Source of the DNA: Nitratiruptor sp. YY08-10
GTDB lineage: Bacteria > Campylobacterota > Campylobacteria > Campylobacterales > Nitratiruptoraceae
Assembly (NCBI RefSeq): GCF_016629565.1
Contig: NZ_AP023057.1
Coordinates: forward strand, 62,001 to 126,000
Direction: 5' to 3'
DNA length: 64,000 nucleotides
Shown: piece by piece, positions 1-64,000 of the stretch
How positions within the stretch are numbered: the first letter of the stretch is position 1
Layout: each line of letters opens with the position of its first letter
Program-made: the position numbers and the translations under genes
Notes under the pieces: model-generated
Told to the model about the DNA's origin: nothing
The model's input: only the letters and a program-made list of their open reading frames with translations
Databases searched by the model: none

Positions 1-859
1 CTGTTGTGTTTTTAACCTCAATCCCTTTGACACTTATCTTTTTGACTAGTTTTTTTTCAAATGCATCAATTGCATCAAGTTTATAGACTTGATTAAGAAC
101 ATTTTTGTGCGTAGCAGAGTAGCGCAAAACAAAAAGCGGATCAAACTCTTTGATTTTTTCTTCAGATATTTTTCCAAACTTTTGCGGCTCATCTATAATG
201 AGTATAGGACGTGTTGATCGAATCACATCGATGGGTCTGTTTGAATTCATCAAATCAAGCTCTTCATAGATTTTTCTTGCTTCTTTAGCTCTTGTAGCAA
301 ATGCTTGATAGTTCATTATCATCACCCAAATATCATTACTTTTGGCAAAACTCTTAATATTGCTAAGATTAGTTGGTCTTTTGGTATCATAGATAAAAAA
401 TCGAAGCTTTTTATTGTAAAGCTCTTTAAAATGATCTTGTGTTATTTCTAAACTTTTATGCACTCCTTCACGAATCGCAACACTTGGCACCATAATGATA
501 AATTTTGAAAATCCATAACGCTTATTGAGTTCAAATATAGTTCTGGTATAGACATAAGTTTTCCCTGTTCCTGTCTCCATTTCAACAGTGAAGTTGAGTC
601 CTTGAAGTCTTTTAGAAGGTTTAATGGCGTTTCTTTTTTGAATGGTTTTAAGATTAGTTAAAATCTCTTCATTACTTATTAAAAGATTTGGATTTGCAAA
701 AGTGTTGTATATAATCTCTTCTTCAATAAGCCCATCTTTTTTTAGTTCTTTATCAAAAATATTTTTTATTAGCTCTTTTTTAGGTTGTCCATCAAATAGA
801 TCACATACGCTATTTACTGCATCGATTTGATATTGTTGCTCTTTGAAGTGGAGTTTCAT
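1..859 (-). CDS. res: Type III restriction endonuclease, Res subunit (N-terminal part)
   Basis: Helicase/nuclease subunit of a type III restriction-modification system, which translocates on DNA and cuts when two unmethylated sites are met. The reading frame opens at an ATG (857-859 on the reverse strand) preceded by GGAACCTT and stays open to the left edge, so only about 286 N-terminal residues are visible. It shows the family's Walker A motif METGTGKT and, further on, the DEAD-like box IDEPQKFG, which is the form typical of type III Res proteins. The C-terminal nuclease domain lies outside the window. It is the last visible gene of a minus-strand series mod - AAA ATPase - rhuM remnant - fic - res; the usual adjacency of mod and res has been interrupted by four genes. 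Confidence 0.93.
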   Translation of the reverse strand, partial: MKLHFKEQQYQIDAVNSVCDLFDGQPKKELIKNIFDKELKKDGLIEEEIIYNTFANPNLLISNEEILTNLKTIQKRNAIKPSKRLQGLNFTVEMETGTGKTYVYTRTIFELNKRYGFSKFIIMVPSVAIREGVHKSLEITQDHFKELYNKKLRFFIYDTKRPTNLSNIKSFAKSNDIWVMIMNYQAFATRAKEARKIYEELDLMNSNRPIDVIRSTRPILIIDEPQKFGKISEEKIKEFDPLFVLRYSATHKNVLNQVYKLDAIDAFEKKLVKKISVKGIEVKNTT

Positions 860-880
860 AAGGTTCCTTTATTGGCAATT

Positions 881-960
881 TTGTCACTTATTTTTATTTT
901 AGTGACAAATTCCATATTTTTTGTCGCTAATAAAATTTTTAGTGACACATTTGTCACTAA
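881..960. repeat. Cluster of five TTAGTGACA-type sites between fic and res
   Basis: Five copies of a nine-base motif TTAGTGACA or its complement lie in 80 bases: TGTCACT at 882-888, AGTGACA at 901-907, TGTCGCT at 922-928, AGTGACA at 941-947 and TGTCACT at 952-958. Orientation alternates, and the first four are 19-21 bases apart, about two helical turns. The last two form the imperfect palindrome TAGTGACACATTTGTCACTA, which overlaps the fic stop codon. The position directly upstream of res suggests an operator array; that role is inferred. The winged-helix tail of the Fic protein next door is one candidate binder. Confidence 0.55.
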
Positions 961-2036
961 GCAATGATTTTTAATAATTCATCGAAATAGAAAGTTTTAT
1001 TTCTCTCTTTTTCATCGCTAGAAATGATTTTTTTATCTATTAAAAAGCTAATGACTCTATATATAGATCTCTTTTCTATACCTGTTTGATTTTCCATTTT
1101 TTTAGATGAAAAAATAGGAGTTGAAAAAAGAAAATCTAATACCTTTATACTATTTTTAGGAGTTGGCATATCAACTATTTCATTTTTTAATTCATTATAG
1201 AGTGTAACAATTTTGTTGATTTTATTTATGTTATTTATAGATTGTTGTGTGATTGCTTTAAGAAAAAACTGTATCCAACTCTCCCAATCTTGCTCTTTTG
1301 ATACATTATTTAGATAGTTATAATAATCTTCTCTATGAGTTTCCAAATATTCACTTAGATAAAACATAGGCATACCAATAATATCTTTGCTATACAAAAA
1401 TATAGGTATTAAAATTCTTCCAGTCCGTCCATTTCCATCCCAAAATGGATGAATAATTTCAAATTGTGCATGTATGATTGAAAGCTGAACTAATGTATCT
1501 TTTTCTTCATAATGCATATATTTTTCTAAGTTTGTCATGTATTCATCTATTAATTGAGGATCAGGAGGAATATATGTAGCATTTTGGATATCAACTCCTT
1601 TTTTCCCTATAAATACTTGTCCATTTCTAAAATTTCCTGGATTTTTATTTGAACCTCTAACACCACTAAGCAAAATTTTATGAATCTCTTTGATAAGTCT
1701 TACTGAAAGTGGCAACTCATTTAATCTTGTTATGGCATATTCTATAGCTTTTCTATAATTTATAACTTCTTGAATATCTGCAAAATTTTTTACTTCTTTT
1801 GTAGGATTTGCCTCATAATTTAATACATCTTCAAAGGTAGCCTGAGTCCCTTCGATTTTAGAAGATAAAACAGCCTCTTTTATAGTCAAAGGCGCTAAAA
1901 GTAATTTGGGATTAGGAATAATTTGTAATAATCCATCATATTTTGCTAAAGCTCTATTTGCTTTTGCAATATCTTCTATTAAAAATTCCCAATTTATATT
2001 TTTTAAAGGAAGTTTTTGTGGAATATATGGTTTCAT
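957..2036 (-). CDS. Fic family protein with N-terminal inhibitory motif and C-terminal winged helix
   Basis: A 359-residue Fic-domain enzyme; the family transfers AMP or another phosphate-containing group to target proteins. The complete active-site loop HPFWDGNGRTGR sits at residues 196-207, with catalytic His196 and the phosphate-binding GNGRTGR. An N-terminal helix carries SSKIEG at 58-63, matching the (S/T)xxxE(G/N) inhibitory motif, with Glu62 as the expected blocking residue, so this is a self-inhibited class II Fic. The last ~70 residues read as a winged helix, suggesting DNA binding and autoregulation. The start overlaps the stop of the upstream remnant (TAATG). It lies inside a type III restriction-modification locus, so a defence or host-arrest role is plausible but unproven. 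Confidence 0.9.
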   Translation of the reverse strand: MKPYIPQKLPLKNINWEFLIEDIAKANRALAKYDGLLQIIPNPKLLLAPLTIKEAVLSSKIEGTQATFEDVLNYEANPTKEVKNFADIQEVINYRKAIEYAITRLNELPLSVRLIKEIHKILLSGVRGSNKNPGNFRNGQVFIGKKGVDIQNATYIPPDPQLIDEYMTNLEKYMHYEEKDTLVQLSIIHAQFEIIHPFWDGNGRTGRILIPIFLYSKDIIGMPMFYLSEYLETHREDYYNYLNNVSKEQDWESWIQFFLKAITQQSINNINKINKIVTLYNELKNEIVDMPTPKNSIKVLDFLFSTPIFSSKKMENQTGIEKRSIYRVISFLIDKKIISSDEKERNKTFYFDELLKIIA

Positions 2037-2326
2037 TATAAATCCTTTAGTCTATTTTTTAAAATATAATAATTCCCTTTTGTTTTCCCAATTTTTTCTA
2101 AAATTCCTTTTTTAACCATATTGCTTAAAATTTCTCTTGCTCTCTCAATTTTTATTATTTTTTTATTATTGCTAACTCTAATTATTAGTTTTTTGTCGGC
2201 GCTATTGCCAAAAGCTACTACAGTTTTTGCTACTGTTTCAGTATTGTGCAAAAATACTGGTAATTTTTTGATAAATTCTACTCTTGCTTGCATAGATTGA
2301 ACGAACTCTTTCAAGAAGTTCATCAA
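2036..2326 (-). pseudogene. Fusion remnant: out-of-frame rhuM end joined to an AlbA_2 / winged-helix fragment
   Basis: An open frame of 96 codons that looks like debris and not a designed protein. Its first ~27 codons are the out-of-frame continuation of rhuM. From about residue 30 it contains TVAKTVVAFGNSADKKLII, resembling the core of AlbA_2 (Schlafen-like, divergent AAA_4) domains, but the usual upstream part is missing. The end, REILSNMVKKGILEKIG followed by YYIL, resembles the C-terminal winged helix of the same protein family. The ATPase-like middle that should separate the two is absent. The simplest reading is that an AlbA_2-type regulator gene was internally deleted and joined to a truncated rhuM. 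It could still be translated, since the frame is open up to the fic start. Confidence 0.6.
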
Positions 2327-2730
2327 AAATAATCTTTTTCAAAATATTTACCTTGTTTAAGTCTTTCATCATCAAGTACAAATCCTTTTGCAATAAACTC
2401 TTTTAAAACTTTTGTAGCCCATATTCTAAATTGTATTGCTCTTTTGGAGTTTACTTTATAACCGACCGCTATTATTGCATCAAGGTTATAGTATTTTGTT
2501 TGATATTTTTTACCATCTATAGCAGTATGTTTCAAAATGGAACTAACTGAACTCTTTTCTAATTCTCCACTTTCAAAAATATTTTTTAATTGTTTTGTAA
2601 TAGCTGGCCTTTGAACTCCAAACAGCTCCGCCATCTGCTTTTTCGTGGCCCAAATTGTTTCATCTTTTATAAAAACTTTTAGTTTTACATTTTCGTTTTG
2701 ATCTGTGTAGATGATGAAGTTTTGTGTCAT
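2238..2730 (-). pseudogene. rhuM: RhuM-family protein, frameshifted and truncated
   Basis: The first 135 codons encode the conserved N-terminal half of the RhuM family (KilA-N/Bro-like DNA-binding proteins, often found in restriction-modification loci), including KKQMAELFGVQRPAITKQL, YNLDAIIAVGYKV and DDERLKQGKYF. The frame closes after EKDYF. Removing one A from the five-A run at 2325-2329 restores the expected continuation DELLERVRSIYASKSRIYQK until a stop at 2238-2240. Full-length family members are roughly 330 residues, so even the repaired gene is cut to about half. It was evidently inactivated by truncation, plus either a frameshift or a base-calling error. It sits 12 bases downstream of the AAA ATPase gene, on the same strand. 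Confidence 0.8.
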
Positions 2731-2741
2731 TGAGTTGCCTT

Positions 2742-5099
2742 TTAATCAACAACTTTTAATAAACATTCGAAATACTCTTTATCTTCGTTTTGTATAGTTT
2801 CAATAATTATGTTTATTATTTCAATTATTTCTTCTATATCTAAAGGTTTCCAAGCCCTTTCAATGTATGTTAAATGTGAAAATTCATTTACAACTCTATT
2901 TATCTTTTCTGCTTCTCCATTAGTACCAAAAAAATTAAGTTTTTCTATTGTAAGTCCATCGTTATCGGGAAATTTATAAAACATATAATATTCTAAAAAC
3001 TTTCTTAATGCATTAGGTATATCATAAAATTCATTATAAGTATTATTGATTCTACCTTTTACTGTTTCAATGCTTCTTCTTTTATTTTCATTATATAGTT
3101 TATAAATCTTCTCAAAAGTAAAATGTAATTCAGTAGTGTAGTTTTTTATATATTTTGGTAGTAATTTAATTGTACTGTTTGAAATATTTTGTTTTTTAAT
3201 TCTTTCAATTAAAAAATATTCTATATCATCTTTATTATCACTTGTTTTTGGGATAGTAATGCTTTTCAAATATCTTAAAAAGTCTAAATTATGAGTAGAA
3301 ATATAACATTGTAAGTATTTTTTTTCTTTTGTAATATGTTTTTCAATTAATGCATAAATAGAAAAAATATGATTATTATCTAGGCTAGATACAGGATCAT
3401 CAATATAAATTATTACATTATTTTCATTATCTAATTTATTTTTTGCTTTTGCTAAGAAGTAACAAAATGCAATTAAACTTTGTTCTCCATTACTTAATTT
3501 TTTTGATTTTTTATTTTCTCTTAATATTTCATAAAAAACTTGTTTTTCATTTTTTTCATTAATGCTTAATTTTAAATGAGAAGTGGTGAGATTTAAAAAT
3601 TTATTTATTAATTCAATACTTGCTTTTTCATCATTTAATGAATCTTCTAGTTCATTTATTTTATCTAAAATTCTGTTTTTACATTCTGTTATTTTTGATA
3701 ATCTTAATTGCCAAAATTGTTTTTTATGCTCATATTTTCTAATTTTTTCTTTTGTATCAAAATAATTTATATCAGATAAAAATTTTTTTATTTCGTTTAA
3801 TCTTAATTCTAGTTTTGACTTATGTTGTTCTTCTAATAAATTATTGGTATAGGAATTGTTTTTTTCTATTAAGTTTTCTAATTTTTCAAAAAAATTATCA
3901 AATTTTTTTACCAAAGAGCTATAGTTTTCAATTATTTTATAATCAACACTTAGAGATTTTGTTTTGTTTTTTAACTTTTTGTCTAATAATTTTATTAAGT
4001 TATTTTTAACAATTTCAAATTCATTATTTAATTTACTAAATTGTTTAAAAAATTCTTTCAAATTTTCTTTATATAATTCATAAAATTGTTCTTCTTTTAA
4101 ATTTAAATGAATATTAATGCTTTCAATTTCTTTTTTTAGCTCTTCTATTTGATTTTCAAACTCTTCATGTGCTTTATCAAAATGTCTATCTAATTCGTCA
4201 TATCTTAAATCTTCTATTGTATTACCGCAAAATGCACAAATTTTACTTTTATTTTTATGTAAATTTATTCCTTGTTTAACCCATTGTTCTAATTCATAGT
4301 TATTTAATAATTCTTGAATTATTTTTGATGGTTTAATTTCTTTTGATAGAACATTTTTTACTTTTTCTATTAAAGTTCCAAGTTTTTTATATTCATTCGG
4401 TATATGAAAGTATATCTTGTTTTTTTTGTCCTCTTTGATTATTTTCTCATATTTTTTTTGTATTGACTCGTCTAAAAAAGTAAACTTCGTTCCTTCTCTT
4501 TCAATTATATACTCAATATCATTTTTGATGGAAGTTATATTATAAGTCGCTATCCCATATAGTTGATGTTTTATATATTTATTTGCTTTATCCTGAAGAG
4601 ATTTCGTCAAATTGCTTTTTTCATTTTCATAGAGTTTAAAACTACTGTTATATTCTTTTTCTATTTTACTAATAAGTTTTTCTATTTTTTCAAATACATT
4701 TTTACAATTCTCAATTTCTTTTAATATTTCTTGATTTTCTTTACCAATTTTAACTTTAAAAGATTTTATATTTTTAGTATCATCATAAAAAAAACCTAAA
4801 TTATCTTTTATAAAATCGTCATTATATACCAATATATTTAAATTAGCTTCAAAAATTTCATCTTGATTTTTTACTATATTATTCGTCAAATATATGTTAA
4901 ATTTTGGATTTTTAATAAAAGATGGATATTTTTTTTCTTCAATACTTCTGAAAATTCTTGATAGAGTTGTTTTACCAGAATAATTTCTTCCATATATAAT
5001 ATTTAATTTTTTAAAAGTTGTATTATTTAACTCGGGATTTTGTCTCCATCTAAAATCTTGATAAATACCAAAGCTTTCAATATCAAGTTTTTCAATCAT
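2742..5099 (-). CDS. AAA_13 ATPase with coiled coil, zinc-hook and HEPN-like C-terminus (RloC/PrrC-like)
   Basis: A 785-residue SMC/ABC-type ATPase. Walker A is GRNYSGKTT (37-45), the ABC signature is LSNGEQS (about 535-541), Walker B is IIYIDDPVSSLD (about 562-573) and the H-loop is STHNLD (about 600). Between them lie long lysine/glutamate-rich coiled coils with one CAFCG motif near 287-291, as in zinc-hook proteins. The C-terminal region has R699-x3-E703 and R735-x6-H742 (RVVNEFSH), resembling the Arg-Glu-His set of the PrrC/RloC tRNA anticodon nucleases and the Rx4-6H signature of HEPN ribonucleases. Such proteins cut tRNA when the linked restriction system is disarmed. It lies 12 bases after mod and is clearly more AT-rich than the core genome. 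The nuclease call is inferred from spacing and residues; a purely ATPase AAA_13 protein is the alternative. Confidence 0.8.
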   Translation of the reverse strand: MIEKLDIESFGIYQDFRWRQNPELNNTTFKKLNIIYGRNYSGKTTLSRIFRSIEEKKYPSFIKNPKFNIYLTNNIVKNQDEIFEANLNILVYNDDFIKDNLGFFYDDTKNIKSFKVKIGKENQEILKEIENCKNVFEKIEKLISKIEKEYNSSFKLYENEKSNLTKSLQDKANKYIKHQLYGIATYNITSIKNDIEYIIEREGTKFTFLDESIQKKYEKIIKEDKKNKIYFHIPNEYKKLGTLIEKVKNVLSKEIKPSKIIQELLNNYELEQWVKQGINLHKNKSKICAFCGNTIEDLRYDELDRHFDKAHEEFENQIEELKKEIESINIHLNLKEEQFYELYKENLKEFFKQFSKLNNEFEIVKNNLIKLLDKKLKNKTKSLSVDYKIIENYSSLVKKFDNFFEKLENLIEKNNSYTNNLLEEQHKSKLELRLNEIKKFLSDINYFDTKEKIRKYEHKKQFWQLRLSKITECKNRILDKINELEDSLNDEKASIELINKFLNLTTSHLKLSINEKNEKQVFYEILRENKKSKKLSNGEQSLIAFCYFLAKAKNKLDNENNVIIYIDDPVSSLDNNHIFSIYALIEKHITKEKKYLQCYISTHNLDFLRYLKSITIPKTSDNKDDIEYFLIERIKKQNISNSTIKLLPKYIKNYTTELHFTFEKIYKLYNENKRRSIETVKGRINNTYNEFYDIPNALRKFLEYYMFYKFPDNDGLTIEKLNFFGTNGEAEKINRVVNEFSHLTYIERAWKPLDIEEIIEIINIIIETIQNEDKEYFECLLKVVD

Positions 5100-5111
5100 T
5101 TTGTTATCCTT

Positions 5112-6955
5112 TTACACCACCCATATATCTGTTTCTGGGCTTTGCTCTTTGAAAATTTGCTCAAAATTTATTTTATCACTATCGCTTTTGAAACTGCTAT
5201 CTTTTAGCACGACTTTAAGTGGCTGGTATTTGACTAACTCTTTTGCCAAGTTTTCATCGATATTTTCATCAAAAGAGGATATAAGAGTATTGTTTTGCAC
5301 AAAATAGACTTTTTTGCCCAAAATCTCTTTTGCTTCAATCTCTAAAGTAAGCTCAAATCCAAGATTTAAGATTACTTCAAAAAGTAGATCAAGATCAGTT
5401 CTATCTGGTTTGATGTTATCGATTGTTTCAAAGAGATTTTCTTGAGTAATTTCGCTTATATCTTTGTTTTCTTTGAAGTTTGAGGTATCGACTTTGAAGT
5501 AGCGAAAGCCTGTATCTAGGAATTGGGAATTAGGAATTTGGAATTGGGATTTTATTTTTTGAGCGGCTCGGATAATACGTTCTCTTCCAATTTCTGCGAT
5601 TGTTCTAAATCCGGCTTTATAGGCTTCGCTTTTTTCATCAACCTTTTCTGGGATTTGTATCATAATAAATTGTCTGTTTCCGCCATCTTCTGCGTTTAGC
5701 TCAATTACTGCATGAGCTGTAGTAGCTGAACCGCTGAAGAAGTCGAGGATGATGTCGTTTTTGGAAGTAGAAATATGTAAAATTCTTTTAATGAGTTTAA
5801 CCGGTTTAGGATAGTCGAAAAATGCTTTATTATCAAATAACTTTTTAGTTTCTTGTCGCGCCTCCTGTGTATGTCCTACTTCGGAGTTGTACCAAATTGA
5901 TTTTGGAACAAGACCCTGTTTTATTTCTGATAAAAATCTTTTGATACTTGTACGTTATTACCATTTTCACCGAACCATATTCTATTATCCTTTAATAACT
6001 CTTCAAATTTCTGTTTGCTTACAGACCAACTTCTTCCTGGAGGAGGTAATACTGTTCTACCACTTGGAGTGATAATTTCATATATATCTTTTTCAGTTTT
6101 TCTTGCTACACTCAAGTCACTGCTTTTCCAAGGTCCTCTTGGATCATTATCAGGGTTTTTATATCGTGATTTTTGTTCTTCTGTCATTGGCAATAAATTT
6201 CTATTAAATTTTTCTTTGTTTTTTGCATAGCAAATAATTTGTTCATGATTTAAGGAAAAATATTTTGCATCATTTTGTGGAGAATATTTTTTTTCCCAAA
6301 TGATTTCTTGAATATAGTTTTTCTCCCCAAACACCTCATCACACAAGTGCCTTAGATTATGCACCTCATGATCATCAATTGAGATAAAAATTACTCCATC
6401 AACTCTAAGTAGATCTTTAGCAATCAAAAGCCTTTCATACATCATACTGAGCCAATCACTATGAAATCGCCCGTTTGAGTCAGTATTTTTAAATAGCTTT
6501 ACTCCATCTTCATCTACTGCTTCAATCTCTTCTTCATATTCATCTTTGCTTTGTTTAAAATTATCTTTGTAGATAAAATCTTTTCCGGTGTTATAGGGAG
6601 GATCGATATAGATCATTTTAACTTTACCCAGGTAGCTTTCTTGTATAATTTTTAAAGCCTCAAAATTATCCCCTTCGATATAGAGATTTTTTGTTTTCTC
6701 AAATTCAACCGATTTTTCTATAACCGGGCGTAAAGTTTTATTTATAGGAGTGTTGACTTTTAAAATCGATTCTTTTTTACCCACCCAGTTTAAGCCATAT
6801 CGCTCTTTGCATCCATCAATTACATGATCACTTAACATCTGCTTTAAAAGTTCAAAATCGACTTTGCCTTCTTTAACCACATTTGGAAAAATTTGCGCTA
6901 ATTTTTGTATATTTTTTTGTGCTAAACTTGGAGTAGATAAATGAAGTTTTTTCAT
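5112..6955 (-). pseudogene. mod: Type III DNA methyltransferase, Mod subunit (single frameshift)
   Basis: Methylation/specificity subunit of the type III system. The 5' part (to about 5921) carries the catalytic DPPYNTGKDF motif and the family N-terminus. The 3' part carries the AdoMet-binding DFFSGSATTAHAV and a typical C-terminal domain. The two parts are in different frames: in the region around 5947-5953 the reverse strand reads GTACAAG, and adding one C (GTACCAAG) joins them as NNVPSIKRFLSE, the form expected in this family, giving a protein of about 614 residues. No long simple repeat is present, so classic phase variation is not suggested; either a real inactivating mutation or a sequencing error is possible. 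The start codon is followed by MKKLHLSTPSLAQ. Confidence 0.85.
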
Positions 6956-7032
6956 TTTTATCCTTAGTTGAGTTTAAATTAAATTAACTTATCATAAAGG
7001 CTAAATCCTTAGAAAGCTATAAAGGAAAGAGT

Positions 7033-7662
7033 ATGGTATTTCATGATCGGTTTGAAGCAGGTGAACTTTTAGCGCAAAAGTTAGCATCTTATGCAAAAGA
7101 TCCAGATACTATTGTTATAGCTTTGCCAAGGGGAGGTGTACCAGTAGCCTATGTAATCGCAAAGCAGCTTGAGCTTCCTATGGATATCTTCTTTGTAAAA
7201 AAGATTCCATCACCCTACAATCCGGAAGCTGCTATCGGGGCAATTAGTGAAAATGGACTTGAATATCTTAATGAACGGGCCGTGATGATGCTCAATGTTT
7301 CAAGACCTTATATTGATGAGCAGATCCAAAAAATTATGGAGAAGATTAGGGAAAAAAGAGCACTCTATCGAAAGCCAAGAATTGATGTTAAGGGGAAAAG
7401 AGTTATTTTGGTGGATGATGGTGTGGCAACGGGTGCGAGTATGTATCTAGCTGCAAAAGCGTTAAAAGAGGAGGGGGCAAAGGAGGTGATTATCGCCGTT
7501 CCTGTTGCACCGCCAGACAGCATTGCACTGCTCAAAGAGGCAGCTGATAGGGTGGTTGTCCTTGATACGCCACCTGATTTTATGGCAGTAGGGCAGTTTT
7601 ACAGGGATTTCCATCAACTTAGTGATGAAGAGGTGATGGAGTTGCTTTTAAAAGCAGATTAG
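7033..7662 (+). CDS. Phosphoribosyltransferase-domain protein
   Basis: A 209-residue type I phosphoribosyltransferase fold. The PRPP-binding loop is VILVDDGVATGAS (124-136), with the two acidic residues followed by the glycine/threonine turn, and the N-terminal LPRGGVPVAYVIA is the usual PRTase core strand and helix. This subgroup (stand-alone predicted phosphoribosyltransferases of about 210-220 residues) has no firmly known substrate. The start follows AAAGGAAAGAGT. It is transcribed away from mod with only 77 bases between the two starts, and its 3' end overlaps the convergent marC-like gene by four bases. Confidence 0.85.
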   Translation: MVFHDRFEAGELLAQKLASYAKDPDTIVIALPRGGVPVAYVIAKQLELPMDIFFVKKIPSPYNPEAAIGAISENGLEYLNERAVMMLNVSRPYIDEQIQKIMEKIREKRALYRKPRIDVKGKRVILVDDGVATGASMYLAAKALKEEGAKEVIIAVPVAPPDSIALLKEAADRVVVLDTPPDFMAVGQFYRDFHQLSDEEVMELLLKAD

Positions 7663-8303
7663 CTTCCCCACAATCCTTTGATACCGCTGATAAGGAATTG
7701 GGCTGCGATCGCTCCCACGATAAGACCCATGATACGGGTCAAGATTTTGATGCCAGTGATGCCCAATACTTTATTGATAGTACCGGCATATCGAAGAGTC
7801 ACATAAGTTACGATGGATGCTATGAAAATAGAGAGTATTAATATGCTGTATGAAAGGGTAGTGCCTAAGCTGCTTGCATTATTATGGCTTAGGACGATAA
7901 TCGTTGCAATAACCCCTGGTCCAAAAAGGATAGGGATTCCAATTGGAACAATCGCGATATCCTCTTTGTCTTGCGCTTCTTGTTCTTCTTCTGGAGAGTG
8001 TCTATGTTTCGAGCCTTGTCCATAAGCCATATTGATGGCAATGATCATAAGAATCACGCCACCGATAATTTTGATGGAGTAGATATTGATTCCAAAAAAC
8101 TTAAATACAATCTCACCACCGAAAAGTGTTATAAGGGATGCTATAAAAATAGTTAATGAAGCCTTTTTTGCAATCTCCATAATGGCTGATGAAGTAGGTG
8201 GAGCTATCATGGATATCATAATAGAGGCTGCCGCTATTGGATTGATGATAGTGATGAGTGCAATGATGTCATGAAATAAAATCGAGAGAGCAGCGGTATT
8301 CAT
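7659..8303 (-). CDS. MarC family integral membrane protein
   Basis: A 214-residue protein of the MarC/UPF0056 family, with about six hydrophobic segments. Landmarks are INPIAAASIMISM near the N-terminus, the central PIGIPILFGPGVIATII and the C-terminal TRIMGLIVGAIAAQFLISG. Once named for multiple antibiotic resistance, the family has no established function; it acts in the inner membrane. It stands alone on the minus strand, sharing about 100 bases of upstream DNA with the divergent tetR-led efflux operon, so the two transcripts may share regulation. Confidence 0.9.
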   Translation of the reverse strand: MNTAALSILFHDIIALITIINPIAAASIMISMIAPPTSSAIMEIAKKASLTIFIASLITLFGGEIVFKFFGINIYSIKIIGGVILMIIAINMAYGQGSKHRHSPEEEQEAQDKEDIAIVPIGIPILFGPGVIATIIVLSHNNASSLGTTLSYSILILSIFIASIVTYVTLRYAGTINKVLGITGIKILTRIMGLIVGAIAAQFLISGIKGLWGS

Positions 8304-8383
8304 TAATATCCTTTTTTATTGAAAATTGTAGCACAATATTTATAAGAATTAAGAATAATTTAAAGAGTTGTTTGGTATATTTA

Positions 8384-8399
8384 CTTACTGATAGGTAAG
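8384..8399 (+). promoter_or_regulatory. Probable TetR-family operator upstream of the efflux operon
   Basis: An inverted repeat CTTAC-TGATAG-GTAAG ends nine bases before the tetR start codon and lies in the shared region between tetR and the divergent marC-like gene. The size and symmetry suit a TetR dimer, and genes of this kind commonly repress themselves together with an adjacent efflux operon. Function is inferred from position and symmetry. Confidence 0.55.
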
Positions 8400-8407
8400 G
8401 ATGAGAG

Positions 8408-9013
8408 ATGAGTAAAAAGGTTGAACTTTTGCAGATTGCGGCAAAACACTTTTCCAAATTTGGATATTCGGGTGTTTCGTTGGACAAGATCGCAAGAGAG
8501 GCAGGAATTACGAAACCTGCAATCTACTACCATTTTAAAAATAAAAATGAATTGTATGAAGCGGTATTGATATACCGTTTTGAAGGGCTTCTTGCTCATT
8601 TAATGACAAAAATAGAAGGTATGAAGCCTAATGAGAAATTAGTTCAATATATCGAAGGGTTTGGGGAATTCTTACAGCAATACCCATGTTTTGCCGCTGT
8701 ATTGGCTCACGAATTTGCCGATAATGGGAAGCATATGAGTGATGTTGCTGCACAATATCTTTCGAAAACTCTCAATTTGCTGACATCGATTCTCAATGAA
8801 GGAATCGAAAAAGAGGAGTTTGCGATAGAAAATCCCATGGTGGTGCAGATGATGATCGTGAGCTCGCTCATTATGCATCAAACGACCAAAGAGCTTCGTA
8901 AGCGTGTGGCAAGTTTTGTAGAAGGGTATGAGGTAATGCCTGAACCAAATATAGAGGATTTTGCAAAACTGTTAGCTAGAAAAATGATTAAACTAGTAAG
9001 GAAAGTTCCATGA
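8408..9013 (+). CDS. TetR/AcrR family transcriptional regulator
   Basis: A 201-residue repressor. The N-terminal helix-turn-helix is canonical: AAKHFSKFGYSGVSLDKIAREAG followed by KPAIYYHFKNKNELYEAV (residues about 10-47), where YYHFKNK is the family signature. The C-terminal ligand-binding domain is divergent, as usual. It is the first gene of a four-gene set, with a four-base overlap with the outer-membrane factor downstream, so it probably senses a toxic compound and controls the efflux pump and itself through the inverted repeat just upstream. Confidence 0.93.
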   Translation: MSKKVELLQIAAKHFSKFGYSGVSLDKIAREAGITKPAIYYHFKNKNELYEAVLIYRFEGLLAHLMTKIEGMKPNEKLVQYIEGFGEFLQQYPCFAAVLAHEFADNGKHMSDVAAQYLSKTLNLLTSILNEGIEKEEFAIENPMVVQMMIVSSLIMHQTTKELRKRVASFVEGYEVMPEPNIEDFAKLLARKMIKLVRKVP

Positions 9014-10281
9014 AAAAAATGTTTATCTTGTCGGTAGCTGCATTTGTCACTCTGCAGGCATCCCAGCTGCAAGAGCTTTTTAAAGCTTTAAAAACGAAGC
9101 CTGTTACTGAAGTGGACAGGATCGCCATAGATATTGCGAGACTGCAAAAGCAAAAGGTACAGGATAGTCTCTATCCGGAATTCAACCTCTTTGCCAGTTA
9201 TGAATACTACAACCGTGATACAAACTTACGGCCAGTTCCGCCTTCGGAAGCCAACAGGCGCATAGCCAAAAAAGAGCCTCTCCCCTTTGCCAAAAATATC
9301 CAGCGAATTGGTGGGACGTTTTCAATGCCCCTGTTTGTTAAAAAACTTTTTACACTCCAAAAAAAGCTCGATTTTTTGATAGAGGCTGCAAAACTCAAAA
9401 AAGATTTAGATATTTATAAAAACGAAGCGATTCTGCTTGCAAGTTATGCAAATCTAAACTATTTGAAAGATCTCAAAAGAGCGCTCAAAGCCAGAAAAGC
9501 TTCGCTTCTTAAAACCTATGAAGATGTGAAAATAAAGGTTGAAAGTGGCAGAGCCGCGCCGATTGCTTTGGACAAGATCGAGTCTGTACTTGATAGTTTA
9601 GACATTGCTTTGGAAAATGTCAAAGCAAATGAAGCCAAAGCAAAAGAAGCAATTGAAAGCCTTACCGGAGTTGCGGTATCACAGGTTGAGCCTATAGTGC
9701 AAAAAAATACAATTGAAAAAAATGAACTTTTTGTATTGAAGCTTTTTGATCAAAAGATCAAAGCACAAAGAAAAGATGTAGAAGCTAGCAAAGATGAGTT
9801 TGTTCCAAAGCTGATTTTGCAAGGAAGTTATACGAAAGACTATGCTCAGGATGATGTGATGTTCGATAAAAGTATCGATACCGATTATGGAAGTTTGGCG
9901 CTCAAGCTTATTATACCGCTTTCAAAAGCAAATCTCACGCAAATCGAAATTGCAAAATCTGCTCTTTTAAAGGAGCAAAAACAAAAAGCTCAAACAAAAC
10001 TTGAGCTTCAGGCCCAGGCAAATTCACTCCAAAAACAGCTTGCTTTCAATGAAAGAGCACAAAAACTTGCACAAAAAAAAGTCCACCATCAAGAAGAGCT
10101 TTTGCGCTATGCAAAAACGGCATATGATGTGGGAAGACTTACCCAAGAGGAGTACTTAAGATATGAAGAAGCTCTATTAGATGCTGAAGCAAATCTAGCT
10201 TCGTTCAAAGCAAAAAAATGGCAGATTGTTGGAAAACTCGCCGTACTTTACGGAAATGATTTAGAAAGGATTGTCAAATGA
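9010..10281 (+). CDS. TolC-like outer membrane efflux protein
   Basis: A 423-residue outer-membrane factor of the OEP family, forming the exit duct of a tripartite efflux pump. A short signal peptide (MKKMFILSVAAFVTLQAS) is followed by long, charged, alanine-rich amphipathic helices in two repeats, as in TolC. A family-like segment near the C-terminus is AYDVGRLTQEEYLRYEEALLDAEANL. The start overlaps the tetR stop codon and the end overlaps the adaptor gene by four bases, so translation is coupled through the operon. Confidence 0.88.
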   Translation: MKKMFILSVAAFVTLQASQLQELFKALKTKPVTEVDRIAIDIARLQKQKVQDSLYPEFNLFASYEYYNRDTNLRPVPPSEANRRIAKKEPLPFAKNIQRIGGTFSMPLFVKKLFTLQKKLDFLIEAAKLKKDLDIYKNEAILLASYANLNYLKDLKRALKARKASLLKTYEDVKIKVESGRAAPIALDKIESVLDSLDIALENVKANEAKAKEAIESLTGVAVSQVEPIVQKNTIEKNELFVLKLFDQKIKAQRKDVEASKDEFVPKLILQGSYTKDYAQDDVMFDKSIDTDYGSLALKLIIPLSKANLTQIEIAKSALLKEQKQKAQTKLELQAQANSLQKQLAFNERAQKLAQKKVHHQEELLRYAKTAYDVGRLTQEEYLRYEEALLDAEANLASFKAKKWQIVGKLAVLYGNDLERIVK

Positions 10282-11372
10282 AAAAGTGGATTAAACTCCT
10301 TATCTTCTTACTGATTGTAGTGTTACTCATTATAGGTGCTGTAAGGCTTGTGAAAAAGAGAAAAGCCCAGGAAGCCGCGATTCCTATTGCAAAAGAGTAT
10401 GCGGTATTGGTACACACACTGCAGCCAAAAACGAAGCATGTGACTCTAACAGCTGATGCGATAGCGGTAGTACAAAATGATGCAAACATAAAGATAGCTT
10501 CAAAATATTCAGGCCGAATTATTGCGTTAGCAAAAGTTGGAGCAAAGGTTAAAAAGGGGGATATTGTTGCCAGGCTTGATGATACTCCTTTGCAATCAAA
10601 ACTGACAAGTCTCAAAGCGCAAAAAGAGGCTGTAACGCAAAGCATTGCTTCTACAAAAGTGGTTTTAAGCAATCTCAAAAAGATTCATGCAAGAACCAAA
10701 AAGCTTTTAGCTGTTAAGGGTGCTTCTATTGAGCAGTATGAAAAAGAGCAAAATCAAATTAGCGCTACAAAAGCACAACTTGCAAGCCTAAGAGCGAAAT
10801 TGGCTTCTTTAAAAGAGAGTATAAAAGAGATTCAAAATGAGCGTACCTATACAACTTTACGCTCAAGCGTTGACGGTGTCGTTGCAAAACGATTTGTCAA
10901 TGAAGGGGATATGGCGATGCCAGGGAAGCCAATTATTGCAATCAATAGTCAAAAAGAGAACTACTTGGTTGTTCGAGTGCCAAAAGATATAAAAATATAT
11001 GGAGTTGTTTATAAAGGTAAAACCTATCCAGTAACTCCTCTTCAATCAACATTTAACTCTTTGGCAGAATATAAAGCCAATGTCAATGATAGCTCTTTAA
11101 TTGCGGGAGAGCGGGTTAATGTAGCAGTAGTGACTTTTCAAGGCAAAGGGGTGCTTTTACCGCATGATGCAATTTTGAATCGCAATGGTAAAAGCTATAT
11201 TCTGGTTGTAAAGGGCAATAGCGCCGAGGCAAAAGAGGTACATATCATAGAAAATGCCAATCAAGGTGTCGTTGTAAAAGAGAGTTTCAATGGCAAAAAA
11301 ATCATTGTTGCAAAACCAGATATCATGCTTAAACTCTTAAGTGGAATAAAGCTTAAAGAGATAAAAGGATAG
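10278..11372 (+). CDS. RND efflux periplasmic adaptor (membrane fusion protein)
   Basis: A 364-residue HlyD/AcrA-type adaptor linking the RND pump to the outer-membrane duct. One N-terminal membrane anchor (LLIFLLIVVLLIIGAVRLV) is followed by a split lipoyl domain (SGRIIALAKVGAKVKKGDIVARLDDTPL), an alpha-hairpin rich in lysine and alanine, the second lipoyl half (LRSSVDGVVAKRFVNEGDMA) and beta-barrel and membrane-proximal domains. The start overlaps the upstream stop codon, and the pump gene follows after three bases. The substrate cannot be told from the sequence. Confidence 0.92.
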   Translation: MKKWIKLLIFLLIVVLLIIGAVRLVKKRKAQEAAIPIAKEYAVLVHTLQPKTKHVTLTADAIAVVQNDANIKIASKYSGRIIALAKVGAKVKKGDIVARLDDTPLQSKLTSLKAQKEAVTQSIASTKVVLSNLKKIHARTKKLLAVKGASIEQYEKEQNQISATKAQLASLRAKLASLKESIKEIQNERTYTTLRSSVDGVVAKRFVNEGDMAMPGKPIIAINSQKENYLVVRVPKDIKIYGVVYKGKTYPVTPLQSTFNSLAEYKANVNDSSLIAGERVNVAVVTFQGKGVLLPHDAILNRNGKSYILVVKGNSAEAKEVHIIENANQGVVVKESFNGKKIIVAKPDIMLKLLSGIKLKEIKG

Positions 11373-11375
11373 CGT

Positions 11376-14300
11376 ATGTTTGAATATTTTTATAAACGGC
11401 CCTATCTGCTCTTTAGTTTAATTGTTGGCTTTTTTGTGATGGGGATTATTGGATTGAAAGCACTTCCAAAAAATCTTTTCCCTGATGCCAACAGACCTCA
11501 AGTCGTGGTCATTACATCAGTTCCGGGAGCAACGGCCGAGGTTGCAGCAAACACAGTAAGCAAGCCGATAGAAGAAGAGATTAGCCGAATCAGTCTCGTT
11601 CGGGATGTCAGCAGTGTGAATGTGGCAAACTTTTCCATTGTGAAGGCTGAGTTTGAGTATGAAAAGGGACTTGAAGCTGCAGCTGTGGATGTGGCAAACG
11701 CTTTATCCATTGCTAGAGGGAAACTTCCCAAAAACGCCAATCCTTCTATCTATACAGTAGGGGACTTTACGCTTCCTGTCGAAGTTGTGGCACTGAGTCC
11801 TAAAAATGGCAATATCAGCTTGGCTGAGATTCGAAAAATCGCCGAGTCGCATATCAAGCCATACCTTTTAGCCAATCCTCATATTGGAAATGTTGAGGTT
11901 TTTGGAGGATATCAAAGTGCCATCAATATCGAAGTGGATCCATTCAAAGCCAAAAAGTATGGCATTGATTTTGACGCATTGGCCAAAGCACTGTTTGCTC
12001 TCAATAAAGATATTCCAATAGGCTTTACTAAAAGCAAAGAGAGCTTTTATACCATTACCTATTATGGTGAAAAAGACAATATTGAAAAGCTCAAAAATCT
12101 TCATATCTTGCCAAATGTAAAATTGAGTGATATTGCAAAGGTATCTTGGAGCTATAAAAAGCGAACAAGCGGCTATCTTGGAAACGGTAAAAATGCGATT
12201 GCTTTGTCAATTCAGAGAGCGCCAGGCGGAAGTGTGTTGGATGTAAGTGATGCTGCAAGAGCAGAGATTGAAAAACTCAAAAAACTCTATCCGAATATCG
12301 ATTTTGAGATTGCCGATACGCAACGAACACTCATTGAAACAGCCAATGAGAATATGCTTGAAGCCTTAAGAGATGCGATTATCTACACTCTTTTGGTGCT
12401 GCTTTTCTTCCTTGGAAACTTTCGAGCGATTATTGCCGCTGGGATCTCCATCCCACTCGTTTTCTTTGGTACCATAGCCATTATCTGGCTAGGAGGTGGA
12501 GAGCTCAATATCGTTATCTATACTGCTATCATTTTGGCTCTTGGGATGCTGGTTGACGATGCTGTCGTTGTGCTAGAAAACATCGAAAGGCATCTAGAAC
12601 TCAACGAAGATATGCAAACGGCAATTGTCAACGGGACAAAAGAGGTTTTAGGACCGGTCTTTGCCGGAACTGTAGGAACTATCGCCATCATTTTCCCACT
12701 CATGTTTGTAGGTGATTTTCCAGAGCATATATTTAGGCCCCTTATTTCAACGCTTATTATTGCACTGCTTGTTAGCTACTTTTTATCCATTACCTTTATC
12801 CCACGCTTTTCAGCGGTGCTTTACAAAAATGGAACAGGCAAAACAAAAATAGAGCAGTGGTTTGAAAATGTCTATAAATATACTATCGGGCAGCTCATAG
12901 ACCCATATATCAGTGTATTGAAATTTTCCAACGGCAAATGGTGGGCGCTTAGACGGATGCTTTTAACTGCTGCTGTGGTGCTCACTTTTGTATTGAGCCT
13001 CAAAAATGTTATGCCGCTCATCGGTAAGGATGTGATGCCTCCTATGGATACGGGGATTATCAAAGCGCAAGTAGCGTTCAGTGCCAATGAGACGGTAGAT
13101 AGCGCCGAGAAAAAACTGCACAAATTTTTGGTTTGGCTTCATAAACAGCCATGGGTGAAATCTAGCTCCGTTGCCTTTGGTAGCGAGTCTGGGGTATTGA
13201 GTCTTGGAAGCGGAAATCTTCCCAGTGAAGCGACAATCACTATCAATGCAGTAGATAGATTCCACAGAAACAAAACTATTTGGCAGCTCGAAGATGAGAT
13301 CCGAGACAAAATCGCCCAACTTCCGGGTGTGAAGAAAAACGATGTTTTTGATTTTGGTGCAACTGCCCTTTCAACCATTAAAGCGCCTCTTGATATTCGT
13401 ATAAAAGCTGCCGATTACGAGAAGCTGCCAGATAAGGCGAAAGAGATTATCGATGCGATACGAAATGTAAAAGGGCTCACTTCTATTAGCCAAAGCTGGG
13501 ATAAAGATTTTCAAGAGGTGGTTATCAACATCGATAAAAATAGAGCGCTCTCTTATGGGATGACGCCGTATCAAATCGCTATGCAGATTCCACTCAAAGG
13601 GCAAGTCGTCTCATTGGCTGCCGATATGGCTACGATGAATACGCAGTTTGTGAGAATGTATCTCAAAGGCAAGTTCAATGAAAATATCCAAAACCTCAGG
13701 CTTTTGCCAATCAAAACAAAATTTGGCGAAATTCCTTTAAGCGAATTTGCAAAAATCTCTTATCAATTAACTCCTGCAAAAATTGAAAGAGATAAACTAC
13801 TCTATAGCATTGATGTGAATGGCTATCGAGCAAAAAGACCGGTTACACACATCACAGATGATGCGAATAAAGCGTTGCAAAAAGTGGATACAACCGGCTT
13901 TGTCGTAACGCAAGAAGGAGATATCGCTCAGCTGCATGACAGCTTTAAGCGAATGATCAAGGCGATTGCTATCGGTGTTATCATTCTTATTATGACGCTT
14001 ACAGCTATCTATGAGTCTGTAAGACTGGCAATCATTATGATTTTGGTGTTGCCACTCTCTATGATAGGGGCTGCATGGGGAATGCTTGTTTTCCACAAAC
14101 CGAGCTGTATGCCAAGTATGGTAGGGTTGCTGCTTCTGTTTGGTATCATCATCAAAAATGCGGTACTGCTCATTGACTTTTACAAAGAGTATGAAAAAGA
14201 AGGCAAAAGCCCATTTGAAGCGGCGATTGAGAGTGTTAAGGTGCGATTTCGCCCTGTTATGATGACAGCATTTGGAACGATTGCCGGGATGATTCCAATC

Positions 14301-14468
14301 GCTTTAGAGCAAGCGGTAGGGTTAGAGCGACTCAGTCCACTTGCAGATGTGGCAATCGGCGGGCTTTTGGTAGGAACGCTTTTGACACTTATTTATGTAC
14401 CAATGTATGCATATATCACAGATCCTAGAAATAAAAAGACAAATCCGATAGAAAAAATTACTGAATAA
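11376..14468 (+). CDS. RND family efflux transporter (AcrB/HAE1-like inner membrane pump)
   Basis: A 1030-residue proton-driven pump of the resistance-nodulation-division family. It has the expected 12-TM plan with two large periplasmic loops. Landmarks include the N-terminal ALPKNLFPDANRPQVVV, the double aspartate of the proton relay in TM4 (LGMLVDDAVVVLENI), FAGTVGTIAIIFPLMFVG and the C-terminal repeat GIIIKNAVLLIDFY. It belongs to the hydrophobe/amphiphile-type RND group more than to the heavy-metal CzcA group, as far as the TM4 motif shows. It is the fourth gene of the tetR operon, and a small AhpD-like gene follows after nine bases with a good ribosome site (AAGGAGAAAAG). Confidence 0.95.
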   Translation: MFEYFYKRPYLLFSLIVGFFVMGIIGLKALPKNLFPDANRPQVVVITSVPGATAEVAANTVSKPIEEEISRISLVRDVSSVNVANFSIVKAEFEYEKGLEAAAVDVANALSIARGKLPKNANPSIYTVGDFTLPVEVVALSPKNGNISLAEIRKIAESHIKPYLLANPHIGNVEVFGGYQSAINIEVDPFKAKKYGIDFDALAKALFALNKDIPIGFTKSKESFYTITYYGEKDNIEKLKNLHILPNVKLSDIAKVSWSYKKRTSGYLGNGKNAIALSIQRAPGGSVLDVSDAARAEIEKLKKLYPNIDFEIADTQRTLIETANENMLEALRDAIIYTLLVLLFFLGNFRAIIAAGISIPLVFFGTIAIIWLGGGELNIVIYTAIILALGMLVDDAVVVLENIERHLELNEDMQTAIVNGTKEVLGPVFAGTVGTIAIIFPLMFVGDFPEHIFRPLISTLIIALLVSYFLSITFIPRFSAVLYKNGTGKTKIEQWFENVYKYTIGQLIDPYISVLKFSNGKWWALRRMLLTAAVVLTFVLSLKNVMPLIGKDVMPPMDTGIIKAQVAFSANETVDSAEKKLHKFLVWLHKQPWVKSSSVAFGSESGVLSLGSGNLPSEATITINAVDRFHRNKTIWQLEDEIRDKIAQLPGVKKNDVFDFGATALSTIKAPLDIRIKAADYEKLPDKAKEIIDAIRNVKGLTSISQSWDKDFQEVVINIDKNRALSYGMTPYQIAMQIPLKGQVVSLAADMATMNTQFVRMYLKGKFNENIQNLRLLPIKTKFGEIPLSEFAKISYQLTPAKIERDKLLYSIDVNGYRAKRPVTHITDDANKALQKVDTTGFVVTQEGDIAQLHDSFKRMIKAIAIGVIILIMTLTAIYESVRLAIIMILVLPLSMIGAAWGMLVFHKPSCMPSMVGLLLLFGIIIKNAVLLIDFYKEYEKEGKSPFEAAIESVKVRFRPVMMTAFGTIAGMIPIALEQAVGLERLSPLADVAIGGLLVGTLLTLIYVPMYAYITDPRNKKTNPIEKITE

Positions 14469-14477
14469 GGAGAAAAG

Positions 14478-14840
14478 ATGCAAACACCAACACCAGAGCA
14501 AGTGATGAATATGATGAAAGATCGATTCGGATCTTTGCCAAAATCGATTGAAGAGGCAAGTAAAGTTGATCCAAGTTTGATTGTAGAGCAAGCCATCAGC
14601 TCAAAGCTTAGCATGCAAAGCGAAAAAAATGCTCTTGATCCAAAAACAAGCACATTAGTGTTTTTAGCCGCTGCTTTGGCTTTGGGCAATGAAGAGTGTG
14701 TGGAACTCAATACAAAAGCTGCCAAAAAAATGGGAGCAAGCAATGAAGAGATTCTTTCAGTCATTCGTATAGTGCGCCATGCAGCCGCAAGCAGTGTGGT
14801 AGGAGTGGCTGAAGCGGCACTAAAAAATCTACAAGAGTAA
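14478..14840 (+). CDS. Carboxymuconolactone decarboxylase / AhpD-like protein
   Basis: A 120-residue single-domain protein of the CMD/AhpD fold, a small helical family of peroxidase and decarboxylase relatives. The core segment reads FLAAALALGNEECVELNTKAAKKMGAS, followed by NEEILSVIRIVRHAAASS. Active AhpD enzymes carry a CxxC pair and a following histidine; here only one cysteine (in EECVEL) is present, so the classical disulfide peroxidase mechanism is unlikely. It follows the RND pump by nine bases and precedes the ccdA-like gene by two, linking the efflux operon with the redox genes downstream. Confidence 0.8.
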   Translation: MQTPTPEQVMNMMKDRFGSLPKSIEEASKVDPSLIVEQAISSKLSMQSEKNALDPKTSTLVFLAAALALGNEECVELNTKAAKKMGASNEEILSVIRIVRHAAASSVVGVAEAALKNLQE

Positions 14841-14842
14841 AG

Positions 14843-15544
14843 ATGCCTCATTGGCTGGATAGCCTTTTGGCATCGCACTCTTTTTTGGCATTTTTCGGAG
14901 CGTTTGCTGCGGGAAGCCTGAGTGCAGCGGCTCCATGCTCACTCATTTCCGTCCCTTTGCTGGTTGGAACCGTTTTAGCGCTTAATAAAGATTTATCAGG
15001 TCGTAAAAAGATCCTCTTTACCTATCTTTTTTCTCTCTTTTTTGCTTTGGGAGTTGTTGTTAGTTTTTCCATTTTAGCCTTTTTGGTTGCCAAATTTGGC
15101 TATTTTTTCTCAATTGCTCCTATGTGGGCATATTGTATTGCAGGAGGAGTGAGCATATTGATTGGGCTGTATGCATGGGGTCTTTTTGGTGAGATTGAAA
15201 AAAACAAAATAATCGAAAAGCTTGTTGGATTCCGCCTTTTTGGAGGTTTTTTGATAGGTATTGTTTTTGGACTCATAAGCACCCCTTGCGCATCGGCTCC
15301 TTTGGTAGCAATTATCACTTTGGCGGCAAACAGCCACTATGTGTATGCATATATGCTTGTTTTTAGTTTTGCTCTTGGGCATTCACTGCTGCTTCTAATT
15401 GCAGGAGTTTCAGTGGGATTTGCACAAAGAGTTGTCTCAAACAAAACAGTAGCAAAGCTCTCTACTCTTTTGAATAAAAGTTTTGCTCTTGTTTTGATTG
15501 GGTTTGGATGCTATTTTTTCTATAGAGGTTTTCAGCAATTATGA
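14843..15544 (+). CDS. CcdA-like thiol-disulfide transmembrane transporter
   Basis: A 233-residue inner-membrane protein of the CcdA/DsbD-beta family with about six transmembrane segments. Two cysteines lie in the expected membrane positions of the two half repeats: AAAPCSLISVPLL early on and STPCASAPLVA in the middle. Such proteins carry reducing equivalents from cytoplasmic thioredoxin to periplasmic thiol proteins. It starts two bases after the AhpD-like gene, and a secreted thioredoxin-like gene follows ten bases downstream, a natural acceptor. Confidence 0.87.
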   Translation: MPHWLDSLLASHSFLAFFGAFAAGSLSAAAPCSLISVPLLVGTVLALNKDLSGRKKILFTYLFSLFFALGVVVSFSILAFLVAKFGYFFSIAPMWAYCIAGGVSILIGLYAWGLFGEIEKNKIIEKLVGFRLFGGFLIGIVFGLISTPCASAPLVAIITLAANSHYVYAYMLVFSFALGHSLLLLIAGVSVGFAQRVVSNKTVAKLSTLLNKSFALVLIGFGCYFFYRGFQQL

Positions 15545-15554
15545 AAGGGTAATA

Positions 15555-15908
15555 ATGAAACAGCTACTGTTTGTGCTTATACTATCACTTTTTGCAGATG
15601 CAAAAATGCTTCCATCTACGCCTTTTAATGAAATTCAAAAAGCGATTGCTTCTGGAAAACGGGTTTTGGTTGAAGTTGGATCAGACCACTGCTTGAGTTG
15701 TCAAAAAATGGGAAAGCTGCTTTATACCATTAAGCAAGAGCATCCAAATTTTCAAATATTTTTTTTAAATATCGAACAAAATCGAGATGCAGCAAAAAAG
15801 TTGCAAATTATGCTTATTCCAACACAGATTTTGTACGAAAAGAAAAAAGAGGTCTATCGCCATATCGGAGTGCTTTCCAAAAAAGAGGTTATAGAACTTT
15901 TGAAATAA
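15555..15908 (+). CDS. Periplasmic thioredoxin-like protein
   Basis: A 117-residue thioredoxin-fold protein with an N-terminal signal peptide (MKQLLFVLILSLFADAKM) and a CLSC active site in VEVGSDHCLSCQKMGKLL, plus the cis-proline region MLIPTQILY. I place the start at 15555, where ATG follows AAAGGGTAAT; the frame opens earlier, but that would bury the signal peptide. With the CcdA-like gene immediately upstream it forms a plausible export pair for reductant. Cytochrome c maturation, disulfide repair or service to the neighbouring membrane proteins are all possible. Confidence 0.85.
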   Translation: MKQLLFVLILSLFADAKMLPSTPFNEIQKAIASGKRVLVEVGSDHCLSCQKMGKLLYTIKQEHPNFQIFFLNIEQNRDAAKKLQIMLIPTQILYEKKKEVYRHIGVLSKKEVIELLK

Positions 15909-15926
15909 TAGCTTAGAAGATTATGC

Positions 15927-16169
15927 ATGCGATCGAAAAAAAGAATATGTCAACAAAATGATGAAAAAGGAAAAAACACTAATCTCCACTCCAGAGGTAT
16001 AGCAGCATTAGCTGCAGCTTTTGGTGTAGTGGCATTTTGGAGAGGAAGCTGGATGCTTATGGATAAGTATCTTTTTCCAAATAACGATCTGTTGAGTGCT
16101 CTTGTAAGTATTGTAGGCGGTATTGGAATCATTTTGTTTTTAAGTTACGAATTTGAGGATCTTTTTTGA
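15927..16169 (+). CDS. Small two-helix membrane protein
   Basis: An 80-residue protein with a basic, soluble N-terminal ~22 residues and two hydrophobic segments (GIAALAAAFGVVAFWRGSW and LLSALVSIVGGIGIILFLSY) joined by a short loop containing the motif MLMDKYLFPNN. Small membrane proteins with a W-x3-D-xYLFP pattern occur in several bacteria, but I know of no function. It sits between the thioredoxin-like gene and the ferredoxin-reductase gene, in the same direction, with short gaps. The start is uncertain because the ribosome site is weak. Confidence 0.6.
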   Translation: MRSKKRICQQNDEKGKNTNLHSRGIAALAAAFGVVAFWRGSWMLMDKYLFPNNDLLSALVSIVGGIGIILFLSYEFEDLF

Positions 16170-16205
16170 AAAGAGAAGATATGAAAACAAACAAAGGAGT
16201 CAAAG

Positions 16206-17252
16206 ATGCCAGATCCAAGATTTTTAAAACCGTGGCATGGAATACCAAGAGAAGAGATAGATTGGCATCCCACTGTCGATCATGACAGATGTATAGGGTG
16301 TGCAACATGTGTGACAGGATGCAACAGGCTTGTGTATAGATATGATTTTGAAAACGAAAAATCGATTGTCTATGATCCGTTGAACTGTCTTGTAGGATGT
16401 ACCACCTGCCATAATACTTGCCCGGTAGATGCCATATCTTTTCCGCCATTTGATGTCGTTTTAGATCTTGAAAAAAGAGTCGATGAGCATCATGCAGTTG
16501 AAGATGATCTATTTACTCGAAGAGATATTTTGGAATACAAAGATGCTAAACCTGCGCCAAAAGAGCAAGCAAAAATTGTTGATAAAGAGATCAGAGGTGA
16601 TGTGACAATTTTAAGATGTGATCTTGGAAATGTGCAAAATATACGAGCCGGGCGTTATATAGAGCTTGAAATTCCGGGTAAGAATTGGCTTGGAAGGAGC
16701 TATTCTGTTGCAAATGTTCCTTTCTCTGACGGATATGTCGAGTTTCATATCAAAAAGGTTCCAGGAGGAAGATTTAGCGAATATGCCTATAATGACTTGA
16801 AAAGAGAGGAATCCCTCATTGCAAAAGGGCCGTACGGAAAGTTTGTGTGTGATTCGCAAAACAGACTCTATTTCGTGGCTCTTGGTGTAGGGCTTGCACC
16901 GCTTATCGGAATGATACGGGAGGTACTTTTAAAAGATCAAGATAGAGATATCAAACTGTTTTGGGGAGTAAGCCGATCAAAAGATTTCTACTATTTGGAT
17001 GAGATTAACGAGCTTGCCCAAACATATAAAAATTTCAAACCCATTTTGGTGGCGAAAGAGTATGATGTTGCATTTAAACTGCCAAAACATGGACAGTTTT
17101 TCAAAAAAAGAGCACTGGAGGCTTTTTTAGAAGAGATTTTTGATACCGATAGGGACTACTATATAGCAGGACCTTTTGGAGCATTGAATACGTTTAAAAA
17201 AGTGCTTATGAAAAACGGAGTGGACGAGAGTAAAATACATACAGAGATATAG
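16206..17252 (+). CDS. Ferredoxin-FNR fusion oxidoreductase
   Basis: A 348-residue cytoplasmic electron-transfer protein. The N-terminus holds two [4Fe-4S] sites: C29, C32, C35, C39 in CIGCATCVTGC, and C61, C65, C68, C72 in CLVGCTTCHNTCP. After a linker (about 85-125) comes a ferredoxin-NADP reductase-type module with the flavin motif RSYS (164-167), PGGRFSEY, GPYGKF and the nucleotide site ALGVGLAPLIGMI. It would pass electrons between NAD(P)H, flavin and iron-sulfur clusters. The two halves of a split permease start one base after its stop codon, an association that suggests electron supply to a membrane process. The start follows AAAGGAGTCAAAG. Confidence 0.9.
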   Translation: MPDPRFLKPWHGIPREEIDWHPTVDHDRCIGCATCVTGCNRLVYRYDFENEKSIVYDPLNCLVGCTTCHNTCPVDAISFPPFDVVLDLEKRVDEHHAVEDDLFTRRDILEYKDAKPAPKEQAKIVDKEIRGDVTILRCDLGNVQNIRAGRYIELEIPGKNWLGRSYSVANVPFSDGYVEFHIKKVPGGRFSEYAYNDLKREESLIAKGPYGKFVCDSQNRLYFVALGVGLAPLIGMIREVLLKDQDRDIKLFWGVSRSKDFYYLDEINELAQTYKNFKPILVAKEYDVAFKLPKHGQFFKKRALEAFLEEIFDTDRDYYIAGPFGALNTFKKVLMKNGVDESKIHTEI

Positions 17253-17666
17253 ATGAAAAGAGCACTCTCTCAATCTTTGAAAAGTTTTTTCAAGATATTA
17301 CCGATGTTAATAGGTGTTATCGGAGTTGTCGGCATTTTCAAAGTTTTCATCACTCCCGATCTGCTTGCATCTTTGTTTACCGAAAAACCGTTTTATGATA
17401 CCTTCATAGGCCTTTTTGCCGGAGCCATTGCCGTTGGGCAGGCAATTATAAGTTATATATTAGGTGGGGAACTTTTAGAAAGCGGTGTGTCGATATATGG
17501 AGTGACGGCGTTTATTTTGGCTTGGGTTACTCTTGGAATCGTGCAGCTGCCGCTGGAAGCAAGTGTGCTTGGTATTCGATTTACCATTCTTAGAAATATT
17601 TTGGCTTTTGTTTTTACTTTTTTGGTTACCATCGCTACCGTTTGGACGCTGGAGCTTTTGGGATGA
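17253..17666 (+). CDS. Split permease, N-terminal half (DUF318/ArsP-like)
   Basis: A 137-residue membrane protein with about four hydrophobic segments. It resembles the first half of DUF318/ArsP-type permeases: a long N-terminal helix PMLIGVIGVVGIFKVFI, then GAIAVGQAIISYILGGELL (about 57-75) at the place where the family normally has a proline/cysteine-rich PxCSC motif, then ILAWVTLGIVQLPLEA. The family cysteines are missing. It begins right after the ferredoxin-reductase stop codon, and its own stop overlaps the start of the second half (ATGA), so the two proteins are surely made together. Family assignment is by pattern and moderate. Confidence 0.65.
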   Translation: MKRALSQSLKSFFKILPMLIGVIGVVGIFKVFITPDLLASLFTEKPFYDTFIGLFAGAIAVGQAIISYILGGELLESGVSIYGVTAFILAWVTLGIVQLPLEASVLGIRFTILRNILAFVFTFLVTIATVWTLELLG

Positions 17667-18142
17667 AGGGAAAATGGTTTTTGCTCATCGTCACTGCAAG
17701 CTATATGTTGCTTTTTCTCTTTTTCCCTCAAAAAGCTTCTTTGGCTTTGCAGGAGTCTTTTTATCTTTTGATGAAAATCACTCCTATTTTAGCCGTTGTC
17801 GTTTTAATCAATGCCCTTATCAACTTTTTTATCGACCCGAAAACATTGGCAAAACATCTAAGCCGTGAGGGCGGGATAAAAGCATGGATCATAGCACTGT
17901 TTGCCGGGATTTTAAGCCACGGTCCCATGTATGCATGGTATCCGCTGATAGAAGATTTAAAGAAAAAGGGGCTAAGGGATTCTTTAATAGCCCTCTTTTT
18001 TTATGCAAGAGCTGTGAAACTGCCGCTGCTTCCATTGATGGTGCACTATTTTGGATTAACTTTTACAATAGTGTTGAATATATACATAATCATAGGAGCC
18101 CTATTGCAAGGGATGATTGTTGAAAGAATAGAAAATGAGTGA
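17663..18142 (+). CDS. Split permease, C-terminal half (DUF318/ArsP-like)
   Basis: A 159-residue membrane protein with about four hydrophobic segments, the likely partner of the preceding gene. The key motif is ILSHGPMYAWYPLI (about 83-96), equivalent in position to the second permease core, followed by RDSLIALFFYARAVKLPLLPL. I use the ATG at 17663 (ATGA overlap with the upstream stop) over an earlier in-frame codon. Together the two halves would make one permease of about 296 residues, close to the length of single-chain ArsP/DUF318 proteins. The stop lies inside the start region of chrA. Confidence 0.65.
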   Translation: MKGKWFLLIVTASYMLLFLFFPQKASLALQESFYLLMKITPILAVVVLINALINFFIDPKTLAKHLSREGGIKAWIIALFAGILSHGPMYAWYPLIEDLKKKGLRDSLIALFFYARAVKLPLLPLMVHYFGLTFTIVLNIYIIIGALLQGMIVERIENE

Positions 18143-19337
18143 TAAAACAGTAAACCAAAAAGAGACTCCGACCCTTTGGCAGCTTTGTTGGACATATTTT
18201 CTTTTAGGTTTGACTGCATACAGTATGGCGATGCTGCAGCAGTTAAAAGACCTTATCGCAAGAAAAGGATGGCTGAGTCAAGAAGAGATAGATGAGGGGC
18301 TGGCTATGGTGCAGCTCTATCCTGGACCCATTTTTGTCAATCTGGCTACCTATTCAGCCTATCGAATTAAAGGATTTTTTGGCGCTGTTTTGGCTACTTT
18401 TCTTTTTATTTTGCCATCTTATCTATTGATGCTGCTCTTATCGTGGCTCTATTTTCGATATGGTCATATCGGATGGGTTCATCCCATCTTTATTGCCATA
18501 GAGGCGATGGTAGTAGGGATTGTTTTACAAGTAACGATCGATTTTTCCAGCCGATATATTGATGGAGGCAAAACTGCACTGATAGCCGGTATCGCGCTTA
18601 TATTGATGCTGTATGGTATGAATGCCTTTTGGATTATCATAGTTGCCGCAGTACTTGGACTATTCTTTTTTTCTTTAAAAACTTCTCAAAAGAATAATGG
18701 AAACATAAAAGAGTATGAAGTAGTGTTTCCTGGCAAATGGCAGTGGCGTATGGTAGCTATTTTTCTTGCAGGTTCCATTTTTGTACTGCTTTTTGTAGCA
18801 GGATATATATGGCATACCGAGTCTGGGGAGCTGCTTTTTTCTATGTTCAAAGTGGGAGCAGTAGCTTTTGGCAACGGAATGACCATAATGCCGCTGCTGC
18901 AGCAAGAAGCGGTAGTTTCGCATCACTGGCTGACATTGAAAGAGTTTGCAGATGCAATAGCTTTTGGTCAGATTACACCAGGACCCTTCCTCATTACCGC
19001 TACTTTCATCGGTTATAAAGTCAGTGGAGTTTTGGGAAGTGCTTTGGCTACCGTTGGAATGTTTTATCCCTCCTTTTTTTATACTCTTGTTATGAGTGAA
19101 GTGTATGGGAAGATCAAAAACTTGGCTCTGATTCGCAATGCTTTAAAAGGGATATTGGCTGCGTTTACAGGTATGCTTGTTTTTGTTCTGTTAAGCCTGG
19201 GCAAAGTTGCTCTCATAAATCCTGCAACCTATATATGGGCGGTTGGAGCTTTTTTGGCAGTACGATACTGGCGGATAAATATACTATGGATCTTTTTAAT
19301 CGGTGTTGTGGCTAAGCTTATACTGTATTTTAAGTGA
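18135..19337 (+). CDS. chrA: Chromate transporter family protein (ChrA)
   Basis: A 400-residue two-domain (long) CHR-family transporter, an inner-membrane protein that exports chromate or a related oxyanion such as sulfate. Each half has the family motif: QLYPGPIFVNLATY in the N-terminal half and AFGQITPGPFLITATFIGYK in the C-terminal half. A charged cytoplasmic linker of about 50 residues (near SLKTSQKNNGNIKEYE) separates them. It overlaps the split permease by eight bases, so it belongs to the same transcript. Real substrate in this operon is not shown by the sequence. Confidence 0.9.
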   Translation: MSDKTVNQKETPTLWQLCWTYFLLGLTAYSMAMLQQLKDLIARKGWLSQEEIDEGLAMVQLYPGPIFVNLATYSAYRIKGFFGAVLATFLFILPSYLLMLLLSWLYFRYGHIGWVHPIFIAIEAMVVGIVLQVTIDFSSRYIDGGKTALIAGIALILMLYGMNAFWIIIVAAVLGLFFFSLKTSQKNNGNIKEYEVVFPGKWQWRMVAIFLAGSIFVLLFVAGYIWHTESGELLFSMFKVGAVAFGNGMTIMPLLQQEAVVSHHWLTLKEFADAIAFGQITPGPFLITATFIGYKVSGVLGSALATVGMFYPSFFYTLVMSEVYGKIKNLALIRNALKGILAAFTGMLVFVLLSLGKVALINPATYIWAVGAFLAVRYWRINILWIFLIGVVAKLILYFK

Positions 19338-19465
19338 TGAGAGAGTGGCAAGAGTTTATGGACGCAATGCATCATACCAACAAACAGTGTCTCAAGATAT
19401 GTCTGTTTGACTTCGTTACAAAATTTATCAGTAGGAGAAAGCAGTGGATTTTGATGAATATTTGA
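19337..19465 (+). CDS. Possible small protein coupled to chrA
   Basis: A 42-codon frame starting with MREWQEFMDAMHH and containing two cysteines. Its ATG overlaps the chrA stop (TGATG), and it runs 22 bases into the rhodanese-like gene in another frame. The tight coupling is what a real small gene would look like, and it fills the only gap between chrA and the rhodanese. I do not recognise it, and it could equally be leader sequence that carries ribosomes to the GTG start of the next gene. Confidence 0.35.
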   Translation: MREWQEFMDAMHHTNKQCLKICLFDFVTKFISRRKQWILMNI

Positions 19466-19827
19466 AAAGTTTTGATTATGAGGAACGAAAGGCTATGAAA
19501 ATTGGACTTGAAGAGATGTTTGAGCTTTTGCAAAAAGACGAAGCACAAGTTGTTGATATCAGATTTAGGGAGGAGTATGAGGCATGGCATGTAGGATTTG
19601 GATTGCATATTCCACTCAATGAGCTGCCAGACAGACTCAATGAGCTAGATAGTAGCAAAACAATTGTGACTATGTGTCCACACTATGACAGAGCCGAAAT
19701 TGCAAGACTCTATCTTACACTCAAAGGTTTTAACGCACGATATCTTACGGACGGACTACTCAAAGTGGTCGAATTTTTAAGAGGTGACAAAGCAAAAGAG
19801 ATAATAGAAAGTATACAAGATGTATGA
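19444..19827 (+). CDS. Rhodanese-like domain protein
   Basis: A 127-residue single rhodanese domain. The active loop is MCPHYDRAEIAR, a CxxxxR loop with an intact catalytic cysteine, preceded by VVDIRFREEYEAWHVGFGLHIPL, the CDC25/rhodanese entry motif. Such domains move sulfane sulfur or act as thiol-based carriers. The start is a GTG with AGGAGAAAGCA just upstream. It overlaps the next gene by eight bases and lies in the redox/transport cluster with the CcdA, thioredoxin and ferredoxin-reductase genes. Confidence 0.85.
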   Translation: MDFDEYLKSFDYEERKAMKIGLEEMFELLQKDEAQVVDIRFREEYEAWHVGFGLHIPLNELPDRLNELDSSKTIVTMCPHYDRAEIARLYLTLKGFNARYLTDGLLKVVEFLRGDKAKEIIESIQDV

Positions 19828-20158
19828 TGTTTTATCTTTTAATCATTTTATTACTCAATATGTATTGATCATTTTTTACTACATAGGTGCAATTGTTATG
19901 CCATTTGTACTTTGGATAGCAAGGGATTGGATTGTCCAAAATATCTCAATTGCTAAAACATTAAATGATACACTTCACACACTCTATGCTTCGCTTTCCA
20001 AAAGAGGCAAGTTTGTGACAATTTTGATGTTTGTGGGGTTCTTTTTATGTGCCGAGCTTTCCTGGCGGATGATTTTTGAAGCAATGATAGGCTATTTTGA
20101 TATGCATGATCTCTTGTATGAGATCCATAAACACCAAATGTCAGAAGGAAAACAATGA
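19820..20158 (+). CDS. Membrane protein of unknown function (two predicted helices)
   Basis: A 112-residue protein with two hydrophobic stretches (YVLIIFYYIGAIVMPFVLWIA and FVTILMFVGFFLCAELSWRMI) and a polar, histidine-containing C-terminus (FDMHDLLYEIHKHQM). I do not recognise a family. The start lies inside the rhodanese gene end and the stop overlaps the start of the frameshifted Tat-signal gene, so all three seem to be translated in series. Confidence 0.6.
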   Translation: MYDVLSFNHFITQYVLIIFYYIGAIVMPFVLWIARDWIVQNISIAKTLNDTLHTLYASLSKRGKFVTILMFVGFFLCAELSWRMIFEAMIGYFDMHDLLYEIHKHQMSEGKQ

Positions 20159-20453
20159 AACGACGAGATTTTATGAAAAATGCGGCTTTGACGATGGGTG
20201 GACGGACTTTGGTTTCTACAATGGCAGAAGCTAAAAGAGGCCTTTTGTCACTTTCACTCAAAACATTGTAGGGGATTCTACGATGGGGCACAACTACCTA
20301 GGCAATCTCAAACTTTTCCCTGGGACAGGGGAGAGTGTGTATGACCATGAAAACTCTCTAAGATTTTGCCATCATGTGCTTTCAATATTGCCATATATCG
20401 TAGAAGGTCCGATAGAGCCTTTTTATAAAACAACTGTTTTGGGAAATGGATAA
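20155..20453 (+). pseudogene. Tat-signal small protein with a single-base frameshift
   Basis: The ATG overlaps the previous stop (ATGA) and opens a twin-arginine signal, MKRRDFMKNAALTMGG, but the frame ends after only 38 codons. Another frame then runs to 20453 and reads PFVTFTQNIVGDSTMGHNYL, later with RFCHHVLSILPYIVEGP. Adding one C to the GGCC at 20239-20242 joins the two into a 99-residue protein exported by the Tat route, possibly holding a cofactor (Tat export; a Cys-His-His cluster). I do not recognise its family. The break may be real or a base-calling error. Its intact framing and coupling suggest it was recently functional. Confidence 0.6.
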
Positions 20454-20456
20454 ATC

Positions 20457-21215
20457 ATGAGCCCAGAGTTTATCCATTACACTCTTTATTTTTTACTTAC
20501 TTTTGCTCTTTCCACTCTCTTTGCCATGGGTGGCGTGGGCTCTGCCATTGCGCTGGTGCCAACTTTTACGATGATGGGACTTCCTTTCAATCTTGCCAAA
20601 GCGATAGGGCTCTTTATTAATTCAGCTTCTACCATTACAGCTTCAATTATGAACTTTTTTCGAGGTGTTTTGGATATCAAATTCGCCCTTCCTTTGGTGA
20701 TTTCCATCATGATCGCCACTCCCATCGGAGCATGGATGTCTCAATATGTTCCAAAAGAGATGGTCGAATGGATACTGGTAGCCTTTTTGATTGTCAGCGC
20801 TTTTTTGCTCCTTTTTAGCTATCGGGAGACAAAAGTAGTTTACGACAAAGCGTGGATACTCTATGTGATTGGAGGAAGTGTAGGGATTATTTCAGGGATG
20901 ATAGGCGTTGGTGGCGGATCGCTTATCATGCCACTACTTATCTTGCTGGGATTTGATGCAAAAAAAGCAGCCTATGCCATCAGTTTTGTGATTCCGTTTT
21001 CCACTCTTGGGGCTTTTGCCACATATCTTAGTTTTATCAAGATGGATTGGCTCCTTTTAGCCGATGTAACCGTTGCAGCGATTATGGGAGGGTATTTAGG
21101 TGATAGAATCTTGCACTATAATTTAACAGCAGGAGAGGTCAAAAAGCTTATTGGTGTTTTGCTGTTGATTGTAGCAGCCAAGATGATAGCAAAACTGCTG
21201 CATATCACTTTTTAA
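20457..21215 (+). CDS. TauE/SafE family sulfite/organosulfur exporter
   Basis: A 252-residue inner-membrane protein of the TauE/SafE (DUF81) family, with about eight hydrophobic segments in two repeats. The repeats begin MGGVGSAIALVPTFTMMGLP and IGVGGGSLIMPLLILLGFD, the glycine-rich signature of this family. Members export sulfite, sulfoacetate or similar compounds. It starts three bases after the Tat-gene remnant, which keeps it in the run of sulfur/thiol-related genes, and a small soluble protein and a CDF exporter follow. Confidence 0.9.
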   Translation: MSPEFIHYTLYFLLTFALSTLFAMGGVGSAIALVPTFTMMGLPFNLAKAIGLFINSASTITASIMNFFRGVLDIKFALPLVISIMIATPIGAWMSQYVPKEMVEWILVAFLIVSAFLLLFSYRETKVVYDKAWILYVIGGSVGIISGMIGVGGGSLIMPLLILLGFDAKKAAYAISFVIPFSTLGAFATYLSFIKMDWLLLADVTVAAIMGGYLGDRILHYNLTAGEVKKLIGVLLLIVAAKMIAKLLHITF

Positions 21216-21224
21216 GGATAGAGT

Positions 21225-21467
21225 ATGTTACATATATTGAAAAAAATTGCTGACTGGATCGTCGAGCATGAAAAAGATGAAGCAACGGATTGCACCGTTC
21301 CTGATGAGGTGATCGATGAGTGGCTTGAAACGATTGAGGAGAGAAAAAAGCAGATAGAGGAGCATGGGCATACCGATTCAGCTCAATATGAGATGTTAAG
21401 TGACCTTGAGAAAAAGGTCAAAGAGATTCAAGCGATACGAGCAAAAAAGTGTCATATAAAATCATAA
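21225..21467 (+). CDS. Small charged helical protein of unknown function
   Basis: An 80-residue soluble, strongly charged protein, probably a helical hairpin (EWLETIEERKKQIEEHGHTD and MLSDLEKKVKEIQAIRAKK). It contains two cysteines and two histidines. A clean ribosome site (AAGGATAGAGT) precedes the ATG, and the gene sits ten bases after the TauE-type gene and ten before the CDF gene, so it is very likely expressed. No family recognised. Confidence 0.65.
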   Translation: MLHILKKIADWIVEHEKDEATDCTVPDEVIDEWLETIEERKKQIEEHGHTDSAQYEMLSDLEKKVKEIQAIRAKKCHIKS

Positions 21468-21476
21468 AGGAAACAA

Positions 21477-22373
21477 ATGGGGCATCATCACCATCACGAA
21501 GTAAGTGGTAAAAACCTTTTTATTACTATTATTTTAAATATCATCATCACTTTGGCGCAAATCATTGGCGGATTTCTTTCTGGCTCTTTGGCGCTTTTAA
21601 GCGATGCGATGCACAACTTTAGCGATGTGCTCTCCCTTGTAGTTGCCTGGATAGCTAATCGTTTAGCAGCAAGACCGGGTGATAGCTCAAAAACGTTTGG
21701 TTATAAACGAGCTGAAATTATAGCAGCGCTTTTTAATGCCTCTTTATTGATGGCAATAGCTATTTTTTTGATTATTGAAGCGGTGCGAAAATTTTTGCAC
21801 CCAGAGGCTGTCGATTCCATGTGGGTTATATGGCTTGGAGTTTTGAGTATCGTTTTAAATAGTCTAAGTGTTTTTCTTGTCAAAGAAGATGCCCATGAAA
21901 ATATGAACATAAAAGCAGCCTATTTGCATCTTTTAACAGATGTGGCTACTTCAGTGGCTGTTGTTGTGGGCGGGTTACTCATGCAGTGGTGGCACATCTA
22001 CTGGATCGATCCAGTTATCTCTATTTTCATAGCTTTTTATCTCATTTGGGCCTCTTTTGATATTATCAAAGAGTCTGTCTTTATCTTAATGCAGTTTGCC
22101 CCCAAAGAGATAGATTTGCAAAAGATTGCCGAAGACGTTTCACAAATAGCTGGAATCGAAAATATCCATCATATTCACATCTGGAGACTCAATGACCATG
22201 ATCTCTTTTTTGAGGCACATGTGGATTTTAGCAGTGATCTTAAACTAAAAGAGGTGATGAAAAAGATGGAAAAAATAGAAAAAGTTTTAAAAGAAAAATA
22301 TCATATTTCTCATGTGACACTGCAGCCAGAATACCGTAGAAATGATACAAAGGAGCTTGTAGTATCACCTTAA
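21477..22373 (+). CDS. Cation diffusion facilitator (CDF) metal exporter
   Basis: A 298-residue proton-coupled metal exporter, closest in pattern to the ZnT/CzcD group. It starts MGHHHHHEVSG, a natural histidine-rich metal-binding end. The transport site HxxxD appears twice: LLSDAMHNFSDVLSLV in TM2 and YLHLLTDVATSVAVV in TM5. Six transmembrane segments are followed by a cytoplasmic ferredoxin-like domain with NIHHIHIWRLNDHD, the usual dimer/metal site. Zinc is the likeliest substrate, with cobalt, cadmium or iron as alternatives. It is the last gene of the group starting with TauE. Confidence 0.93.
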   Translation: MGHHHHHEVSGKNLFITIILNIIITLAQIIGGFLSGSLALLSDAMHNFSDVLSLVVAWIANRLAARPGDSSKTFGYKRAEIIAALFNASLLMAIAIFLIIEAVRKFLHPEAVDSMWVIWLGVLSIVLNSLSVFLVKEDAHENMNIKAAYLHLLTDVATSVAVVVGGLLMQWWHIYWIDPVISIFIAFYLIWASFDIIKESVFILMQFAPKEIDLQKIAEDVSQIAGIENIHHIHIWRLNDHDLFFEAHVDFSSDLKLKEVMKKMEKIEKVLKEKYHISHVTLQPEYRRNDTKELVVSP

Positions 22374-22420
22374 AAATTATTTATTCAAAAGATCTTCTTT
22401 GTTATAGTGTATTAGAAGTT

Positions 22421-23536
22421 ATGGAAAGGATGGTTTTGAGAAGATTAAAAATAGAACTTAATTTATCAACACTCTATATCCTTCTTTATACCATCTTTTT
22501 ATTTATTGCATCTTTTTTGATGGAGTTGCTTGAGCCTAAAACCTATAAAAATTTTTTTGATGGTTTATGGTGGTCTATTGTTACGGCTACTACCGTGGGA
22601 TATGGTGATGTGGTGCCCCATAGTGCAGCTGGAAAAATAGTAGCGATTATCATTATTGTAGGTGGTGTCATTGCAGTTGCTGCATTTACAGCGACAATGA
22701 CGAGCAAACTTGTAGCCCTGACAATCTCTTCAAAAAAGGAATATGAGATGTTAGATTCACTGAACAAGCACCTTGTGATCTGCGGTTTTAAAACGCCTCG
22801 TATAGAGGTTTTACAAAGTTTTAAAGCCCATTATGGGGAGAATATCGTAATCGTTTATCCTGAACTTGTACCAGAACTGAAAAATCTTCTTGAAGAGCAT
22901 CATCTCAAATGGGCGCAAGGGGAATACAACGATGAAGCGGTTTTGAAAGAGGCGCATATCGAAAGAGCCGATAAAGTGATGATACTCAATATGCATGATG
23001 AGTTTGCCGATGCAAGGGTGCTGGAAACGGTCATTTTGATTCGTTCCTTAAATCCACATGTCTATATCACAGCAGAAATCATCGATCCAAAGTATGAAAA
23101 CTATCTCATAAAAAGCAAATGCAACGAAATTATTATGAGCGAAGAGTATAACCGCTTTTTACTCTCAAAATCAGTGACTGAACCTGGAATGTCCAAGGTT
23201 ATCAGAAAGCTGCTTAGAACACAAAATATCCATATCCAAACGAAACACTCCTATGAGGGAGTCTCTTATAAAGAGGCTTTTGAGGATAGCTTGCAAAAAG
23301 GGGAGATACTCATAGGCATCGTAAAAAACTATATAACAGAGAGTGAACTGAAAAAAATTGTCTTAAAAAAGCTGCAGTTTGGAGGGGATGTGGAAAAATA
23401 TAAAAAGCTTCTCACAAAAATCAAAAAAAATCAGGTCGAGATGGAAGTGGTTATCAATCCTGACGATAATCTTGTTATTCCTGAGTTCGCAGCACTAATC
23501 GTAATGGAGAGAAAACATGAAAAATCCGCTGTTTGA
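22421..23536 (+). CDS. Potassium channel with RCK (TrkA-N) domain
   Basis: A 371-residue ion channel of the Kch/MthK type. Two transmembrane helices flank the pore with the selectivity filter TATTVGYGDVVP. The cytoplasmic RCK domain begins HLVICGFKTPRIEVLQSF (Rossmann-type first strand, with the dinucleotide glycines altered) and contains GEYNDEAVLKEAHIERADKVMIL; a TrkA-C-like region follows. It opens a tightly packed operon: the next gene (a cNMP-binding protein) overlaps it by 20 bases. That raises the possibility of a channel gated or informed by a separate cyclic-nucleotide-type sensor. Confidence 0.9.
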   Translation: MERMVLRRLKIELNLSTLYILLYTIFLFIASFLMELLEPKTYKNFFDGLWWSIVTATTVGYGDVVPHSAAGKIVAIIIIVGGVIAVAAFTATMTSKLVALTISSKKEYEMLDSLNKHLVICGFKTPRIEVLQSFKAHYGENIVIVYPELVPELKNLLEEHHLKWAQGEYNDEAVLKEAHIERADKVMILNMHDEFADARVLETVILIRSLNPHVYITAEIIDPKYENYLIKSKCNEIIMSEEYNRFLLSKSVTEPGMSKVIRKLLRTQNIHIQTKHSYEGVSYKEAFEDSLQKGEILIGIVKNYITESELKKIVLKKLQFGGDVEKYKKLLTKIKKNQVEMEVVINPDDNLVIPEFAALIVMERKHEKSAV

Positions 23537-23963
23537 AGGTTTGAATGAAGAAGAGGAACAAAGCTTTTTGTCCATTTTTGCAAAAAAAGAGATTAAAAAA
23601 GGACAGGCGATCAAAAAAGAAGGAGACCATTTAAAAAAAGGGTTTTTGTTAGAAAGTGGTCTGCTTTTGGTAAAAAAACACTCTAGTGATGGAGAGATGG
23701 AGGTTGCAACAATCAGTGACAGCAGTGTCTTTTTTTCGCTGACCTGCCTTGTTGATGGAGGTAACAGTTTGACGACTGTAGAGGCTAAAAAAGATTCAGT
23801 GATTTTGGAAGTTTCTCAAAAGGATTTTTTTGCCTTTTGTCAAAAAAATCCAGAAATTGGTGTAAAGGTTTTGAAAAATGCTACGTTGCTTCTTGCTAAA
23901 TTTTTAAGAAATAGCGATGAGAAAATTGTTCAGATGTATAAAACATTAGAAGAGGTGCTATGA
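23517..23963 (+). CDS. Stand-alone cyclic nucleotide-binding-fold protein
   Basis: A 148-residue protein made of one cupin-like cNMP-binding domain of the Crp/Fnr type (IKKGQAIKKEGDHLKKGFLL to ATISDSSVFFSLTCLVDGG), with no helix-turn-helix after it, so it is not a transcription factor. The phosphate-binding cassette is not clearly conserved, and the ligand could be something other than cAMP. It begins 20 bases inside the K+ channel gene and overlaps the protoglobin gene by four bases; a role in regulating one of these two partners is a fair guess. Confidence 0.8.
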   Translation: MKNPLFEGLNEEEEQSFLSIFAKKEIKKGQAIKKEGDHLKKGFLLESGLLLVKKHSSDGEMEVATISDSSVFFSLTCLVDGGNSLTTVEAKKDSVILEVSQKDFFAFCQKNPEIGVKVLKNATLLLAKFLRNSDEKIVQMYKTLEEVL

Positions 23964-25057
23964 TGAATGCAAAAATTGAACTTATTAAAGAGATATACCA
24001 ACTGCAAGATGACGATCTAAAGAAGCGAAAAGAGGCATTACAAAAGATAGAGCCTTATGTGAATGAGATAATGGACAAGTTTTACGAAAAGCTCTTGCAA
24101 AAAGAGGAATTTACGAAATTCATTCCGGTTGAAAGAATCCCAGAACTCAAAAGAAAACAGATCAAGTTTGTTGCCCAGTTACTCTCTAAACCTTTTGATG
24201 AGGAGCTGTATAACAAAATCGCAAAAGTGGCCATTGCGCACTATCACATCAGACTCGATCCGATTCTGCTTTCATACGGCTATCATCTGCTCAGTGAACT
24301 CATCTTGGAGCTTTCTCAAAAAGAACCTGCTATCTTGCCCTATCTCAAGCTCATTATCAAGTATTTAAAAGTATCAGAAGAGATCATGAAAGAGGAGTAT
24401 TTTTCGCAAAAAACGCTGGCAGAGTCTCCTTACAGGGCAAATGATCTTTTTATTGCAGTCAATAGCCTTCATATGGCATATATTCGATGCAAAAGCTCTT
24501 TTGAAGCGTTGAAAGTAGACAAAGAAGCAAAAGAGCTTTTTAAAAAGAGTTTGGAGGAGCTCAAAGAGTATAAAGATGTTTTGGAAGAGGCGGGTTTTCA
24601 TCTAGCAACTATTAAAAGATTTTGTACGCAGTTTTCCAATGAGCCAAATGAGAAGAATTTAGGGGCACTGAAAAATGCTATCATCAAGCCACTCAATAAC
24701 ATCAATGTCACAGCATATCTTTCTTTAACAAGTTCTCTTGCTACAATGCGGGCAATGACCGATATTGTGTATACAAGAAGTATTATAAACGATACAAAGT
24801 TGACGATAGAGACAGTCCAGCACAATATGTATAAGCTATTGAGTGAAAATTATGGATGGGCGATAGAAGCATTGGAGTTTTTAGAGAATGAACCGGAAGA
24901 GGGCTATGATATTGTTAAATATATGAGTTTTGAAGAGAGTGTCTTTTTTCTTTGTATCAAAGTAAGAGATGTTGTAAATAAACTCTATGTCGTTGAAGCA
25001 ATCGATCTGTTGGCAGAAGCTATGAAGTTGACAATCTATATCAAAAGCAAGGAATGA
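23960..25057 (+). CDS. Protoglobin-domain (globin-coupled sensor) protein
   Basis: A 365-residue protein whose first ~155 residues fit the protoglobin fold of heme-based gas sensors: an N-terminal helix, the distal region FYEKLLQKEEFTKFIP and KVAIAHYHIRLDPILLSYGY, where His94 aligns with the proximal heme ligand (HxxIGLxPxWY pattern). The remaining ~210 residues are helical and match no output domain I recognise (no GGDEF, kinase or chemotaxis signature). It is translationally coupled on both sides, between a cNMP-binding protein and the genes leading to feoAB. The likely signals are O2, NO or CO; the output is unknown. Confidence 0.7.
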   Translation: MMNAKIELIKEIYQLQDDDLKKRKEALQKIEPYVNEIMDKFYEKLLQKEEFTKFIPVERIPELKRKQIKFVAQLLSKPFDEELYNKIAKVAIAHYHIRLDPILLSYGYHLLSELILELSQKEPAILPYLKLIIKYLKVSEEIMKEEYFSQKTLAESPYRANDLFIAVNSLHMAYIRCKSSFEALKVDKEAKELFKKSLEELKEYKDVLEEAGFHLATIKRFCTQFSNEPNEKNLGALKNAIIKPLNNINVTAYLSLTSSLATMRAMTDIVYTRSIINDTKLTIETVQHNMYKLLSENYGWAIEALEFLENEPEEGYDIVKYMSFEESVFFLCIKVRDVVNKLYVVEAIDLLAEAMKLTIYIKSKE

Positions 25058-25058
25058 A

Positions 25059-25376
25059 ATGAGTTTAGAATATTGCTATCCCCTTAAAGAAGGGGAAATG
25101 CTTCATGCAGAGCACAAAGAGTGGCCTTTGTTTGATGTGACAATCCATGGAAGTGATGCGGAGCGGGTAAAGCTTGCCAAAAGGCTTGTCTGCTCTGTCA
25201 AACATCTGCCGCTTCGATTAAAGATTCACTATGAAAAGGATGCGATGAAATCGATCGAAAAGGGTGTGGCAAAAGATCCAACTTTAGAGTGGCAAGGCAA
25301 AATCTTGGCTGAAGGGCTTGTGAGTGCCGAGGAGCTGACACAGATTTTTGAGGAGCTTGTAAAAAACAATGAGTAA
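25059..25376 (+). CDS. Small thioredoxin-like-fold protein of unknown function
   Basis: A 105-residue protein. The C-terminal part, KDPTLEWQGKILAEGLVSAE, resembles the second half of redox-active-disulfide-2/thioredoxin-like proteins (a PtL-x-inG-x-il-x-eG pattern), but there is no CxxC; single cysteines occur near residues 6 and 44. A beta-alpha-beta start (WPLFDVTIHGSDAERVKLAK) supports such a fold. It begins one base after the protoglobin gene and overlaps feoA by eight bases. An accessory role in iron uptake is possible, but no function is known to me. Confidence 0.5.
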   Translation: MSLEYCYPLKEGEMLHAEHKEWPLFDVTIHGSDAERVKLAKRLVCSVKHLPLRLKIHYEKDAMKSIEKGVAKDPTLEWQGKILAEGLVSAEELTQIFEELVKNNE

Positions 25377-25614
25377 AAAGCTGCTTTCCCAAATGGAGCC
25401 AAAAGAGCGGGGGATCATCAAAAAAATCGGTGATATAGGTGAGCTGAAGCGACGTCTTTTAGAGCTTGGTGCTCTTACAAAAGTTCCCGTAGAAGTAGTG
25501 CGAATCGCTCCTTTTGGCGATCCTATCGAGATAAAGATAGGCAATACCTATTTGGCGCTTCGAAAGAGTGAGGCAAACAAAATTGAGGTGGAACTTTTCA
25601 AGGATAAAAGATGA
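25369..25614 (+). CDS. feoA: Ferrous iron transport protein A
   Basis: An 81-residue SH3-like FeoA protein, which binds the cytoplasmic side of FeoB and assists iron uptake. Characteristic features are ERGIIKKIGDIGELKRRLLE (the G-x-L-x-x-R-L-x-x-LG region), a PVEVVRIAPFGDPIEIKIG core and the final LRKSEANKIEVEL. It overlaps the upstream gene by eight and feoB by four bases, so the whole series from the K+ channel to feoB is probably one transcript. Confidence 0.93.
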   Translation: MSKKLLSQMEPKERGIIKKIGDIGELKRRLLELGALTKVPVEVVRIAPFGDPIEIKIGNTYLALRKSEANKIEVELFKDKR

Positions 25615-27731
25615 TCACCATAGCATTTGTAGGTAATCCCAATGTAGGTAAAACGGCACTGATCAACGATATTGCCGGAAGCGATCTTCAGGTCGGCAAC
25701 TGGCCTGGAGTGACGGTAGAGAAAAAAGAGGTGACATTTACCTATCACGATGAAAAGATTCATCTTATAGATTTACCTGGGACATATACATTAACACCAT
25801 ACTCCATCGAAGAAAAAGTGACAAGAAATGTTATCTGCTCTGAACAAATTGATGGCATTATCAATGTAGTGGATGTCACGGACATCAGGCGTAATATGTA
25901 TTTGACCCTTGAGCTCATTGATTTGCAAAAGCCACTTGTAATTGCCCTTAATATGTTTGATGAGTTTAGTAAAAGAGGGTATGAACTTGATATCGATAGG
26001 CTTCAAGAGATTTTGGGGGTTGCCTGTGTGCCCACAATAGGCTCAAAGGGCGTTGGAACAAAAAGACTTATACAAGAGATTTTTAAAGCAGTCCAATCCA
26101 AAAAGAAGCCAAATATAATTTTTTATCAAGAGCATATCGAAAAGGAGATCGCCTTTTTGATCAAAAAGATGGAGAGTGAAGATTGCGGGTTAAAAAGATT
26201 TTTTGCCATCAAGCTTTTAGAAGGTGATGAATTTGCCATCAGGAAAGTTGTGCAGATGGACCCTGCTATCGTTCAGGCAGCCAAGGAGGCAAGAGAGCGG
26301 TTGCAGCGCCATTTTGGCATGAGTGTCAAAGAGTTTATCGTACAAGACAGATACCAAAAGATAGACAAGATTTTGGATGAGGTACTGAAAAAGCCATTGG
26401 TTGACAGAGTTCTTTTGAGTGATAGAATCGACAATTTCGTACTTCATAAATGGCTTGGTATTCCTTTTTTTGTGGTGATAATGTTTTTGATGTTTAAAAT
26501 AACCTTTGATGGCAGTGCTCCGATAGTGGATTGGATGAATGGATTTTTTGAAAATTTTTTAGCATCTCATCTAAGAGCTTCCATGCATGCTTTTCCCCCT
26601 TGGATGGTATCGCTTTTTGTAGATGGTGTATTGAGTGGTGTGGGTCTGGTTCTTTCGTTTTTACCACTTTTAGCCTTCTTATACTTTTTTATGGCTCTTT
26701 TGGAAGAGAGCGGCTATATGGCAAGAGTGAGCTTTTTGCTTGATCGATTGGCTGCCGGGCTTGGGGTGAAGGGAAACGCCTTTATCTCTTTGATTGTCGG
26801 ATTTGGATGTAATGTACCAGCGGTCTATTCTACAAGAACATTAAATTCCCTTCGAGAACGAATCATTGTAACACTGATGATTCCTTTTATGAGTTGCAGT
26901 GCGAGATTGCCTATCTATGCCCTTTTTACGGCACTCTTTTTTACGCACTATCAAGCACTCATCATTTTGTCGATGTATCTGCTAGGCATAGTTGTTGCAC
27001 TCTTTGTGGGATTTTTGGCAAACAGACTTTTGCCAAAACAGGAGACAAAACCCTTTTTCTTGGAGCTTCCTACCTATCATATGCCAACATTGCAAGCGAT
27101 ATGGCGATCGATGAAACCTAGACTTGCCGATTTTGTCACACGAGCCGGCACCGTGATTGTTGCAGCCTCTATCATTGTATGGGCCATTATGAGTCTTCCC
27201 CCTTCATCCACTCCTCAAACATCTTACCTAGCAAAAACCGCTCAAAAAATTGCTCCTCTTTTTAAACCTCTTGGCTTTGGTGAGCACTGGGAGCCTGTGG
27301 CGGCACTCATTCCAGGAACGCTGGCCAAAGAGGTTGTGATAGGCTCCCTTGGAACCATTTATGGTGTGGAAAATGAAAAAAAAGAGGTAGCAAAGACTTC
27401 ATGGTTCGATGATCTTTTGGATCAGGCAAAAGCTTTGCAAAAAGCATTGAAAGAATCACTACTCAATATAACAACCCTGCAGATTGCATCACTGCAAGGC
27501 GAGCAAACCTCAAGCCTGTTGATGCAAAAATTGCGCAGCCAAATCGCAACTCCGGCTGCTGCTTTGTCGTACATGATCTTTGTTTTACTCTATATTCCAT
27601 GTGTCTCAACAATGGCGGCCATCAAAGAGGAGTTTGGCTGGAAACTTATGGTGTTTGAAGTGCTGTTTTTGCCGGTTTTAGCCTATTTTATTACCTTTTT
27701 TCTCTACTTGGTAGCTAAATATTTTCTTTAG
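25611..27731 (+). CDS. feoB: Ferrous iron transport protein B
   Basis: A 706-residue GTPase-linked ferrous iron importer. The N-terminal G domain has G1 GNPNVGKTALIN, the switch region GNWPGVTVEKKE, G3 DLPGTYTL and G4 NMFD. The membrane part has two gate repeats, including VGFGCNVPAVYSTRTL with the conserved CNVPA and, later, LPGTLAKEVVIGSL with the neighbouring IPGTLAKE core, plus FMSCSARLPIYALF. Length and layout are normal. It is the final gene of the K+ channel/protoglobin operon and overlaps the convergent NosD-like gene by four bases. Confidence 0.97.
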   Translation: MITIAFVGNPNVGKTALINDIAGSDLQVGNWPGVTVEKKEVTFTYHDEKIHLIDLPGTYTLTPYSIEEKVTRNVICSEQIDGIINVVDVTDIRRNMYLTLELIDLQKPLVIALNMFDEFSKRGYELDIDRLQEILGVACVPTIGSKGVGTKRLIQEIFKAVQSKKKPNIIFYQEHIEKEIAFLIKKMESEDCGLKRFFAIKLLEGDEFAIRKVVQMDPAIVQAAKEARERLQRHFGMSVKEFIVQDRYQKIDKILDEVLKKPLVDRVLLSDRIDNFVLHKWLGIPFFVVIMFLMFKITFDGSAPIVDWMNGFFENFLASHLRASMHAFPPWMVSLFVDGVLSGVGLVLSFLPLLAFLYFFMALLEESGYMARVSFLLDRLAAGLGVKGNAFISLIVGFGCNVPAVYSTRTLNSLRERIIVTLMIPFMSCSARLPIYALFTALFFTHYQALIILSMYLLGIVVALFVGFLANRLLPKQETKPFFLELPTYHMPTLQAIWRSMKPRLADFVTRAGTVIVAASIIVWAIMSLPPSSTPQTSYLAKTAQKIAPLFKPLGFGEHWEPVAALIPGTLAKEVVIGSLGTIYGVENEKKEVAKTSWFDDLLDQAKALQKALKESLLNITTLQIASLQGEQTSSLLMQKLRSQIATPAAALSYMIFVLLYIPCVSTMAAIKEEFGWKLMVFEVLFLPVLAYFITFFLYLVAKYFL

Positions 27732-28954
27732 TGATTCACTGGCTCCATTCGGGGGAGCCTATCTTTCAAAAGCTTTTCTGGTTCGCTAAAAGGTGCGAGA
27801 CGCTCGATAAAGTCTAAAAGTGAAAAGATTGGAGTAGCATAGAAAAACTGCAGGTGGTGATCGTTTTGCCAAAGTCTATCGGCATAGAGAAGGATTTGGT
27901 AGGGGATATCACCAAAGCCGTCTTTGTTTTGATCAAATCCCTGGTAGCGATCCCAGTAGTTTTTTTCGATGATATTGTTTGCTTTTTTGATTTTTGATAG
28001 ATCCCTGACCACATCGTTTAAGTTACCGAGAAAGTCGTTGTTTGTAATGGTGTTGTTGCAAATGGCAGAATGAAAATGCAAAGCTGTGAAGTTGTTGGAA
28101 AATATATTGTGTTCGATATAGCGGCGCATGCCAATTTCAGCTGGAGATGAATCGATATAGACTCCTTGGGCACAGGCAAAGATGCGGTTGTGCCGCACAA
28201 AAATCTTTTTGCCGTGAGAGAGTAAAATACCAGTTCCCGTTGCAAGACGCGTATCAAAAATTGTGTTGTGGATAAGGCTGATTTGAGCGCCCCCTTTGAG
28301 GTAGATCCCTGCATACATATCAAAAATTTTATTCAAAGAGGCTGTGAGGTTATGGTCCATCATCGCTAAAATCCCGTACCTTGCATGTTCAATTTGGTTG
28401 TTTTGTATCAAAATGTTGTTTGAGCGATTGATGGAAAGATCCCGTCCTTGAAAAAGATGATTGTTTTGAATGAGGACATTGTTGCATCCCCAAAGGCGGA
28501 TAAAATCGCCTCGGTTATCCACAACTTTTTCTGGAAAAGATGCGATAGAGTTGTTTTTAAAAACAAGATTGCTGCTATAGTGCGCCACAATACCAAAAAG
28601 CGAATTATCGATTGTACAATTTTTTATTGTTACATTGCCGACACCTTCCATTACAACTGCGGCATCCATCGTATCCCTGCGATCGCCGCTTCCTTTGATA
28701 TGCATTCCGCTGATGTGTACATTGGAAGATTTGATCGTGATGACACTCCCTTTTTTTGTTCCTTCAATCGTACAATTTTTGGCTTTGATAGTAAGCGGTT
28801 TATCGATGATGATAGTTTCATGGAAGGTGCCATTAGAGATGTTGATAATGGAGCTGGGTTTTGCGTTGTTGATGGCGTTTTGCAAAACAGCGCTATAGCA
28901 CCAGGACAAAATGGTTGATAGAAGAAAAAGATATCTGATAACCATAGGATTCAT
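27728..28954 (-). CDS. NosD-like periplasmic right-handed beta-helix protein
   Basis: A protein of about 408 residues with a signal peptide (start MNPMVIRYLFLLSTILSW) and repeated parallel beta-helix turns such as NVLIQNNHLFQGRDLSINRS and NILIQNNQIEHARYGILA, the NosD/CASH pattern. NosD helps load copper into nitrous-oxide reductase. The frame can be extended to a TTG at 28981, but the ATG at 28954 gives a better signal peptide. No nosZ or other nos genes are visible nearby, so this copy is an orphan and may serve another cuproprotein or be unrelated to N2O reduction. Its end overlaps feoB by four bases. Confidence 0.75.
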   Translation of the reverse strand: MNPMVIRYLFLLSTILSWCYSAVLQNAINNAKPSSIINISNGTFHETIIIDKPLTIKAKNCTIEGTKKGSVITIKSSNVHISGMHIKGSGDRRDTMDAAVVMEGVGNVTIKNCTIDNSLFGIVAHYSSNLVFKNNSIASFPEKVVDNRGDFIRLWGCNNVLIQNNHLFQGRDLSINRSNNILIQNNQIEHARYGILAMMDHNLTASLNKIFDMYAGIYLKGGAQISLIHNTIFDTRLATGTGILLSHGKKIFVRHNRIFACAQGVYIDSSPAEIGMRRYIEHNIFSNNFTALHFHSAICNNTITNNDFLGNLNDVVRDLSKIKKANNIIEKNYWDRYQGFDQNKDGFGDIPYQILLYADRLWQNDHHLQFFYATPIFSLLDFIERLAPFSEPEKLLKDRLPRMEPVNH

Positions 28955-28993
28955 AAGCATATCATAACGAAATTTGATCAAAAAGTTTCATGA

Positions 28994-29572
28994 TTATTCA
29001 ATTTTCTCTTTTTTGAGCTCTTTAAAAACATAGAGGGTTGCTGAGAAGATGACAAATCCAAGTAAAATCAAACTAAACCAGATTTCCATGCTGTGCGCTT
29101 CTTTGCCTTTTCCAAACAGGTATCCAATCAGCAGCATAAATCCTACCCAGATGAGATTTGCTAAAAAGGTGAGAGGTATAAAGCTTGTAAGCGGCATATG
29201 AGAAATTCCGGCAGGAATGGAGATATACTGTCCAAGTCCAGGGGTAAGGGGAGCCAAAAAGACAGAGATCTTTCCATGATGCTTGAAAAAAAGAATCGTT
29301 TTTTGAATCATCTTTTTATGGCGATATTTTTGAACAAGCCATTTTGCAAGATGATAGTTCAGCAGTGCTCCACTCAAACTTCCCAAAGCCCCACTGAAAA
29401 GAAGCAGCCAGTAGCTCTTTATTCCTGTGGAGGCAAGATACCCGGAAGGAATAAGCAAAATTTCACTTGGTACGGGAATAAAGGTACCCACCAAAAACAT
29501 ATATAGGTATACACCAAAATATCCTGCTTGCTCAGCGAAATGCACAAGCAAAGAAGCGATTTGATCAATCAT
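28994..29572 (-). CDS. DedA family inner membrane protein
   Basis: A 192-residue DedA-family protein, part of the VTT/SNARE-associated group of membrane proteins now linked to lipid (undecaprenyl phosphate or phosphatidylethanolamine) flipping. Features are FLVGTFIPVPSEILLIPSGY, GALGSLSGALLNYHLAKW and LTPGLGQYISIPAG, with the conserved glycine-rich loop and re-entrant helices. It overlaps the ydcF-type gene (start 30266) by eight bases, which suggests a small minus-strand operon with purM upstream. Confidence 0.9.
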   Translation of the reverse strand: MIDQIASLLVHFAEQAGYFGVYLYMFLVGTFIPVPSEILLIPSGYLASTGIKSYWLLLFSGALGSLSGALLNYHLAKWLVQKYRHKKMIQKTILFFKHHGKISVFLAPLTPGLGQYISIPAGISHMPLTSFIPLTFLANLIWVGFMLLIGYLFGKGKEAHSMEIWFSLILLGFVIFSATLYVFKELKKEKIE

Positions 29573-30266
29573 CGATATTCCTCAAAATCAGGCTCAACAG
29601 TCCCACATATTCATGAATGGCAATATAGCTTTTTTTTAGACCTCCCATAGATGGAAAAAGATCCCATACTGTTATATCATCTTTTGTTTGATAATCACAT
29701 GAAATGGGTGTTACGGAAAATCCGAAATGTTTAAAAAGTTTGTATGCTCTTGGCAAGTGGTAGGCTGAAGTGACGAGATAGATTGATGTTTGTGAAATTT
29801 TTTTGGCTGTAAAGGCGGCATTTTGATAGGTATCTAAACTTTTGTCTTCATACAAAACCGGTAATTTCACAGAAAAGGTTTTTTGCAAAGTTTGAATAGT
29901 TTTTTGGGCATCTTTGGCCTCTATTCCGGTAAAAACAAGAGGTAGATTTTTCGTTCTGGCTACATATAATCCTGTCAAGATTCTCTCTGTTGAAGAAGCG
30001 GACGTAGGAAAAAGTGTTCCTCGATCATAGCCTCCTCCAAGAACGACAACATATTTTGGCTCTTCCTTTGAAGTTGCAAACTTCCAGTTTTCCAAAGGGG
30101 TAAGAAGCCAACTGCCTACGATATTTGTAGATAAAAGATACAGTAGCAAAGCAAAAGAAAATGCAATTTTTTTGAAGTGTTTGAAGCCAAGAAGCAAAAA
30201 GCCCCAGACAAAAAGGGCTGGGGGCAAAAGAGTATAGGTAAAAAGTTTGGATACAATGTAGATCAA
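29565..30266 (-). CDS. YdcF/ElyC/SanA family protein (DUF218)
   Basis: A 233-residue protein with two N-terminal hydrophobic helices followed by a DUF218 domain: KYVVVLGGGYDRGTLFPTSAS, ILTGLYVARTKNLPLVFTGIE and YLVTSAYHLPRAYKLFKHFG. The last two carry the acidic/His sites of this fold. In other bacteria, relatives act in envelope maintenance (ElyC in peptidoglycan/undecaprenyl metabolism). The gene sits between the DedA protein and purM with overlaps on both sides. Confidence 0.85.
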   Translation of the reverse strand: MIYIVSKLFTYTLLPPALFVWGFLLLGFKHFKKIAFSFALLLYLLSTNIVGSWLLTPLENWKFATSKEEPKYVVVLGGGYDRGTLFPTSASSTERILTGLYVARTKNLPLVFTGIEAKDAQKTIQTLQKTFSVKLPVLYEDKSLDTYQNAAFTAKKISQTSIYLVTSAYHLPRAYKLFKHFGFSVTPISCDYQTKDDITVWDLFPSMGGLKKSYIAIHEYVGLLSLILRNIDD

Positions 30267-31255
30267 AGAAGCTCTACTCCCTTTGTACCTTCTTGAAGAG
30301 ATCCAATGATGTATCCATCACTCTGTTCTAAAACAGCGTCTACATCTTTTGGATCAATGACCAAAATCATGCCAACGCCCATATTGAAAGTTTTGTACAT
30401 CTCCTCTTCATCCACATACTGGGCGATAAAATCAAAAATAGGTAATGTTTGAATTTTGTTTTTTTCGATCACTGCTTTGAGATTGTTCGGTAACACTCTT
30501 GGCAGATTTTCCACAATGCCCCCACCTGTGATGTGCGCCAAGGCTTTAATATGGTTTTTGAGTTTTTTATAGGTTTGTACATAGATTCTTGTAGGCTCCA
30601 GCAAAACCTCTTTGAGTGGCTTGCCATTAAATTCATCATCCAAACTTTTTCCAAGCTTTTCAAAAAAGAGTTTTCGTACCAGTGAGTAGCCGTTGGAGTG
30701 GATTCCGGATGAAGGAAGTGCAACCAAAATGTCTCCAGCTTTCAGTTCGGGCCTGTTTTCTAGTTCATTTCTCTCTGCTATTCCCACTGAAAATCCAGCC
30801 AGGTCAAAATCCCCCTCCCTGTACATTCCCGGCATTTCTGCTGTCTCGCCGCCAATCAAAGCGCACTGCGCTTCCTCGCAGCCCTTTGCAATGCCTTTGA
30901 TCACCTCTTTTGCTTCATCCACATCCAGTTTAGCCGTTGCGTAGTAATCGAGGAAAAAAAGAGGCTCAGCAAAGCTGCAAATCAAATCATTAACACACAT
31001 TGCTACTAAATCAATTCCAACCGTATCAAATTTTTTGGCTTCAATGGCGAGCTTGAGTTTGGTCCCTACGCCATCTGTGGCACCAAACAGTACAGGCTCT
31101 TTATAGCCTTTAGGCAGGGCAAATCCTCCTGCAAACCCTCCAATGTTTCCTAAAACATTTTCATTGAATGTCGCTTGGACATATGGTTTTATCTCTTCAA
31201 CCAGTTTCGCTCCCGCATCGATATCGACGCCACTCTCTTTATAGCTGATGCTCAT
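30263..31255 (-). CDS. purM: Phosphoribosylformylglycinamidine cyclo-ligase
   Basis: A 330-residue AIR synthetase, the fifth step of purine synthesis (FGAM to AIR with ATP). It begins with the expected Y-x-x-(A/S)GVDIDAGAK segment (YKESGVDIDAG), has the ATP-binding loop FGATDGVGTKLKLA, LIGGETAEMPGMY and HITGGGIVENLPRVLP. Length and order are normal. It overlaps the ydcF gene by four bases and the upstream DUF2892 gene by four (ATG in TGA). Confidence 0.97.
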   Translation of the reverse strand: MSISYKESGVDIDAGAKLVEEIKPYVQATFNENVLGNIGGFAGGFALPKGYKEPVLFGATDGVGTKLKLAIEAKKFDTVGIDLVAMCVNDLICSFAEPLFFLDYYATAKLDVDEAKEVIKGIAKGCEEAQCALIGGETAEMPGMYREGDFDLAGFSVGIAERNELENRPELKAGDILVALPSSGIHSNGYSLVRKLFFEKLGKSLDDEFNGKPLKEVLLEPTRIYVQTYKKLKNHIKALAHITGGGIVENLPRVLPNNLKAVIEKNKIQTLPIFDFIAQYVDEEEMYKTFNMGVGMILVIDPKDVDAVLEQSDGYIIGSLQEGTKGVELL

Positions 31256-31476
31256 TTTTCATCCCAGTTGCATTTGCCAAAGATTTTATTGAAAAACCAA
31301 AGGCTTGGACAAAAGTTGGTAAAGGCAAAGATAAGGAGCATAATGATTACAAAGGTCTGGATAATGACTGCTATTTTAAACATCAAAGCGTTTCCCTGTA
31401 CTCCCATAGCAAAGAGATACATGGTAAATCCAAGGACGATGGCCATCAAAATTCGCTGCATTTTATCGCCGCACAT
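31252..31476 (-). CDS. DUF2892 (YgaP-like) small membrane protein
   Basis: A 74-residue protein with two hydrophobic helices, MAIVLGFTMYLFAMGVQG and AVIIQTFVIIMLLIFAFTNF, followed by CPSLWFFNKIFGKC, the short cysteine-containing tail common in DUF2892 proteins. I take the ATG at 31476, because GGGGGAG lies just upstream; the frame opens at 31491. Function unknown; some relatives are fused to rhodanese domains. It overlaps purM by four bases. Confidence 0.75.
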   Translation of the reverse strand: MCGDKMQRILMAIVLGFTMYLFAMGVQGNALMFKIAVIIQTFVIIMLLIFAFTNFCPSLWFFNKIFGKCNWDEK

Positions 31477-31534
31477 ATTCTCCCCCTTCAAAATTTTTAA
31501 TATAAATTATAACATTTAACAGATGAAGTTTTTG

Positions 31535-31540
31535 TATAAT
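31535..31540 (+). promoter_or_regulatory. Probable -10 element for speE operon
   Basis: TATAAT stands 50 bases before the speE start, in AT-rich DNA typical of this lineage's sigma-70 promoters. A second, weaker TTAGAAT lies nearer (31554-31560), followed by an imperfect TCAGA/TCTGA inverted repeat at 31560-31578. No -35 is obvious. Confidence 0.5.
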
Positions 31541-31590
31541 TTAGCAATTTTTGTTAGAATCAGACAAATTTTATCTGAAATGGAGCATCT

Positions 31591-32430
31591 ATGTGGTTCG
31601 AAGAGGTTCATAACGATTTTTTTAAACAGGGCGTAAAAGTAGAATCAAAAATATATGAAGCAAAGAGCAAATATCAGACAATCGAAGTGTATGAGAGCAA
31701 AGAGTTTGGTCGGATTTTAGTGATAGATGGGCATGGGATGCTCTGTGACAAAGATGAGTTTATCTATCATGAGATGATGGCGCATGTGCCAGTTTGCACC
31801 CACAAAGAGCCAAGAAGAGCGTTAGTGATTGGTGGTGGTGATGGAGGGGTGGCAAAAGAGCTGCTCAGGCACCCACAGATGGAAGTAGATATTGTGGAGA
31901 TCGATGAAGAAGTAGTCAATGTCTGCAAGGAGTATTTTCCAAATATAGGCGATTGGGACAATCCAAGACTCAATCTCATGATTGATGATGGTATTGAGTT
32001 TATCAAAAATGTTCCTGCAGATACGTATGATTTGATTTTGGTGGATTCCACCGATCCAGAAGGACCAGCAGAGGGACTTTTCAATAGAACCTTTTACGCG
32101 CACGTTTTTAAAGCTCTCAAAGAGGATGGTATCGTTGTAGCGCAAGGAGAGAGCTGGTGGATCGATATGCCACTGCACAAACAGATCATGGGTGTGATTG
32201 GAGAGTTTTTCAAAATCGTCATGCCCTATCGGTTTGAGATGTATATGTATCCTGGATGCAACTGGAACTTTATCCTTGGAAGCAAACTGTATCATCCAAC
32301 AGCAGATATCATTTTGCAGCGAGCCGATTTGATTGAGGGATTACGATATTACAATTCCGATATCCATAAAGCCTCTTTTGTGCTTCCAAATTATGTAAAA
32401 CAAGAGCTTGGAGATCTGTATAAGTGGTAG
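31591..32430 (+). CDS. speE: Spermidine synthase (polyamine aminopropyltransferase)
   Basis: A 279-residue class I methyltransferase-fold enzyme that moves the aminopropyl group of decarboxylated SAM to putrescine. Signature segments are the MTA-binding VIGGGDGGVAKELLRHPQ, VDIVEIDEEVV and the catalytic loop VDSTDPEGPAEGLFN. The length fits the bacterial SpeE family. Its stop overlaps the coaE start, so it heads a speE-coaE-dapF-bax run. Confidence 0.95.
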   Translation: MWFEEVHNDFFKQGVKVESKIYEAKSKYQTIEVYESKEFGRILVIDGHGMLCDKDEFIYHEMMAHVPVCTHKEPRRALVIGGGDGGVAKELLRHPQMEVDIVEIDEEVVNVCKEYFPNIGDWDNPRLNLMIDDGIEFIKNVPADTYDLILVDSTDPEGPAEGLFNRTFYAHVFKALKEDGIVVAQGESWWIDMPLHKQIMGVIGEFFKIVMPYRFEMYMYPGCNWNFILGSKLYHPTADIILQRADLIEGLRYYNSDIHKASFVLPNYVKQELGDLYKW

Positions 32431-33029
32431 ATCCTTTTCAACACGCAATCGCTCTTACTGGCGGTATCGCCACGGGTAAGAGTACAGTTTGCAATCTTTT
32501 GAAACTGCATGGGTTTCATATCATTGATGCCGATGAGGTGGCACACCAGGTTTTGGATGCCTCTTCAGATGAGATAGCAAAAATGTTTGGCGAGAAGTTT
32601 GTGCATGATGGAAAAGTGGATCGAAAAGCTCTAGGAAAAGTGATATTTCATGACAGTGCCAAACGAAAAGCTTTGGAGCATCTGCTGCACCCAAAAATCA
32701 AACAAAAAATTACAGAGCTTGCCAAAAAAGAGGAGCGTTTTAAAGTTCCTTATATAATAGATATTCCTCTTTTTTTCGAGACAAAAAACTACGATATATC
32801 CCCGGTTGTAGTGGTTTATGCACCAAAAGAGCAGCAGATTCAACGGTTGATGAAACGAGAAAGACTTCCTTTGGAAGAGGCGAGTAGAAGAGTCTCTTTG
32901 CAGATGGATATTGAAGAGAAAAAGAAACTAGCCGATTTTATTATCGACAACTCCAAGGACCTGAAACATCTGCAAAAAGAGGTAGAGAAGTTTGTAGAGC
33001 TTATAAAGGATAAGTATGCAGTTAGTTAA
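32424..33029 (+). CDS. coaE: Dephospho-CoA kinase
   Basis: A 201-residue kinase for the last step of coenzyme A synthesis. The P-loop is LTGGIATGKSTVCNLL, followed by HIIDADEVAHQVLD (the CoA-binding lid region) and VPYIIDIPLFFE. It starts with GTG at 32424, seven bases before the end of speE, so ribosomes probably re-initiate. The next gene, dapF, overlaps by 14 bases. Confidence 0.95.
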   Translation: MVDPFQHAIALTGGIATGKSTVCNLLKLHGFHIIDADEVAHQVLDASSDEIAKMFGEKFVHDGKVDRKALGKVIFHDSAKRKALEHLLHPKIKQKITELAKKEERFKVPYIIDIPLFFETKNYDISPVVVVYAPKEQQIQRLMKRERLPLEEASRRVSLQMDIEEKKKLADFIIDNSKDLKHLQKEVEKFVELIKDKYAVS

Positions 33030-33768
33030 ATATAGTGCAAGCGGAAACGATTTTATTCTTTATCATGCATTTGTAAAAAAAGATAGAAGCGAAGTTGCAA
33101 AAATGCTTTGTCACAGACACGAAGGCATAGGAGCGGATGGGCTAATCGTCCTTTTGCCCCACAGCAAGTATGATTTTGAGTGGCAGTTTTACAATGCGGA
33201 TGGCAGTGAGGCTGAAATGTGCGGCAATGGGAGCAGAGCAGCGGCTCATTATGCCTACAGCTTTGGATTGGCTTCAGATAAAATGCGCTTTTTGACATTG
33301 GCCGGTGTGATTGAGGCAAGTGTTGAAGGGGATGTGGTAGAGTCTCAGCTTACCAAGCCAAAAATTTTGGATCGTGAGATTGAAGAAAACGGAAAACGTT
33401 GGTGGCTTATCGATACGGGTGTGCCGCATCTCGTTACGTTTGTAGAAGATTTGGAACAGTTCGATAAAAATGAGTCAAGAAGACTTAGAAAAAAATATAA
33501 TGCTAATGTAAATTATGGTATAATTCGGGATTTGGAAAATATAGGGGTTCGCACCTATGAAAGAGGTGTGGAAGATGAGACCCTTGCGTGTGGAACCGGA
33601 ATGGCAGCAACCTTTTTGCGAGCCTTTCAAGAAGGGGTTGTAAACCCTACGGTTACGGTAATTCCAAAAAGTGGAGAAGAGTTGCAGCTTCGATACGAAA
33701 ATGAAAAGCTCTTCTTCAAGGGAAGAGTGAAAAAAGTGTTTGAAACCTTTAAGGAGGGTATTTGGTAA
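33016..33768 (+). CDS. dapF: Diaminopimelate epimerase
   Basis: A 250-residue cofactor-independent epimerase converting L,L- to meso-diaminopimelate for lysine and peptidoglycan. Both catalytic cysteines are present: Cys in NADGSEAEMCGNGSRAA and Cys in ETLACGTGMAA. The N-terminal KYSASGNDFI is also typical (usual form YxGxGNDF). It overlaps coaE by 14 and the bax-like gene by seven bases. Confidence 0.96.
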   Translation: MQLVKYSASGNDFILYHAFVKKDRSEVAKMLCHRHEGIGADGLIVLLPHSKYDFEWQFYNADGSEAEMCGNGSRAAAHYAYSFGLASDKMRFLTLAGVIEASVEGDVVESQLTKPKILDREIEENGKRWWLIDTGVPHLVTFVEDLEQFDKNESRRLRKKYNANVNYGIIRDLENIGVRTYERGVEDETLACGTGMAATFLRAFQEGVVNPTVTVIPKSGEELQLRYENEKLFFKGRVKKVFETFKEGIW

Positions 33769-34487
33769 GAAGAGTATTTGTAGTACTTGCATTTTTGGCA
33801 ACATTCGCAATAGCGGGTCTGCCACAGTGGTACTACTCGATCAAAAATACAAAGATACAAAAAGAGGAGTTTTTCCGTATTTTAAAACCTCTTGTGGAAA
33901 AAGAGAACCAAAAAGTTCTTATGGAGCGAGCCTTTATCATAGCCTATTTCCGATATAAAAAGAGTCATAAAGAGATCTCTGTGCCGTTACAGGAAAAATT
34001 TGAGGCAATCGTGAAAAAATATCGCATCAAAAACAGAGAAAACATGGAAGAGTTCTTGCAAAAAATAGATGCGATACCGGTTTCATTAGTGTTGGCTCAA
34101 GCCGCATTGGAAAGTGGTTGGGGAAAAAGTCGGTTTGCCAAAGAGGCCAACAACCTATTTGGAGAGTGGACTTATGGGAAAAGGGGGCTTGTACCTAAAA
34201 ACAGAAAGCCCGGTCAGAAACACAAGATACGAATTTTCAACTCCATTCAAGACTCTATTGCCTCGTATATGCTTAATCTCAACAGACATGCAGCCTATAA
34301 AGAGTTCCGAATGGCAAGGTATTTGGCAAGGAAGGCTGGGAAACAGTTTTCAGGACTACAGGCAGCTATGACAATGGAACACTACTCTGGGATCGGGGAG
34401 AGATACAACTATCTTGTCCGATCCATCATCAAAAAACATGCTTTGCACAGAATGGAAGAGAGAGCCACGCATATCACGGCTCTTTGA
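33762..34487 (+). CDS. Bax-like peptidoglycan glucosaminidase
   Basis: A 241-residue secreted protein, signal/anchor MVRRVFVVLAFLATFAIAG, then a glucosaminidase (lysozyme-like) domain of the Bax/FlgJ group. The key stretch SLVLAQAALESGWGKSRFAK carries the catalytic glutamate, with ANNLFGEWTY and later ARKAGKQFSGLQAAMTMEHY. It probably trims murein glycan strands. The start is a TTG seven bases inside dapF with GAGGG close upstream. Confidence 0.88.
   Translation: MVRRVFVVLAFLATFAIAGLPQWYYSIKNTKIQKEEFFRILKPLVEKENQKVLMERAFIIAYFRYKKSHKEISVPLQEKFEAIVKKYRIKNRENMEEFLQKIDAIPVSLVLAQAALESGWGKSRFAKEANNLFGEWTYGKRGLVPKNRKPGQKHKIRIFNSIQDSIASYMLNLNRHAAYKEFRMARYLARKAGKQFSGLQAAMTMEHYSGIGERYNYLVRSIIKKHALHRMEERATHITAL
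34461..34483 (+). terminator. Hairpin at the end of the bax-like gene
   Basis: AGAGCC pairs with GGCTCT across an 11-base loop, directly at the stop codon, followed by a short T-rich stretch (TTGATCTTCCTCTTTCT). It lies between two convergent genes, so it could end the plus-strand operon; the poor T-tract makes this a moderate call. Confidence 0.4.
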
Positions 34488-34499
34488 TCTTCCTCTTTC

Positions 34500-35564
34500 T
34501 TATAACCCTGCTTCTTGGATTTTTTGCGCTTGATAGTGTGTAATGAGAGGTTCGATGATTTGATCGAGTTCTCCTTGCATAATCTCTTCGAGCTTATAGA
34601 GTGTTAGCCCGATTCGGTGGTCTGTAACCCTGTTTTGAGGAAAATTGTAGGTTCGTATCCGTTCGCTTCTGTCACCGCTTCCAACCTGCTCTTTTCTGTC
34701 TTTTGCCAAAGCTTCTTGCTGCTCTCGCATTCTTTTTTCAAAAATCCTGGCTTTTAAGATTTTGAGAGCCTTCTCTTTGTTTTTGTGCTGACTCTTTTCG
34801 TCCTGCATCGCGACAACAATACCTGTAGGAATATGGGTGATACGAACGGCGCTGTCGGTTGTGTTTACAGATTGTCCGCCATGACCACTGGAGCGGTAGA
34901 CATCGATTTTGAGATCGTTTGGGTTGATTTCTACATCCACATCATCTACTTCTGGCATGATAGCAACCGTTACAGCAGAGGTGTGAATACGTCCTTGAGA
35001 TTCCGTTTCAGGAACTCTTTGGACTCTGTGGGTTCCCGCTTCATATTTGAGCCTACTGTAGACCCCTTGTCCCTTTATTTTTGCGATGATCTCTTTGTAT
35101 CCACCCGAATCACTCTCGCTAGAGCTTACAATTTCTACTTTCCAGCCCTTTTTTTCAGCATAGCGTGCATAGGCTTTAAAAAGATCGGATGCAAAGAGTG
35201 CTGCCTCTTCCCCTCCGGTTCCGGCTCTGATTTCAAGATAGATATCTTTTTCATCGTTGGGGTCTTTTGGAATCAAAAGAACTTTGATCTCCTCTTCAAG
35301 CTGCTCTTTTTTTGGTTCAAGTTCTTTGAGCTCCTCTTTGGCAAGCTCTCCAAGCTCTTCATCTTCTATCAATGATCTGTTTTCTTCTATTGCTTCAAGA
35401 ACATGAAAGTACTCTTTTGCTTTATCGACAATTGGTTCTATCTCGGACTGCTCTTTCGATAGAGCTGTCATTTTTTTGATGTCTTGTGTAATTTCAGGAG
35501 AGCTTAGAAGTTCGTTGATCTCATCGTAGCGCTGAATAAATGGCTGGAGTTTTTCTTTCAGCAT
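34500..35564 (-). CDS. prfA: Peptide chain release factor 1
   Basis: A 354-residue class I release factor reading UAA and UAG. The GGQ motif is in [17 protein letters not shown] and the anticodon-like specificity segment is [15 protein letters not shown]. Length and architecture are normal for RF1. It is followed on the same transcript by nothing visible, and preceded (12 bases) by rpsT, a common pairing in this group. Confidence 0.97.
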
Positions 35565-35576
35565 GGCAAGGAGGCG

Positions 35577-35849
35577 TTACGCCGCCTCGTTCATGGAATT
35601 TACAAGTTTATGAAGCTTTGAAACTTTTCTTGCAGCGTTGTTTTTCTTGATGATACCTTTGCTTACATATTCATGAATTCGTTTGTTCGCTACTTTCAAT
35701 GCTTCGATTGCTGCTTCTTTGTTGCCACTTGCTACCGCTTCTTTTACATCTTTGATGATGTTTTTCATTCGTGTGCGGTAGAATCTATTTCGTTCTGTTC
35801 TCTTTTTTGTCTGGCGAACTCTTTTGAGTGCGGATTTATGATTTGCCAT
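35577..35849 (-). CDS. rpsT: 30S ribosomal protein S20
   Basis: A 90-residue, lysine/arginine-rich helical protein, [20 protein letters not shown] onwards, ending [16 protein letters not shown]. It binds 16S rRNA early in 30S assembly. A likely promoter -10 (TAAAAT on the reverse strand) covers 35873-35878, and the divergent glmM promoter shares the spacer. prfA follows after 12 bases. Confidence 0.97.
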
Positions 35850-35952
35850 CGCTCTTCAATCCTTTTTTAAGTATTTTAGGTTAGAATATTACCCCAATTA
35901 ATATTAAATTTTCTTTAAATTTAGATATTTTTAAGCTTTTTGGAGTGCAAGT

Positions 35953-37290
35953 ATGAAACTTTTTGGAACGGATGGTGTTCGAGGAAAAGCAGGAAAATTT
36001 CTGAGTGCCGAGCTTAGCATGAGATTGGCCATGGCAGCAGGGATCTATTTTCGAAAAAACAGTGTAACCAACAAAATCGTTGTAGGCAAAGATACGAGAC
36101 GAAGCGGGTATATGATTGAAAACGCCTTGGTCAGCGGTCTGACTGCCGTTGGATACAATGTAATTCAAGTAGGACCGATGCCGACGCCTGCGATAGCATT
36201 TTTAACCCAAGATATGCGTTGCGATGCGGGAATTATGATCAGTGCATCGCATAATCCATATTATGATAATGGTATCAAGTTTTTCGACCATCAGGGAGAT
36301 AAACTTCAGCCAGAAGATGAAAAAGCAATCGAAGCTATTTTTTTTGATGAACAAACAATAGAAGAAAATCAAAAAACTGATCAGGATATCGGATCGTCCA
36401 AACGAATCGATGATGTGATAGGGCGATACATAGTCCATTTGAAAAACTCTTTTCCAAAAGATCTGACGCTTCATGGACTTCGTATAGTCATCGATACGGC
36501 CAATGGCGCAGCCTATAAAGTGGCTCCGACAGTTTTCAGTGAACTGGGTGCCGAAGTATTTGTAATTAACGATGAACCAAACGGTTTCAATATCAACGAA
36601 AAGTGTGGGGCTATGTATCCTGGGGAACTTGCCAAAAAGGTACGAGAATACAGAGCTGACATCGGGTTTGCACTGGATGGGGATGCAGATCGATTAGTGG
36701 TTGTGGATGAAAAAGGAAGGATCGTGCCAGGTGATCTTGTCATCGGCGCACTGGCAACCTATTTGAAGCAAGAGGGGATGCTTCAAGGCGATGCGATTGT
36801 TGCCACTGTCATGAGCAATAAAGCTCTCGAAGACTATCTTGCGACTCTGGGAATTGGGCTTGTTCGAAGTAGTGTAGGGGATAAATATGTCCTGGATGAG
36901 ATGAAAAAAAGGGGAATCAATTTTGGAGGAGAGTCGAGCGGTCACATCATTTTTGGCGACTATTCCAAAACAGGCGATGGTATCGTGACGGCTCTGCAGA
37001 TCACAGCCTATATGCTTCGAAGTCAAAAGAGGGCAAGCGAAATTCTCTATCCATTTTCTCTATATCCAAGCAAAATGGAAAATGTGACGGTGAAAGAGAA
37101 AAAGCCCCTTGAAACGATAGAGGAGTTTCCGGAACTTCAAAAGAGGATTGAAAAGAGCGGTATCCGCTCGTTGATCCGATATTCTGGTACGGAAAACAAA
37201 CTGCGCATACTCCTTGAAGGCAAAGATCAAAAAATGCTTGAAAAGCTGATGGAGGAGTTGATCCAATTTTTTCAAGAGCGGCTCAGTTGA
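35953..37290 (+). CDS. glmM: Phosphoglucosamine mutase
   Basis: A 445-residue alpha-D-phosphohexomutase turning glucosamine-6-phosphate into glucosamine-1-phosphate for UDP-GlcNAc. The phosphoserine loop is [18 protein letters not shown], the metal loop is [13 protein letters not shown], the sugar loop GGESSGHII and the phosphate loop [12 protein letters not shown]. It starts [13 protein letters not shown] as is standard. A -10-like TAGAAT sits at 35882-35887. It overlaps lspA by four bases. Confidence 0.97.
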
Positions 37291-37721
37291 TGAAGCGGCT
37301 TTTTGTATTTGTACTGATGGCCGTTGGCATTTTTTTCATCGATAGAGCCATTAAAGAGCTTTTTTTACAGGGGGCTTTTCTTGAGACCCGATGCATCACA
37401 TTGGGATACGTGCTCAATAAAGGTGTCGCTTTTAGTCTGCTCTCTTTTATGGGATCCTATCTTAAATGGGTCATCCTCACGCTTATTGGATTTTTTTTCG
37501 GGTATTTGATCAAAAAAAGGTGGCTTTTTGAGCATCCCATTCTTTTTGGAACACTCTTTGGAGCGGCTTTTGGTAATCTGTATGATCGCTTTATTTACGG
37601 GGGTGTGATCGATTATGTGTACTGGCATTGCGGGTTTGATTTTGCAGTCTTCAATTTTGCAGATGTTATGATCGATCTTTCTGTTGTACTTCTCATCTAT
37701 TTACATTTTAAAAAAACTTGA
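37287..37721 (+). CDS. lspA: Lipoprotein signal peptidase
   Basis: A 144-residue, four-helix aspartyl protease that cleaves prolipoprotein signal peptides. The catalytic aspartates are in [15 protein letters not shown] and [12 protein letters not shown], and the entry helix shows [11 protein letters not shown]. Length is typical of the smaller LspA proteins. It overlaps glmM by four bases, and the promoter for tRNA-Val begins at its stop codon. Confidence 0.94.
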
Positions 37722-37727
37722 TATAAT
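37722..37727 (+). promoter_or_regulatory. -10 element for tRNA-Val
   Basis: A consensus TATAAT immediately follows the lspA stop codon and ends 13 bases before the tRNA, the expected distance for a start just upstream of the 5' end. No strong -35 is visible. Confidence 0.65.
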
Positions 37728-37740
37728 TTCACTTGAGTTT

Positions 37741-37815
37741 GGTCGCGTAGCTCAGGGGTAGAGCACTACGTTGACATCGTAGTGGTCAGAGGTTCGAATC
37801 CTCTCGCGACCACCA
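37741..37815 (+). tRNA. tRNA-Val (anticodon GAC)
   Basis: A complete cloverleaf of 75 bases. Acceptor GGTCGCG pairs with CGCGACC; the anticodon stem encloses TTGACAT, giving anticodon GAC; the T arm has GGTTCGAATCC; and CCA is encoded. It stands between lspA and thrS with its own -10. Confidence 0.97.
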
Positions 37816-37861
37816 TAGTCGTTGGTTACTGTCCATAGATGTGGATAGTGACAAATGACTA
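37816..37861 (+). promoter_or_regulatory. Long leader hairpin in front of thrS
   Basis: Bases 37816-37834 pair with 37843-37861 across an eight-base loop. Of 19 possible pairs only one is mismatched (37824 with 37853) and three are G-T. The stem begins at the tRNA-Val CCA end and finishes just before the ribosome site AAAGGAG of thrS. There is no T-tract, so a plain terminator is unlikely. It may be a processing site separating the tRNA from the mRNA, or a translational operator for threonyl-tRNA synthetase. Confidence 0.7.
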
Positions 37862-37874
37862 GTAAAGGAGATTT

Positions 37875-39713
37875 TTGGATCCGATTGCAATAGAAAAAGA
37901 TGGAGCGATACTGGACCTCCAGACTGCAAAAGTAAAAAATATCGATATAGAATCTGCAAAAAAAATCTATCCTGAAAACAGCCCCGAAGCACTAGAAGTT
38001 ATCCGACACTCCACAGCCCATCTCATGGCACAGGCGATCAAAGAGCTCTATCCGGATGCGAAGTTTTTTGTAGGTCCTGTGGTTGATGAGGGGTTTTACT
38101 ACGATTTTCGAACAAATGAGAAAATCAGCGAAGAGGACTTGCCGAAAATCGAAAAGAAGATGCAAGAGATTGCAAGAAGAAAACTCGATATCACCCGATA
38201 TGAAGTGCCAAAATCCCAAGCGATAGAGAAATTCAAAGAAGATGATCTCAAACAAGAGGTTTTAAAATCTATTCCAAGCGATATGGTTTCTATTTATAAA
38301 CAGGGTGATTTTGAAGATCTGTGCCGTGGACCTCATGTGCCAAATACCAAATATCTCAAGCATTTTAAGCTTACCCGAGTAGCCGGAGCCTATCTTGGGG
38401 GCGATGAGACCAAAGAGATGCTTACTCGGATCTATGGAGTGGCGTTTGCAGACAAGAAGTCACTCAAAGATTATCTGACAATGATCGAAGAAGCCAAGAA
38501 ACGCGATCATAGAAAACTTGGCGCCGAGATGGAACTTTTTATGTTCAGTGAAGAGGTGGGTGCCGGACTTCCTATCTGGCTTGCCAAAGGTGCAAGACTT
38601 CGAAGCAAACTAGAATCTCTTCTATTCAATGCCCATAGAAAAAGAGGGTATGAACCGGTACGGGGACCGGAAATTTTAAAAAGTGATCTATGGAAAAAAA
38701 GTGGCCACTATCAAAACTACAAAGAGAATATGTACTTCACAGAAATTTGTGATGACGAGAGGAAAGAGAGCTGCGTAGAGTATGGCATCAAGCCGATGAA
38801 CTGCGTCGGCCACATCATGATCTACAAATCAAAAAAGAGAAGTTACAGAGAACTTCCGCTTAAATTTTTCGAATATGGAGTCGTGCACCGCCATGAAAAG
38901 AGCGGGGTGCTGCATGGACTTTTCCGAGTGCGAGAGTTTACCCAAGATGATGCCCATATCTTCTGTAAACCTGAACAGATCAAAGATATCGTTATAGAGG
39001 TACTCGGTTTTGTCGATGAGATTATGCGAAGTTTCAATTTCCAATATGAGATGGAGATCTCTACAAAGCCGAAAAAAGCGATAGGTGACGATGCCATCTG
39101 GGAAGTAGCCACAAAAGCGCTCAAAGAAGCTTTGGATGAGAATGGCCATGAGTATGGTATCGATGAAGGCGGCGGTGCTTTTTATGGACCGAAAATCGAT
39201 ATCAAAATAACCGATGCGATTGGGCGAAAATGGCAGTGCGGAACAATTCAGGTAGATTTCAATCTGCCTGAGCGATTTGAATTGGAATTCGTTGACAGCG
39301 ACAATAGCGCAAAACGTCCTGTAATGATCCACAGAGCTATTTTGGGCTCTTTCGAGCGTTTTATTGGAATCTTGATCGAGCATTATGCCGGGGAGTTTCC
39401 ATTTTTTATCGCTCCGACGCAGATCATCTTCGTTCCGATTGCCGATTCGCATGTAGCCTATGCGAAAGAACTTCAGGCGAAACTATTGGAGATGGGCGTA
39501 GATAGTGAGATTTACGATTCCAAAGACAGTTTGAACAAACGAATACGAAATGCTGAAAAGCAAAAAGTTCCAATGGTAGCAATCATTGGTGATAAAGAAG
39601 TTGAGAGTAAAAGTGTCGCTATAAGGGATAGAAGAGAAAAAACGCAGTATAATATAAGTGAAAGTGAATTTTTCACTAAAATCAAGGAGAAATTAAGTGA
39701 GGTACGCTTTTGA
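37875..39713 (+). CDS. thrS: Threonyl-tRNA synthetase
   Basis: A 612-residue class II synthetase. The editing domain has the [14 protein letters not shown] zinc/His motif, the catalytic core has [26 protein letters not shown] (motif region with a zinc Cys), [20 protein letters not shown] (motif 2) and the C-terminal anticodon domain [18 protein letters not shown]. It lacks a large part of the N-terminal TGS domain, as in other members of this phylum. The start is TTG, with AAAGGAG five bases upstream. infC overlaps the stop codon. Confidence 0.96.
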
Positions 39714-40246
39714 GTAAGAAGAAAAAAGATCAGGTGCTCCTCAACGATCAGATAGATGCACCAGAGGTTCGATGTGTAGGTGATGACGGGACGCAGTATG
39801 GAATTATCAGTCGAGACGAAGCTCTACAGATAGCAGAGCAAAAGGGACTGGATCTTGTCCTCATAGCTCCGAATGCCAATCCGCCTGTTTGCAAAATTAT
39901 GGATTATGGCAAGTTTAAGTATCAGCAAGAGAAAAAGCTCAAAGAGGCCAAGAAAAAACAGACCAAAATAGAGGTGAAAGAGATCAAACTCTCTGTTAAA
40001 ATCGCCCAAAACGATATTGACTATAAAGTCAAACATGCAAGAGAGTTTCTCGAAAAAGGGAAACACGTCAAATTTCGTGTCTTTTTACGAGGTCGGGAGA
40101 TGAGCCATCCTGAAGCGGGCGTAGAGGTACTTGAAAAGATCATCCCATTGATCGAAGATATCGGTGTTGTCGAGAAGAAACCCCACCTAGAAGGCCGATA
40201 TGTCAACATGCTCGTTATACCTAAAAAAGAGGAAAAGAAGAAGTAG
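39710..40246 (+). CDS. infC: Translation initiation factor IF-3
   Basis: A 178-residue initiation factor that keeps ribosomal subunits apart and checks the start codon. The N-domain has [21 protein letters not shown] and the C-domain [20 protein letters not shown] and [17 protein letters not shown]-like text ([19 protein letters not shown]). It starts with TTG overlapping the thrS stop. In many bacteria infC uses a rare start as self-control; TTG here is uncommon but not the classical ATT. A strong terminator overlaps its end. Confidence 0.96.
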
Positions 40247-40264
40247 TCCCTTCTCCTCTTTTTT
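40223..40264 (+). terminator. Intrinsic terminator at the end of infC
   Basis: AAAAAAGAGG (40223-40232) pairs perfectly with CCTCTTTTTT (40255-40264), with an inner AGAAG/CTTCT extension, and the run of T's is the descending arm. The hairpin contains the infC stop codon. It separates thrS-infC from rpmI-rplT, which then need their own promoter. Confidence 0.75.
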
Positions 40265-40305
40265 ATCTACCCATATTTTTTAATCTCAAATTCAAGAACT
40301 TCGGC

Positions 40306-40311
40306 TATAAT
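40306..40311 (+). promoter_or_regulatory. -10 element for rpmI-rplT
   Basis: TATAAT in CGGCTATAATTTC lies 31 bases before the rpmI ATG, after the infC terminator. The upstream -35 is poor, as usual in this phylum. Confidence 0.6.
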
Positions 40312-40342
40312 TTCTGTCTTGAATTCTATAAAGGGAGAAGCC

Positions 40343-40537
40343 ATGCCAAAGATGAAAACCCATCGCGGTGCAGCAAAACGGTTCAAAAAGACCAAAAACA
40401 AAATCAAAAGAGGAAGCGCTTTTCGAAGCCACATATTGACGAAGAAAAGCCAAAAGACAAAAAGACACTTGAGAGCTCCTCATTATGTGAGCAAAGTGGA
40501 TGAACCACGTGTAATTGAGTTGATATCTACATATTAA
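40343..40537 (+). CDS. rpmI: 50S ribosomal protein L35
   Basis: A 64-residue, very basic protein beginning [18 protein letters not shown] and ending [11 protein letters not shown]. The frame opens eight codons earlier, but the true start is the ATG at 40343, preceded by AAAGGGAGAAGCC. It forms the usual pair with rplT 81 bases downstream. Confidence 0.96.
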
Positions 40538-40618
40538 GATAGAGACTCCACCCCAAGAAGGGTCAAGTCCGCATAAAGCGGCACCTCAAAAATCCAAAAA
40601 AGGTAAAGGGAGTAAAGA

Positions 40619-40969
40619 ATGAGAGTAAAAACAGGAACAGTTCGAAGAAGAAGACACAAAAAGATCCTCAAGCAGGCAAAAGGTTTTTATAGCGGTAGAA
40701 GAAAGCATTTTCGAAAAGCAAAAGAGCAGCTAGAGAGAAGTTTAGTTTATGCATACCGTGACAGAAAACAGAAAAAACGAGAATTCAGAAAACTTTGGAT
40801 AACAAGAATCAATGCTGCATGCCGACTCAACGACATCAGCTATTCACGATTTATCCATGGATTAAATAAAGCTGGCATCGAGCTGGATAGAAAAATCTTG
40901 GCAGATATGGCTATGAACGAACCGGAAGCTTTTAAAGCGGTTGTAGAAAAAGCAAAAGCCGCACTCTAA
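40619..40969 (+). CDS. rplT: 50S ribosomal protein L20
   Basis: A 116-residue L20 protein, [20 protein letters not shown] followed by [20 protein letters not shown], required for large-subunit assembly. The 81-base spacer after rpmI contains a small CCGC/GCGG hairpin near 40570 and may be where L20 controls translation, but no clear copy of the known L20 site is visible. A good terminator follows. Confidence 0.97.
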
Positions 40970-40974
40970 TCTTC

Positions 40975-40994
40975 AAAGCGCCTTTTGGCGCTTT
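40975..40994 (+). terminator. Terminator after rplT
   Basis: AAAGCGCC pairs with GGCGCTTT around a four-T loop, followed by GTTGCTTC. It lies between the convergent rplT and sufE genes and could act in both directions. Confidence 0.75.
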
Positions 40995-41006
40995 GTTGCT
41001 TCAAAT

Positions 41007-41429
41007 CTATTGATTTTCCTTACATTTTTGAGCAAAGCCATAGATTCTTTTCAAAAAAGCCTCCATTCCCTGCAGTCTCGTCGGGCTCAAGATCTTATCA
41101 AATCCTAAAGAGTAGAGCTTTTGCGGGTCAAAGGATAAAATTTCATCGGGCGTTCTATCGTTAAAAATTTTGAGCATTAAAGGAATCATCCCTTTTGCCA
41201 TTTCTGAGCTGCCTTCAACTATAAAGTGGCATTTGCCATCTTTGCACTCCTCCACCATCCATGCATCACTTGCGCATCCATGGATTTTTGTCTTTTCGTT
41301 TTTCAGTTCATCAGGCAATCTCATCTCGTTTGTCTGGCCCAATTCCAAAATGTACTCTATAATGGCATTTGGATCTTGCAAAAGCTCAAAATCCTCCTTG
41401 ATTTGCTGCAACGCTTCGTCCATCGTCAT
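41007..41429 (-). CDS. sufE: SufE-like sulfur acceptor protein
   Basis: A 140-residue SufE/NifU-type fold that accepts sulfur from a cysteine desulfurase for iron-sulfur cluster building. The reactive cysteine is in KIHGCASDAWMVEE, aligning with the SufE active Cys loop (GCxSxVW), and the ending KILSPTRLQGMEAFLKRIYG is family-typical. No sufS/B/C/D gene is adjacent. Confidence 0.93.
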   Translation of the reverse strand: MTMDEALQQIKEDFELLQDPNAIIEYILELGQTNEMRLPDELKNEKTKIHGCASDAWMVEECKDGKCHFIVEGSSEMAKGMIPLMLKIFNDRTPDEILSFDPQKLYSLGFDKILSPTRLQGMEAFLKRIYGFAQKCKENQ

Positions 41430-41621
41430 AACGGCTCCTTATTTTTTTTCTTCACTATAACTTAAATAAGATAAATTTACTCTTAATTTGCTTTTTTGGA
41501 AAAATATGCATAAAAAGTTATCTTTTATTTATTTCAAAGGATTATTATGATTACTTAATATATAAGTGGGTATAAAAAAAGTTAGGACAAATTACCAAAA
41601 TAGCGAATGAGGATTTTGAGT

Positions 41622-43835
41622 ATGGAAATAATAAAGAAAGAGTTTGCAAAAAAGATCGAGGGACTGGTTCCAAAAGAGACTCAAAAGCAGCTGCAGCTGA
41701 TAGCGGATGATATGATCAACAAATGTGTGAGTTTCTATACCGAGCGCGAAGCTTTGGTAATTTTGGACGAGAAAAGAGATGTCATCGAAATAGATGGGAT
41801 ATTTTCGCAATGGTTTGACATATCGAAAGCAGAAGTCGAAGGAGGCTCTTTTGTAGAACTTTTCGATCTTGTGTATAAAAGTGTGATTGAGGATTTTTTG
41901 GATGCGCTGTATCACAAAGGGTATGCAAGTCTCAAGGGGATTTATCTAAATCTCCATAACCATAGACTCTTTGCCGATTTAAAGGGTGAAGTGATAGAGA
42001 TCGATGGTAAAAAATATTATCTTCTGTTTTTGAAAAACAAAGAGTTTGATACAGTCAATTTCAAATTGAATGAAATAGAACGAGCAACTGCAAATCTTAT
42101 TTTGCGTGTCAAAATATTTGAGCCATTGATAAAAGAACTTCTAAAAATCTTCATTCATTCGGGGCTTTTCGATTTTGGCTGGGCAGCACAAGTAGATCTT
42201 AAAAGAAAAAAGATCATTCCTTTGGTAGTGGAGGGAGATTCGCATATAGGCCAAGAACTGATGAAACAGATCTACGATTTTACTGCATTCAAATCTATTT
42301 TAGATGTTGTGATCCATAAAGAGGATGTGATCACATCCGAAGATCTGCTTTCAAAAGATTTCAAAAGTCAGATCATCTTCCCTTTGAAACGAAAGTGGGA
42401 GTTTGATAAGAGTGAACAGGTAGCGTATCTCGTTCTAATTGCCTCGAAGCAAAAAATATTTTTGGATGAAGAGAAACGAAACAGGCTTCGCGAGGTGATG
42501 TACAAAATCAATATGGCGATCAGTGAGATTATGTTGCAGCAAAAGGCGGATTTACTGCTATCAACAGATCCTCTTACAGCTCTGCCGACGAGGGATTTCT
42601 TTTTTAAAGAGATCGATTCCAATATTGAATATGAGCAACATTTTGCGATTGTACTCATTGATGTGGATAAGCTCAGAAAAGTAAACGATGTGATGGGATT
42701 CTGGGCTGGAGATGAAGTACTGAAGCATCTTGCGCATTTTTTGACGAAGAAGCTGCCCGATGCTATCATTGCCCGTATCGGTACGGATGAGTTTGGAATT
42801 GTTATAAAAGGAGAGAAGAAGGAGATCTATCACGCTTTAGATATGTTAGAAAAGTTCAATGAACAGTATGTCAAGGTCCATGGGAAAAAGCTTTATGTCT
42901 CTATTAGTATGGGTGTCGCTTTTTATCCTGAAGATAGAAGAAAAAAAGAGTCTCTTTTTCTATTGGCCGAGAAAGCTTTAAAAGAGGCGAAACGTAAAGG
43001 GGGCAAGCAGATCGAGTTTGCCAATAAAAATATCACCTTTTTGCCAAAAGATTATCTCGATCTTGAACGTGAACTCAAAGAGGCGGTTTCCAAAAAAGAG
43101 TATCTGCTTTATTATCAGCCGATCATTGATATCCATAATGGTACAGTATGGGGTGCAGAAGCCCTGCTTCGATGGAATAGCAAAAAAAGAGGTTTGGTCC
43201 CTCCAAATGTCTTCATCTCCATACTTGAAGAGAGTGGCCTTATCAATGAAGTAGGTGAGCTTATTTTGGATGATATATGCACAACGGCAAAAGAGTTCGA
43301 AGATCAAGAACTTCGTATCGCTTTTTCCATGAACCTCTCTGTGACACAACTTCTCAACCGCAATATGGCACGCGAGATCATCGAATCGGTAAAGCGTTAT
43401 AAGGTGAAATCTCGACAGCTCATTGTCGAAATAACGGAATCGGTTTTGATGGAAAATGTCGATAGACTCAAATCCCAGCTTGAAGATCTGGATCGAAACG
43501 GTATTCAAATCGAAATAGACGATTTTGGAACCGGATACAGTTCTTTAAGCTATCTGAAACATTTGCCTATTACAAACCTCAAAATCGATATGGAGTTTAT
43601 CCGGTCCATACCTTCCGATGAAGAGGATCGGGCCATTGCGGAAGCGATTATCTCGATGGCAAAGGCACTGAAGAAAGGAACGATCGCCGAAGGGGTTGAA
43701 CAAAAAGAGCAGTTGGATATCTTAACAGATCTTGGTGTGGACTATATTCAAGGATACTACTTTGCCAAACCGATGCCAAAAGAAGAGTTAAAGCAATTTT
43801 TGGATAGATTTGATATGAAAAACTATATCGTTTAA
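41622..43835 (+). CDS. GGDEF-EAL cyclic-di-GMP protein, GGDEF probably inactive, EAL active
   Basis: A cytoplasmic protein of 737 residues from the ATG at 41622 (AGGA eight bases upstream; an ATG at 41607 is possible). A PAS-like N-terminus (to about 150) and a GAF-like middle precede a GGDEF domain whose signature is RIGTDEFGIV, one Gly replaced by Thr, so cyclase activity is doubtful. The EAL domain is complete: GAEALLRW near 510, VEITESVL, IDDFGTGYSSLSYLK, LKIDMEF, AEGVEQKEQ and YIQGYYFAKPMP. It should therefore degrade c-di-GMP. Its upstream 190 bases are AT-rich without a clear regulator site. Confidence 0.88.
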   Translation: MEIIKKEFAKKIEGLVPKETQKQLQLIADDMINKCVSFYTEREALVILDEKRDVIEIDGIFSQWFDISKAEVEGGSFVELFDLVYKSVIEDFLDALYHKGYASLKGIYLNLHNHRLFADLKGEVIEIDGKKYYLLFLKNKEFDTVNFKLNEIERATANLILRVKIFEPLIKELLKIFIHSGLFDFGWAAQVDLKRKKIIPLVVEGDSHIGQELMKQIYDFTAFKSILDVVIHKEDVITSEDLLSKDFKSQIIFPLKRKWEFDKSEQVAYLVLIASKQKIFLDEEKRNRLREVMYKINMAISEIMLQQKADLLLSTDPLTALPTRDFFFKEIDSNIEYEQHFAIVLIDVDKLRKVNDVMGFWAGDEVLKHLAHFLTKKLPDAIIARIGTDEFGIVIKGEKKEIYHALDMLEKFNEQYVKVHGKKLYVSISMGVAFYPEDRRKKESLFLLAEKALKEAKRKGGKQIEFANKNITFLPKDYLDLERELKEAVSKKEYLLYYQPIIDIHNGTVWGAEALLRWNSKKRGLVPPNVFISILEESGLINEVGELILDDICTTAKEFEDQELRIAFSMNLSVTQLLNRNMAREIIESVKRYKVKSRQLIVEITESVLMENVDRLKSQLEDLDRNGIQIEIDDFGTGYSSLSYLKHLPITNLKIDMEFIRSIPSDEEDRAIAEAIISMAKALKKGTIAEGVEQKEQLDILTDLGVDYIQGYYFAKPMPKEELKQFLDRFDMKNYIV

Positions 43836-43844
43836 GGAGGCTCG

Positions 43845-44066
43845 ATGCCGCATCACAAACATCATGAAAAACTCGAAAAACTCAAAGAGGCTATCAAAAA
43901 CTCTTCCCATTTGAGCGAAGAGGAAAAAAGCAACGCATTAGCCCATATCGAAGAGTGGTATACCGAAGATCAGGCGGACAAAGTCGTATGGGATATGCTC
44001 AAACAAAAACTGCTTGATATCAGTGCCAAAATTGAGCCGATATTGGCTGAACTGGGATTTTTGTAG
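43845..44066 (+). CDS. Small helical protein of unknown function
   Basis: A 73-residue, charged protein beginning MPHHKHHEKLEKLKEAIKNS and containing SHLSEEEKSNALAHIEEWY. The helical repeats and DKVVWDMLKQKLLDIS tail resemble DUF4404-like small proteins, but I am not certain. It follows the GGDEF-EAL gene after nine bases with AAGGAGGCTCG as ribosome site, so the two are probably co-transcribed. Confidence 0.65.
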   Translation: MPHHKHHEKLEKLKEAIKNSSHLSEEEKSNALAHIEEWYTEDQADKVVWDMLKQKLLDISAKIEPILAELGFL

Positions 44067-44363
44067 GATTGGATTACACTCAATAAAGCATGTGGTTCAC
44101 ATATATGTGGACCAAAGGCTATAAAAACTGAAAGAGTAGTTTGAAATTGGGATGCTTTCTTTATAGTTGGCTATCAAAGGAATAGAATCAAAAGAAATTG
44201 CATGAAAATTTTCAGTTATTTTGCTAAAAGAGATTCAATTTCTTTAATGAATACTTAGTCTATTAAAGTTTTAAAATAGTCTGTATTGATTGTTTATGTT
44301 ACAAAAAAAGGTTTTTATCATAGTATTTTTGTATGGAATTTTGCCTTAAAATGATAAAAAAAA
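44067..44363 (+). other. Intergenic region with a 22-base palindrome
   Basis: A 297-base AT-rich stretch without a supported gene. Near its start, 44093-44114 reads TGGTTCACATATATGTGGACCA, an 11-base inverted repeat with one mismatch pair and no spacer, an operator-like shape. The remainder is A/T-rich and holds no convincing promoter hexamer. The sirtuin gene begins immediately after, with a weak ribosome site. Confidence 0.45.
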
Positions 44364-45050
44364 ATGATAAAAAATATCTATATCCTCAGTGGTGCGGGAC
44401 TATCTGCTCCAAGCAGTATTCCTACCTTTCGAGATGGCGGTCTTTGGGATGAAGTGGGTATTGATGAAGTTGCAACCCATGAAGCCTGGCTGAAAAGGCC
44501 TCAAAAAGTGATCGCATTTTTTGATCAAAGGCGAATAGAGCTCGCGCATTATCAGCCAAACCCAGCCCACTATTTTTTTGCTTCCCTGCCAAACGCCATC
44601 CATCTGACACAAAATGTGGATGATCTGTGTGAAAAAGCCGGAGACAAACCTATCCATCTGCATGGAAACTTGAGAGAAGTTCGGTGTGAAATGTGTAAGA
44701 AAATCTGGGATATAGGGTATAGTGTCCAACCAAAGATATGCCACTTTTGTGGCAGTTCCGATGTCCGTCCAAATGTTATACTTTTTGGAGAAGTTGCGCC
44801 AAATTATCGCTATTTATATACAACGAAAGCCGATATTTTCATAGCAGTAGGAACAAGTGGTAAAGTGATCGATATAGCCGATATTGCCAAAAACTATCCG
44901 GTTTCTATTTTGATCAATCCAAAAAGAGAAAAAAGAGTTACAATGTTTGGAGAGTTCGAAGAGTATATCGATGAGTACTTTACCTTTTTTATCCAAAAAA
45001 GCGCCGATAAGGCGATAGAAGAATTGAAAAAACTACTCAAGGAAATATAA
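44364..45050 (+). CDS. cobB: NAD-dependent sirtuin deacylase (CobB-like)
   Basis: A 228-residue sirtuin. The NAD pocket is LSGAGLSAPSSIPTFRD, the catalytic site is TQNVDDLCEKAG with HLHGNL, and the zinc site has CEMCKK and CHFCGSSD. These features fit class III sirtuins, and FFDQRR near residue 50 may correspond to the Y-x-x-R acyl-binding motif with Phe in place of Tyr. It removes acyl groups from lysines. It overlaps the iron-transporter gene at its stop (TAATGG), an odd pairing that may link protein acylation with iron or redox control. Confidence 0.9.
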   Translation: MIKNIYILSGAGLSAPSSIPTFRDGGLWDEVGIDEVATHEAWLKRPQKVIAFFDQRRIELAHYQPNPAHYFFASLPNAIHLTQNVDDLCEKAGDKPIHLHGNLREVRCEMCKKIWDIGYSVQPKICHFCGSSDVRPNVILFGEVAPNYRYLYTTKADIFIAVGTSGKVIDIADIAKNYPVSILINPKREKRVTMFGEFEEYIDEYFTFFIQKSADKAIEELKKLLKEI

Positions 45051-45907
45051 TGGATATGCAAAAAGCGCTAAAACAGCAGCAAAACGAAATAGACGAGTAT
45101 CATATCTATATGGCGTTATCGAGACTGGAAAAAGGCAAAAACAGCGAGATTCTTGCCCAAATTGCCAAAGATGAGTTGAGACACTATCAGTTTTGGCTGA
45201 GAGTGACAAAGCAAGAACTCAAGCCAAGAATGTGGAGAGTTCGCTTTTATGTCACTTTGGCCAAACTGTTTGGTCTTAGTTTTGCTCTAAAAAAAATGGA
45301 GATGGGAGAAGAGGGAGCGGAACAGTTTTATCTAGAAGTAGCAAAAGAGTATCCCGAGGCGAAAAAAATCTATGAAGATGAAGCAAGACATGAAACGATG
45401 CTCATCAATATGCTTCAAGATGAAAAGCTCATGTATGCCGGAGCGGTGGTTCTTGGTATGAACGATGCGCTGGTAGAGCTGACCGGAACACTCACAGGGG
45501 TAGCTTTAGCCTTTTCAAATGCCAAATATGTAGGAATTACAGGAGTCATCATGGGCATTGCCGCTTCGCTTTCTATGGCTGGAAGTGCCTATTTGGAAGC
45601 AAGAGAAAATGCGGACAAAGGGATAGAACCTAAAAAGTATTCCCTCTATACAGGACTTTCTTACATTTTGACAACCATTATAGTGGTGCTGCCTTTCTTT
45701 ATCTTTAATAGAGCCAAAGTGGCGCTGATTTTTATGTTTATGGGTGCTGCGCTTTCCATTCTTGTGTACAACTATTACATTGCAGTGGCTAGAGAAGAGG
45801 ATTTTGCCAAACGGGTCAAAGAGATGTTTCTCATTACCTTTGGTGTGGCTGCTATCAGTTTTGTTATTGGATTTCTTGTCAATCGCTATTTTGGTATAGA
45901 AATTTGA
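45050..45907 (+). CDS. Ferritin-like / VIT1 iron transporter fusion (MbfA-like)
   Basis: A 285-residue protein joining a rubrerythrin/ferritin-like helical domain to a VIT1/CCC1 membrane domain. Diiron ligands are suggested by EIDEYHIY, DELRHYQFW and DEARHETM (E-x2-H pairs) in the first 125 residues. The membrane part begins GAVVLGMNDALVELTGTLTG and contains AASLSMAGSAYLEARENAD, the conserved CCC1 G-x-S-M-A-x-G-x-Y segment. Relatives export iron or manganese. It starts at the cobB stop and precedes nnrS by 62 bases. Confidence 0.9.
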   Translation: MDMQKALKQQQNEIDEYHIYMALSRLEKGKNSEILAQIAKDELRHYQFWLRVTKQELKPRMWRVRFYVTLAKLFGLSFALKKMEMGEEGAEQFYLEVAKEYPEAKKIYEDEARHETMLINMLQDEKLMYAGAVVLGMNDALVELTGTLTGVALAFSNAKYVGITGVIMGIAASLSMAGSAYLEARENADKGIEPKKYSLYTGLSYILTTIIVVLPFFIFNRAKVALIFMFMGAALSILVYNYYIAVAREEDFAKRVKEMFLITFGVAAISFVIGFLVNRYFGIEI

Positions 45908-45969
45908 CCATGCTCAAGTATAAATAGATCAATGTTTGTTATAGTTTTGTGAAAAAAGGGGAGGGATAT

Positions 45970-47157
45970 ATGCAGTTTACGCAGGTAAAACTATCGAAAA
46001 GGGAGTATTTCTTTGCCCAGCCGCATCAGCCCTTTTTTGCGCTTGGAATGATCAATGCCCTTATTTTTATGGCTCTTTTTATACCGGCGTTTCGAGGACT
46101 CTTTGATACCAATGCAAAGTTTTTGCATGCCTATTCGATGATCTTTTTAATCTTTACCAACTTCTTTTTGGGCTTTTTATTTACCACTTTTCCAAGGTTT
46201 TCCGGAACACCCCCAATTGAGCCGAGACGATATCTTATGGTTTTTCTTCTCAATTTTCTGGCTTCACTTGTTTTTTTGATTGGCATCTGGGTGCCTTTTT
46301 TATGGTTTGTTGCGCCAATTTTTATGGTGTTGTCCTTGACGCTTACGCTAAAAGAGTTCTATGGTATCTATCAAAAATGTATGATGCCAAAACAGGATCA
46401 ATACTGGCTCATTGTTGGCATAGGCTCAGGCGCGATAAGCAATCTGCTTTTTTTGCTCTCGCTCATTCCTTGCAGCTGTAAATCGACTGTTTTTTACGAT
46501 ACGGCAGTCAATTTTGGTATCTATCTCTACTTGATTTTTGTCGCATTGGTAGTGGCTTTTCGTATGGTTCCATTTTTTTCACACGTCATGGAATATAAAA
46601 AAAGCAGATTTTTGTATGCCTCAATGTTTGCTCTTTTCTTACTCCACTCCTTTGTGAGTGGAATCTATCCCAAAGCTTTGTTTTTAATCGATCTCATTGC
46701 AGCTTTGGTTGTTGCGTATGAGATAAAAAAGATCAATCTTCCTTTTCCAAACAAGGAGCCGTTGCTTTGGATACTGCATCTGGCCCTTTTTTGGCTTCCA
46801 ACTGCACTGTTTCTTGGCAGTATAACAGAGTTTTTTGAAAGTTTTTTTGGTTGGTATAGCTTCAAGCTTCCTTTGCATCTATTGGCTCTTGGCTTTTTGA
46901 TGACTGTGCTTATAGGTTTTGGCACAAGAGTAACTCTTGGACACTCCGGAAATGCTTTGAGAGTAGATAGAGCTGGAATATTGATCTTTTACTTTACGCA
47001 GATCGTCGTTCTTGGCCGTATCATGTTTAGCTTGGCCGCCTCATTTGGACATGTGGCCCCGATGTTCGACATCAGTGCAACATTATGGATACTGTTGATA
47101 ATTGCATGGCTGTGGAAATATTTTGAAGTGTTGGCCTTTGGAAAGAGACTTCCCTAG
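45970..47157 (+). CDS. NnrS family heme-copper-type membrane protein
   Basis: A 395-residue, twelve-helix protein of the NnrS family, involved in tolerance of nitric oxide. It begins MQFTQVKLSKREYFFAQPHQ and has PFFALGMINALIFMALFIPA and GFGTRVTLGHSGNAL, the last a family signature. I use the ATG at 45970, where GGGGAGGG is six bases upstream, over an in-frame GTG at 45949. It ends convergently on rsgA with four bases of overlap. Confidence 0.88.
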   Translation: MQFTQVKLSKREYFFAQPHQPFFALGMINALIFMALFIPAFRGLFDTNAKFLHAYSMIFLIFTNFFLGFLFTTFPRFSGTPPIEPRRYLMVFLLNFLASLVFLIGIWVPFLWFVAPIFMVLSLTLTLKEFYGIYQKCMMPKQDQYWLIVGIGSGAISNLLFLLSLIPCSCKSTVFYDTAVNFGIYLYLIFVALVVAFRMVPFFSHVMEYKKSRFLYASMFALFLLHSFVSGIYPKALFLIDLIAALVVAYEIKKINLPFPNKEPLLWILHLALFWLPTALFLGSITEFFESFFGWYSFKLPLHLLALGFLMTVLIGFGTRVTLGHSGNALRVDRAGILIFYFTQIVVLGRIMFSLAASFGHVAPMFDISATLWILLIIAWLWKYFEVLAFGKRLP

Positions 47158-48026
47158 CAGGGCAGCTCTTTCCAGTAATATTGCATGATTTTGAGATAGT
47201 TTTTAAACCGATCACAACTAATTTCACCACGTAAAACCGCCTCTTTGACAGCGCATCCTGGCTCGTTGGTATGGGTGCAGTCCGGATATTTACAGGTATA
47301 GCGTAAAAACTCTTTAAAATAGCGATGTACCTCTTTTTTTTCCATAAAATAGCTCGCCTCCACTTTGCTAAAGCCGGGTGTATCGGCAATGAATGAGGAA
47401 TCATCGAAACGATACAGCGTCACTGCAGTTGTGGTATGGCGTCCCCGCCCTATCTTTTCATTTACTTGTCCTGTTTTAATCTCAATACCAAGAAGTCTTG
47501 AAAGCAGTGTCGATTTTCCAGCCCCACTTGGACCTGCAACGATTGTAATGTCTCCTTGAATATAGGATTTGATTTTGTCAATTCCATCACTGGTTTGTGC
47601 ACTGATGGCAATCGTTTCATATCCTACCGCGCTATAAAGCCTCATCCACTTTTCAAGCTCACTTTTATCTTCTATAAGAAGATCAATTTTATTAAAAACG
47701 ATAACCGGTTCAATCCCTTTAAATTCATATACCGCCAAAAAATTATCCAAAAGATAACTATCGAAATCTGGCGTTTTCATAGCCATCACAACCAAAACAT
47801 TATCAACATTGGCAACAGGCGGGCGTGTGAGGAGATTGCGTCTTGGCTCGATGCTTTCAATAACAAATTGATTATCAACTATTTCGCCTTCTACATAGTC
47901 TCCTGCATAGATTTTCTCTTTTTTTACCTTTTTGCGTAGGATAGTAGGAAATGTTTCAAACGTATCGAGTCTTGTAACTCGACTCGCAGCGGCGCTGCGG
48001 TAGGTTACGAGTCCTTTAACACTCAT
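47154..48026 (-). CDS. rsgA: Small ribosomal subunit biogenesis GTPase RsgA
   Basis: A 290-residue circularly permuted GTPase that helps mature the 30S subunit. The G motifs appear in the order G4 (FNKIDLL), G1 ([11 protein letters not shown]) and G3 (DTPGFSKVE), preceded by an OB domain and followed by a zinc site [14 protein letters not shown]. The start is taken at 48026 (ATG in GATGAGTGTTAA), overlapping the ilvD end by 11 bases; an earlier in-frame start at 48053 would lie inside ilvD and is less likely. Confidence 0.94.
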
Positions 48027-49710
48027 CTTTGAGTACCGCACCGTTAGCCGCATTTGTTACAAGGCTTCGATATTGTCTGAGCCATCTGCCTTTGATATCT
48101 TTTACTTTTGGTTTAAAGTTTTTACGGCGCTCTTCAAGCTCTTCATCGCTTAATTTCACCTCCAACGTATAGGTGTCCACATTGATGTATATCTCATCTC
48201 CATCTTGCAAAAGTCCTATCACACCGCCTTCAGCAGCTTCTGGACTCACATGGCCGATACTAGCCCCTCTTGTTGCTCCGCTAAATCGTCCATCAGTAAT
48301 GAGCGCAACTTTGTCACCAAGATTCATTCCTGCGATCAAACTCGTAGGTGCAAGCATCTCTTGCATGCCGGGCCCACCTTTTGGCCCCTCATAGCGGATT
48401 ACGACCACATGCCCTGGTTTTACTTTTCCACCCAGTATTCCGTTGATTGCTTCTTGCTGGCTGTCAAAGCAGATGGCCTTTCCTGTAAACTCTCTCATAT
48501 TTGGATCAATTCCAGCCGTTTTGACAACAGCTCCTTCTTGGGCCAAGTTTCCAAAAAGGATCGCCAATCCTCCAACTTCGCTATATGGTTTATCGATAGG
48601 ATGAATGATAGAGGTATCGATCACTTTTGCATCTTTGATGCGATCCCCTATCGTTCCACCCTCAATCACTGGATTATCAAGATAAAGAACCGTATCGCTT
48701 CGTTTGCTTGCTTCTTTCATTACGGCACTCACGCCACCGGCTTTGTTGATATCTTCCATATGCACCGTTTGCAGGCTTGGGGAGATTTTTGCAATATGCG
48801 CTACATGTTTGCTGATTTCATTGAGTCTTGATAGAGGAAAATCGACTCCTGCCTCTTTGGAAATTGCCATCATATGAAGCACAGTATTGGTGCTTCCGCC
48901 CATTGCCATATCCACGACAAATGCATTATGGATCGCTTTTTCGTTGAGAATATTCCTAATTTTGTACTCTTGGGTGAGTTTTTCGTCTTTTGCAATTTCA
49001 CAAATTCTTCGTGCCGCTTTTCGCAAAAGCTCTTCTCGCTCAGGAGTCAAAGCCAAAATGGTTCCATTGCCCTTTAGGGCTATTCCCATCGCCTCCATCA
49101 AGGTATTCATTGAGTTTGCAGTAAACATTCCTGAACAGCTTCCACCACTTGGACACGCTTCACACTCAATCTGGTAAAGCTCTTCTTCGCTCATCTCTCC
49201 TTTTGCAACTTTACCTACCGCTTCAAAGGCTGTAGCCAAATCGATCGGAGTTCCATCCGATAATTTTCCGGCTTTCATTGGACCGCCGCTCACAAAAATG
49301 GTAGGTACATTAACCCTCAGTGCTCCCATGATCATGCCAGGAGTGATCTTGTCACAGTTTGGAATACAGATAAGCGCATCGAGCTTATGGGCATTCATAA
49401 CGGTTTCTATGGAGTTGGCGATGATTTCACGGCTCGGAAGCGAATAGAGCATCCCGTCATGCCCCATTGCGATCCCATCATCAACACCGATAGTATTGAA
49501 TTCAAATGGCACACATCCACATTTTCGTATTTCATCTTTGATGATGGCAGCATATTTGTTTAAGAAGAAGTGACCTGGAATAATCTCGATAAACGAGTTT
49601 GCTACGCCAATAAACGGTTTTTCAAAATCTTCGTCCTTCAATCCAGTCGCTCGAAGAAGACTTCTATGGGGTGCACGTTGAAACCCCTTTTTTATCTCAT
49701 CACTTCGCAT
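48016..49710 (-). CDS. ilvD: Dihydroxy-acid dehydratase
   Basis: A 564-residue iron-sulfur dehydratase for isoleucine, valine and leucine (and pantothenate) synthesis. Cluster cysteines lie in [15 protein letters not shown] and [19 protein letters not shown]; the ending carries [20 protein letters not shown]. Length is normal. It starts 85 bases from the tRNA-Gly gene on the other strand, and its end is overlapped by rsgA. Confidence 0.97.
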
Positions 49711-49749
49711 TGTTTCTCCTAGTTTTTGTCAAATTATATCCCAAAAAAG

Positions 49750-49777
49750 TTTACAAAGAAAAAAAATATGCTATAAT
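49750..49777 (+). promoter_or_regulatory. Promoter of tRNA-Gly (start of the tRNA cluster)
   Basis: TTTACA (49750-49755) and TATAAT (49772-49777) are spaced by 16 bases and end 17 bases before the tRNA, a good sigma-70 promoter. It sits between divergent ilvD and the RNA gene cluster. Confidence 0.7.
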
Positions 49778-49794
49778 TGCAATCCAAAATTTAT

Positions 49795-49870
<76 letters not shown>

Positions 49871-49884
49871 GTGAAACCATAACC

Positions 49885-50015
49885 ATAAATTCATTTAGCG
49901 ATACTAAATGAATTTATTGCAAGGTACCCTGCTGTTTTGGTGCAGATATGCACATCAAAACAGCCTCGAAAAAGCCGAAAGCAAAGCAGTTTGCTTTCTA
50001 AAATCTAAAGATTTT
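49885..50015 (+). repeat. Four consecutive hairpins between tRNA-Gly and tRNA-Leu
   Basis: Four independent inverted repeats fill the spacer. ATAAATTCATTTAG pairs with CTAAATGAATTTAT (49885-49917, 14 perfect pairs). GCTGTTTTG pairs with CAAAACAGC with an inner GTGC/GCAC (49931-49964). GAAAGCAAA pairs with TTTGCTTTC (49977-49998). AAAATC pairs with GATTTT (50000-50015). The first may end the tRNA-Gly transcript although it lacks a T-tract; the others look like processing signals or an unrecognised structured RNA. Confidence 0.65.
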
Positions 50016-50025
50016 GCTTTTTCTC

Positions 50026-50113
50026 GCCCGGGTGGCGGAATTGGTAGACGCAAGGGACTTAAAATCCCTCGGAGGTTTTCTCCGTGCCGGTTCAAGTCCG
50101 GCCTCGGGCACCA
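50026..50113 (+). tRNA. tRNA-Leu (anticodon TAA)
   Basis: Class II tRNA of 88 bases with a long variable arm; acceptor GCCCGGG/CTCGGGC, anticodon loop containing TTAAA (anticodon TAA), encoded CCA. Confidence 0.96.
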
Positions 50114-50125
50114 CAGCCCGGATAT

Positions 50126-50200
50126 GGCGCCATAGCCAAGTGGCTAAGGCAGGAGCCTGCAAAGCTCTGATCCCCGGTTCGAATCCGGGTGGCGCCTCCA
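50126..50200 (+). tRNA. tRNA-Cys (anticodon GCA)
   Basis: 75 bases; acceptor GGCGCCA/TGGCGCC, anticodon loop CTGCAAA, T arm GGTTCGAATCC, encoded CCA. Confidence 0.96.
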
Positions 50201-50214
50201 CATACGCTACCTCT

Positions 50215-50306
50215 GGGGAGGTGGCAGAGCTGGTTGAATGCACCGGTCTTGAAAACCGGCGTAGGTGATGAGCCTACCGTGGGTTCGAATCCCACCCTCC
50301 CCGCCA
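50215..50306 (+). tRNA. tRNA-Ser (anticodon TGA)
   Basis: Class II tRNA of 92 bases; acceptor GGGGAGG/CCTCCCC, anticodon loop TCTTGAAAA region giving TGA, long variable arm, encoded CCA. Confidence 0.96.
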
Positions 50307-50352
50307 CGATACTTTTTGTACTCCAAAAGTTCTTTTAGAGTGCTAAGAGTAT

Positions 50353-50443
50353 GGGGAGATGGCCGAGCGGTCGAAGGCGCACGCCTGGAACGCGTGTAGG
50401 GGTTAACAGCCCCTCGAGGGTTCGAATCCCTCTCTCTCCGCCA
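50353..50443 (+). tRNA. tRNA-Ser (anticodon GGA)
   Basis: Class II tRNA of 91 bases; acceptor GGGGAGA/TCTCTCC with one G-U pair, anticodon loop CTGGAAC, long variable arm, encoded CCA. Second serine tRNA of the cluster, serving UCC/UCU codons. Confidence 0.95.
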
Positions 50444-50447
50444 GAAT

Positions 50448-50483
50448 GGAGCACTCAGAAGAGGATCCTCTTTTGAATGCTCC
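50448..50483 (+). terminator. Hairpin between tRNA-Ser and the SRP RNA
   Basis: GGAGCA (50448-50453) pairs with TGCTCC (50478-50483), with an inner AAGAGGATCCTCTT palindrome followed by TT. It may end or process the tRNA-Ser transcript; the outer arm touches the 5' end of the SRP RNA. Confidence 0.5.
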
Positions 50484-50582
50484 GTTCAGACCCGTGCAAC
50501 GGGCTTTCGCGGCAAAGCTTCAGGGCGGGAACGCAGCAGAGCACCGCGATTGCCCGGGTGCCGCGGGTATCTGGGCGGAGTC
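50482..50582 (+). ncRNA. ffs: Small SRP RNA (4.5S)
   Basis: A compact signal-recognition-particle RNA. The apex has the helix 8 pattern CAGGGCGGGAACGCAGCAG, i.e. a GGAA tetraloop in GCG-GGAA-CGC flanked by the CAGG and AGCAG internal-loop strands that bind Ffh. The arms pair over the length: CCGTTCAGA (50482-50490) with TCTGGGCGG (50570-50578), then CCCG/CGGG, CGGGC/GCCCG and CGCGG/CCGCG. A TCTTTT tract follows. It is about 100 bases, with no Alu domain, the usual form in Gram-negative bacteria. It may be co-transcribed with tRNA-Ser. Confidence 0.9.
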
Positions 50583-50588
50583 TTTTGG

Positions 50589-50594
50589 TATAAT
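50589..50594 (+). promoter_or_regulatory. -10 element for the phosphoesterase gene
   Basis: TATAAT (in TTGGTATAATG) lies just after the SRP RNA T-tract, 22 bases before the next ATG. A hairpin TGCTCC-AAAAAC-GGAGCA (50594-50611) follows directly and would lie in the short 5' leader; its arms repeat those found before the SRP RNA. Confidence 0.5.
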
Positions 50595-50615
50595 GCTCCA
50601 AAAACGGAGCACTGC

Positions 50616-51437
50616 ATGAAAAGACGAGATTTCCTCAAGGCAACATGTACACTTCCATTTGCAATCCCCCTTTTAGCACAAGAAAATAGAACATTTCGCT
50701 TTTTACATATTACAGATTCCCACATGGATCTTTCTATGCCCCATACTGTCAAAGCGATGGAGCATCTTGTCGATGTTGTCAATAGTAGGTTTTCCCATAT
50801 CGATTGTGTTCTGTTTGGAGGAGACAATTTTAACAATACCGCTTCAGGCGACAAAGATGCGAAAGTTTTCAAATCTATTTTGGATGGATTGAAGGTTCCA
50901 TACTATTGCGTACGGGGCAATAAAGAGTCGACTCCAAAAGGGGATAATCAAATCGATGCGAAAGAATTTGCACGACTCTTTTTTGATCAAAAAGGGATGA
51001 AAGTCTCTGGTAGAGACTGGATGGTTCAGCACAATGGCTATGTCATCTTGGGATTGGATAGTACGATAGAACATAGTGGAGCTGGAATCTATACGAAAGA
51101 GACGATCGCTTTTGCCAAGAAAGCACTCGATTTGGGAAAACCCACCATTATTCTCAATCACCATCCCTATCTCAACTACTGGGGTGGAACAGATCCAAAA
51201 GATATTCACAAATATGTTCTGCAAAATACAAAGGAAGTACAAGAAAAGCTTTTTAGATATCCAAATCTTATATTGACCCTATCGGGGCACAAACATATTG
51301 ACAATGTCAGTCATATAGGCCATGTCCAGGTTATTGCTACCAGAGCCTTCAAAGCGGCTCAGACCCTGTATAGAAATCCGATGCGCTATATCGAAATCGA
51401 TGGCAGCACCGTCACGCAAAAACTGATTACGACCTGA
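50616..51437 (+). CDS. Tat-exported metallophosphoesterase
   Basis: A 273-residue calcineurin-like phosphoesterase. The Tat signal MKRRDFLKATCTLPFAIPL is followed by the metal motifs FLHITDSHMD (D-x-H), VLFGGDNFNN (GGD), RGNKE (GN-E form), LNHHPYLNY and SGHKHID (GH-x-H). The true start is 50616; an upstream in-frame codon lies in the SRP RNA region. Substrate unknown (phosphodiester or phosphatase). It runs convergently into the dehydrogenase gene with 11 bases of overlap. Confidence 0.9.
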   Translation: MKRRDFLKATCTLPFAIPLLAQENRTFRFLHITDSHMDLSMPHTVKAMEHLVDVVNSRFSHIDCVLFGGDNFNNTASGDKDAKVFKSILDGLKVPYYCVRGNKESTPKGDNQIDAKEFARLFFDQKGMKVSGRDWMVQHNGYVILGLDSTIEHSGAGIYTKETIAFAKKALDLGKPTIILNHHPYLNYWGGTDPKDIHKYVLQNTKEVQEKLFRYPNLILTLSGHKHIDNVSHIGHVQVIATRAFKAAQTLYRNPMRYIEIDGSTVTQKLITT

Positions 51438-52356
51438 GAAAATTTTCTATATTTTCTATAATCGAGGCAAAGAGTCTCTCTCTTGCTTCGATACTGGTCC
51501 ATGCGATATGGGGAGTAATGAGAAGCCTGTCTTTGTTTTTGACTTTCAAAAGTGGCGAATCTTTCGGTAACGGCTCTTTTTGGGTTACATCAAGACCTAC
51601 GTAAATCTCTTTTTGATCAATGATGTAAGCCAAATCTGCTTCATCGATGATGCCGCCTCTTCCAAGATTTAATAGCACTGCCTTGTCCTGCAGTTTTTGA
51701 AGCTGCTCTTTTTTGATAAGGCCTTTTGTGTGTTCATTGAGTGGAGCATGGATAGAGATGATGTCACTTGTGCAAAGAAGGGTGTTTAAATCAAGATGCT
51801 TATAGGGTTGATCTAGATTTTTCCCGCTAGTGGAGTGATAGACCACATCGCAGCCAAAGCTTTTTGCTACTTCAGCAACACGTTTGCCAATAGCTCCTAA
51901 TCCAATAATGCCCCATCTTTTGCCAAAAATCTCAAAAAACGGCCTGTCGATACAGGTAAAAAGTCCAGAGTTGCTCCATTGCCCGCTTTTGACATACTCA
52001 TCATAATATCGCATATGTTCAATCAAATAAAATGCCATGGCAAAAGTGTGCTGCACAACGCTTTCAGTGGAATATCCTACAACATTTTTGACTGCTATAT
52101 TCTTTTTTTTAGCATACTCAAGGTCCACATTGTTCATCCCGGTAGCAGCGATGCAGATAAGCTTGAGATTGTCTGCATGATCCATCGCCTCTTTGTCGAT
52201 TACCACTTTATTGGTTACGATGATATCGGCATCTTTGATTCTTTGCAGTTTCTCATCCTCGTTTGTGGTAGGATAGACATCAACATCACCGAAACGTTTC
52301 AGCAAAGAAAAATCCACTTCACCCAGGGTCGCTGCGTCCAAAACGACAATCCTCAT
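51427..52356 (-). CDS. D-2-hydroxyacid dehydrogenase (NAD-binding)
   Basis: A 309-residue enzyme of the D-isomer 2-hydroxyacid family. The NAD motif is GIIGLGAIGKRVAEVAKSFG, the catalytic Arg lies in IISIHAPLNEHTKGLI/NLGRGGIIDEADLA and the catalytic His in LLITPHIAWTSIEA. It could act on glycerate, hydroxypyruvate, lactate or phosphonates; the exact substrate cannot be told. It starts right after yjbQ with AGGAGAGTAG, so it follows in a minus-strand group with purT and yjbQ. Confidence 0.9.
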   Translation of the reverse strand: MRIVVLDAATLGEVDFSLLKRFGDVDVYPTTNEDEKLQRIKDADIIVTNKVVIDKEAMDHADNLKLICIAATGMNNVDLEYAKKKNIAVKNVVGYSTESVVQHTFAMAFYLIEHMRYYDEYVKSGQWSNSGLFTCIDRPFFEIFGKRWGIIGLGAIGKRVAEVAKSFGCDVVYHSTSGKNLDQPYKHLDLNTLLCTSDIISIHAPLNEHTKGLIKKEQLQKLQDKAVLLNLGRGGIIDEADLAYIIDQKEIYVGLDVTQKEPLPKDSPLLKVKNKDRLLITPHIAWTSIEARERLFASIIENIENFLRS

Positions 52357-52776
52357 CTACTCTCCTATGATTGTTGCGTAAATTTTTCTGTTTCCGGCAA
52401 AGTCCCTGTGTTCGCAGAGGTAGATTCCTTGCCAGGTTCCTAAAATCATTTTCCCGTTCGTTATAGGAATTGTCAAGGCATTGCCATACAGGCTGCTTTT
52501 GATGTGGGCTGGCATATCTTCACTGCCTTCTAAAATGTGGGTGTAGTAGGGCTCGTTTTCCGGGACAAGTCGATCGGTGAACTGTAAAAAATCCCTTCGC
52601 ACACTTGGATCGGCATTTTCGTTGATGGTGAGGCTTGCACTGGTGTGCATCAAAAAAAGGTGTAAAAGACCGGCTTGTATATCTTCGAATTCCAAAGCTT
52701 CGGTAATTTCATTGGTAATAAGATGAAAACCTCTCGGCCTTGCTTTCAAGGTAATCATCTTTTGGACAATTTTCAC
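52357..52776 (-). CDS. YjbQ family protein (UPF0047)
   Basis: A 139-residue YjbQ-type protein (secondary thiamine-phosphate synthase fold). Conserved pieces are [43 protein letters not shown] and [19 protein letters not shown], the last with the conserved His. The start is a GTG overlapping the purT end; an ATG six codons later is also possible. True biological role unknown. Confidence 0.88.
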
Positions 52777-53939
52777 TGGTCACTCACTTTCGCAATCAGT
52801 TCATTCGCTTTTTGTAGAGCCTCTTCGGCAGTTTCGGCCAATGTCAAAACAACAGCCATACGTCTTCCTTCATGGGACTCAGGTTTTCCAAAAACGCGCA
52901 AGAAGCTCTCTTGATCAAATACAGACTCATCCGCTTCGATAATAGGAGTGAAACTTTCATGTTTTGCTTTATAAGCAGCACTCGCTCCAGGTGTGTAAAA
53001 GGTAAATCCAAGCCCAAGACCCAAAACGGCTCGAACATGCAAAGCAAATTCGCTCTGGCTTTGGGTGATCATTGTAACCATTCCCGTATCATGAGGACGC
53101 GGCGAGACTTCACTAAAATAGACCTCATCCCCTTTGATAAAAAGCTCTACTCCAAAAATCCCGCGTCCACCAAGTCCGTCTGTGATTGTTTTGGCGATCT
53201 CTTTTGCTTTTTGCAGTGCCGTCTCACTCATTTGCATCGGTTGCCAGCTAAAGATGTAGTCCCCGTCTTTTTGAATATGCCCGATAGGCGGACAAAAAAC
53301 TGTCCCCGTTTCATTGCGTGCTGTCAAAAGGGTAATCTCATAATCAAAATCGATAAACTCTTCGACAATCAGTTCACTTGCATCACCTCGAGCCTCTTTT
53401 GCAATCTCCCACGAATTTTGTAGATCCGTTTCACTTCGAGCAATACTTTGCCCGTGCCCGGATGAACTCATAACTGGCTTAATAACACATGGAAAACCAA
53501 GCTCTTTTGCCGCTTCCTTTAATTCTTCGTAATTTTTGACAAACCGGTATCGGCTTGTTTTGAGGCCTAGTTCTTCCGCGGCAAATTTTCGGATATTTTT
53601 CCGATTCATCGTTTTGTTGACCGCTTCCGCATTGGGAATAACACGAAATCCTTTCTTTTCTGCTTCAAAAAGGGCTTCTATATTGATCGCTTCAATCTCT
53701 GGCAAGATATAGTCAGGTTTTTCTCTCAAAATTACTTCCAAAACCTGCTCTTTGCTTTTCATATCGATCACATAGCTTCTGTGTGCTACCAAATGAGCCG
53801 GTGCGTTCGGGTATCTATCTACCGCTACAACTTCTATTCCCAGTCGCTGCGCTTCGATCGCAACCTCTTTCCCAAGTTCACCACTGCCAAGGAGCAGAAA
53901 TTTTATGGAATTGGATTTAAGTGGAGCTGGAAACTGCAT
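52773..53939 (-). CDS. purT: Formate-dependent phosphoribosylglycinamide formyltransferase
   Basis: A 388-residue ATP-grasp enzyme that uses formate and ATP to make formyl-GAR, an alternative to PurN. Landmarks are [39 protein letters not shown] (ATP-grasp), [20 protein letters not shown] and [12 protein letters not shown]. It overlaps the upstream hypothetical gene by 23 bases and yjbQ by four. It pairs metabolically with purM at 30263. Confidence 0.95.
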
Positions 53940-54393
53940 AGGACCCCTTTTTTTGACAAATTATAACTTTTTTTGGATTATGTTCTGAAGAAGGTATAGG
54001 AATTTGTAGATAGTTCCTGTTTTTTTTATCCTGCAAAAGATCATCCAATGAAATCTTCAAAGGAAAGGATGTGATCATTTTTGCATCATCCAAAAATATC
54101 ACTACCCATGTATCTTTTACAAAAAAGATTTTATCTCTCATATTGGGGTTTCGCCCTTTGAGGTAGTAGATGACATTGGGTCTGCAAAGGGTTTGAATCG
54201 TTTTTTGGAAGTAGTCTCGGCGGTTGGCAATATCACCTCTTTTGAGTCTTTTTTTGAGGTGTTTTAAAAAATCTTTCTGGCTGACCCAGAGGCGTACAAA
54301 ACTGTTTTGGTTGATTTTTTTCATCGATTGTATGATCTTTTTATCAATCTCGTCAAAACGGCGATATATCCGAAGGTAGTTTTTTATCTGCAT
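53917..54393 (-). CDS. Conserved-looking protein of unknown function
   Basis: A 158-residue basic protein without signal peptide or membrane segment, beginning [20 protein letters not shown], with [20 protein letters not shown] and [19 protein letters not shown] in the middle. The C-terminal half looks beta-rich (barrel-like), which suggests a nuclease-toxin-like or phage-like fold, but I recognise no family. The start overlaps the methyltransferase gene end and the last codons overlap purT. Confidence 0.55.
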
Positions 54394-55037
54394 CTTTTTG
54401 CCTTCAAAAGCCGCACATATCCTTGAAAATAAAAATGCTCTTGAAAATCACAAAATCCAAAATTTTCAAGCATCTTTTTTGTATCTCTTTTGATAAAATC
54501 TTCGGCTAAAGGGCACTCCACTTTTCGTATAGCAAATCGAACATACCAAGGAGCTTTGTCCACATTAAAATTTGCATAGTCCAAGATTGCGAAGGTTCCT
54601 TGCGGCTTTAATGCATTATAGGCATTTTGAATAATAATATCTCTTTTTTCCTGGATAAATCCGTGGAGTACGAAAGAGATAAAAACCATATCGAACCGGT
54701 TGCGATAGGGAAGCGGTTCGTCGATACGCAAATTTTCAAGTTGAATATTGGGATAGGAGGCGGTTCTCTTTTGAAACTGCTCTTGCATCTCTTTGCCAAT
54801 CTCTAATCCGACAATTTTTCCATTTTTGCATATATACTCGCTCATCAAAAGAGCATTTCTGCCAGTGCCTGACCCCATATCGAGAATCTTTTGTCCAGGT
54901 TTCAGCCCAAGATCTTTGATCACGTTTCGTATGAAAAAGGGATAGTATCCCAAAGTGATCAGATCCATAAGTCTGTCATAATATTTTGCCTCAAACCCTT
55001 TGACCTCGACTTTGCTCATCTCTTGGGTAAGATTCAT
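54384..55037 (-). CDS. Class I SAM-dependent methyltransferase
   Basis: A 217-residue methyltransferase from the ATG at 55037, which overlaps the preceding stop (ATGA); the frame opens 16 codons upstream. The SAM motif I is KILDMGSGTGRNALLMSEYI, followed by GKIVGLEIGKEM and MVFISFVLHGFIQEKRD; the N-terminal FEAKYYDRLMDLITLGYYPF resembles UbiE/COQ5-type enzymes. Substrate unknown. It is translationally coupled to a second methyltransferase. Confidence 0.8.
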   Translation of the reverse strand: MNLTQEMSKVEVKGFEAKYYDRLMDLITLGYYPFFIRNVIKDLGLKPGQKILDMGSGTGRNALLMSEYICKNGKIVGLEIGKEMQEQFQKRTASYPNIQLENLRIDEPLPYRNRFDMVFISFVLHGFIQEKRDIIIQNAYNALKPQGTFAILDYANFNVDKAPWYVRFAIRKVECPLAEDFIKRDTKKMLENFGFCDFQEHFYFQGYVRLLKAKRCR

Positions 55038-55669
55038 CACTTTTTCCTTGCTAAAAGAGCTAAAAACGCTCCGCCCTTTTTGCATCCATCATATATCTCG
55101 TAGCTCAAATGATCCAAATCGGATCCAAAAAGCGCTTCTGCACATTTTTCCAAAACAAATCCATGTTTTTTGAGGAGTCTGAAAATCTCTTTTTTGCTAA
55201 AAAATGTTGCTTCTTTGTAAAAACGGCTTTTATCTTTGTTCTTTTCATACATTGTACCAAGTTCTGAATCGCGATCGACGAAAGCAATGAGGAGATAGCC
55301 ATTGTCGGTGAGGATGCGTTTGGCTTCTTGCAGGGTCTTGTCGATATCATCCACAAAGCAGATTGTTGTCACCATCAAAACAAAATCGAAAGATTTATCT
55401 TCAAATGGAAGATGCTCTGCGTATGCTTCGATAACTTCAACTCCTCTTTGTTTTGCGATTTGGGCCATCTTTTTTGAGGGCTCAACTCCTTTTTTGATGC
55501 CAAGAGGAGCTGCGAAGCGACCGGTGCCAACACCGATTTCGATTCCTTTTTGAAAAGAGGGCAGAATCTTTTTGATGGCTTTCAACTCTGTTTGATAAAT
55601 CGTATCGTGTTCATCAAACCATCTGTCGTAATAGTTGAAATTTTGATCAAAAAGCTGCTCTTTTGGCAT
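55037..55669 (-). CDS. Class I SAM-dependent methyltransferase
   Basis: A 210-residue methyltransferase beginning MPKEQLFDQNFNYYDRWFDE with AAAAGGAGCC upstream. Motif I is GIEIGVGTGRFAAPLGIKKG, motif II FDFVLMVTTICFVDDID and a later ILTDNGYLLIAFVDRDSELG. It belongs to the 11-type (Methyltransf_11) group. The frame extends upstream to 56062, but that part is antisense to the cytochrome gene and has no coding sign. First gene of a short two-methyltransferase run. Confidence 0.85.
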   Translation of the reverse strand: MPKEQLFDQNFNYYDRWFDEHDTIYQTELKAIKKILPSFQKGIEIGVGTGRFAAPLGIKKGVEPSKKMAQIAKQRGVEVIEAYAEHLPFEDKSFDFVLMVTTICFVDDIDKTLQEAKRILTDNGYLLIAFVDRDSELGTMYEKNKDKSRFYKEATFFSKKEIFRLLKKHGFVLEKCAEALFGSDLDHLSYEIYDGCKKGGAFLALLARKK

Positions 55670-55747
55670 TTTGGCTCCTTTTCTATGAATATTATACGAT
55701 TTTAAGTTCAAAGTAGGGATAATAGAAAAAACATATAAGGAATTTTT

Positions 55748-58093
55748 ATGAAAAAACTCTTGATCATCTCTCTTTTTAGCTTGGTTATATGGGCAAACAA
55801 CTGTCTGGAATGTCATACAGGAATAGAAAATATCCGTGATCCTCACAGTGGCATGGCAAAGGCGATTGCCAAAAAGGCAAAAGAAGCGGGTTTTGCCGAC
55901 AACAGCTGTATCGTCTGCCATGGAGGCAATCCAAAAGCTACGACCAAAGAGAAAGCTCACAGTGGTACAATTGCGTACTTTTTGAAGCATGAGGGTCCAA
56001 AAGAGTTCTATCCAGATCCCGGAAGCGCATGGATCAATAAAAACACTTGTGGAATGTGTCACAAAGAGCAGGTCAGTGCACAGATGAATAATTTAATGAA
56101 TACAGAACAGGGAAAGATTCAAGGAGCATTGTGGGGATTTGGATGGAATATACGAGAGCATAAATACGCAAACTACAATCTTACAAATCTACATAAAAGA
56201 ATAGGCACAAAAACGTATCAAAACTATATGAAGCAAATTTCTCAAAAAGAGCCGCAAGTTTTTGTAAAAAAGACGATTGAGTTGCCTCCGGCACCTACTG
56301 CCGATGAAGTTGCAAAAGATCCGAAACTGGCGGCCATAACGTACCTGAGGCAAGAGTGTTTGCGATGCCATACGGCAAGCAAAGGTAGAAGCAGAAGAGG
56401 TGATTTTAGAGGAATGGGGTGCAGCAGCTGCCATATTCCATATTCAAACGATGGATTTTACGAAGGAGGTGATCGGGCGATACCAAAAAATGAGCCTGGG
56501 CATCTATTGACGCATCAGATTCAAGCAAGCCGAGAAGCGAAAGTACATATCCATGGCATTACCTATAGCGGTATTCCAGTTGAGACATGTACGACCTGTC
56601 ACAATAGAGGTAAGCGAATAGGGGTGAGCTATCAAGGGCTCATGGAGACAGCCTACAATCCAACCTTTGATGAACATGGCAATCCTCAGCCAAAACTCCA
56701 TACAAAGCACTATTTGCATATGAGTGAGGATGTGCATTATAAAAAGGGGATGTTGTGCCAAGATTGTCATACCAGTATCGATTTACATGGAGACGGAGCG
56801 ATTGCGGGATCCACACTGGGGCCTGTAGAGATCGAGTGTCAAGATTGTCACGGCACAGTCAAGCGCTATCCGTGGGAATTGCCTTTGGGGTATTCGGATG
56901 AGTTTGGACGAAAACTTTCCAGTAAACCAAGAGGGGTGACAAAAACTTTGGCTGAATATCTGAAAAAAGGGACACTATACGCTCCAAAAGATGGATATCT
57001 ACTCAGTGCCAGGGGCAATCCTTTGCCAAATGTTGTTAAAAGTGGTGATGAGGTGATTGTCCATCTTGCAAGCGGAAAAGATTTGAAATTAATGCCTCTT
57101 AAAAAGTTAGCAAAAGAGCATAAACTCTCTCAAGCGGGTGAAGTCGCCATGGGACAGATCGGCAAACACCTTGAGAAGATGGAGTGCTATGCCTGTCACG
57201 ATACCTGGGCACCGCAGTGTTATGGATGTCATGTGAAAGTTGACTATAGCAAAGGTAAAAAGCATGTAGATTGGTTGGCTGTAGCACATGACCATGATAT
57301 CCACGGGAGCGATGCAGCCAAACGAAAAATGCTCAAAGAGCATTTGATCGATGGGCAGGTAACGGAGACGAGAAGCTATCTTCGATGGGAAAATCCGATT
57401 TTGGTACAAAATGGTGAGGGACGCATCGCCCCTGCGATTCCGGGATGCCAGACCACAGTGACAGTTATAGGGAAAGATGGCAAAGCGGTAGTGCAAAACC
57501 ATATCTTTACCGGAACCGATAACAGCAAGGATGTATTGGCTATCGACATGGCACCGGTGCATTCACATACGGTGCAAAAAGAGGCAAGAAGTTGTGAAAG
57601 CTGTCATAACAATCCCAAATCGATGGGGTATGGTATTGGAGGTGGCAAACTTGTAGCAAGTCCGGGTGATACACTTATTATCGATCTGATGACAGCCGAT
57701 GGGAAAGTGATACCAAAAAAGGTGACCATCCAAAAACCAAAAGTCGAAGGACTGAGCTTCGATTGGAGTCGTATCATCGATGAAAATGCAACGCAGCTTG
57801 TAACGGTTGGACACCATTGGACGCTTTCGCGCGCACTCAATCATGAAGAGCTCGAAAAACTTGATCGAAGAGGTGTGTGTATGAGCTGTCATACAATGAT
57901 ACCGAATAAGGATTTGGCAGTGAGTTTGATGGTGCATGTGGCGCAGATGGCAAATGTCAAGATTAATAACTCGATGCATAAAACTATCTTGCATAAAAGT
58001 CTGCTGCTTAGTGCATGGGTACAGATTTTGGGAGGAGTTTTTGTTGTAATAGGAGTATTGTATTGGATTATCCGAAGGAAAAGAAGGGTATGA
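55748..58093 (+). CDS. Membrane-anchored multiheme cytochrome c (12 heme motifs)
   Basis: A 781-residue periplasmic electron carrier with a signal peptide (MKKLLIISLFSLVIWANN) and a C-terminal anchor (ILGGVFVVIGVLYWIIRRKR). I count twelve CxxCH heme sites: CLECH, CIVCH, CGMCH, CLRCH, CSSCH, CTTCH, CQDCH twice, CYACH, CYGCH, CESCH and CMSCH. No CxxCK or longer-spaced unusual site was seen. Between the tenth and eleventh sites lies a heme-free stretch of about 115 residues. I cannot assign it to a named reductase (not NrfA, HAO or MccA by motif). It stands alone, so its quinone or reductase partner is elsewhere. Confidence 0.9.
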   Translation: MKKLLIISLFSLVIWANNCLECHTGIENIRDPHSGMAKAIAKKAKEAGFADNSCIVCHGGNPKATTKEKAHSGTIAYFLKHEGPKEFYPDPGSAWINKNTCGMCHKEQVSAQMNNLMNTEQGKIQGALWGFGWNIREHKYANYNLTNLHKRIGTKTYQNYMKQISQKEPQVFVKKTIELPPAPTADEVAKDPKLAAITYLRQECLRCHTASKGRSRRGDFRGMGCSSCHIPYSNDGFYEGGDRAIPKNEPGHLLTHQIQASREAKVHIHGITYSGIPVETCTTCHNRGKRIGVSYQGLMETAYNPTFDEHGNPQPKLHTKHYLHMSEDVHYKKGMLCQDCHTSIDLHGDGAIAGSTLGPVEIECQDCHGTVKRYPWELPLGYSDEFGRKLSSKPRGVTKTLAEYLKKGTLYAPKDGYLLSARGNPLPNVVKSGDEVIVHLASGKDLKLMPLKKLAKEHKLSQAGEVAMGQIGKHLEKMECYACHDTWAPQCYGCHVKVDYSKGKKHVDWLAVAHDHDIHGSDAAKRKMLKEHLIDGQVTETRSYLRWENPILVQNGEGRIAPAIPGCQTTVTVIGKDGKAVVQNHIFTGTDNSKDVLAIDMAPVHSHTVQKEARSCESCHNNPKSMGYGIGGGKLVASPGDTLIIDLMTADGKVIPKKVTIQKPKVEGLSFDWSRIIDENATQLVTVGHHWTLSRALNHEELEKLDRRGVCMSCHTMIPNKDLAVSLMVHVAQMANVKINNSMHKTILHKSLLLSAWVQILGGVFVVIGVLYWIIRRKRRV

Positions 58094-58190
58094 GCTGACA
58101 ATTCAAATTACAACCCACGAACAGTGTACCTTGGCTGCAGTATATAGAGTCTTGGTTTGATAAACGATAATGTGTTTTTTGCTGGATAAT

Positions 58191-58224
58191 GCAATTCAAT
58201 TATATTTTCGGCTTGTTGAATTGC
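58191..58224 (+). terminator. Hairpin in the spacer before the GGDEF sensor
   Basis: GCAATTCAA pairs perfectly with TTGAATTGC across a 16-base loop. It lies about 100 bases beyond the cytochrome stop; a run of A's follows on this strand, so the T-tract would serve the opposite strand. A weak terminator or structured leader. The rest of the 58094-58321 spacer shows nothing I can name. Confidence 0.4.
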
Positions 58225-58321
58225 AAAAATAGAAGAAAAAAGCAGGTGAGTGATTTATCTTTAAGAAACTTTTGTAGATTTTTTCTTTATACTGGTTATA
58301 GATAGCTTGAAAAGATATATT

Positions 58322-60190
58322 ATGAGCCGAAATACTATACAATGGAAAATTTTCTCCCTTCTTCTCATTTTTGCAGTCGTTATCATGCTGCTTTTTGTTT
58401 TTATCGAAAATAGATCCCTTATAAAAAATGTACAGACGGCTGCTTTGGAGAATGCGATTCAAAAAGCAAATGAACGAGAAAAGGTATTTCATGCTTTTTT
58501 GGATCAACAAGCAGATCTGTTAAAGGCGCTTAGTCAATCTCATATTCTCATGAACACGCTCAGCAAAAAAAGGATCGATCCAAAACTTGAGGATCTTTTT
58601 GTAACAATAATGCGGGCTAATCCTCAAATATTTCTTATAAAGCTGACGATTCCAACGTCTGGTGTTGTCATTGGAGTTAAAAAAAACACAAATCGCTATG
58701 TCTGTTTTAAACAAAAAGGTAAAAAAATTGCAAATCCATCAAACCAATTACATAAAAAGGTTATTTTTTCCTCAATTTTTGTAAAAAAAGATGAAACAAA
58801 TACAACGGTACCTTTTATTACAGCTTCGCTACCACTGTATAGGAAAGGAGTGCTTAAAGGATTATTGAGTGCGGATATCTCAATACAGTCTTTTTTGAAA
58901 CGACTGCTTGATATGCCGCTGTATGACATTGTGCTATTTGATAAAGAAGGCTATCCACTTTTTCATTATAACTCTAAATATAACTGGGCACGATACAACA
59001 ACATAGCCTACACGCTTTTTACCCAATATCCTGATGATTATGAGAATATCATACATCATAAGATATATACAACCGACAGTTTTGTGACCGCTCGGCTTGA
59101 TACCGACCTGAACGACTCCTTGTACATGTTGTTCAAACTCAAAAGAAGTTATTTAACGAAGCAGGAAAAACTGTTTGCCAAACAGATTTTGATTGTCTTG
59201 ATTTTCGTTTTTGTTCTGACTATTGTGATTGCTTGGCTTCTGGCCAGAATTTTTCATACACATTTTGCTTCCTTGGAACAGATTGAAGCCTTGCATAAAA
59301 AACAAACGAAGATCAATAAACAACTTGCAATGCAGAAAAAGGAATTTCAGGCACTTTTTGAATTTGCGCAAGCCGGGTTTGCTATTATCGATATGTATAC
59401 GAAAGATATTCTGCAGGTCAATAAAAAAATGACGGAGATATTGGGTTATGCAAAAAAAGAGATGCTTGGGAAAAAATATACCGATTTTGTGGCTTCCAGA
59501 TTCCAAGAGCGTATGAAAGCGATATTAAGAAAAGTAATTGAACAAGAAAAGATAGAAAATTTCATTGCCGAGTTTATCGCTAAAAATGGGCGGGTTAAAA
59601 TTCTCAAAAGTTCCATTATCTTTTTACCGAATCAAGAAAAGTTTTTGATTACCTCTGAGGATTATACTGCTGTATATTTGCGGGAGCAAAATTTAATTAA
59701 AGCTGCACAGACAGATGCATTGACGGGTTTGCCGAACCGGAATGCATATCAGATGAAACTGGAAGAGCTCATGAGTCTTTTTGAGCGATATCAAACCGTG
59801 TTTTCGATACTTTGTATCGATATAGATCATTTTAAAAAAATCAACGATACCTATGGACATAAAGAAGGGGACAAAGTTTTACAAGAAGTTGCAAAAATTA
59901 TGCGAAACACGCTCAGAGTTTCTGATATAGTTTTTCGAATCGGCGGCGAGGAGTTTGTGGCGTTGCTCCCTGAAACTGATCTTGCTGCAGCGAAGCAGGT
60001 GGCCCACAAACTGCGAACAATGATTGAAGATCAGATGAAACTTGCTCAATACAATGTAACAGTCAGTATAGGTGTGACCCAGGTAGAGTCCAAAGATACA
60101 TATGATTCTATATTTATACGGTGTGACAAGTGTCTGTATCGTGCCAAGGAAAATGGCCGAAACATGGTAGTATCCAGTGAAGATCTGTAA
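58322..60190 (+). CDS. Membrane sensor diguanylate cyclase (periplasmic sensor, PAS, GGDEF)
   Basis: A protein of about 622 residues with an N-terminal transmembrane helix (WKIFSLLLIFAVVIMLLFVF), a periplasmic sensor region of about 240 residues (dCACHE-like), a second helix (QILIVLIFVFVLTIVIAWLL), a PAS domain (AQAGFAIIDMYTKDILQVNK) and a C-terminal GGDEF. The cyclase site is intact, FRIGGEEFVALLP, and RVSD five residues before it is a typical inhibitory I-site. So it makes c-di-GMP under feedback control. I use the ATG at 58322, not the TTG at 58307. Confidence 0.9.
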   Translation: MSRNTIQWKIFSLLLIFAVVIMLLFVFIENRSLIKNVQTAALENAIQKANEREKVFHAFLDQQADLLKALSQSHILMNTLSKKRIDPKLEDLFVTIMRANPQIFLIKLTIPTSGVVIGVKKNTNRYVCFKQKGKKIANPSNQLHKKVIFSSIFVKKDETNTTVPFITASLPLYRKGVLKGLLSADISIQSFLKRLLDMPLYDIVLFDKEGYPLFHYNSKYNWARYNNIAYTLFTQYPDDYENIIHHKIYTTDSFVTARLDTDLNDSLYMLFKLKRSYLTKQEKLFAKQILIVLIFVFVLTIVIAWLLARIFHTHFASLEQIEALHKKQTKINKQLAMQKKEFQALFEFAQAGFAIIDMYTKDILQVNKKMTEILGYAKKEMLGKKYTDFVASRFQERMKAILRKVIEQEKIENFIAEFIAKNGRVKILKSSIIFLPNQEKFLITSEDYTAVYLREQNLIKAAQTDALTGLPNRNAYQMKLEELMSLFERYQTVFSILCIDIDHFKKINDTYGHKEGDKVLQEVAKIMRNTLRVSDIVFRIGGEEFVALLPETDLAAAKQVAHKLRTMIEDQMKLAQYNVTVSIGVTQVESKDTYDSIFIRCDKCLYRAKENGRNMVVSSEDL

Positions 60191-60284
60191 TATTTTGTGC
60201 AAATATAGTTATCTGTTTTTATCTTTTTTTATCTTGCGCTACAAAAGCTGTTACAATCACACAAGTACAGAAAAAAGGTAAGTA

Positions 60285-63200
60285 ATGCTGAGATTCGCTG
60301 TCTGTCCTCACGATACCGAGTTACAATCAGCAAAAGAGTGTTGGAAAAAAATAAGCAAAAAATTGGCATCTATACTTCATCAAACAGTAGAATTGGTAAC
60401 TTTTGAAAACTACATTGAAGAGCGGCAGCGTATCAAAAAAGAGCGATTTGATATCTATTATGCCAATCCAATCATAGCCTATAAACTCTATAAGCAAGGA
60501 TATCGACCTATAGGAAAACGAAATGAGGAGCAAGATTGTTTTGTCATCATAGGCGATAAAGGTGGCAAAACAGATGATGAAGTTCTTTTGGTTTTGGTCT
60601 ATTTAGAGACTCATATTTTGCCGATTCTCCATTTTGAAGAGGTGGATCTCCTTAGAGCAAAAGTTGTGTATGTTCATTCACAGCGGGAGATTTACGAAAA
60701 AGTGAGACGAGGTGAGGCCGATTTTGGGATTATTTATCAAGATATATACGATTCCATTGAAGATAAAGAGAAGATTCCGGTTTATCGCTATTTTCCTACG
60801 ACATTTTCACACTTTTTTATGGCTTTGGAGGAAGTTGCTGATATAGCAGGTGATGCATTGGAGCAGATTGAAGAGTTGGGTTTTCAGAAGGTATCCGATC
60901 AAGAGTTTCTTGAAAGCTATCGTTCCACATTTCCGATAAAACCTCTATTGCGCATTAGAGAGCTGTTCGATCTTTCCAAAGCGATTTACAACATCCCATT
61001 TATCGGCGTTATTGTCTACCAAGAATATATTATCTATGCAAACCGCTATATCCAAAATCTTTTGGGATACACCCTTGAAGAACTTCAAAATAGCAGTGTA
61101 TCCGATTTTGTAGCAGATAAGTATAAAGATGCCATAGAAAATGCTATTCAAAAGCGCCTGAGAGGGGAACAATTTGTACAGAACTATTTTGATCTGAAAA
61201 TTCGGACCAAATCAGGTTCTTTTCGATATGCCATCTCTTTTTCGAACACAATAACTTATCAAGACGAATTTTCAGGAATCGTTTTTTTAATCGACGTTAC
61301 AAGAGAAGTTCGTTATCAGCGATTGTACAAAGCTTTGAGAAACATTAATAGGGCAATTACAAGTTTAATGAGTGAGGGGGAACTGTTTGAAACCATTTGT
61401 CAAACGGTCACTCATGAATTGGATATTGCATTGGCATGGATTGCTGTTCCTGATAAAAAGAGCAAGATTTTTAAAAGAAAATATGCATGCGGGAATATCT
61501 CCTATCTTGAGGAGATCCAGATCACTTTTGATGAAAAAGTTCCATTAAGTAAAGGACCAACAGGGACTGCTTTTAAAGATGGAACGATACATATCAATGA
61601 GAACACATTGCAAAATCAGGCAATGAAGCCGTGGCGTGAATCCATGTTGCGATACGATTTTTACTCTTCAGCTGCCATTCCTATCAAAAAATCGGGTGAA
61701 GTGGTGGCTGTACTGAATCTTTATGCGACACAGCCATATTTTTTCAGTGAAGAGAATAAAACATTACTGGAAGAACTTGAACATGATCTTGGATTTGCTT
61801 TAGAAAAAATAGAACATATCCAACAAAGCTATATGCTAAGAAACGCTCTTGAAAAATCGGATGAGTGGGTTCTTGTAACAGATGAAAAAGGAAAGATCAT
61901 CTATGTCAACGAGTTTGTTGTGAAAGTGTCTGGATACACAAAAGAGGAGATTTTGGGTAAAAAACCCAGTATATTCAACTCTGGGTACCAGTCGGCAAAT
62001 TTTTATAAGCAACTATGGTCTTGTATTGCTGCTGGGAAAGAGTTTAAAGCCATTTTTGTCAATCGGGCAAAAGGAGGAAAACTTTTTTATCTTGATCAAA
62101 AAATAGTACCTATCCTACTTCCTGGTGCATTGAAGCGTTTTATTGCTCTTGGGCGGGATGTAACAAAAGAGAAAGAGCTTTCGAGGGAGCTTGAGCATAT
62201 ACGGTACCATGATGTCATTACAGACCTCTATAATTTTAATGGATTCAAATTCAAAGTAGAAGAGCTTCTAGAACAGACTGAGCAAGATGAATATGGTGCT
62301 TTAGCGGTTATCGATATCGATAGGTTTTCCTATTTCAATAAGATTTATGGTGTTAGTAGAGTTGATGAGATTCTAAGACGAATAGCAACCATGTTGCTTG
62401 TCCATTTCGGCAAAGATACAATCATTGCAAAAACCGGAGGAGACGAGTTTAGCCTTTTTTTCTCAAATATTCATCAAGAAAAACAGCTTTTCGTCATTAA
62501 ATTTGAATTGGAAACTATATTTAGACAGTCGTTTCGGATAGAAGAGAATGTAATCAAACTTGCTGTTCACGGAGGGATAGCTCTATATCCGAGTGATGCA
62601 AAAAGTTTTTCCGAACTGTATGAAAATGCTTTTTTGGCATTAAAAAAAGCAAAACTGGAGCATCAAAATATTCTCTTTTTCAATCCAGATATTGAAAAAG
62701 GAGTTCGTTACTCCCTTCAAGTGCAACAGCTTTTGGCTCAAGCCATAGAAAACAAAGAGTTTCTTTTCCATTATCAGCCCTATTTTGAAGCGAAGACACA
62801 AAAATTGGCAGGATTTGAGGCACTTATTCGGATTAAGGATGCACAAGGCAATATCCATTATCCAAACGATTTTGTAGACTATCTTGAAGAGTCCTCTTAT
62901 CTCAAAGAGTTTGAGTCCTGGGCATTGCAGGAAGTGGCGGAAAAAATCAATCAATGGAATCTCCCCATCAGCATCAATATCTCGGCAAGAACGTTTCAAA
63001 ATCCTGATTTTCCTATCAAAGTAAAACAGTATACAAAAATGCTGAAAAAGCCGTTGAAAGTAGAGATAACAGAGCGGCTTTTTATGAAAGATATTCGATT
63101 TACCAAAAAGTTGATTGAATCATTGAAAATGTCCGAGACAGTAGAGATTTGCGTGGATGATTTTGGAACCGGCTATTCATCTTTATCTTACCTCGAAGAG

Positions 63201-63449
63201 CTGGAAGTTGATGTTTTGAAGATTGATATAAGCTTTGTACGAAAAATGGTTCACAGTTTTCGGGCAAAAGCGGTTGTACAAGGGATTATTTCTATCGCCA
63301 AGGCACTTCATATGAAAACGATTGCAGAAGGGGTTGAAACGAAAGAGCAGTATGAGCTTTTACGAGATTTTGGTGTAGATTATATTCAAGGGTTCTATTT
63401 TGCAAAACCAATGCCGGAAGATGAAGTAGTTGAAAAATATTTTACATAG
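60285..63449 (+). CDS. PhnD-like / PAS / GAF / PAS / GGDEF / EAL protein
   Basis: A 1054-residue, soluble c-di-GMP protein. The first ~215 residues (MLRFAVCPHDTELQSAKECW, FDIYYANPIIAYKLYKQGYRP) match PhnD-type substrate-binding proteins but have no signal peptide, so they would act in the cytoplasm. A PAS domain follows (IPFIGVIVYQEYIIYANRY), a GAF domain (about 350-520), a second PAS (EKSDEWVLVTDEKGKIIYVN), GGDEF with AKTGGDEFSLFF near 715 and EAL with AGFEALIRIKD near 842, VDDFGTGYSSLSYLE, AEGVETKEQ and YIQGFYFAKPMP. Both catalytic domains look usable. It follows the sensor gene by 94 bases. Confidence 0.9.
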   Translation: MLRFAVCPHDTELQSAKECWKKISKKLASILHQTVELVTFENYIEERQRIKKERFDIYYANPIIAYKLYKQGYRPIGKRNEEQDCFVIIGDKGGKTDDEVLLVLVYLETHILPILHFEEVDLLRAKVVYVHSQREIYEKVRRGEADFGIIYQDIYDSIEDKEKIPVYRYFPTTFSHFFMALEEVADIAGDALEQIEELGFQKVSDQEFLESYRSTFPIKPLLRIRELFDLSKAIYNIPFIGVIVYQEYIIYANRYIQNLLGYTLEELQNSSVSDFVADKYKDAIENAIQKRLRGEQFVQNYFDLKIRTKSGSFRYAISFSNTITYQDEFSGIVFLIDVTREVRYQRLYKALRNINRAITSLMSEGELFETICQTVTHELDIALAWIAVPDKKSKIFKRKYACGNISYLEEIQITFDEKVPLSKGPTGTAFKDGTIHINENTLQNQAMKPWRESMLRYDFYSSAAIPIKKSGEVVAVLNLYATQPYFFSEENKTLLEELEHDLGFALEKIEHIQQSYMLRNALEKSDEWVLVTDEKGKIIYVNEFVVKVSGYTKEEILGKKPSIFNSGYQSANFYKQLWSCIAAGKEFKAIFVNRAKGGKLFYLDQKIVPILLPGALKRFIALGRDVTKEKELSRELEHIRYHDVITDLYNFNGFKFKVEELLEQTEQDEYGALAVIDIDRFSYFNKIYGVSRVDEILRRIATMLLVHFGKDTIIAKTGGDEFSLFFSNIHQEKQLFVIKFELETIFRQSFRIEENVIKLAVHGGIALYPSDAKSFSELYENAFLALKKAKLEHQNILFFNPDIEKGVRYSLQVQQLLAQAIENKEFLFHYQPYFEAKTQKLAGFEALIRIKDAQGNIHYPNDFVDYLEESSYLKEFESWALQEVAEKINQWNLPISINISARTFQNPDFPIKVKQYTKMLKKPLKVEITERLFMKDIRFTKKLIESLKMSETVEICVDDFGTGYSSLSYLEELEVDVLKIDISFVRKMVHSFRAKAVVQGIISIAKALHMKTIAEGVETKEQYELLRDFGVDYIQGFYFAKPMPEDEVVEKYFT

Positions 63450-63469
63450 TTTCGGCCCAGAGGCCGAAA
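63450..63469 (-). terminator. Hairpin between the c-di-GMP gene and rpsU
   Basis: TTTCGGCC pairs with GGCCGAAA around a four-base loop, starting at the stop codon of the upstream gene and two bases from the rpsU stop. No good T-tract follows in either direction, so termination efficiency is uncertain. Confidence 0.55.
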
Positions 63470-63471
63470 TA

Positions 63472-63684
63472 TCACAGACGAGATTCGTATCGTCTGAGCA
63501 TATAGAGTCGTTTGAGCATTTTTTTGCGTGCCGCAATCTTCTCTTTTTTTCGTCTTTCGGTTGGCTTTTCGTAAAATCTACGAGCACGAGCTTCCGTGAC
63601 GATCAAGTTTCTATCAACTTGCTTTTTGAAAAGGCGGTACGCTTCCTCAAACGACTGATCAGGTCTTACGAGGATGCCAGGCAT
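63472..63684 (-). CDS. rpsU: 30S ribosomal protein S21
   Basis: A 70-residue, very basic protein: [20 protein letters not shown], then [20 protein letters not shown]. It binds near the 16S 3' end and helps initiation. It starts six bases after an almost perfect complement to the anti-Shine-Dalgarno sequence. Confidence 0.95.
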
Positions 63685-63690
63685 ACTGAC

Positions 63691-63727
63691 ATCACCCCCT
63701 TTCGGTTTGAAATTGGCCGTTATTATA
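63691..63727 (-). promoter_or_regulatory. Promoter and extended ribosome site of rpsU
   Basis: On the reverse strand the -10 is TATAAT (63722-63727) and the ribosome site is AAAGGGGGTGAT (63691-63702), matching the full-length AAGGAGGTGAT with one change. The spacing to ATG is six bases. Such a long match is unusual compared with other genes in this window. Confidence 0.65.
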
Positions 63728-63735
63728 GCATAAAA

Positions 63736-63999
63736 CTATAACTGCTTTTTCAAATCAATCTTTTGGAGATAGAATATATATACTTTTTTGATTCTTTCAA
63801 AGATCTTTGCTTTTTTGTTGATCATAGATGTGTAAATTAAGATTGCTACTTCTAACATATCGAGTATAATCTCATTATCAATGAAATGTGCTTTGAAGGC
63901 TGCTTTTATACAGTTTCTTGGTGAAAAAACTCGATTTGTCAATTGACTCTTTGAGTTTTCTTTTTGCTTGAAAGTCGGGGGATAAATCAAGAGTGACAT
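63736..63999 (-). CDS. Partial frame at the right edge, unknown
   Basis: An open frame running to the right border with no certain start; it ends in FERIKKVYIFYLQKIDLKKQ. The last ~50 residues look like amphipathic helices and could be a real C-terminus. The part at the edge reads unlike a normal protein start, and another frame is open there too (about 40 codons), so a frame change or a simple chance frame cannot be excluded. Confidence 0.3.
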   Translation of the reverse strand: MSLLIYPPTFKQKENSKSQLTNRVFSPRNCIKAAFKAHFIDNEIILDMLEVAILIYTSMINKKAKIFERIKKVYIFYLQKIDLKKQL

Positions 64000-64000
64000 C

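Follow-up and report, generated by a model that had tools for sequence, protein, structure and literature searches.

The RloC proteins described from Geobacillus kaustophilus, Acinetobacter baylyi and Campylobacter jejuni are ABC ATPases split by a coiled coil that carries a CxxC (PMC2610378, PMC3874168). The family was defined by the C-terminal motif Arg-X3-Glu-X36-52-His, often with Ser before the His, by a CX2C insert and by a length of 658-897 aa, and the tRNase activity of the G. kaustophilus protein needed every residue of the triad (PMC2610378). In the characterized RloCs the nuclease is turned on by linear DNA and ATP, and zinc-hook mutants are deregulated (PMC2610378, PMC3874168). The related PrrC, a type Ic-linked tRNA-Lys anticodon nuclease, is silenced by its restriction-modification (R-M) partner, whereas RloC, an anticodon nuclease that excises the wobble nucleotide, carries its own DNA-break switch. 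In 2008, linkage to a type I or type III locus was reported for 8 of 73 RloCs (PMC2610378), and in 2013 Anantharaman et al. tabulated RloC together with R-M and RhuM or Fic/Doc genes (PMC3710099). The RloCs of the three species named first lie in a type I locus or in none, whereas the copy described here lies in a type III locus.

The window, a stretch of 64,000 nt from Nitratiruptor sp. YY08-10, contains a gene that, judged by its sequence, is a typical RloC, a member of a known family and ordinary within it. Its ATPase is split by a coiled-coil insert that bears the CxxC, its 785 aa fall inside the published length range, its triad spacing (R-x3-E-x38-SH) is within the published x36-52 range, and it shares the sporadic, mobile distribution of the family. 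Pfam AAA_13 matched nearly the full length (E=1.5e-120), as PADLOC PDC-S06 matched the protein (4.5e-207) and the PADLOC PrrC model the C half of the ATPase (3.3e-14), and the match is therefore not a chance one. The open reading frame, the ATPase motifs, the single CxxC and residues R699, E703, R735 and H742 were all located exactly where the preliminary description had placed them. Its identification of an RloC/PrrC-type ATPase-tRNase was borne out by the PADLOC models, the conserved motifs, the alignment with PrrC and the published RloC motif definition.

Table 1. Features of the rloC gene and its neighbours, in window coordinates
Feature	Position	Strand	Evidence
rloC, 785 aa, ATG start	2742..5099	(-)	AAA_13 / PDC-S06
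Walker A GRNYSGKT, residues 37-44	4968..4991	(-)	G42 and K43 in 85/86 (one gap)
Zinc-hook-type CxxC (CAFC, C288-C291), in predicted long-helix insert	4227..4238	(-)	both Cys in 86/86
ABC signature LSNGE, residues 535-539	3483..3497	(-)	motif and alignment
Walker B VIIYIDDP, residues 562-569	3393..3416	(-)	motif and alignment
R699-x3-E703, part of RloC/PrrC triad	2991..3005	(-)	same as PrrC R-x3-E
R735-x2-N738-x2-S741-H742, remaining triad region	2874..2897	(-)	same as PrrC (N)R..N..SH
Predicted tRNase domain, C-terminal, helical, residues 657-785	2742..3131	(-)	model and PrrC alignment
Type III mod, N-terminal frame, 344 aa	5921..6955	(-)	PADLOC MTase_III 7.3e-140
Type III mod, C-terminal frame, shifted relative to upstream frame	5112..5954	(-)	frameshift near 5930-5954
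rhuM, 135 aa	2323..2730	(-)	Pfam RhuM 7e-29, PDC-S05 5.8e-58
96-aa remnant ORF	2036..2326	(-)	joins both ends of the congener's 454-aa SLFN/AlbA_2 protein
fic, 359 aa, HPFWDGNGR motif	957..2036	(-)	Pfam Fic 3.2e-21, Fic_N 4.1e-29; SoFic 1.9e-122
Type III res, gene start	2..859	(-)	990 aa, complete beyond window edge

Relatives were drawn from the same phylum and from a genome-wide scan, and 86 full-length sequences were aligned. As the patterns used in the scan were confined to ATPase motifs, the C-terminal residues had not been selected for. C288, C291, S536, G538, D568, N696, R699, K700 and N738 were invariant, E703 was present in 84 sequences (D in two), R735 in 85 (K in one) and H742 in 85, the exception being on a contig that ended short; the distance from the Glu to the His was 37-52 residues across the alignment. 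Conservation of R699, E703, R735 and H742 among homologues, which the preliminary description had proposed as its own test, was thus found at 84-86 of 86.

The protein shares aligned ATPase and triad residues with PrrC, as well as linkage to R-M: a profile alignment with 13 PrrC homologues from the same phylum brought R699, E703, S741 and H742 into register with the PrrC triad (hhalign probability 98.2). PrrC was nevertheless rejected as an identity for the gene. PrrC is about 340-440 aa and has no coiled-coil insert, and the 13 homologues, at 340-439 aa, all lacked the CxxC, whereas the protein here is 785 aa long with a CxxC insert; linkage to a type Ic system is invariable in PrrC, whereas this locus is type III. 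A sequence search of the PDB with the RloC protein alone gave no match, a search with the profile gave only weak matches to AriA and Rad50, and a scan of IMG/VR found no relatives.

The structural model of the full-length protein was of moderate quality (pLDDT 74.6, pTM 0.50). In this model long helices flank the CxxC on both sides, and the best PDB fold matches to the whole were the heads of Rad50, SMC and Lamassu proteins. Residues 605-785 (181 residues) were modelled with confidence as a helical bundle (mean pLDDT 84.7, pTM 0.77), in which H742 ends one helix and R699 and E703 lie on a second. Foldseek returned no significant match between this C-terminal model and the PDB, the HEPN toxins 5yep_B and 7bxo_F appearing only among the non-significant ones, and a Pfam scan of 61 C-terminal domains for an HEPN model returned AAA_13 only. 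R735-x6-H742, with the invariant N738, conforms to the HEPN motif R-x4-6-H with a polar residue, and an HEPN assignment of RloC has been published (PMC3710099). Membership of the HEPN group is therefore based on the motif, the PrrC alignment and the published assignment, and not on a fold match.

The operon is transcribed in the order mod, rloC, rhuM, 96-aa ORF, fic and res, with intergenic gaps of 12, 11, -4, -1 and 97 nt. PADLOC models for both Mod and Res matched, so the reported position of rloC between the mod and res genes of a type III locus is correct; the frameshift in mod, and the presence of rhuM, the remnant ORF and fic between rloC and res, had been overlooked. The RhuM protein is shorter than the forms of roughly 345 aa, and short forms also exist. 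An assembly error was considered as the source of the mod frameshift and is disfavoured: 73 proteins from three relatives were mapped onto the region, and since 72 mapped unbroken and none was split, general assembly noise is an unlikely cause.

The companions of rloC match those in the neighbourhoods that Anantharaman et al. tabulated (2013; PMC3710099); this locus differs in lying between mod and res of a type III system and in having both RhuM and Fic. Among 85 full-length relatives, type I genes lay within 3.5 kb in at least 20 and type III genes in at least two, these linked counts being lower bounds because some contigs are short, and 63 had neither. The gene order was mod-rloC-fic in one relative's locus (L022) and hsdM-fic-hsdS-rloC-rhuM-fic-hsdR in another (L071). 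The placement in a type III locus had been called less usual; it is uncommon, but it is not novel, having been reported in 2008 and 2013. The gene adds one member to a known family, in a neighbourhood of a kind already described, and what is new is local.

The GC content of rloC is 20.0%, that of mod and res 31-33%, and that of window positions 7001-64000 40.1%. In a relative (G001) the flanks at -2206 and 7131 are only 234 bp apart, and the whole cassette is therefore absent there. A congener (G010) carries a mod/res pair elsewhere in its genome, with a Res that is 91% identical. The congener mod-res interval (L129:5175-10769) holds a CBASS-like operon comprised of patatin, DncV-like nucleotidyltransferase (CD-NTase), ThiF/E2 (Cap2) and JAB (Cap3) genes, and an intact gene for a 454-aa SLFN/AlbA_2 protein adjoins res (L129:5175-6539). 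As the 96-aa ORF is made up of the two ends of that SLFN gene joined together, the two cassettes have a common ancestry and carry different cargo.

In the phylum, 32 loci with mod upstream of res were examined: 15 had extra sequence between the two genes and 17 had none, 12 of the 17 coming from one genus. The genes in the 15 filled intervals are mostly known or candidate defence genes, including Abi_2/AbiD, SLFN/AlbA, KAP NTPase, NA37, a pentapeptide protein, HepT and its nucleotidyltransferase, RhuM, YhcG-type nucleases, an ATPase/TOPRIM-like pair and a DUF3800 pair. As the 32 loci were ranked by similarity to this Res, without control operons, the pattern is suggestive only. It raises the tentative possibility that, in mobile type III cassettes of the phylum, the mod-res interval is a favoured site for cargo, and that entire defence systems (RloC with RhuM and Fic, CBASS, AbiD/Abi_2, HepT-MntA, SLFN/AlbA, KAP NTPase and OLD/TOPRIM-like pairs) may be swapped there while mod and res are retained, so that cargo and restriction would travel and be expressed as one operon. 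Nothing specific on cargo between mod and res was found in the open-access literature. This pattern is the part worth following: two congeners share an almost identical Res but carry different cargo, and defence genes are frequent between mod and res, which together suggest a place in which to seek new ones.

The Rad50-like ABC head, the helical CxxC insert, the RloC/PrrC triad, the close packing in one orientation with mod, rhuM, fic and res, and the absence of the cassette from a relative were all observed, and they make it probable that the gene is a predicted RloC anticodon nuclease carried as cargo by a mobile type III R-M cassette. By analogy with the characterized RloCs, linear DNA ends would be engaged by the ATPase and zinc-hook region, and hydrolysis of ATP would switch on the C-terminal nuclease, which would cut an anticodon loop and so stop protein synthesis in a cell that is damaged or infected. 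It would most likely act as a parallel defence with its own switch, and not as a toxin restrained by Mod/Res.

The preliminary description had favoured restraint, with RloC silenced by and coupled to mod/res, but this transfers a PrrC property to RloC and is not supported. As in EcoPrrI/PrrC, Mod/Res would bind and silence the nuclease, and inhibition of the restriction enzyme by a phage would free it. That precedent, the place of rloC in the operon, 12 nt downstream of mod, and the 20 of 85 relatives that have type I genes no more than 3.5 kb away, several of these relatives lying directly between hsdR and hsdS, are consistent with such a guard; however, in 63 of the 85 neither type I nor type III genes lie within 3.5 kb (some contigs ending early), and the RloC of A. 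baylyi, which has a DNA-break switch of its own and still responds to breaks when R-M is mutated, is neither silenced nor blocked by loss of R-M (PMC3874168). In the locus studied here mod is frameshifted and rloC is open, and a guard is unlikely. The frameshifted mod, the albA gene cut to a remnant and the short rhuM could instead point to a slot that just gathers genes, with rloC a functionless passenger decaying along with the cassette, but rloC is full length and retains every motif residue at 20% GC, and fic and res are likewise open, which makes decay very improbable. An intact RloC beside a frameshifted mod is also a natural case in which any dependence of R-M-linked RloCs on the R-M partner could show. 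The frameshift in mod may be a reversible one, and some cells of the population could then have a working Mod.

Other R-M and defence genes are also frameshifted. A second family member in this genome, a PrrC homologue (G000:C1:202684-203765; L004:4718-5760; E 2.9e-56 and 1.1e-43 in two frames), has an Abi_2 gene as its neighbour in a type I locus and is frameshifted at a run of seven T, and the hsdM of that locus (L004:2056-3656) likewise falls into two frames, the break lying at a stretch of seven A. Together with mod, three R-M or defence genes are thus frameshifted in one genome, 72 of 73 checked genes near the window being unbroken, and A/T-tract switching is possible as the cause. The congener mod (L129:10774-12700) is likewise in two frames, split within the target-recognition region. 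In eight genomes of one genus (L153, L156, L158, L162, L163, L165, L167 and L168) the type III mod is in two slightly overlapping frames, as expected for phase-variable mods.
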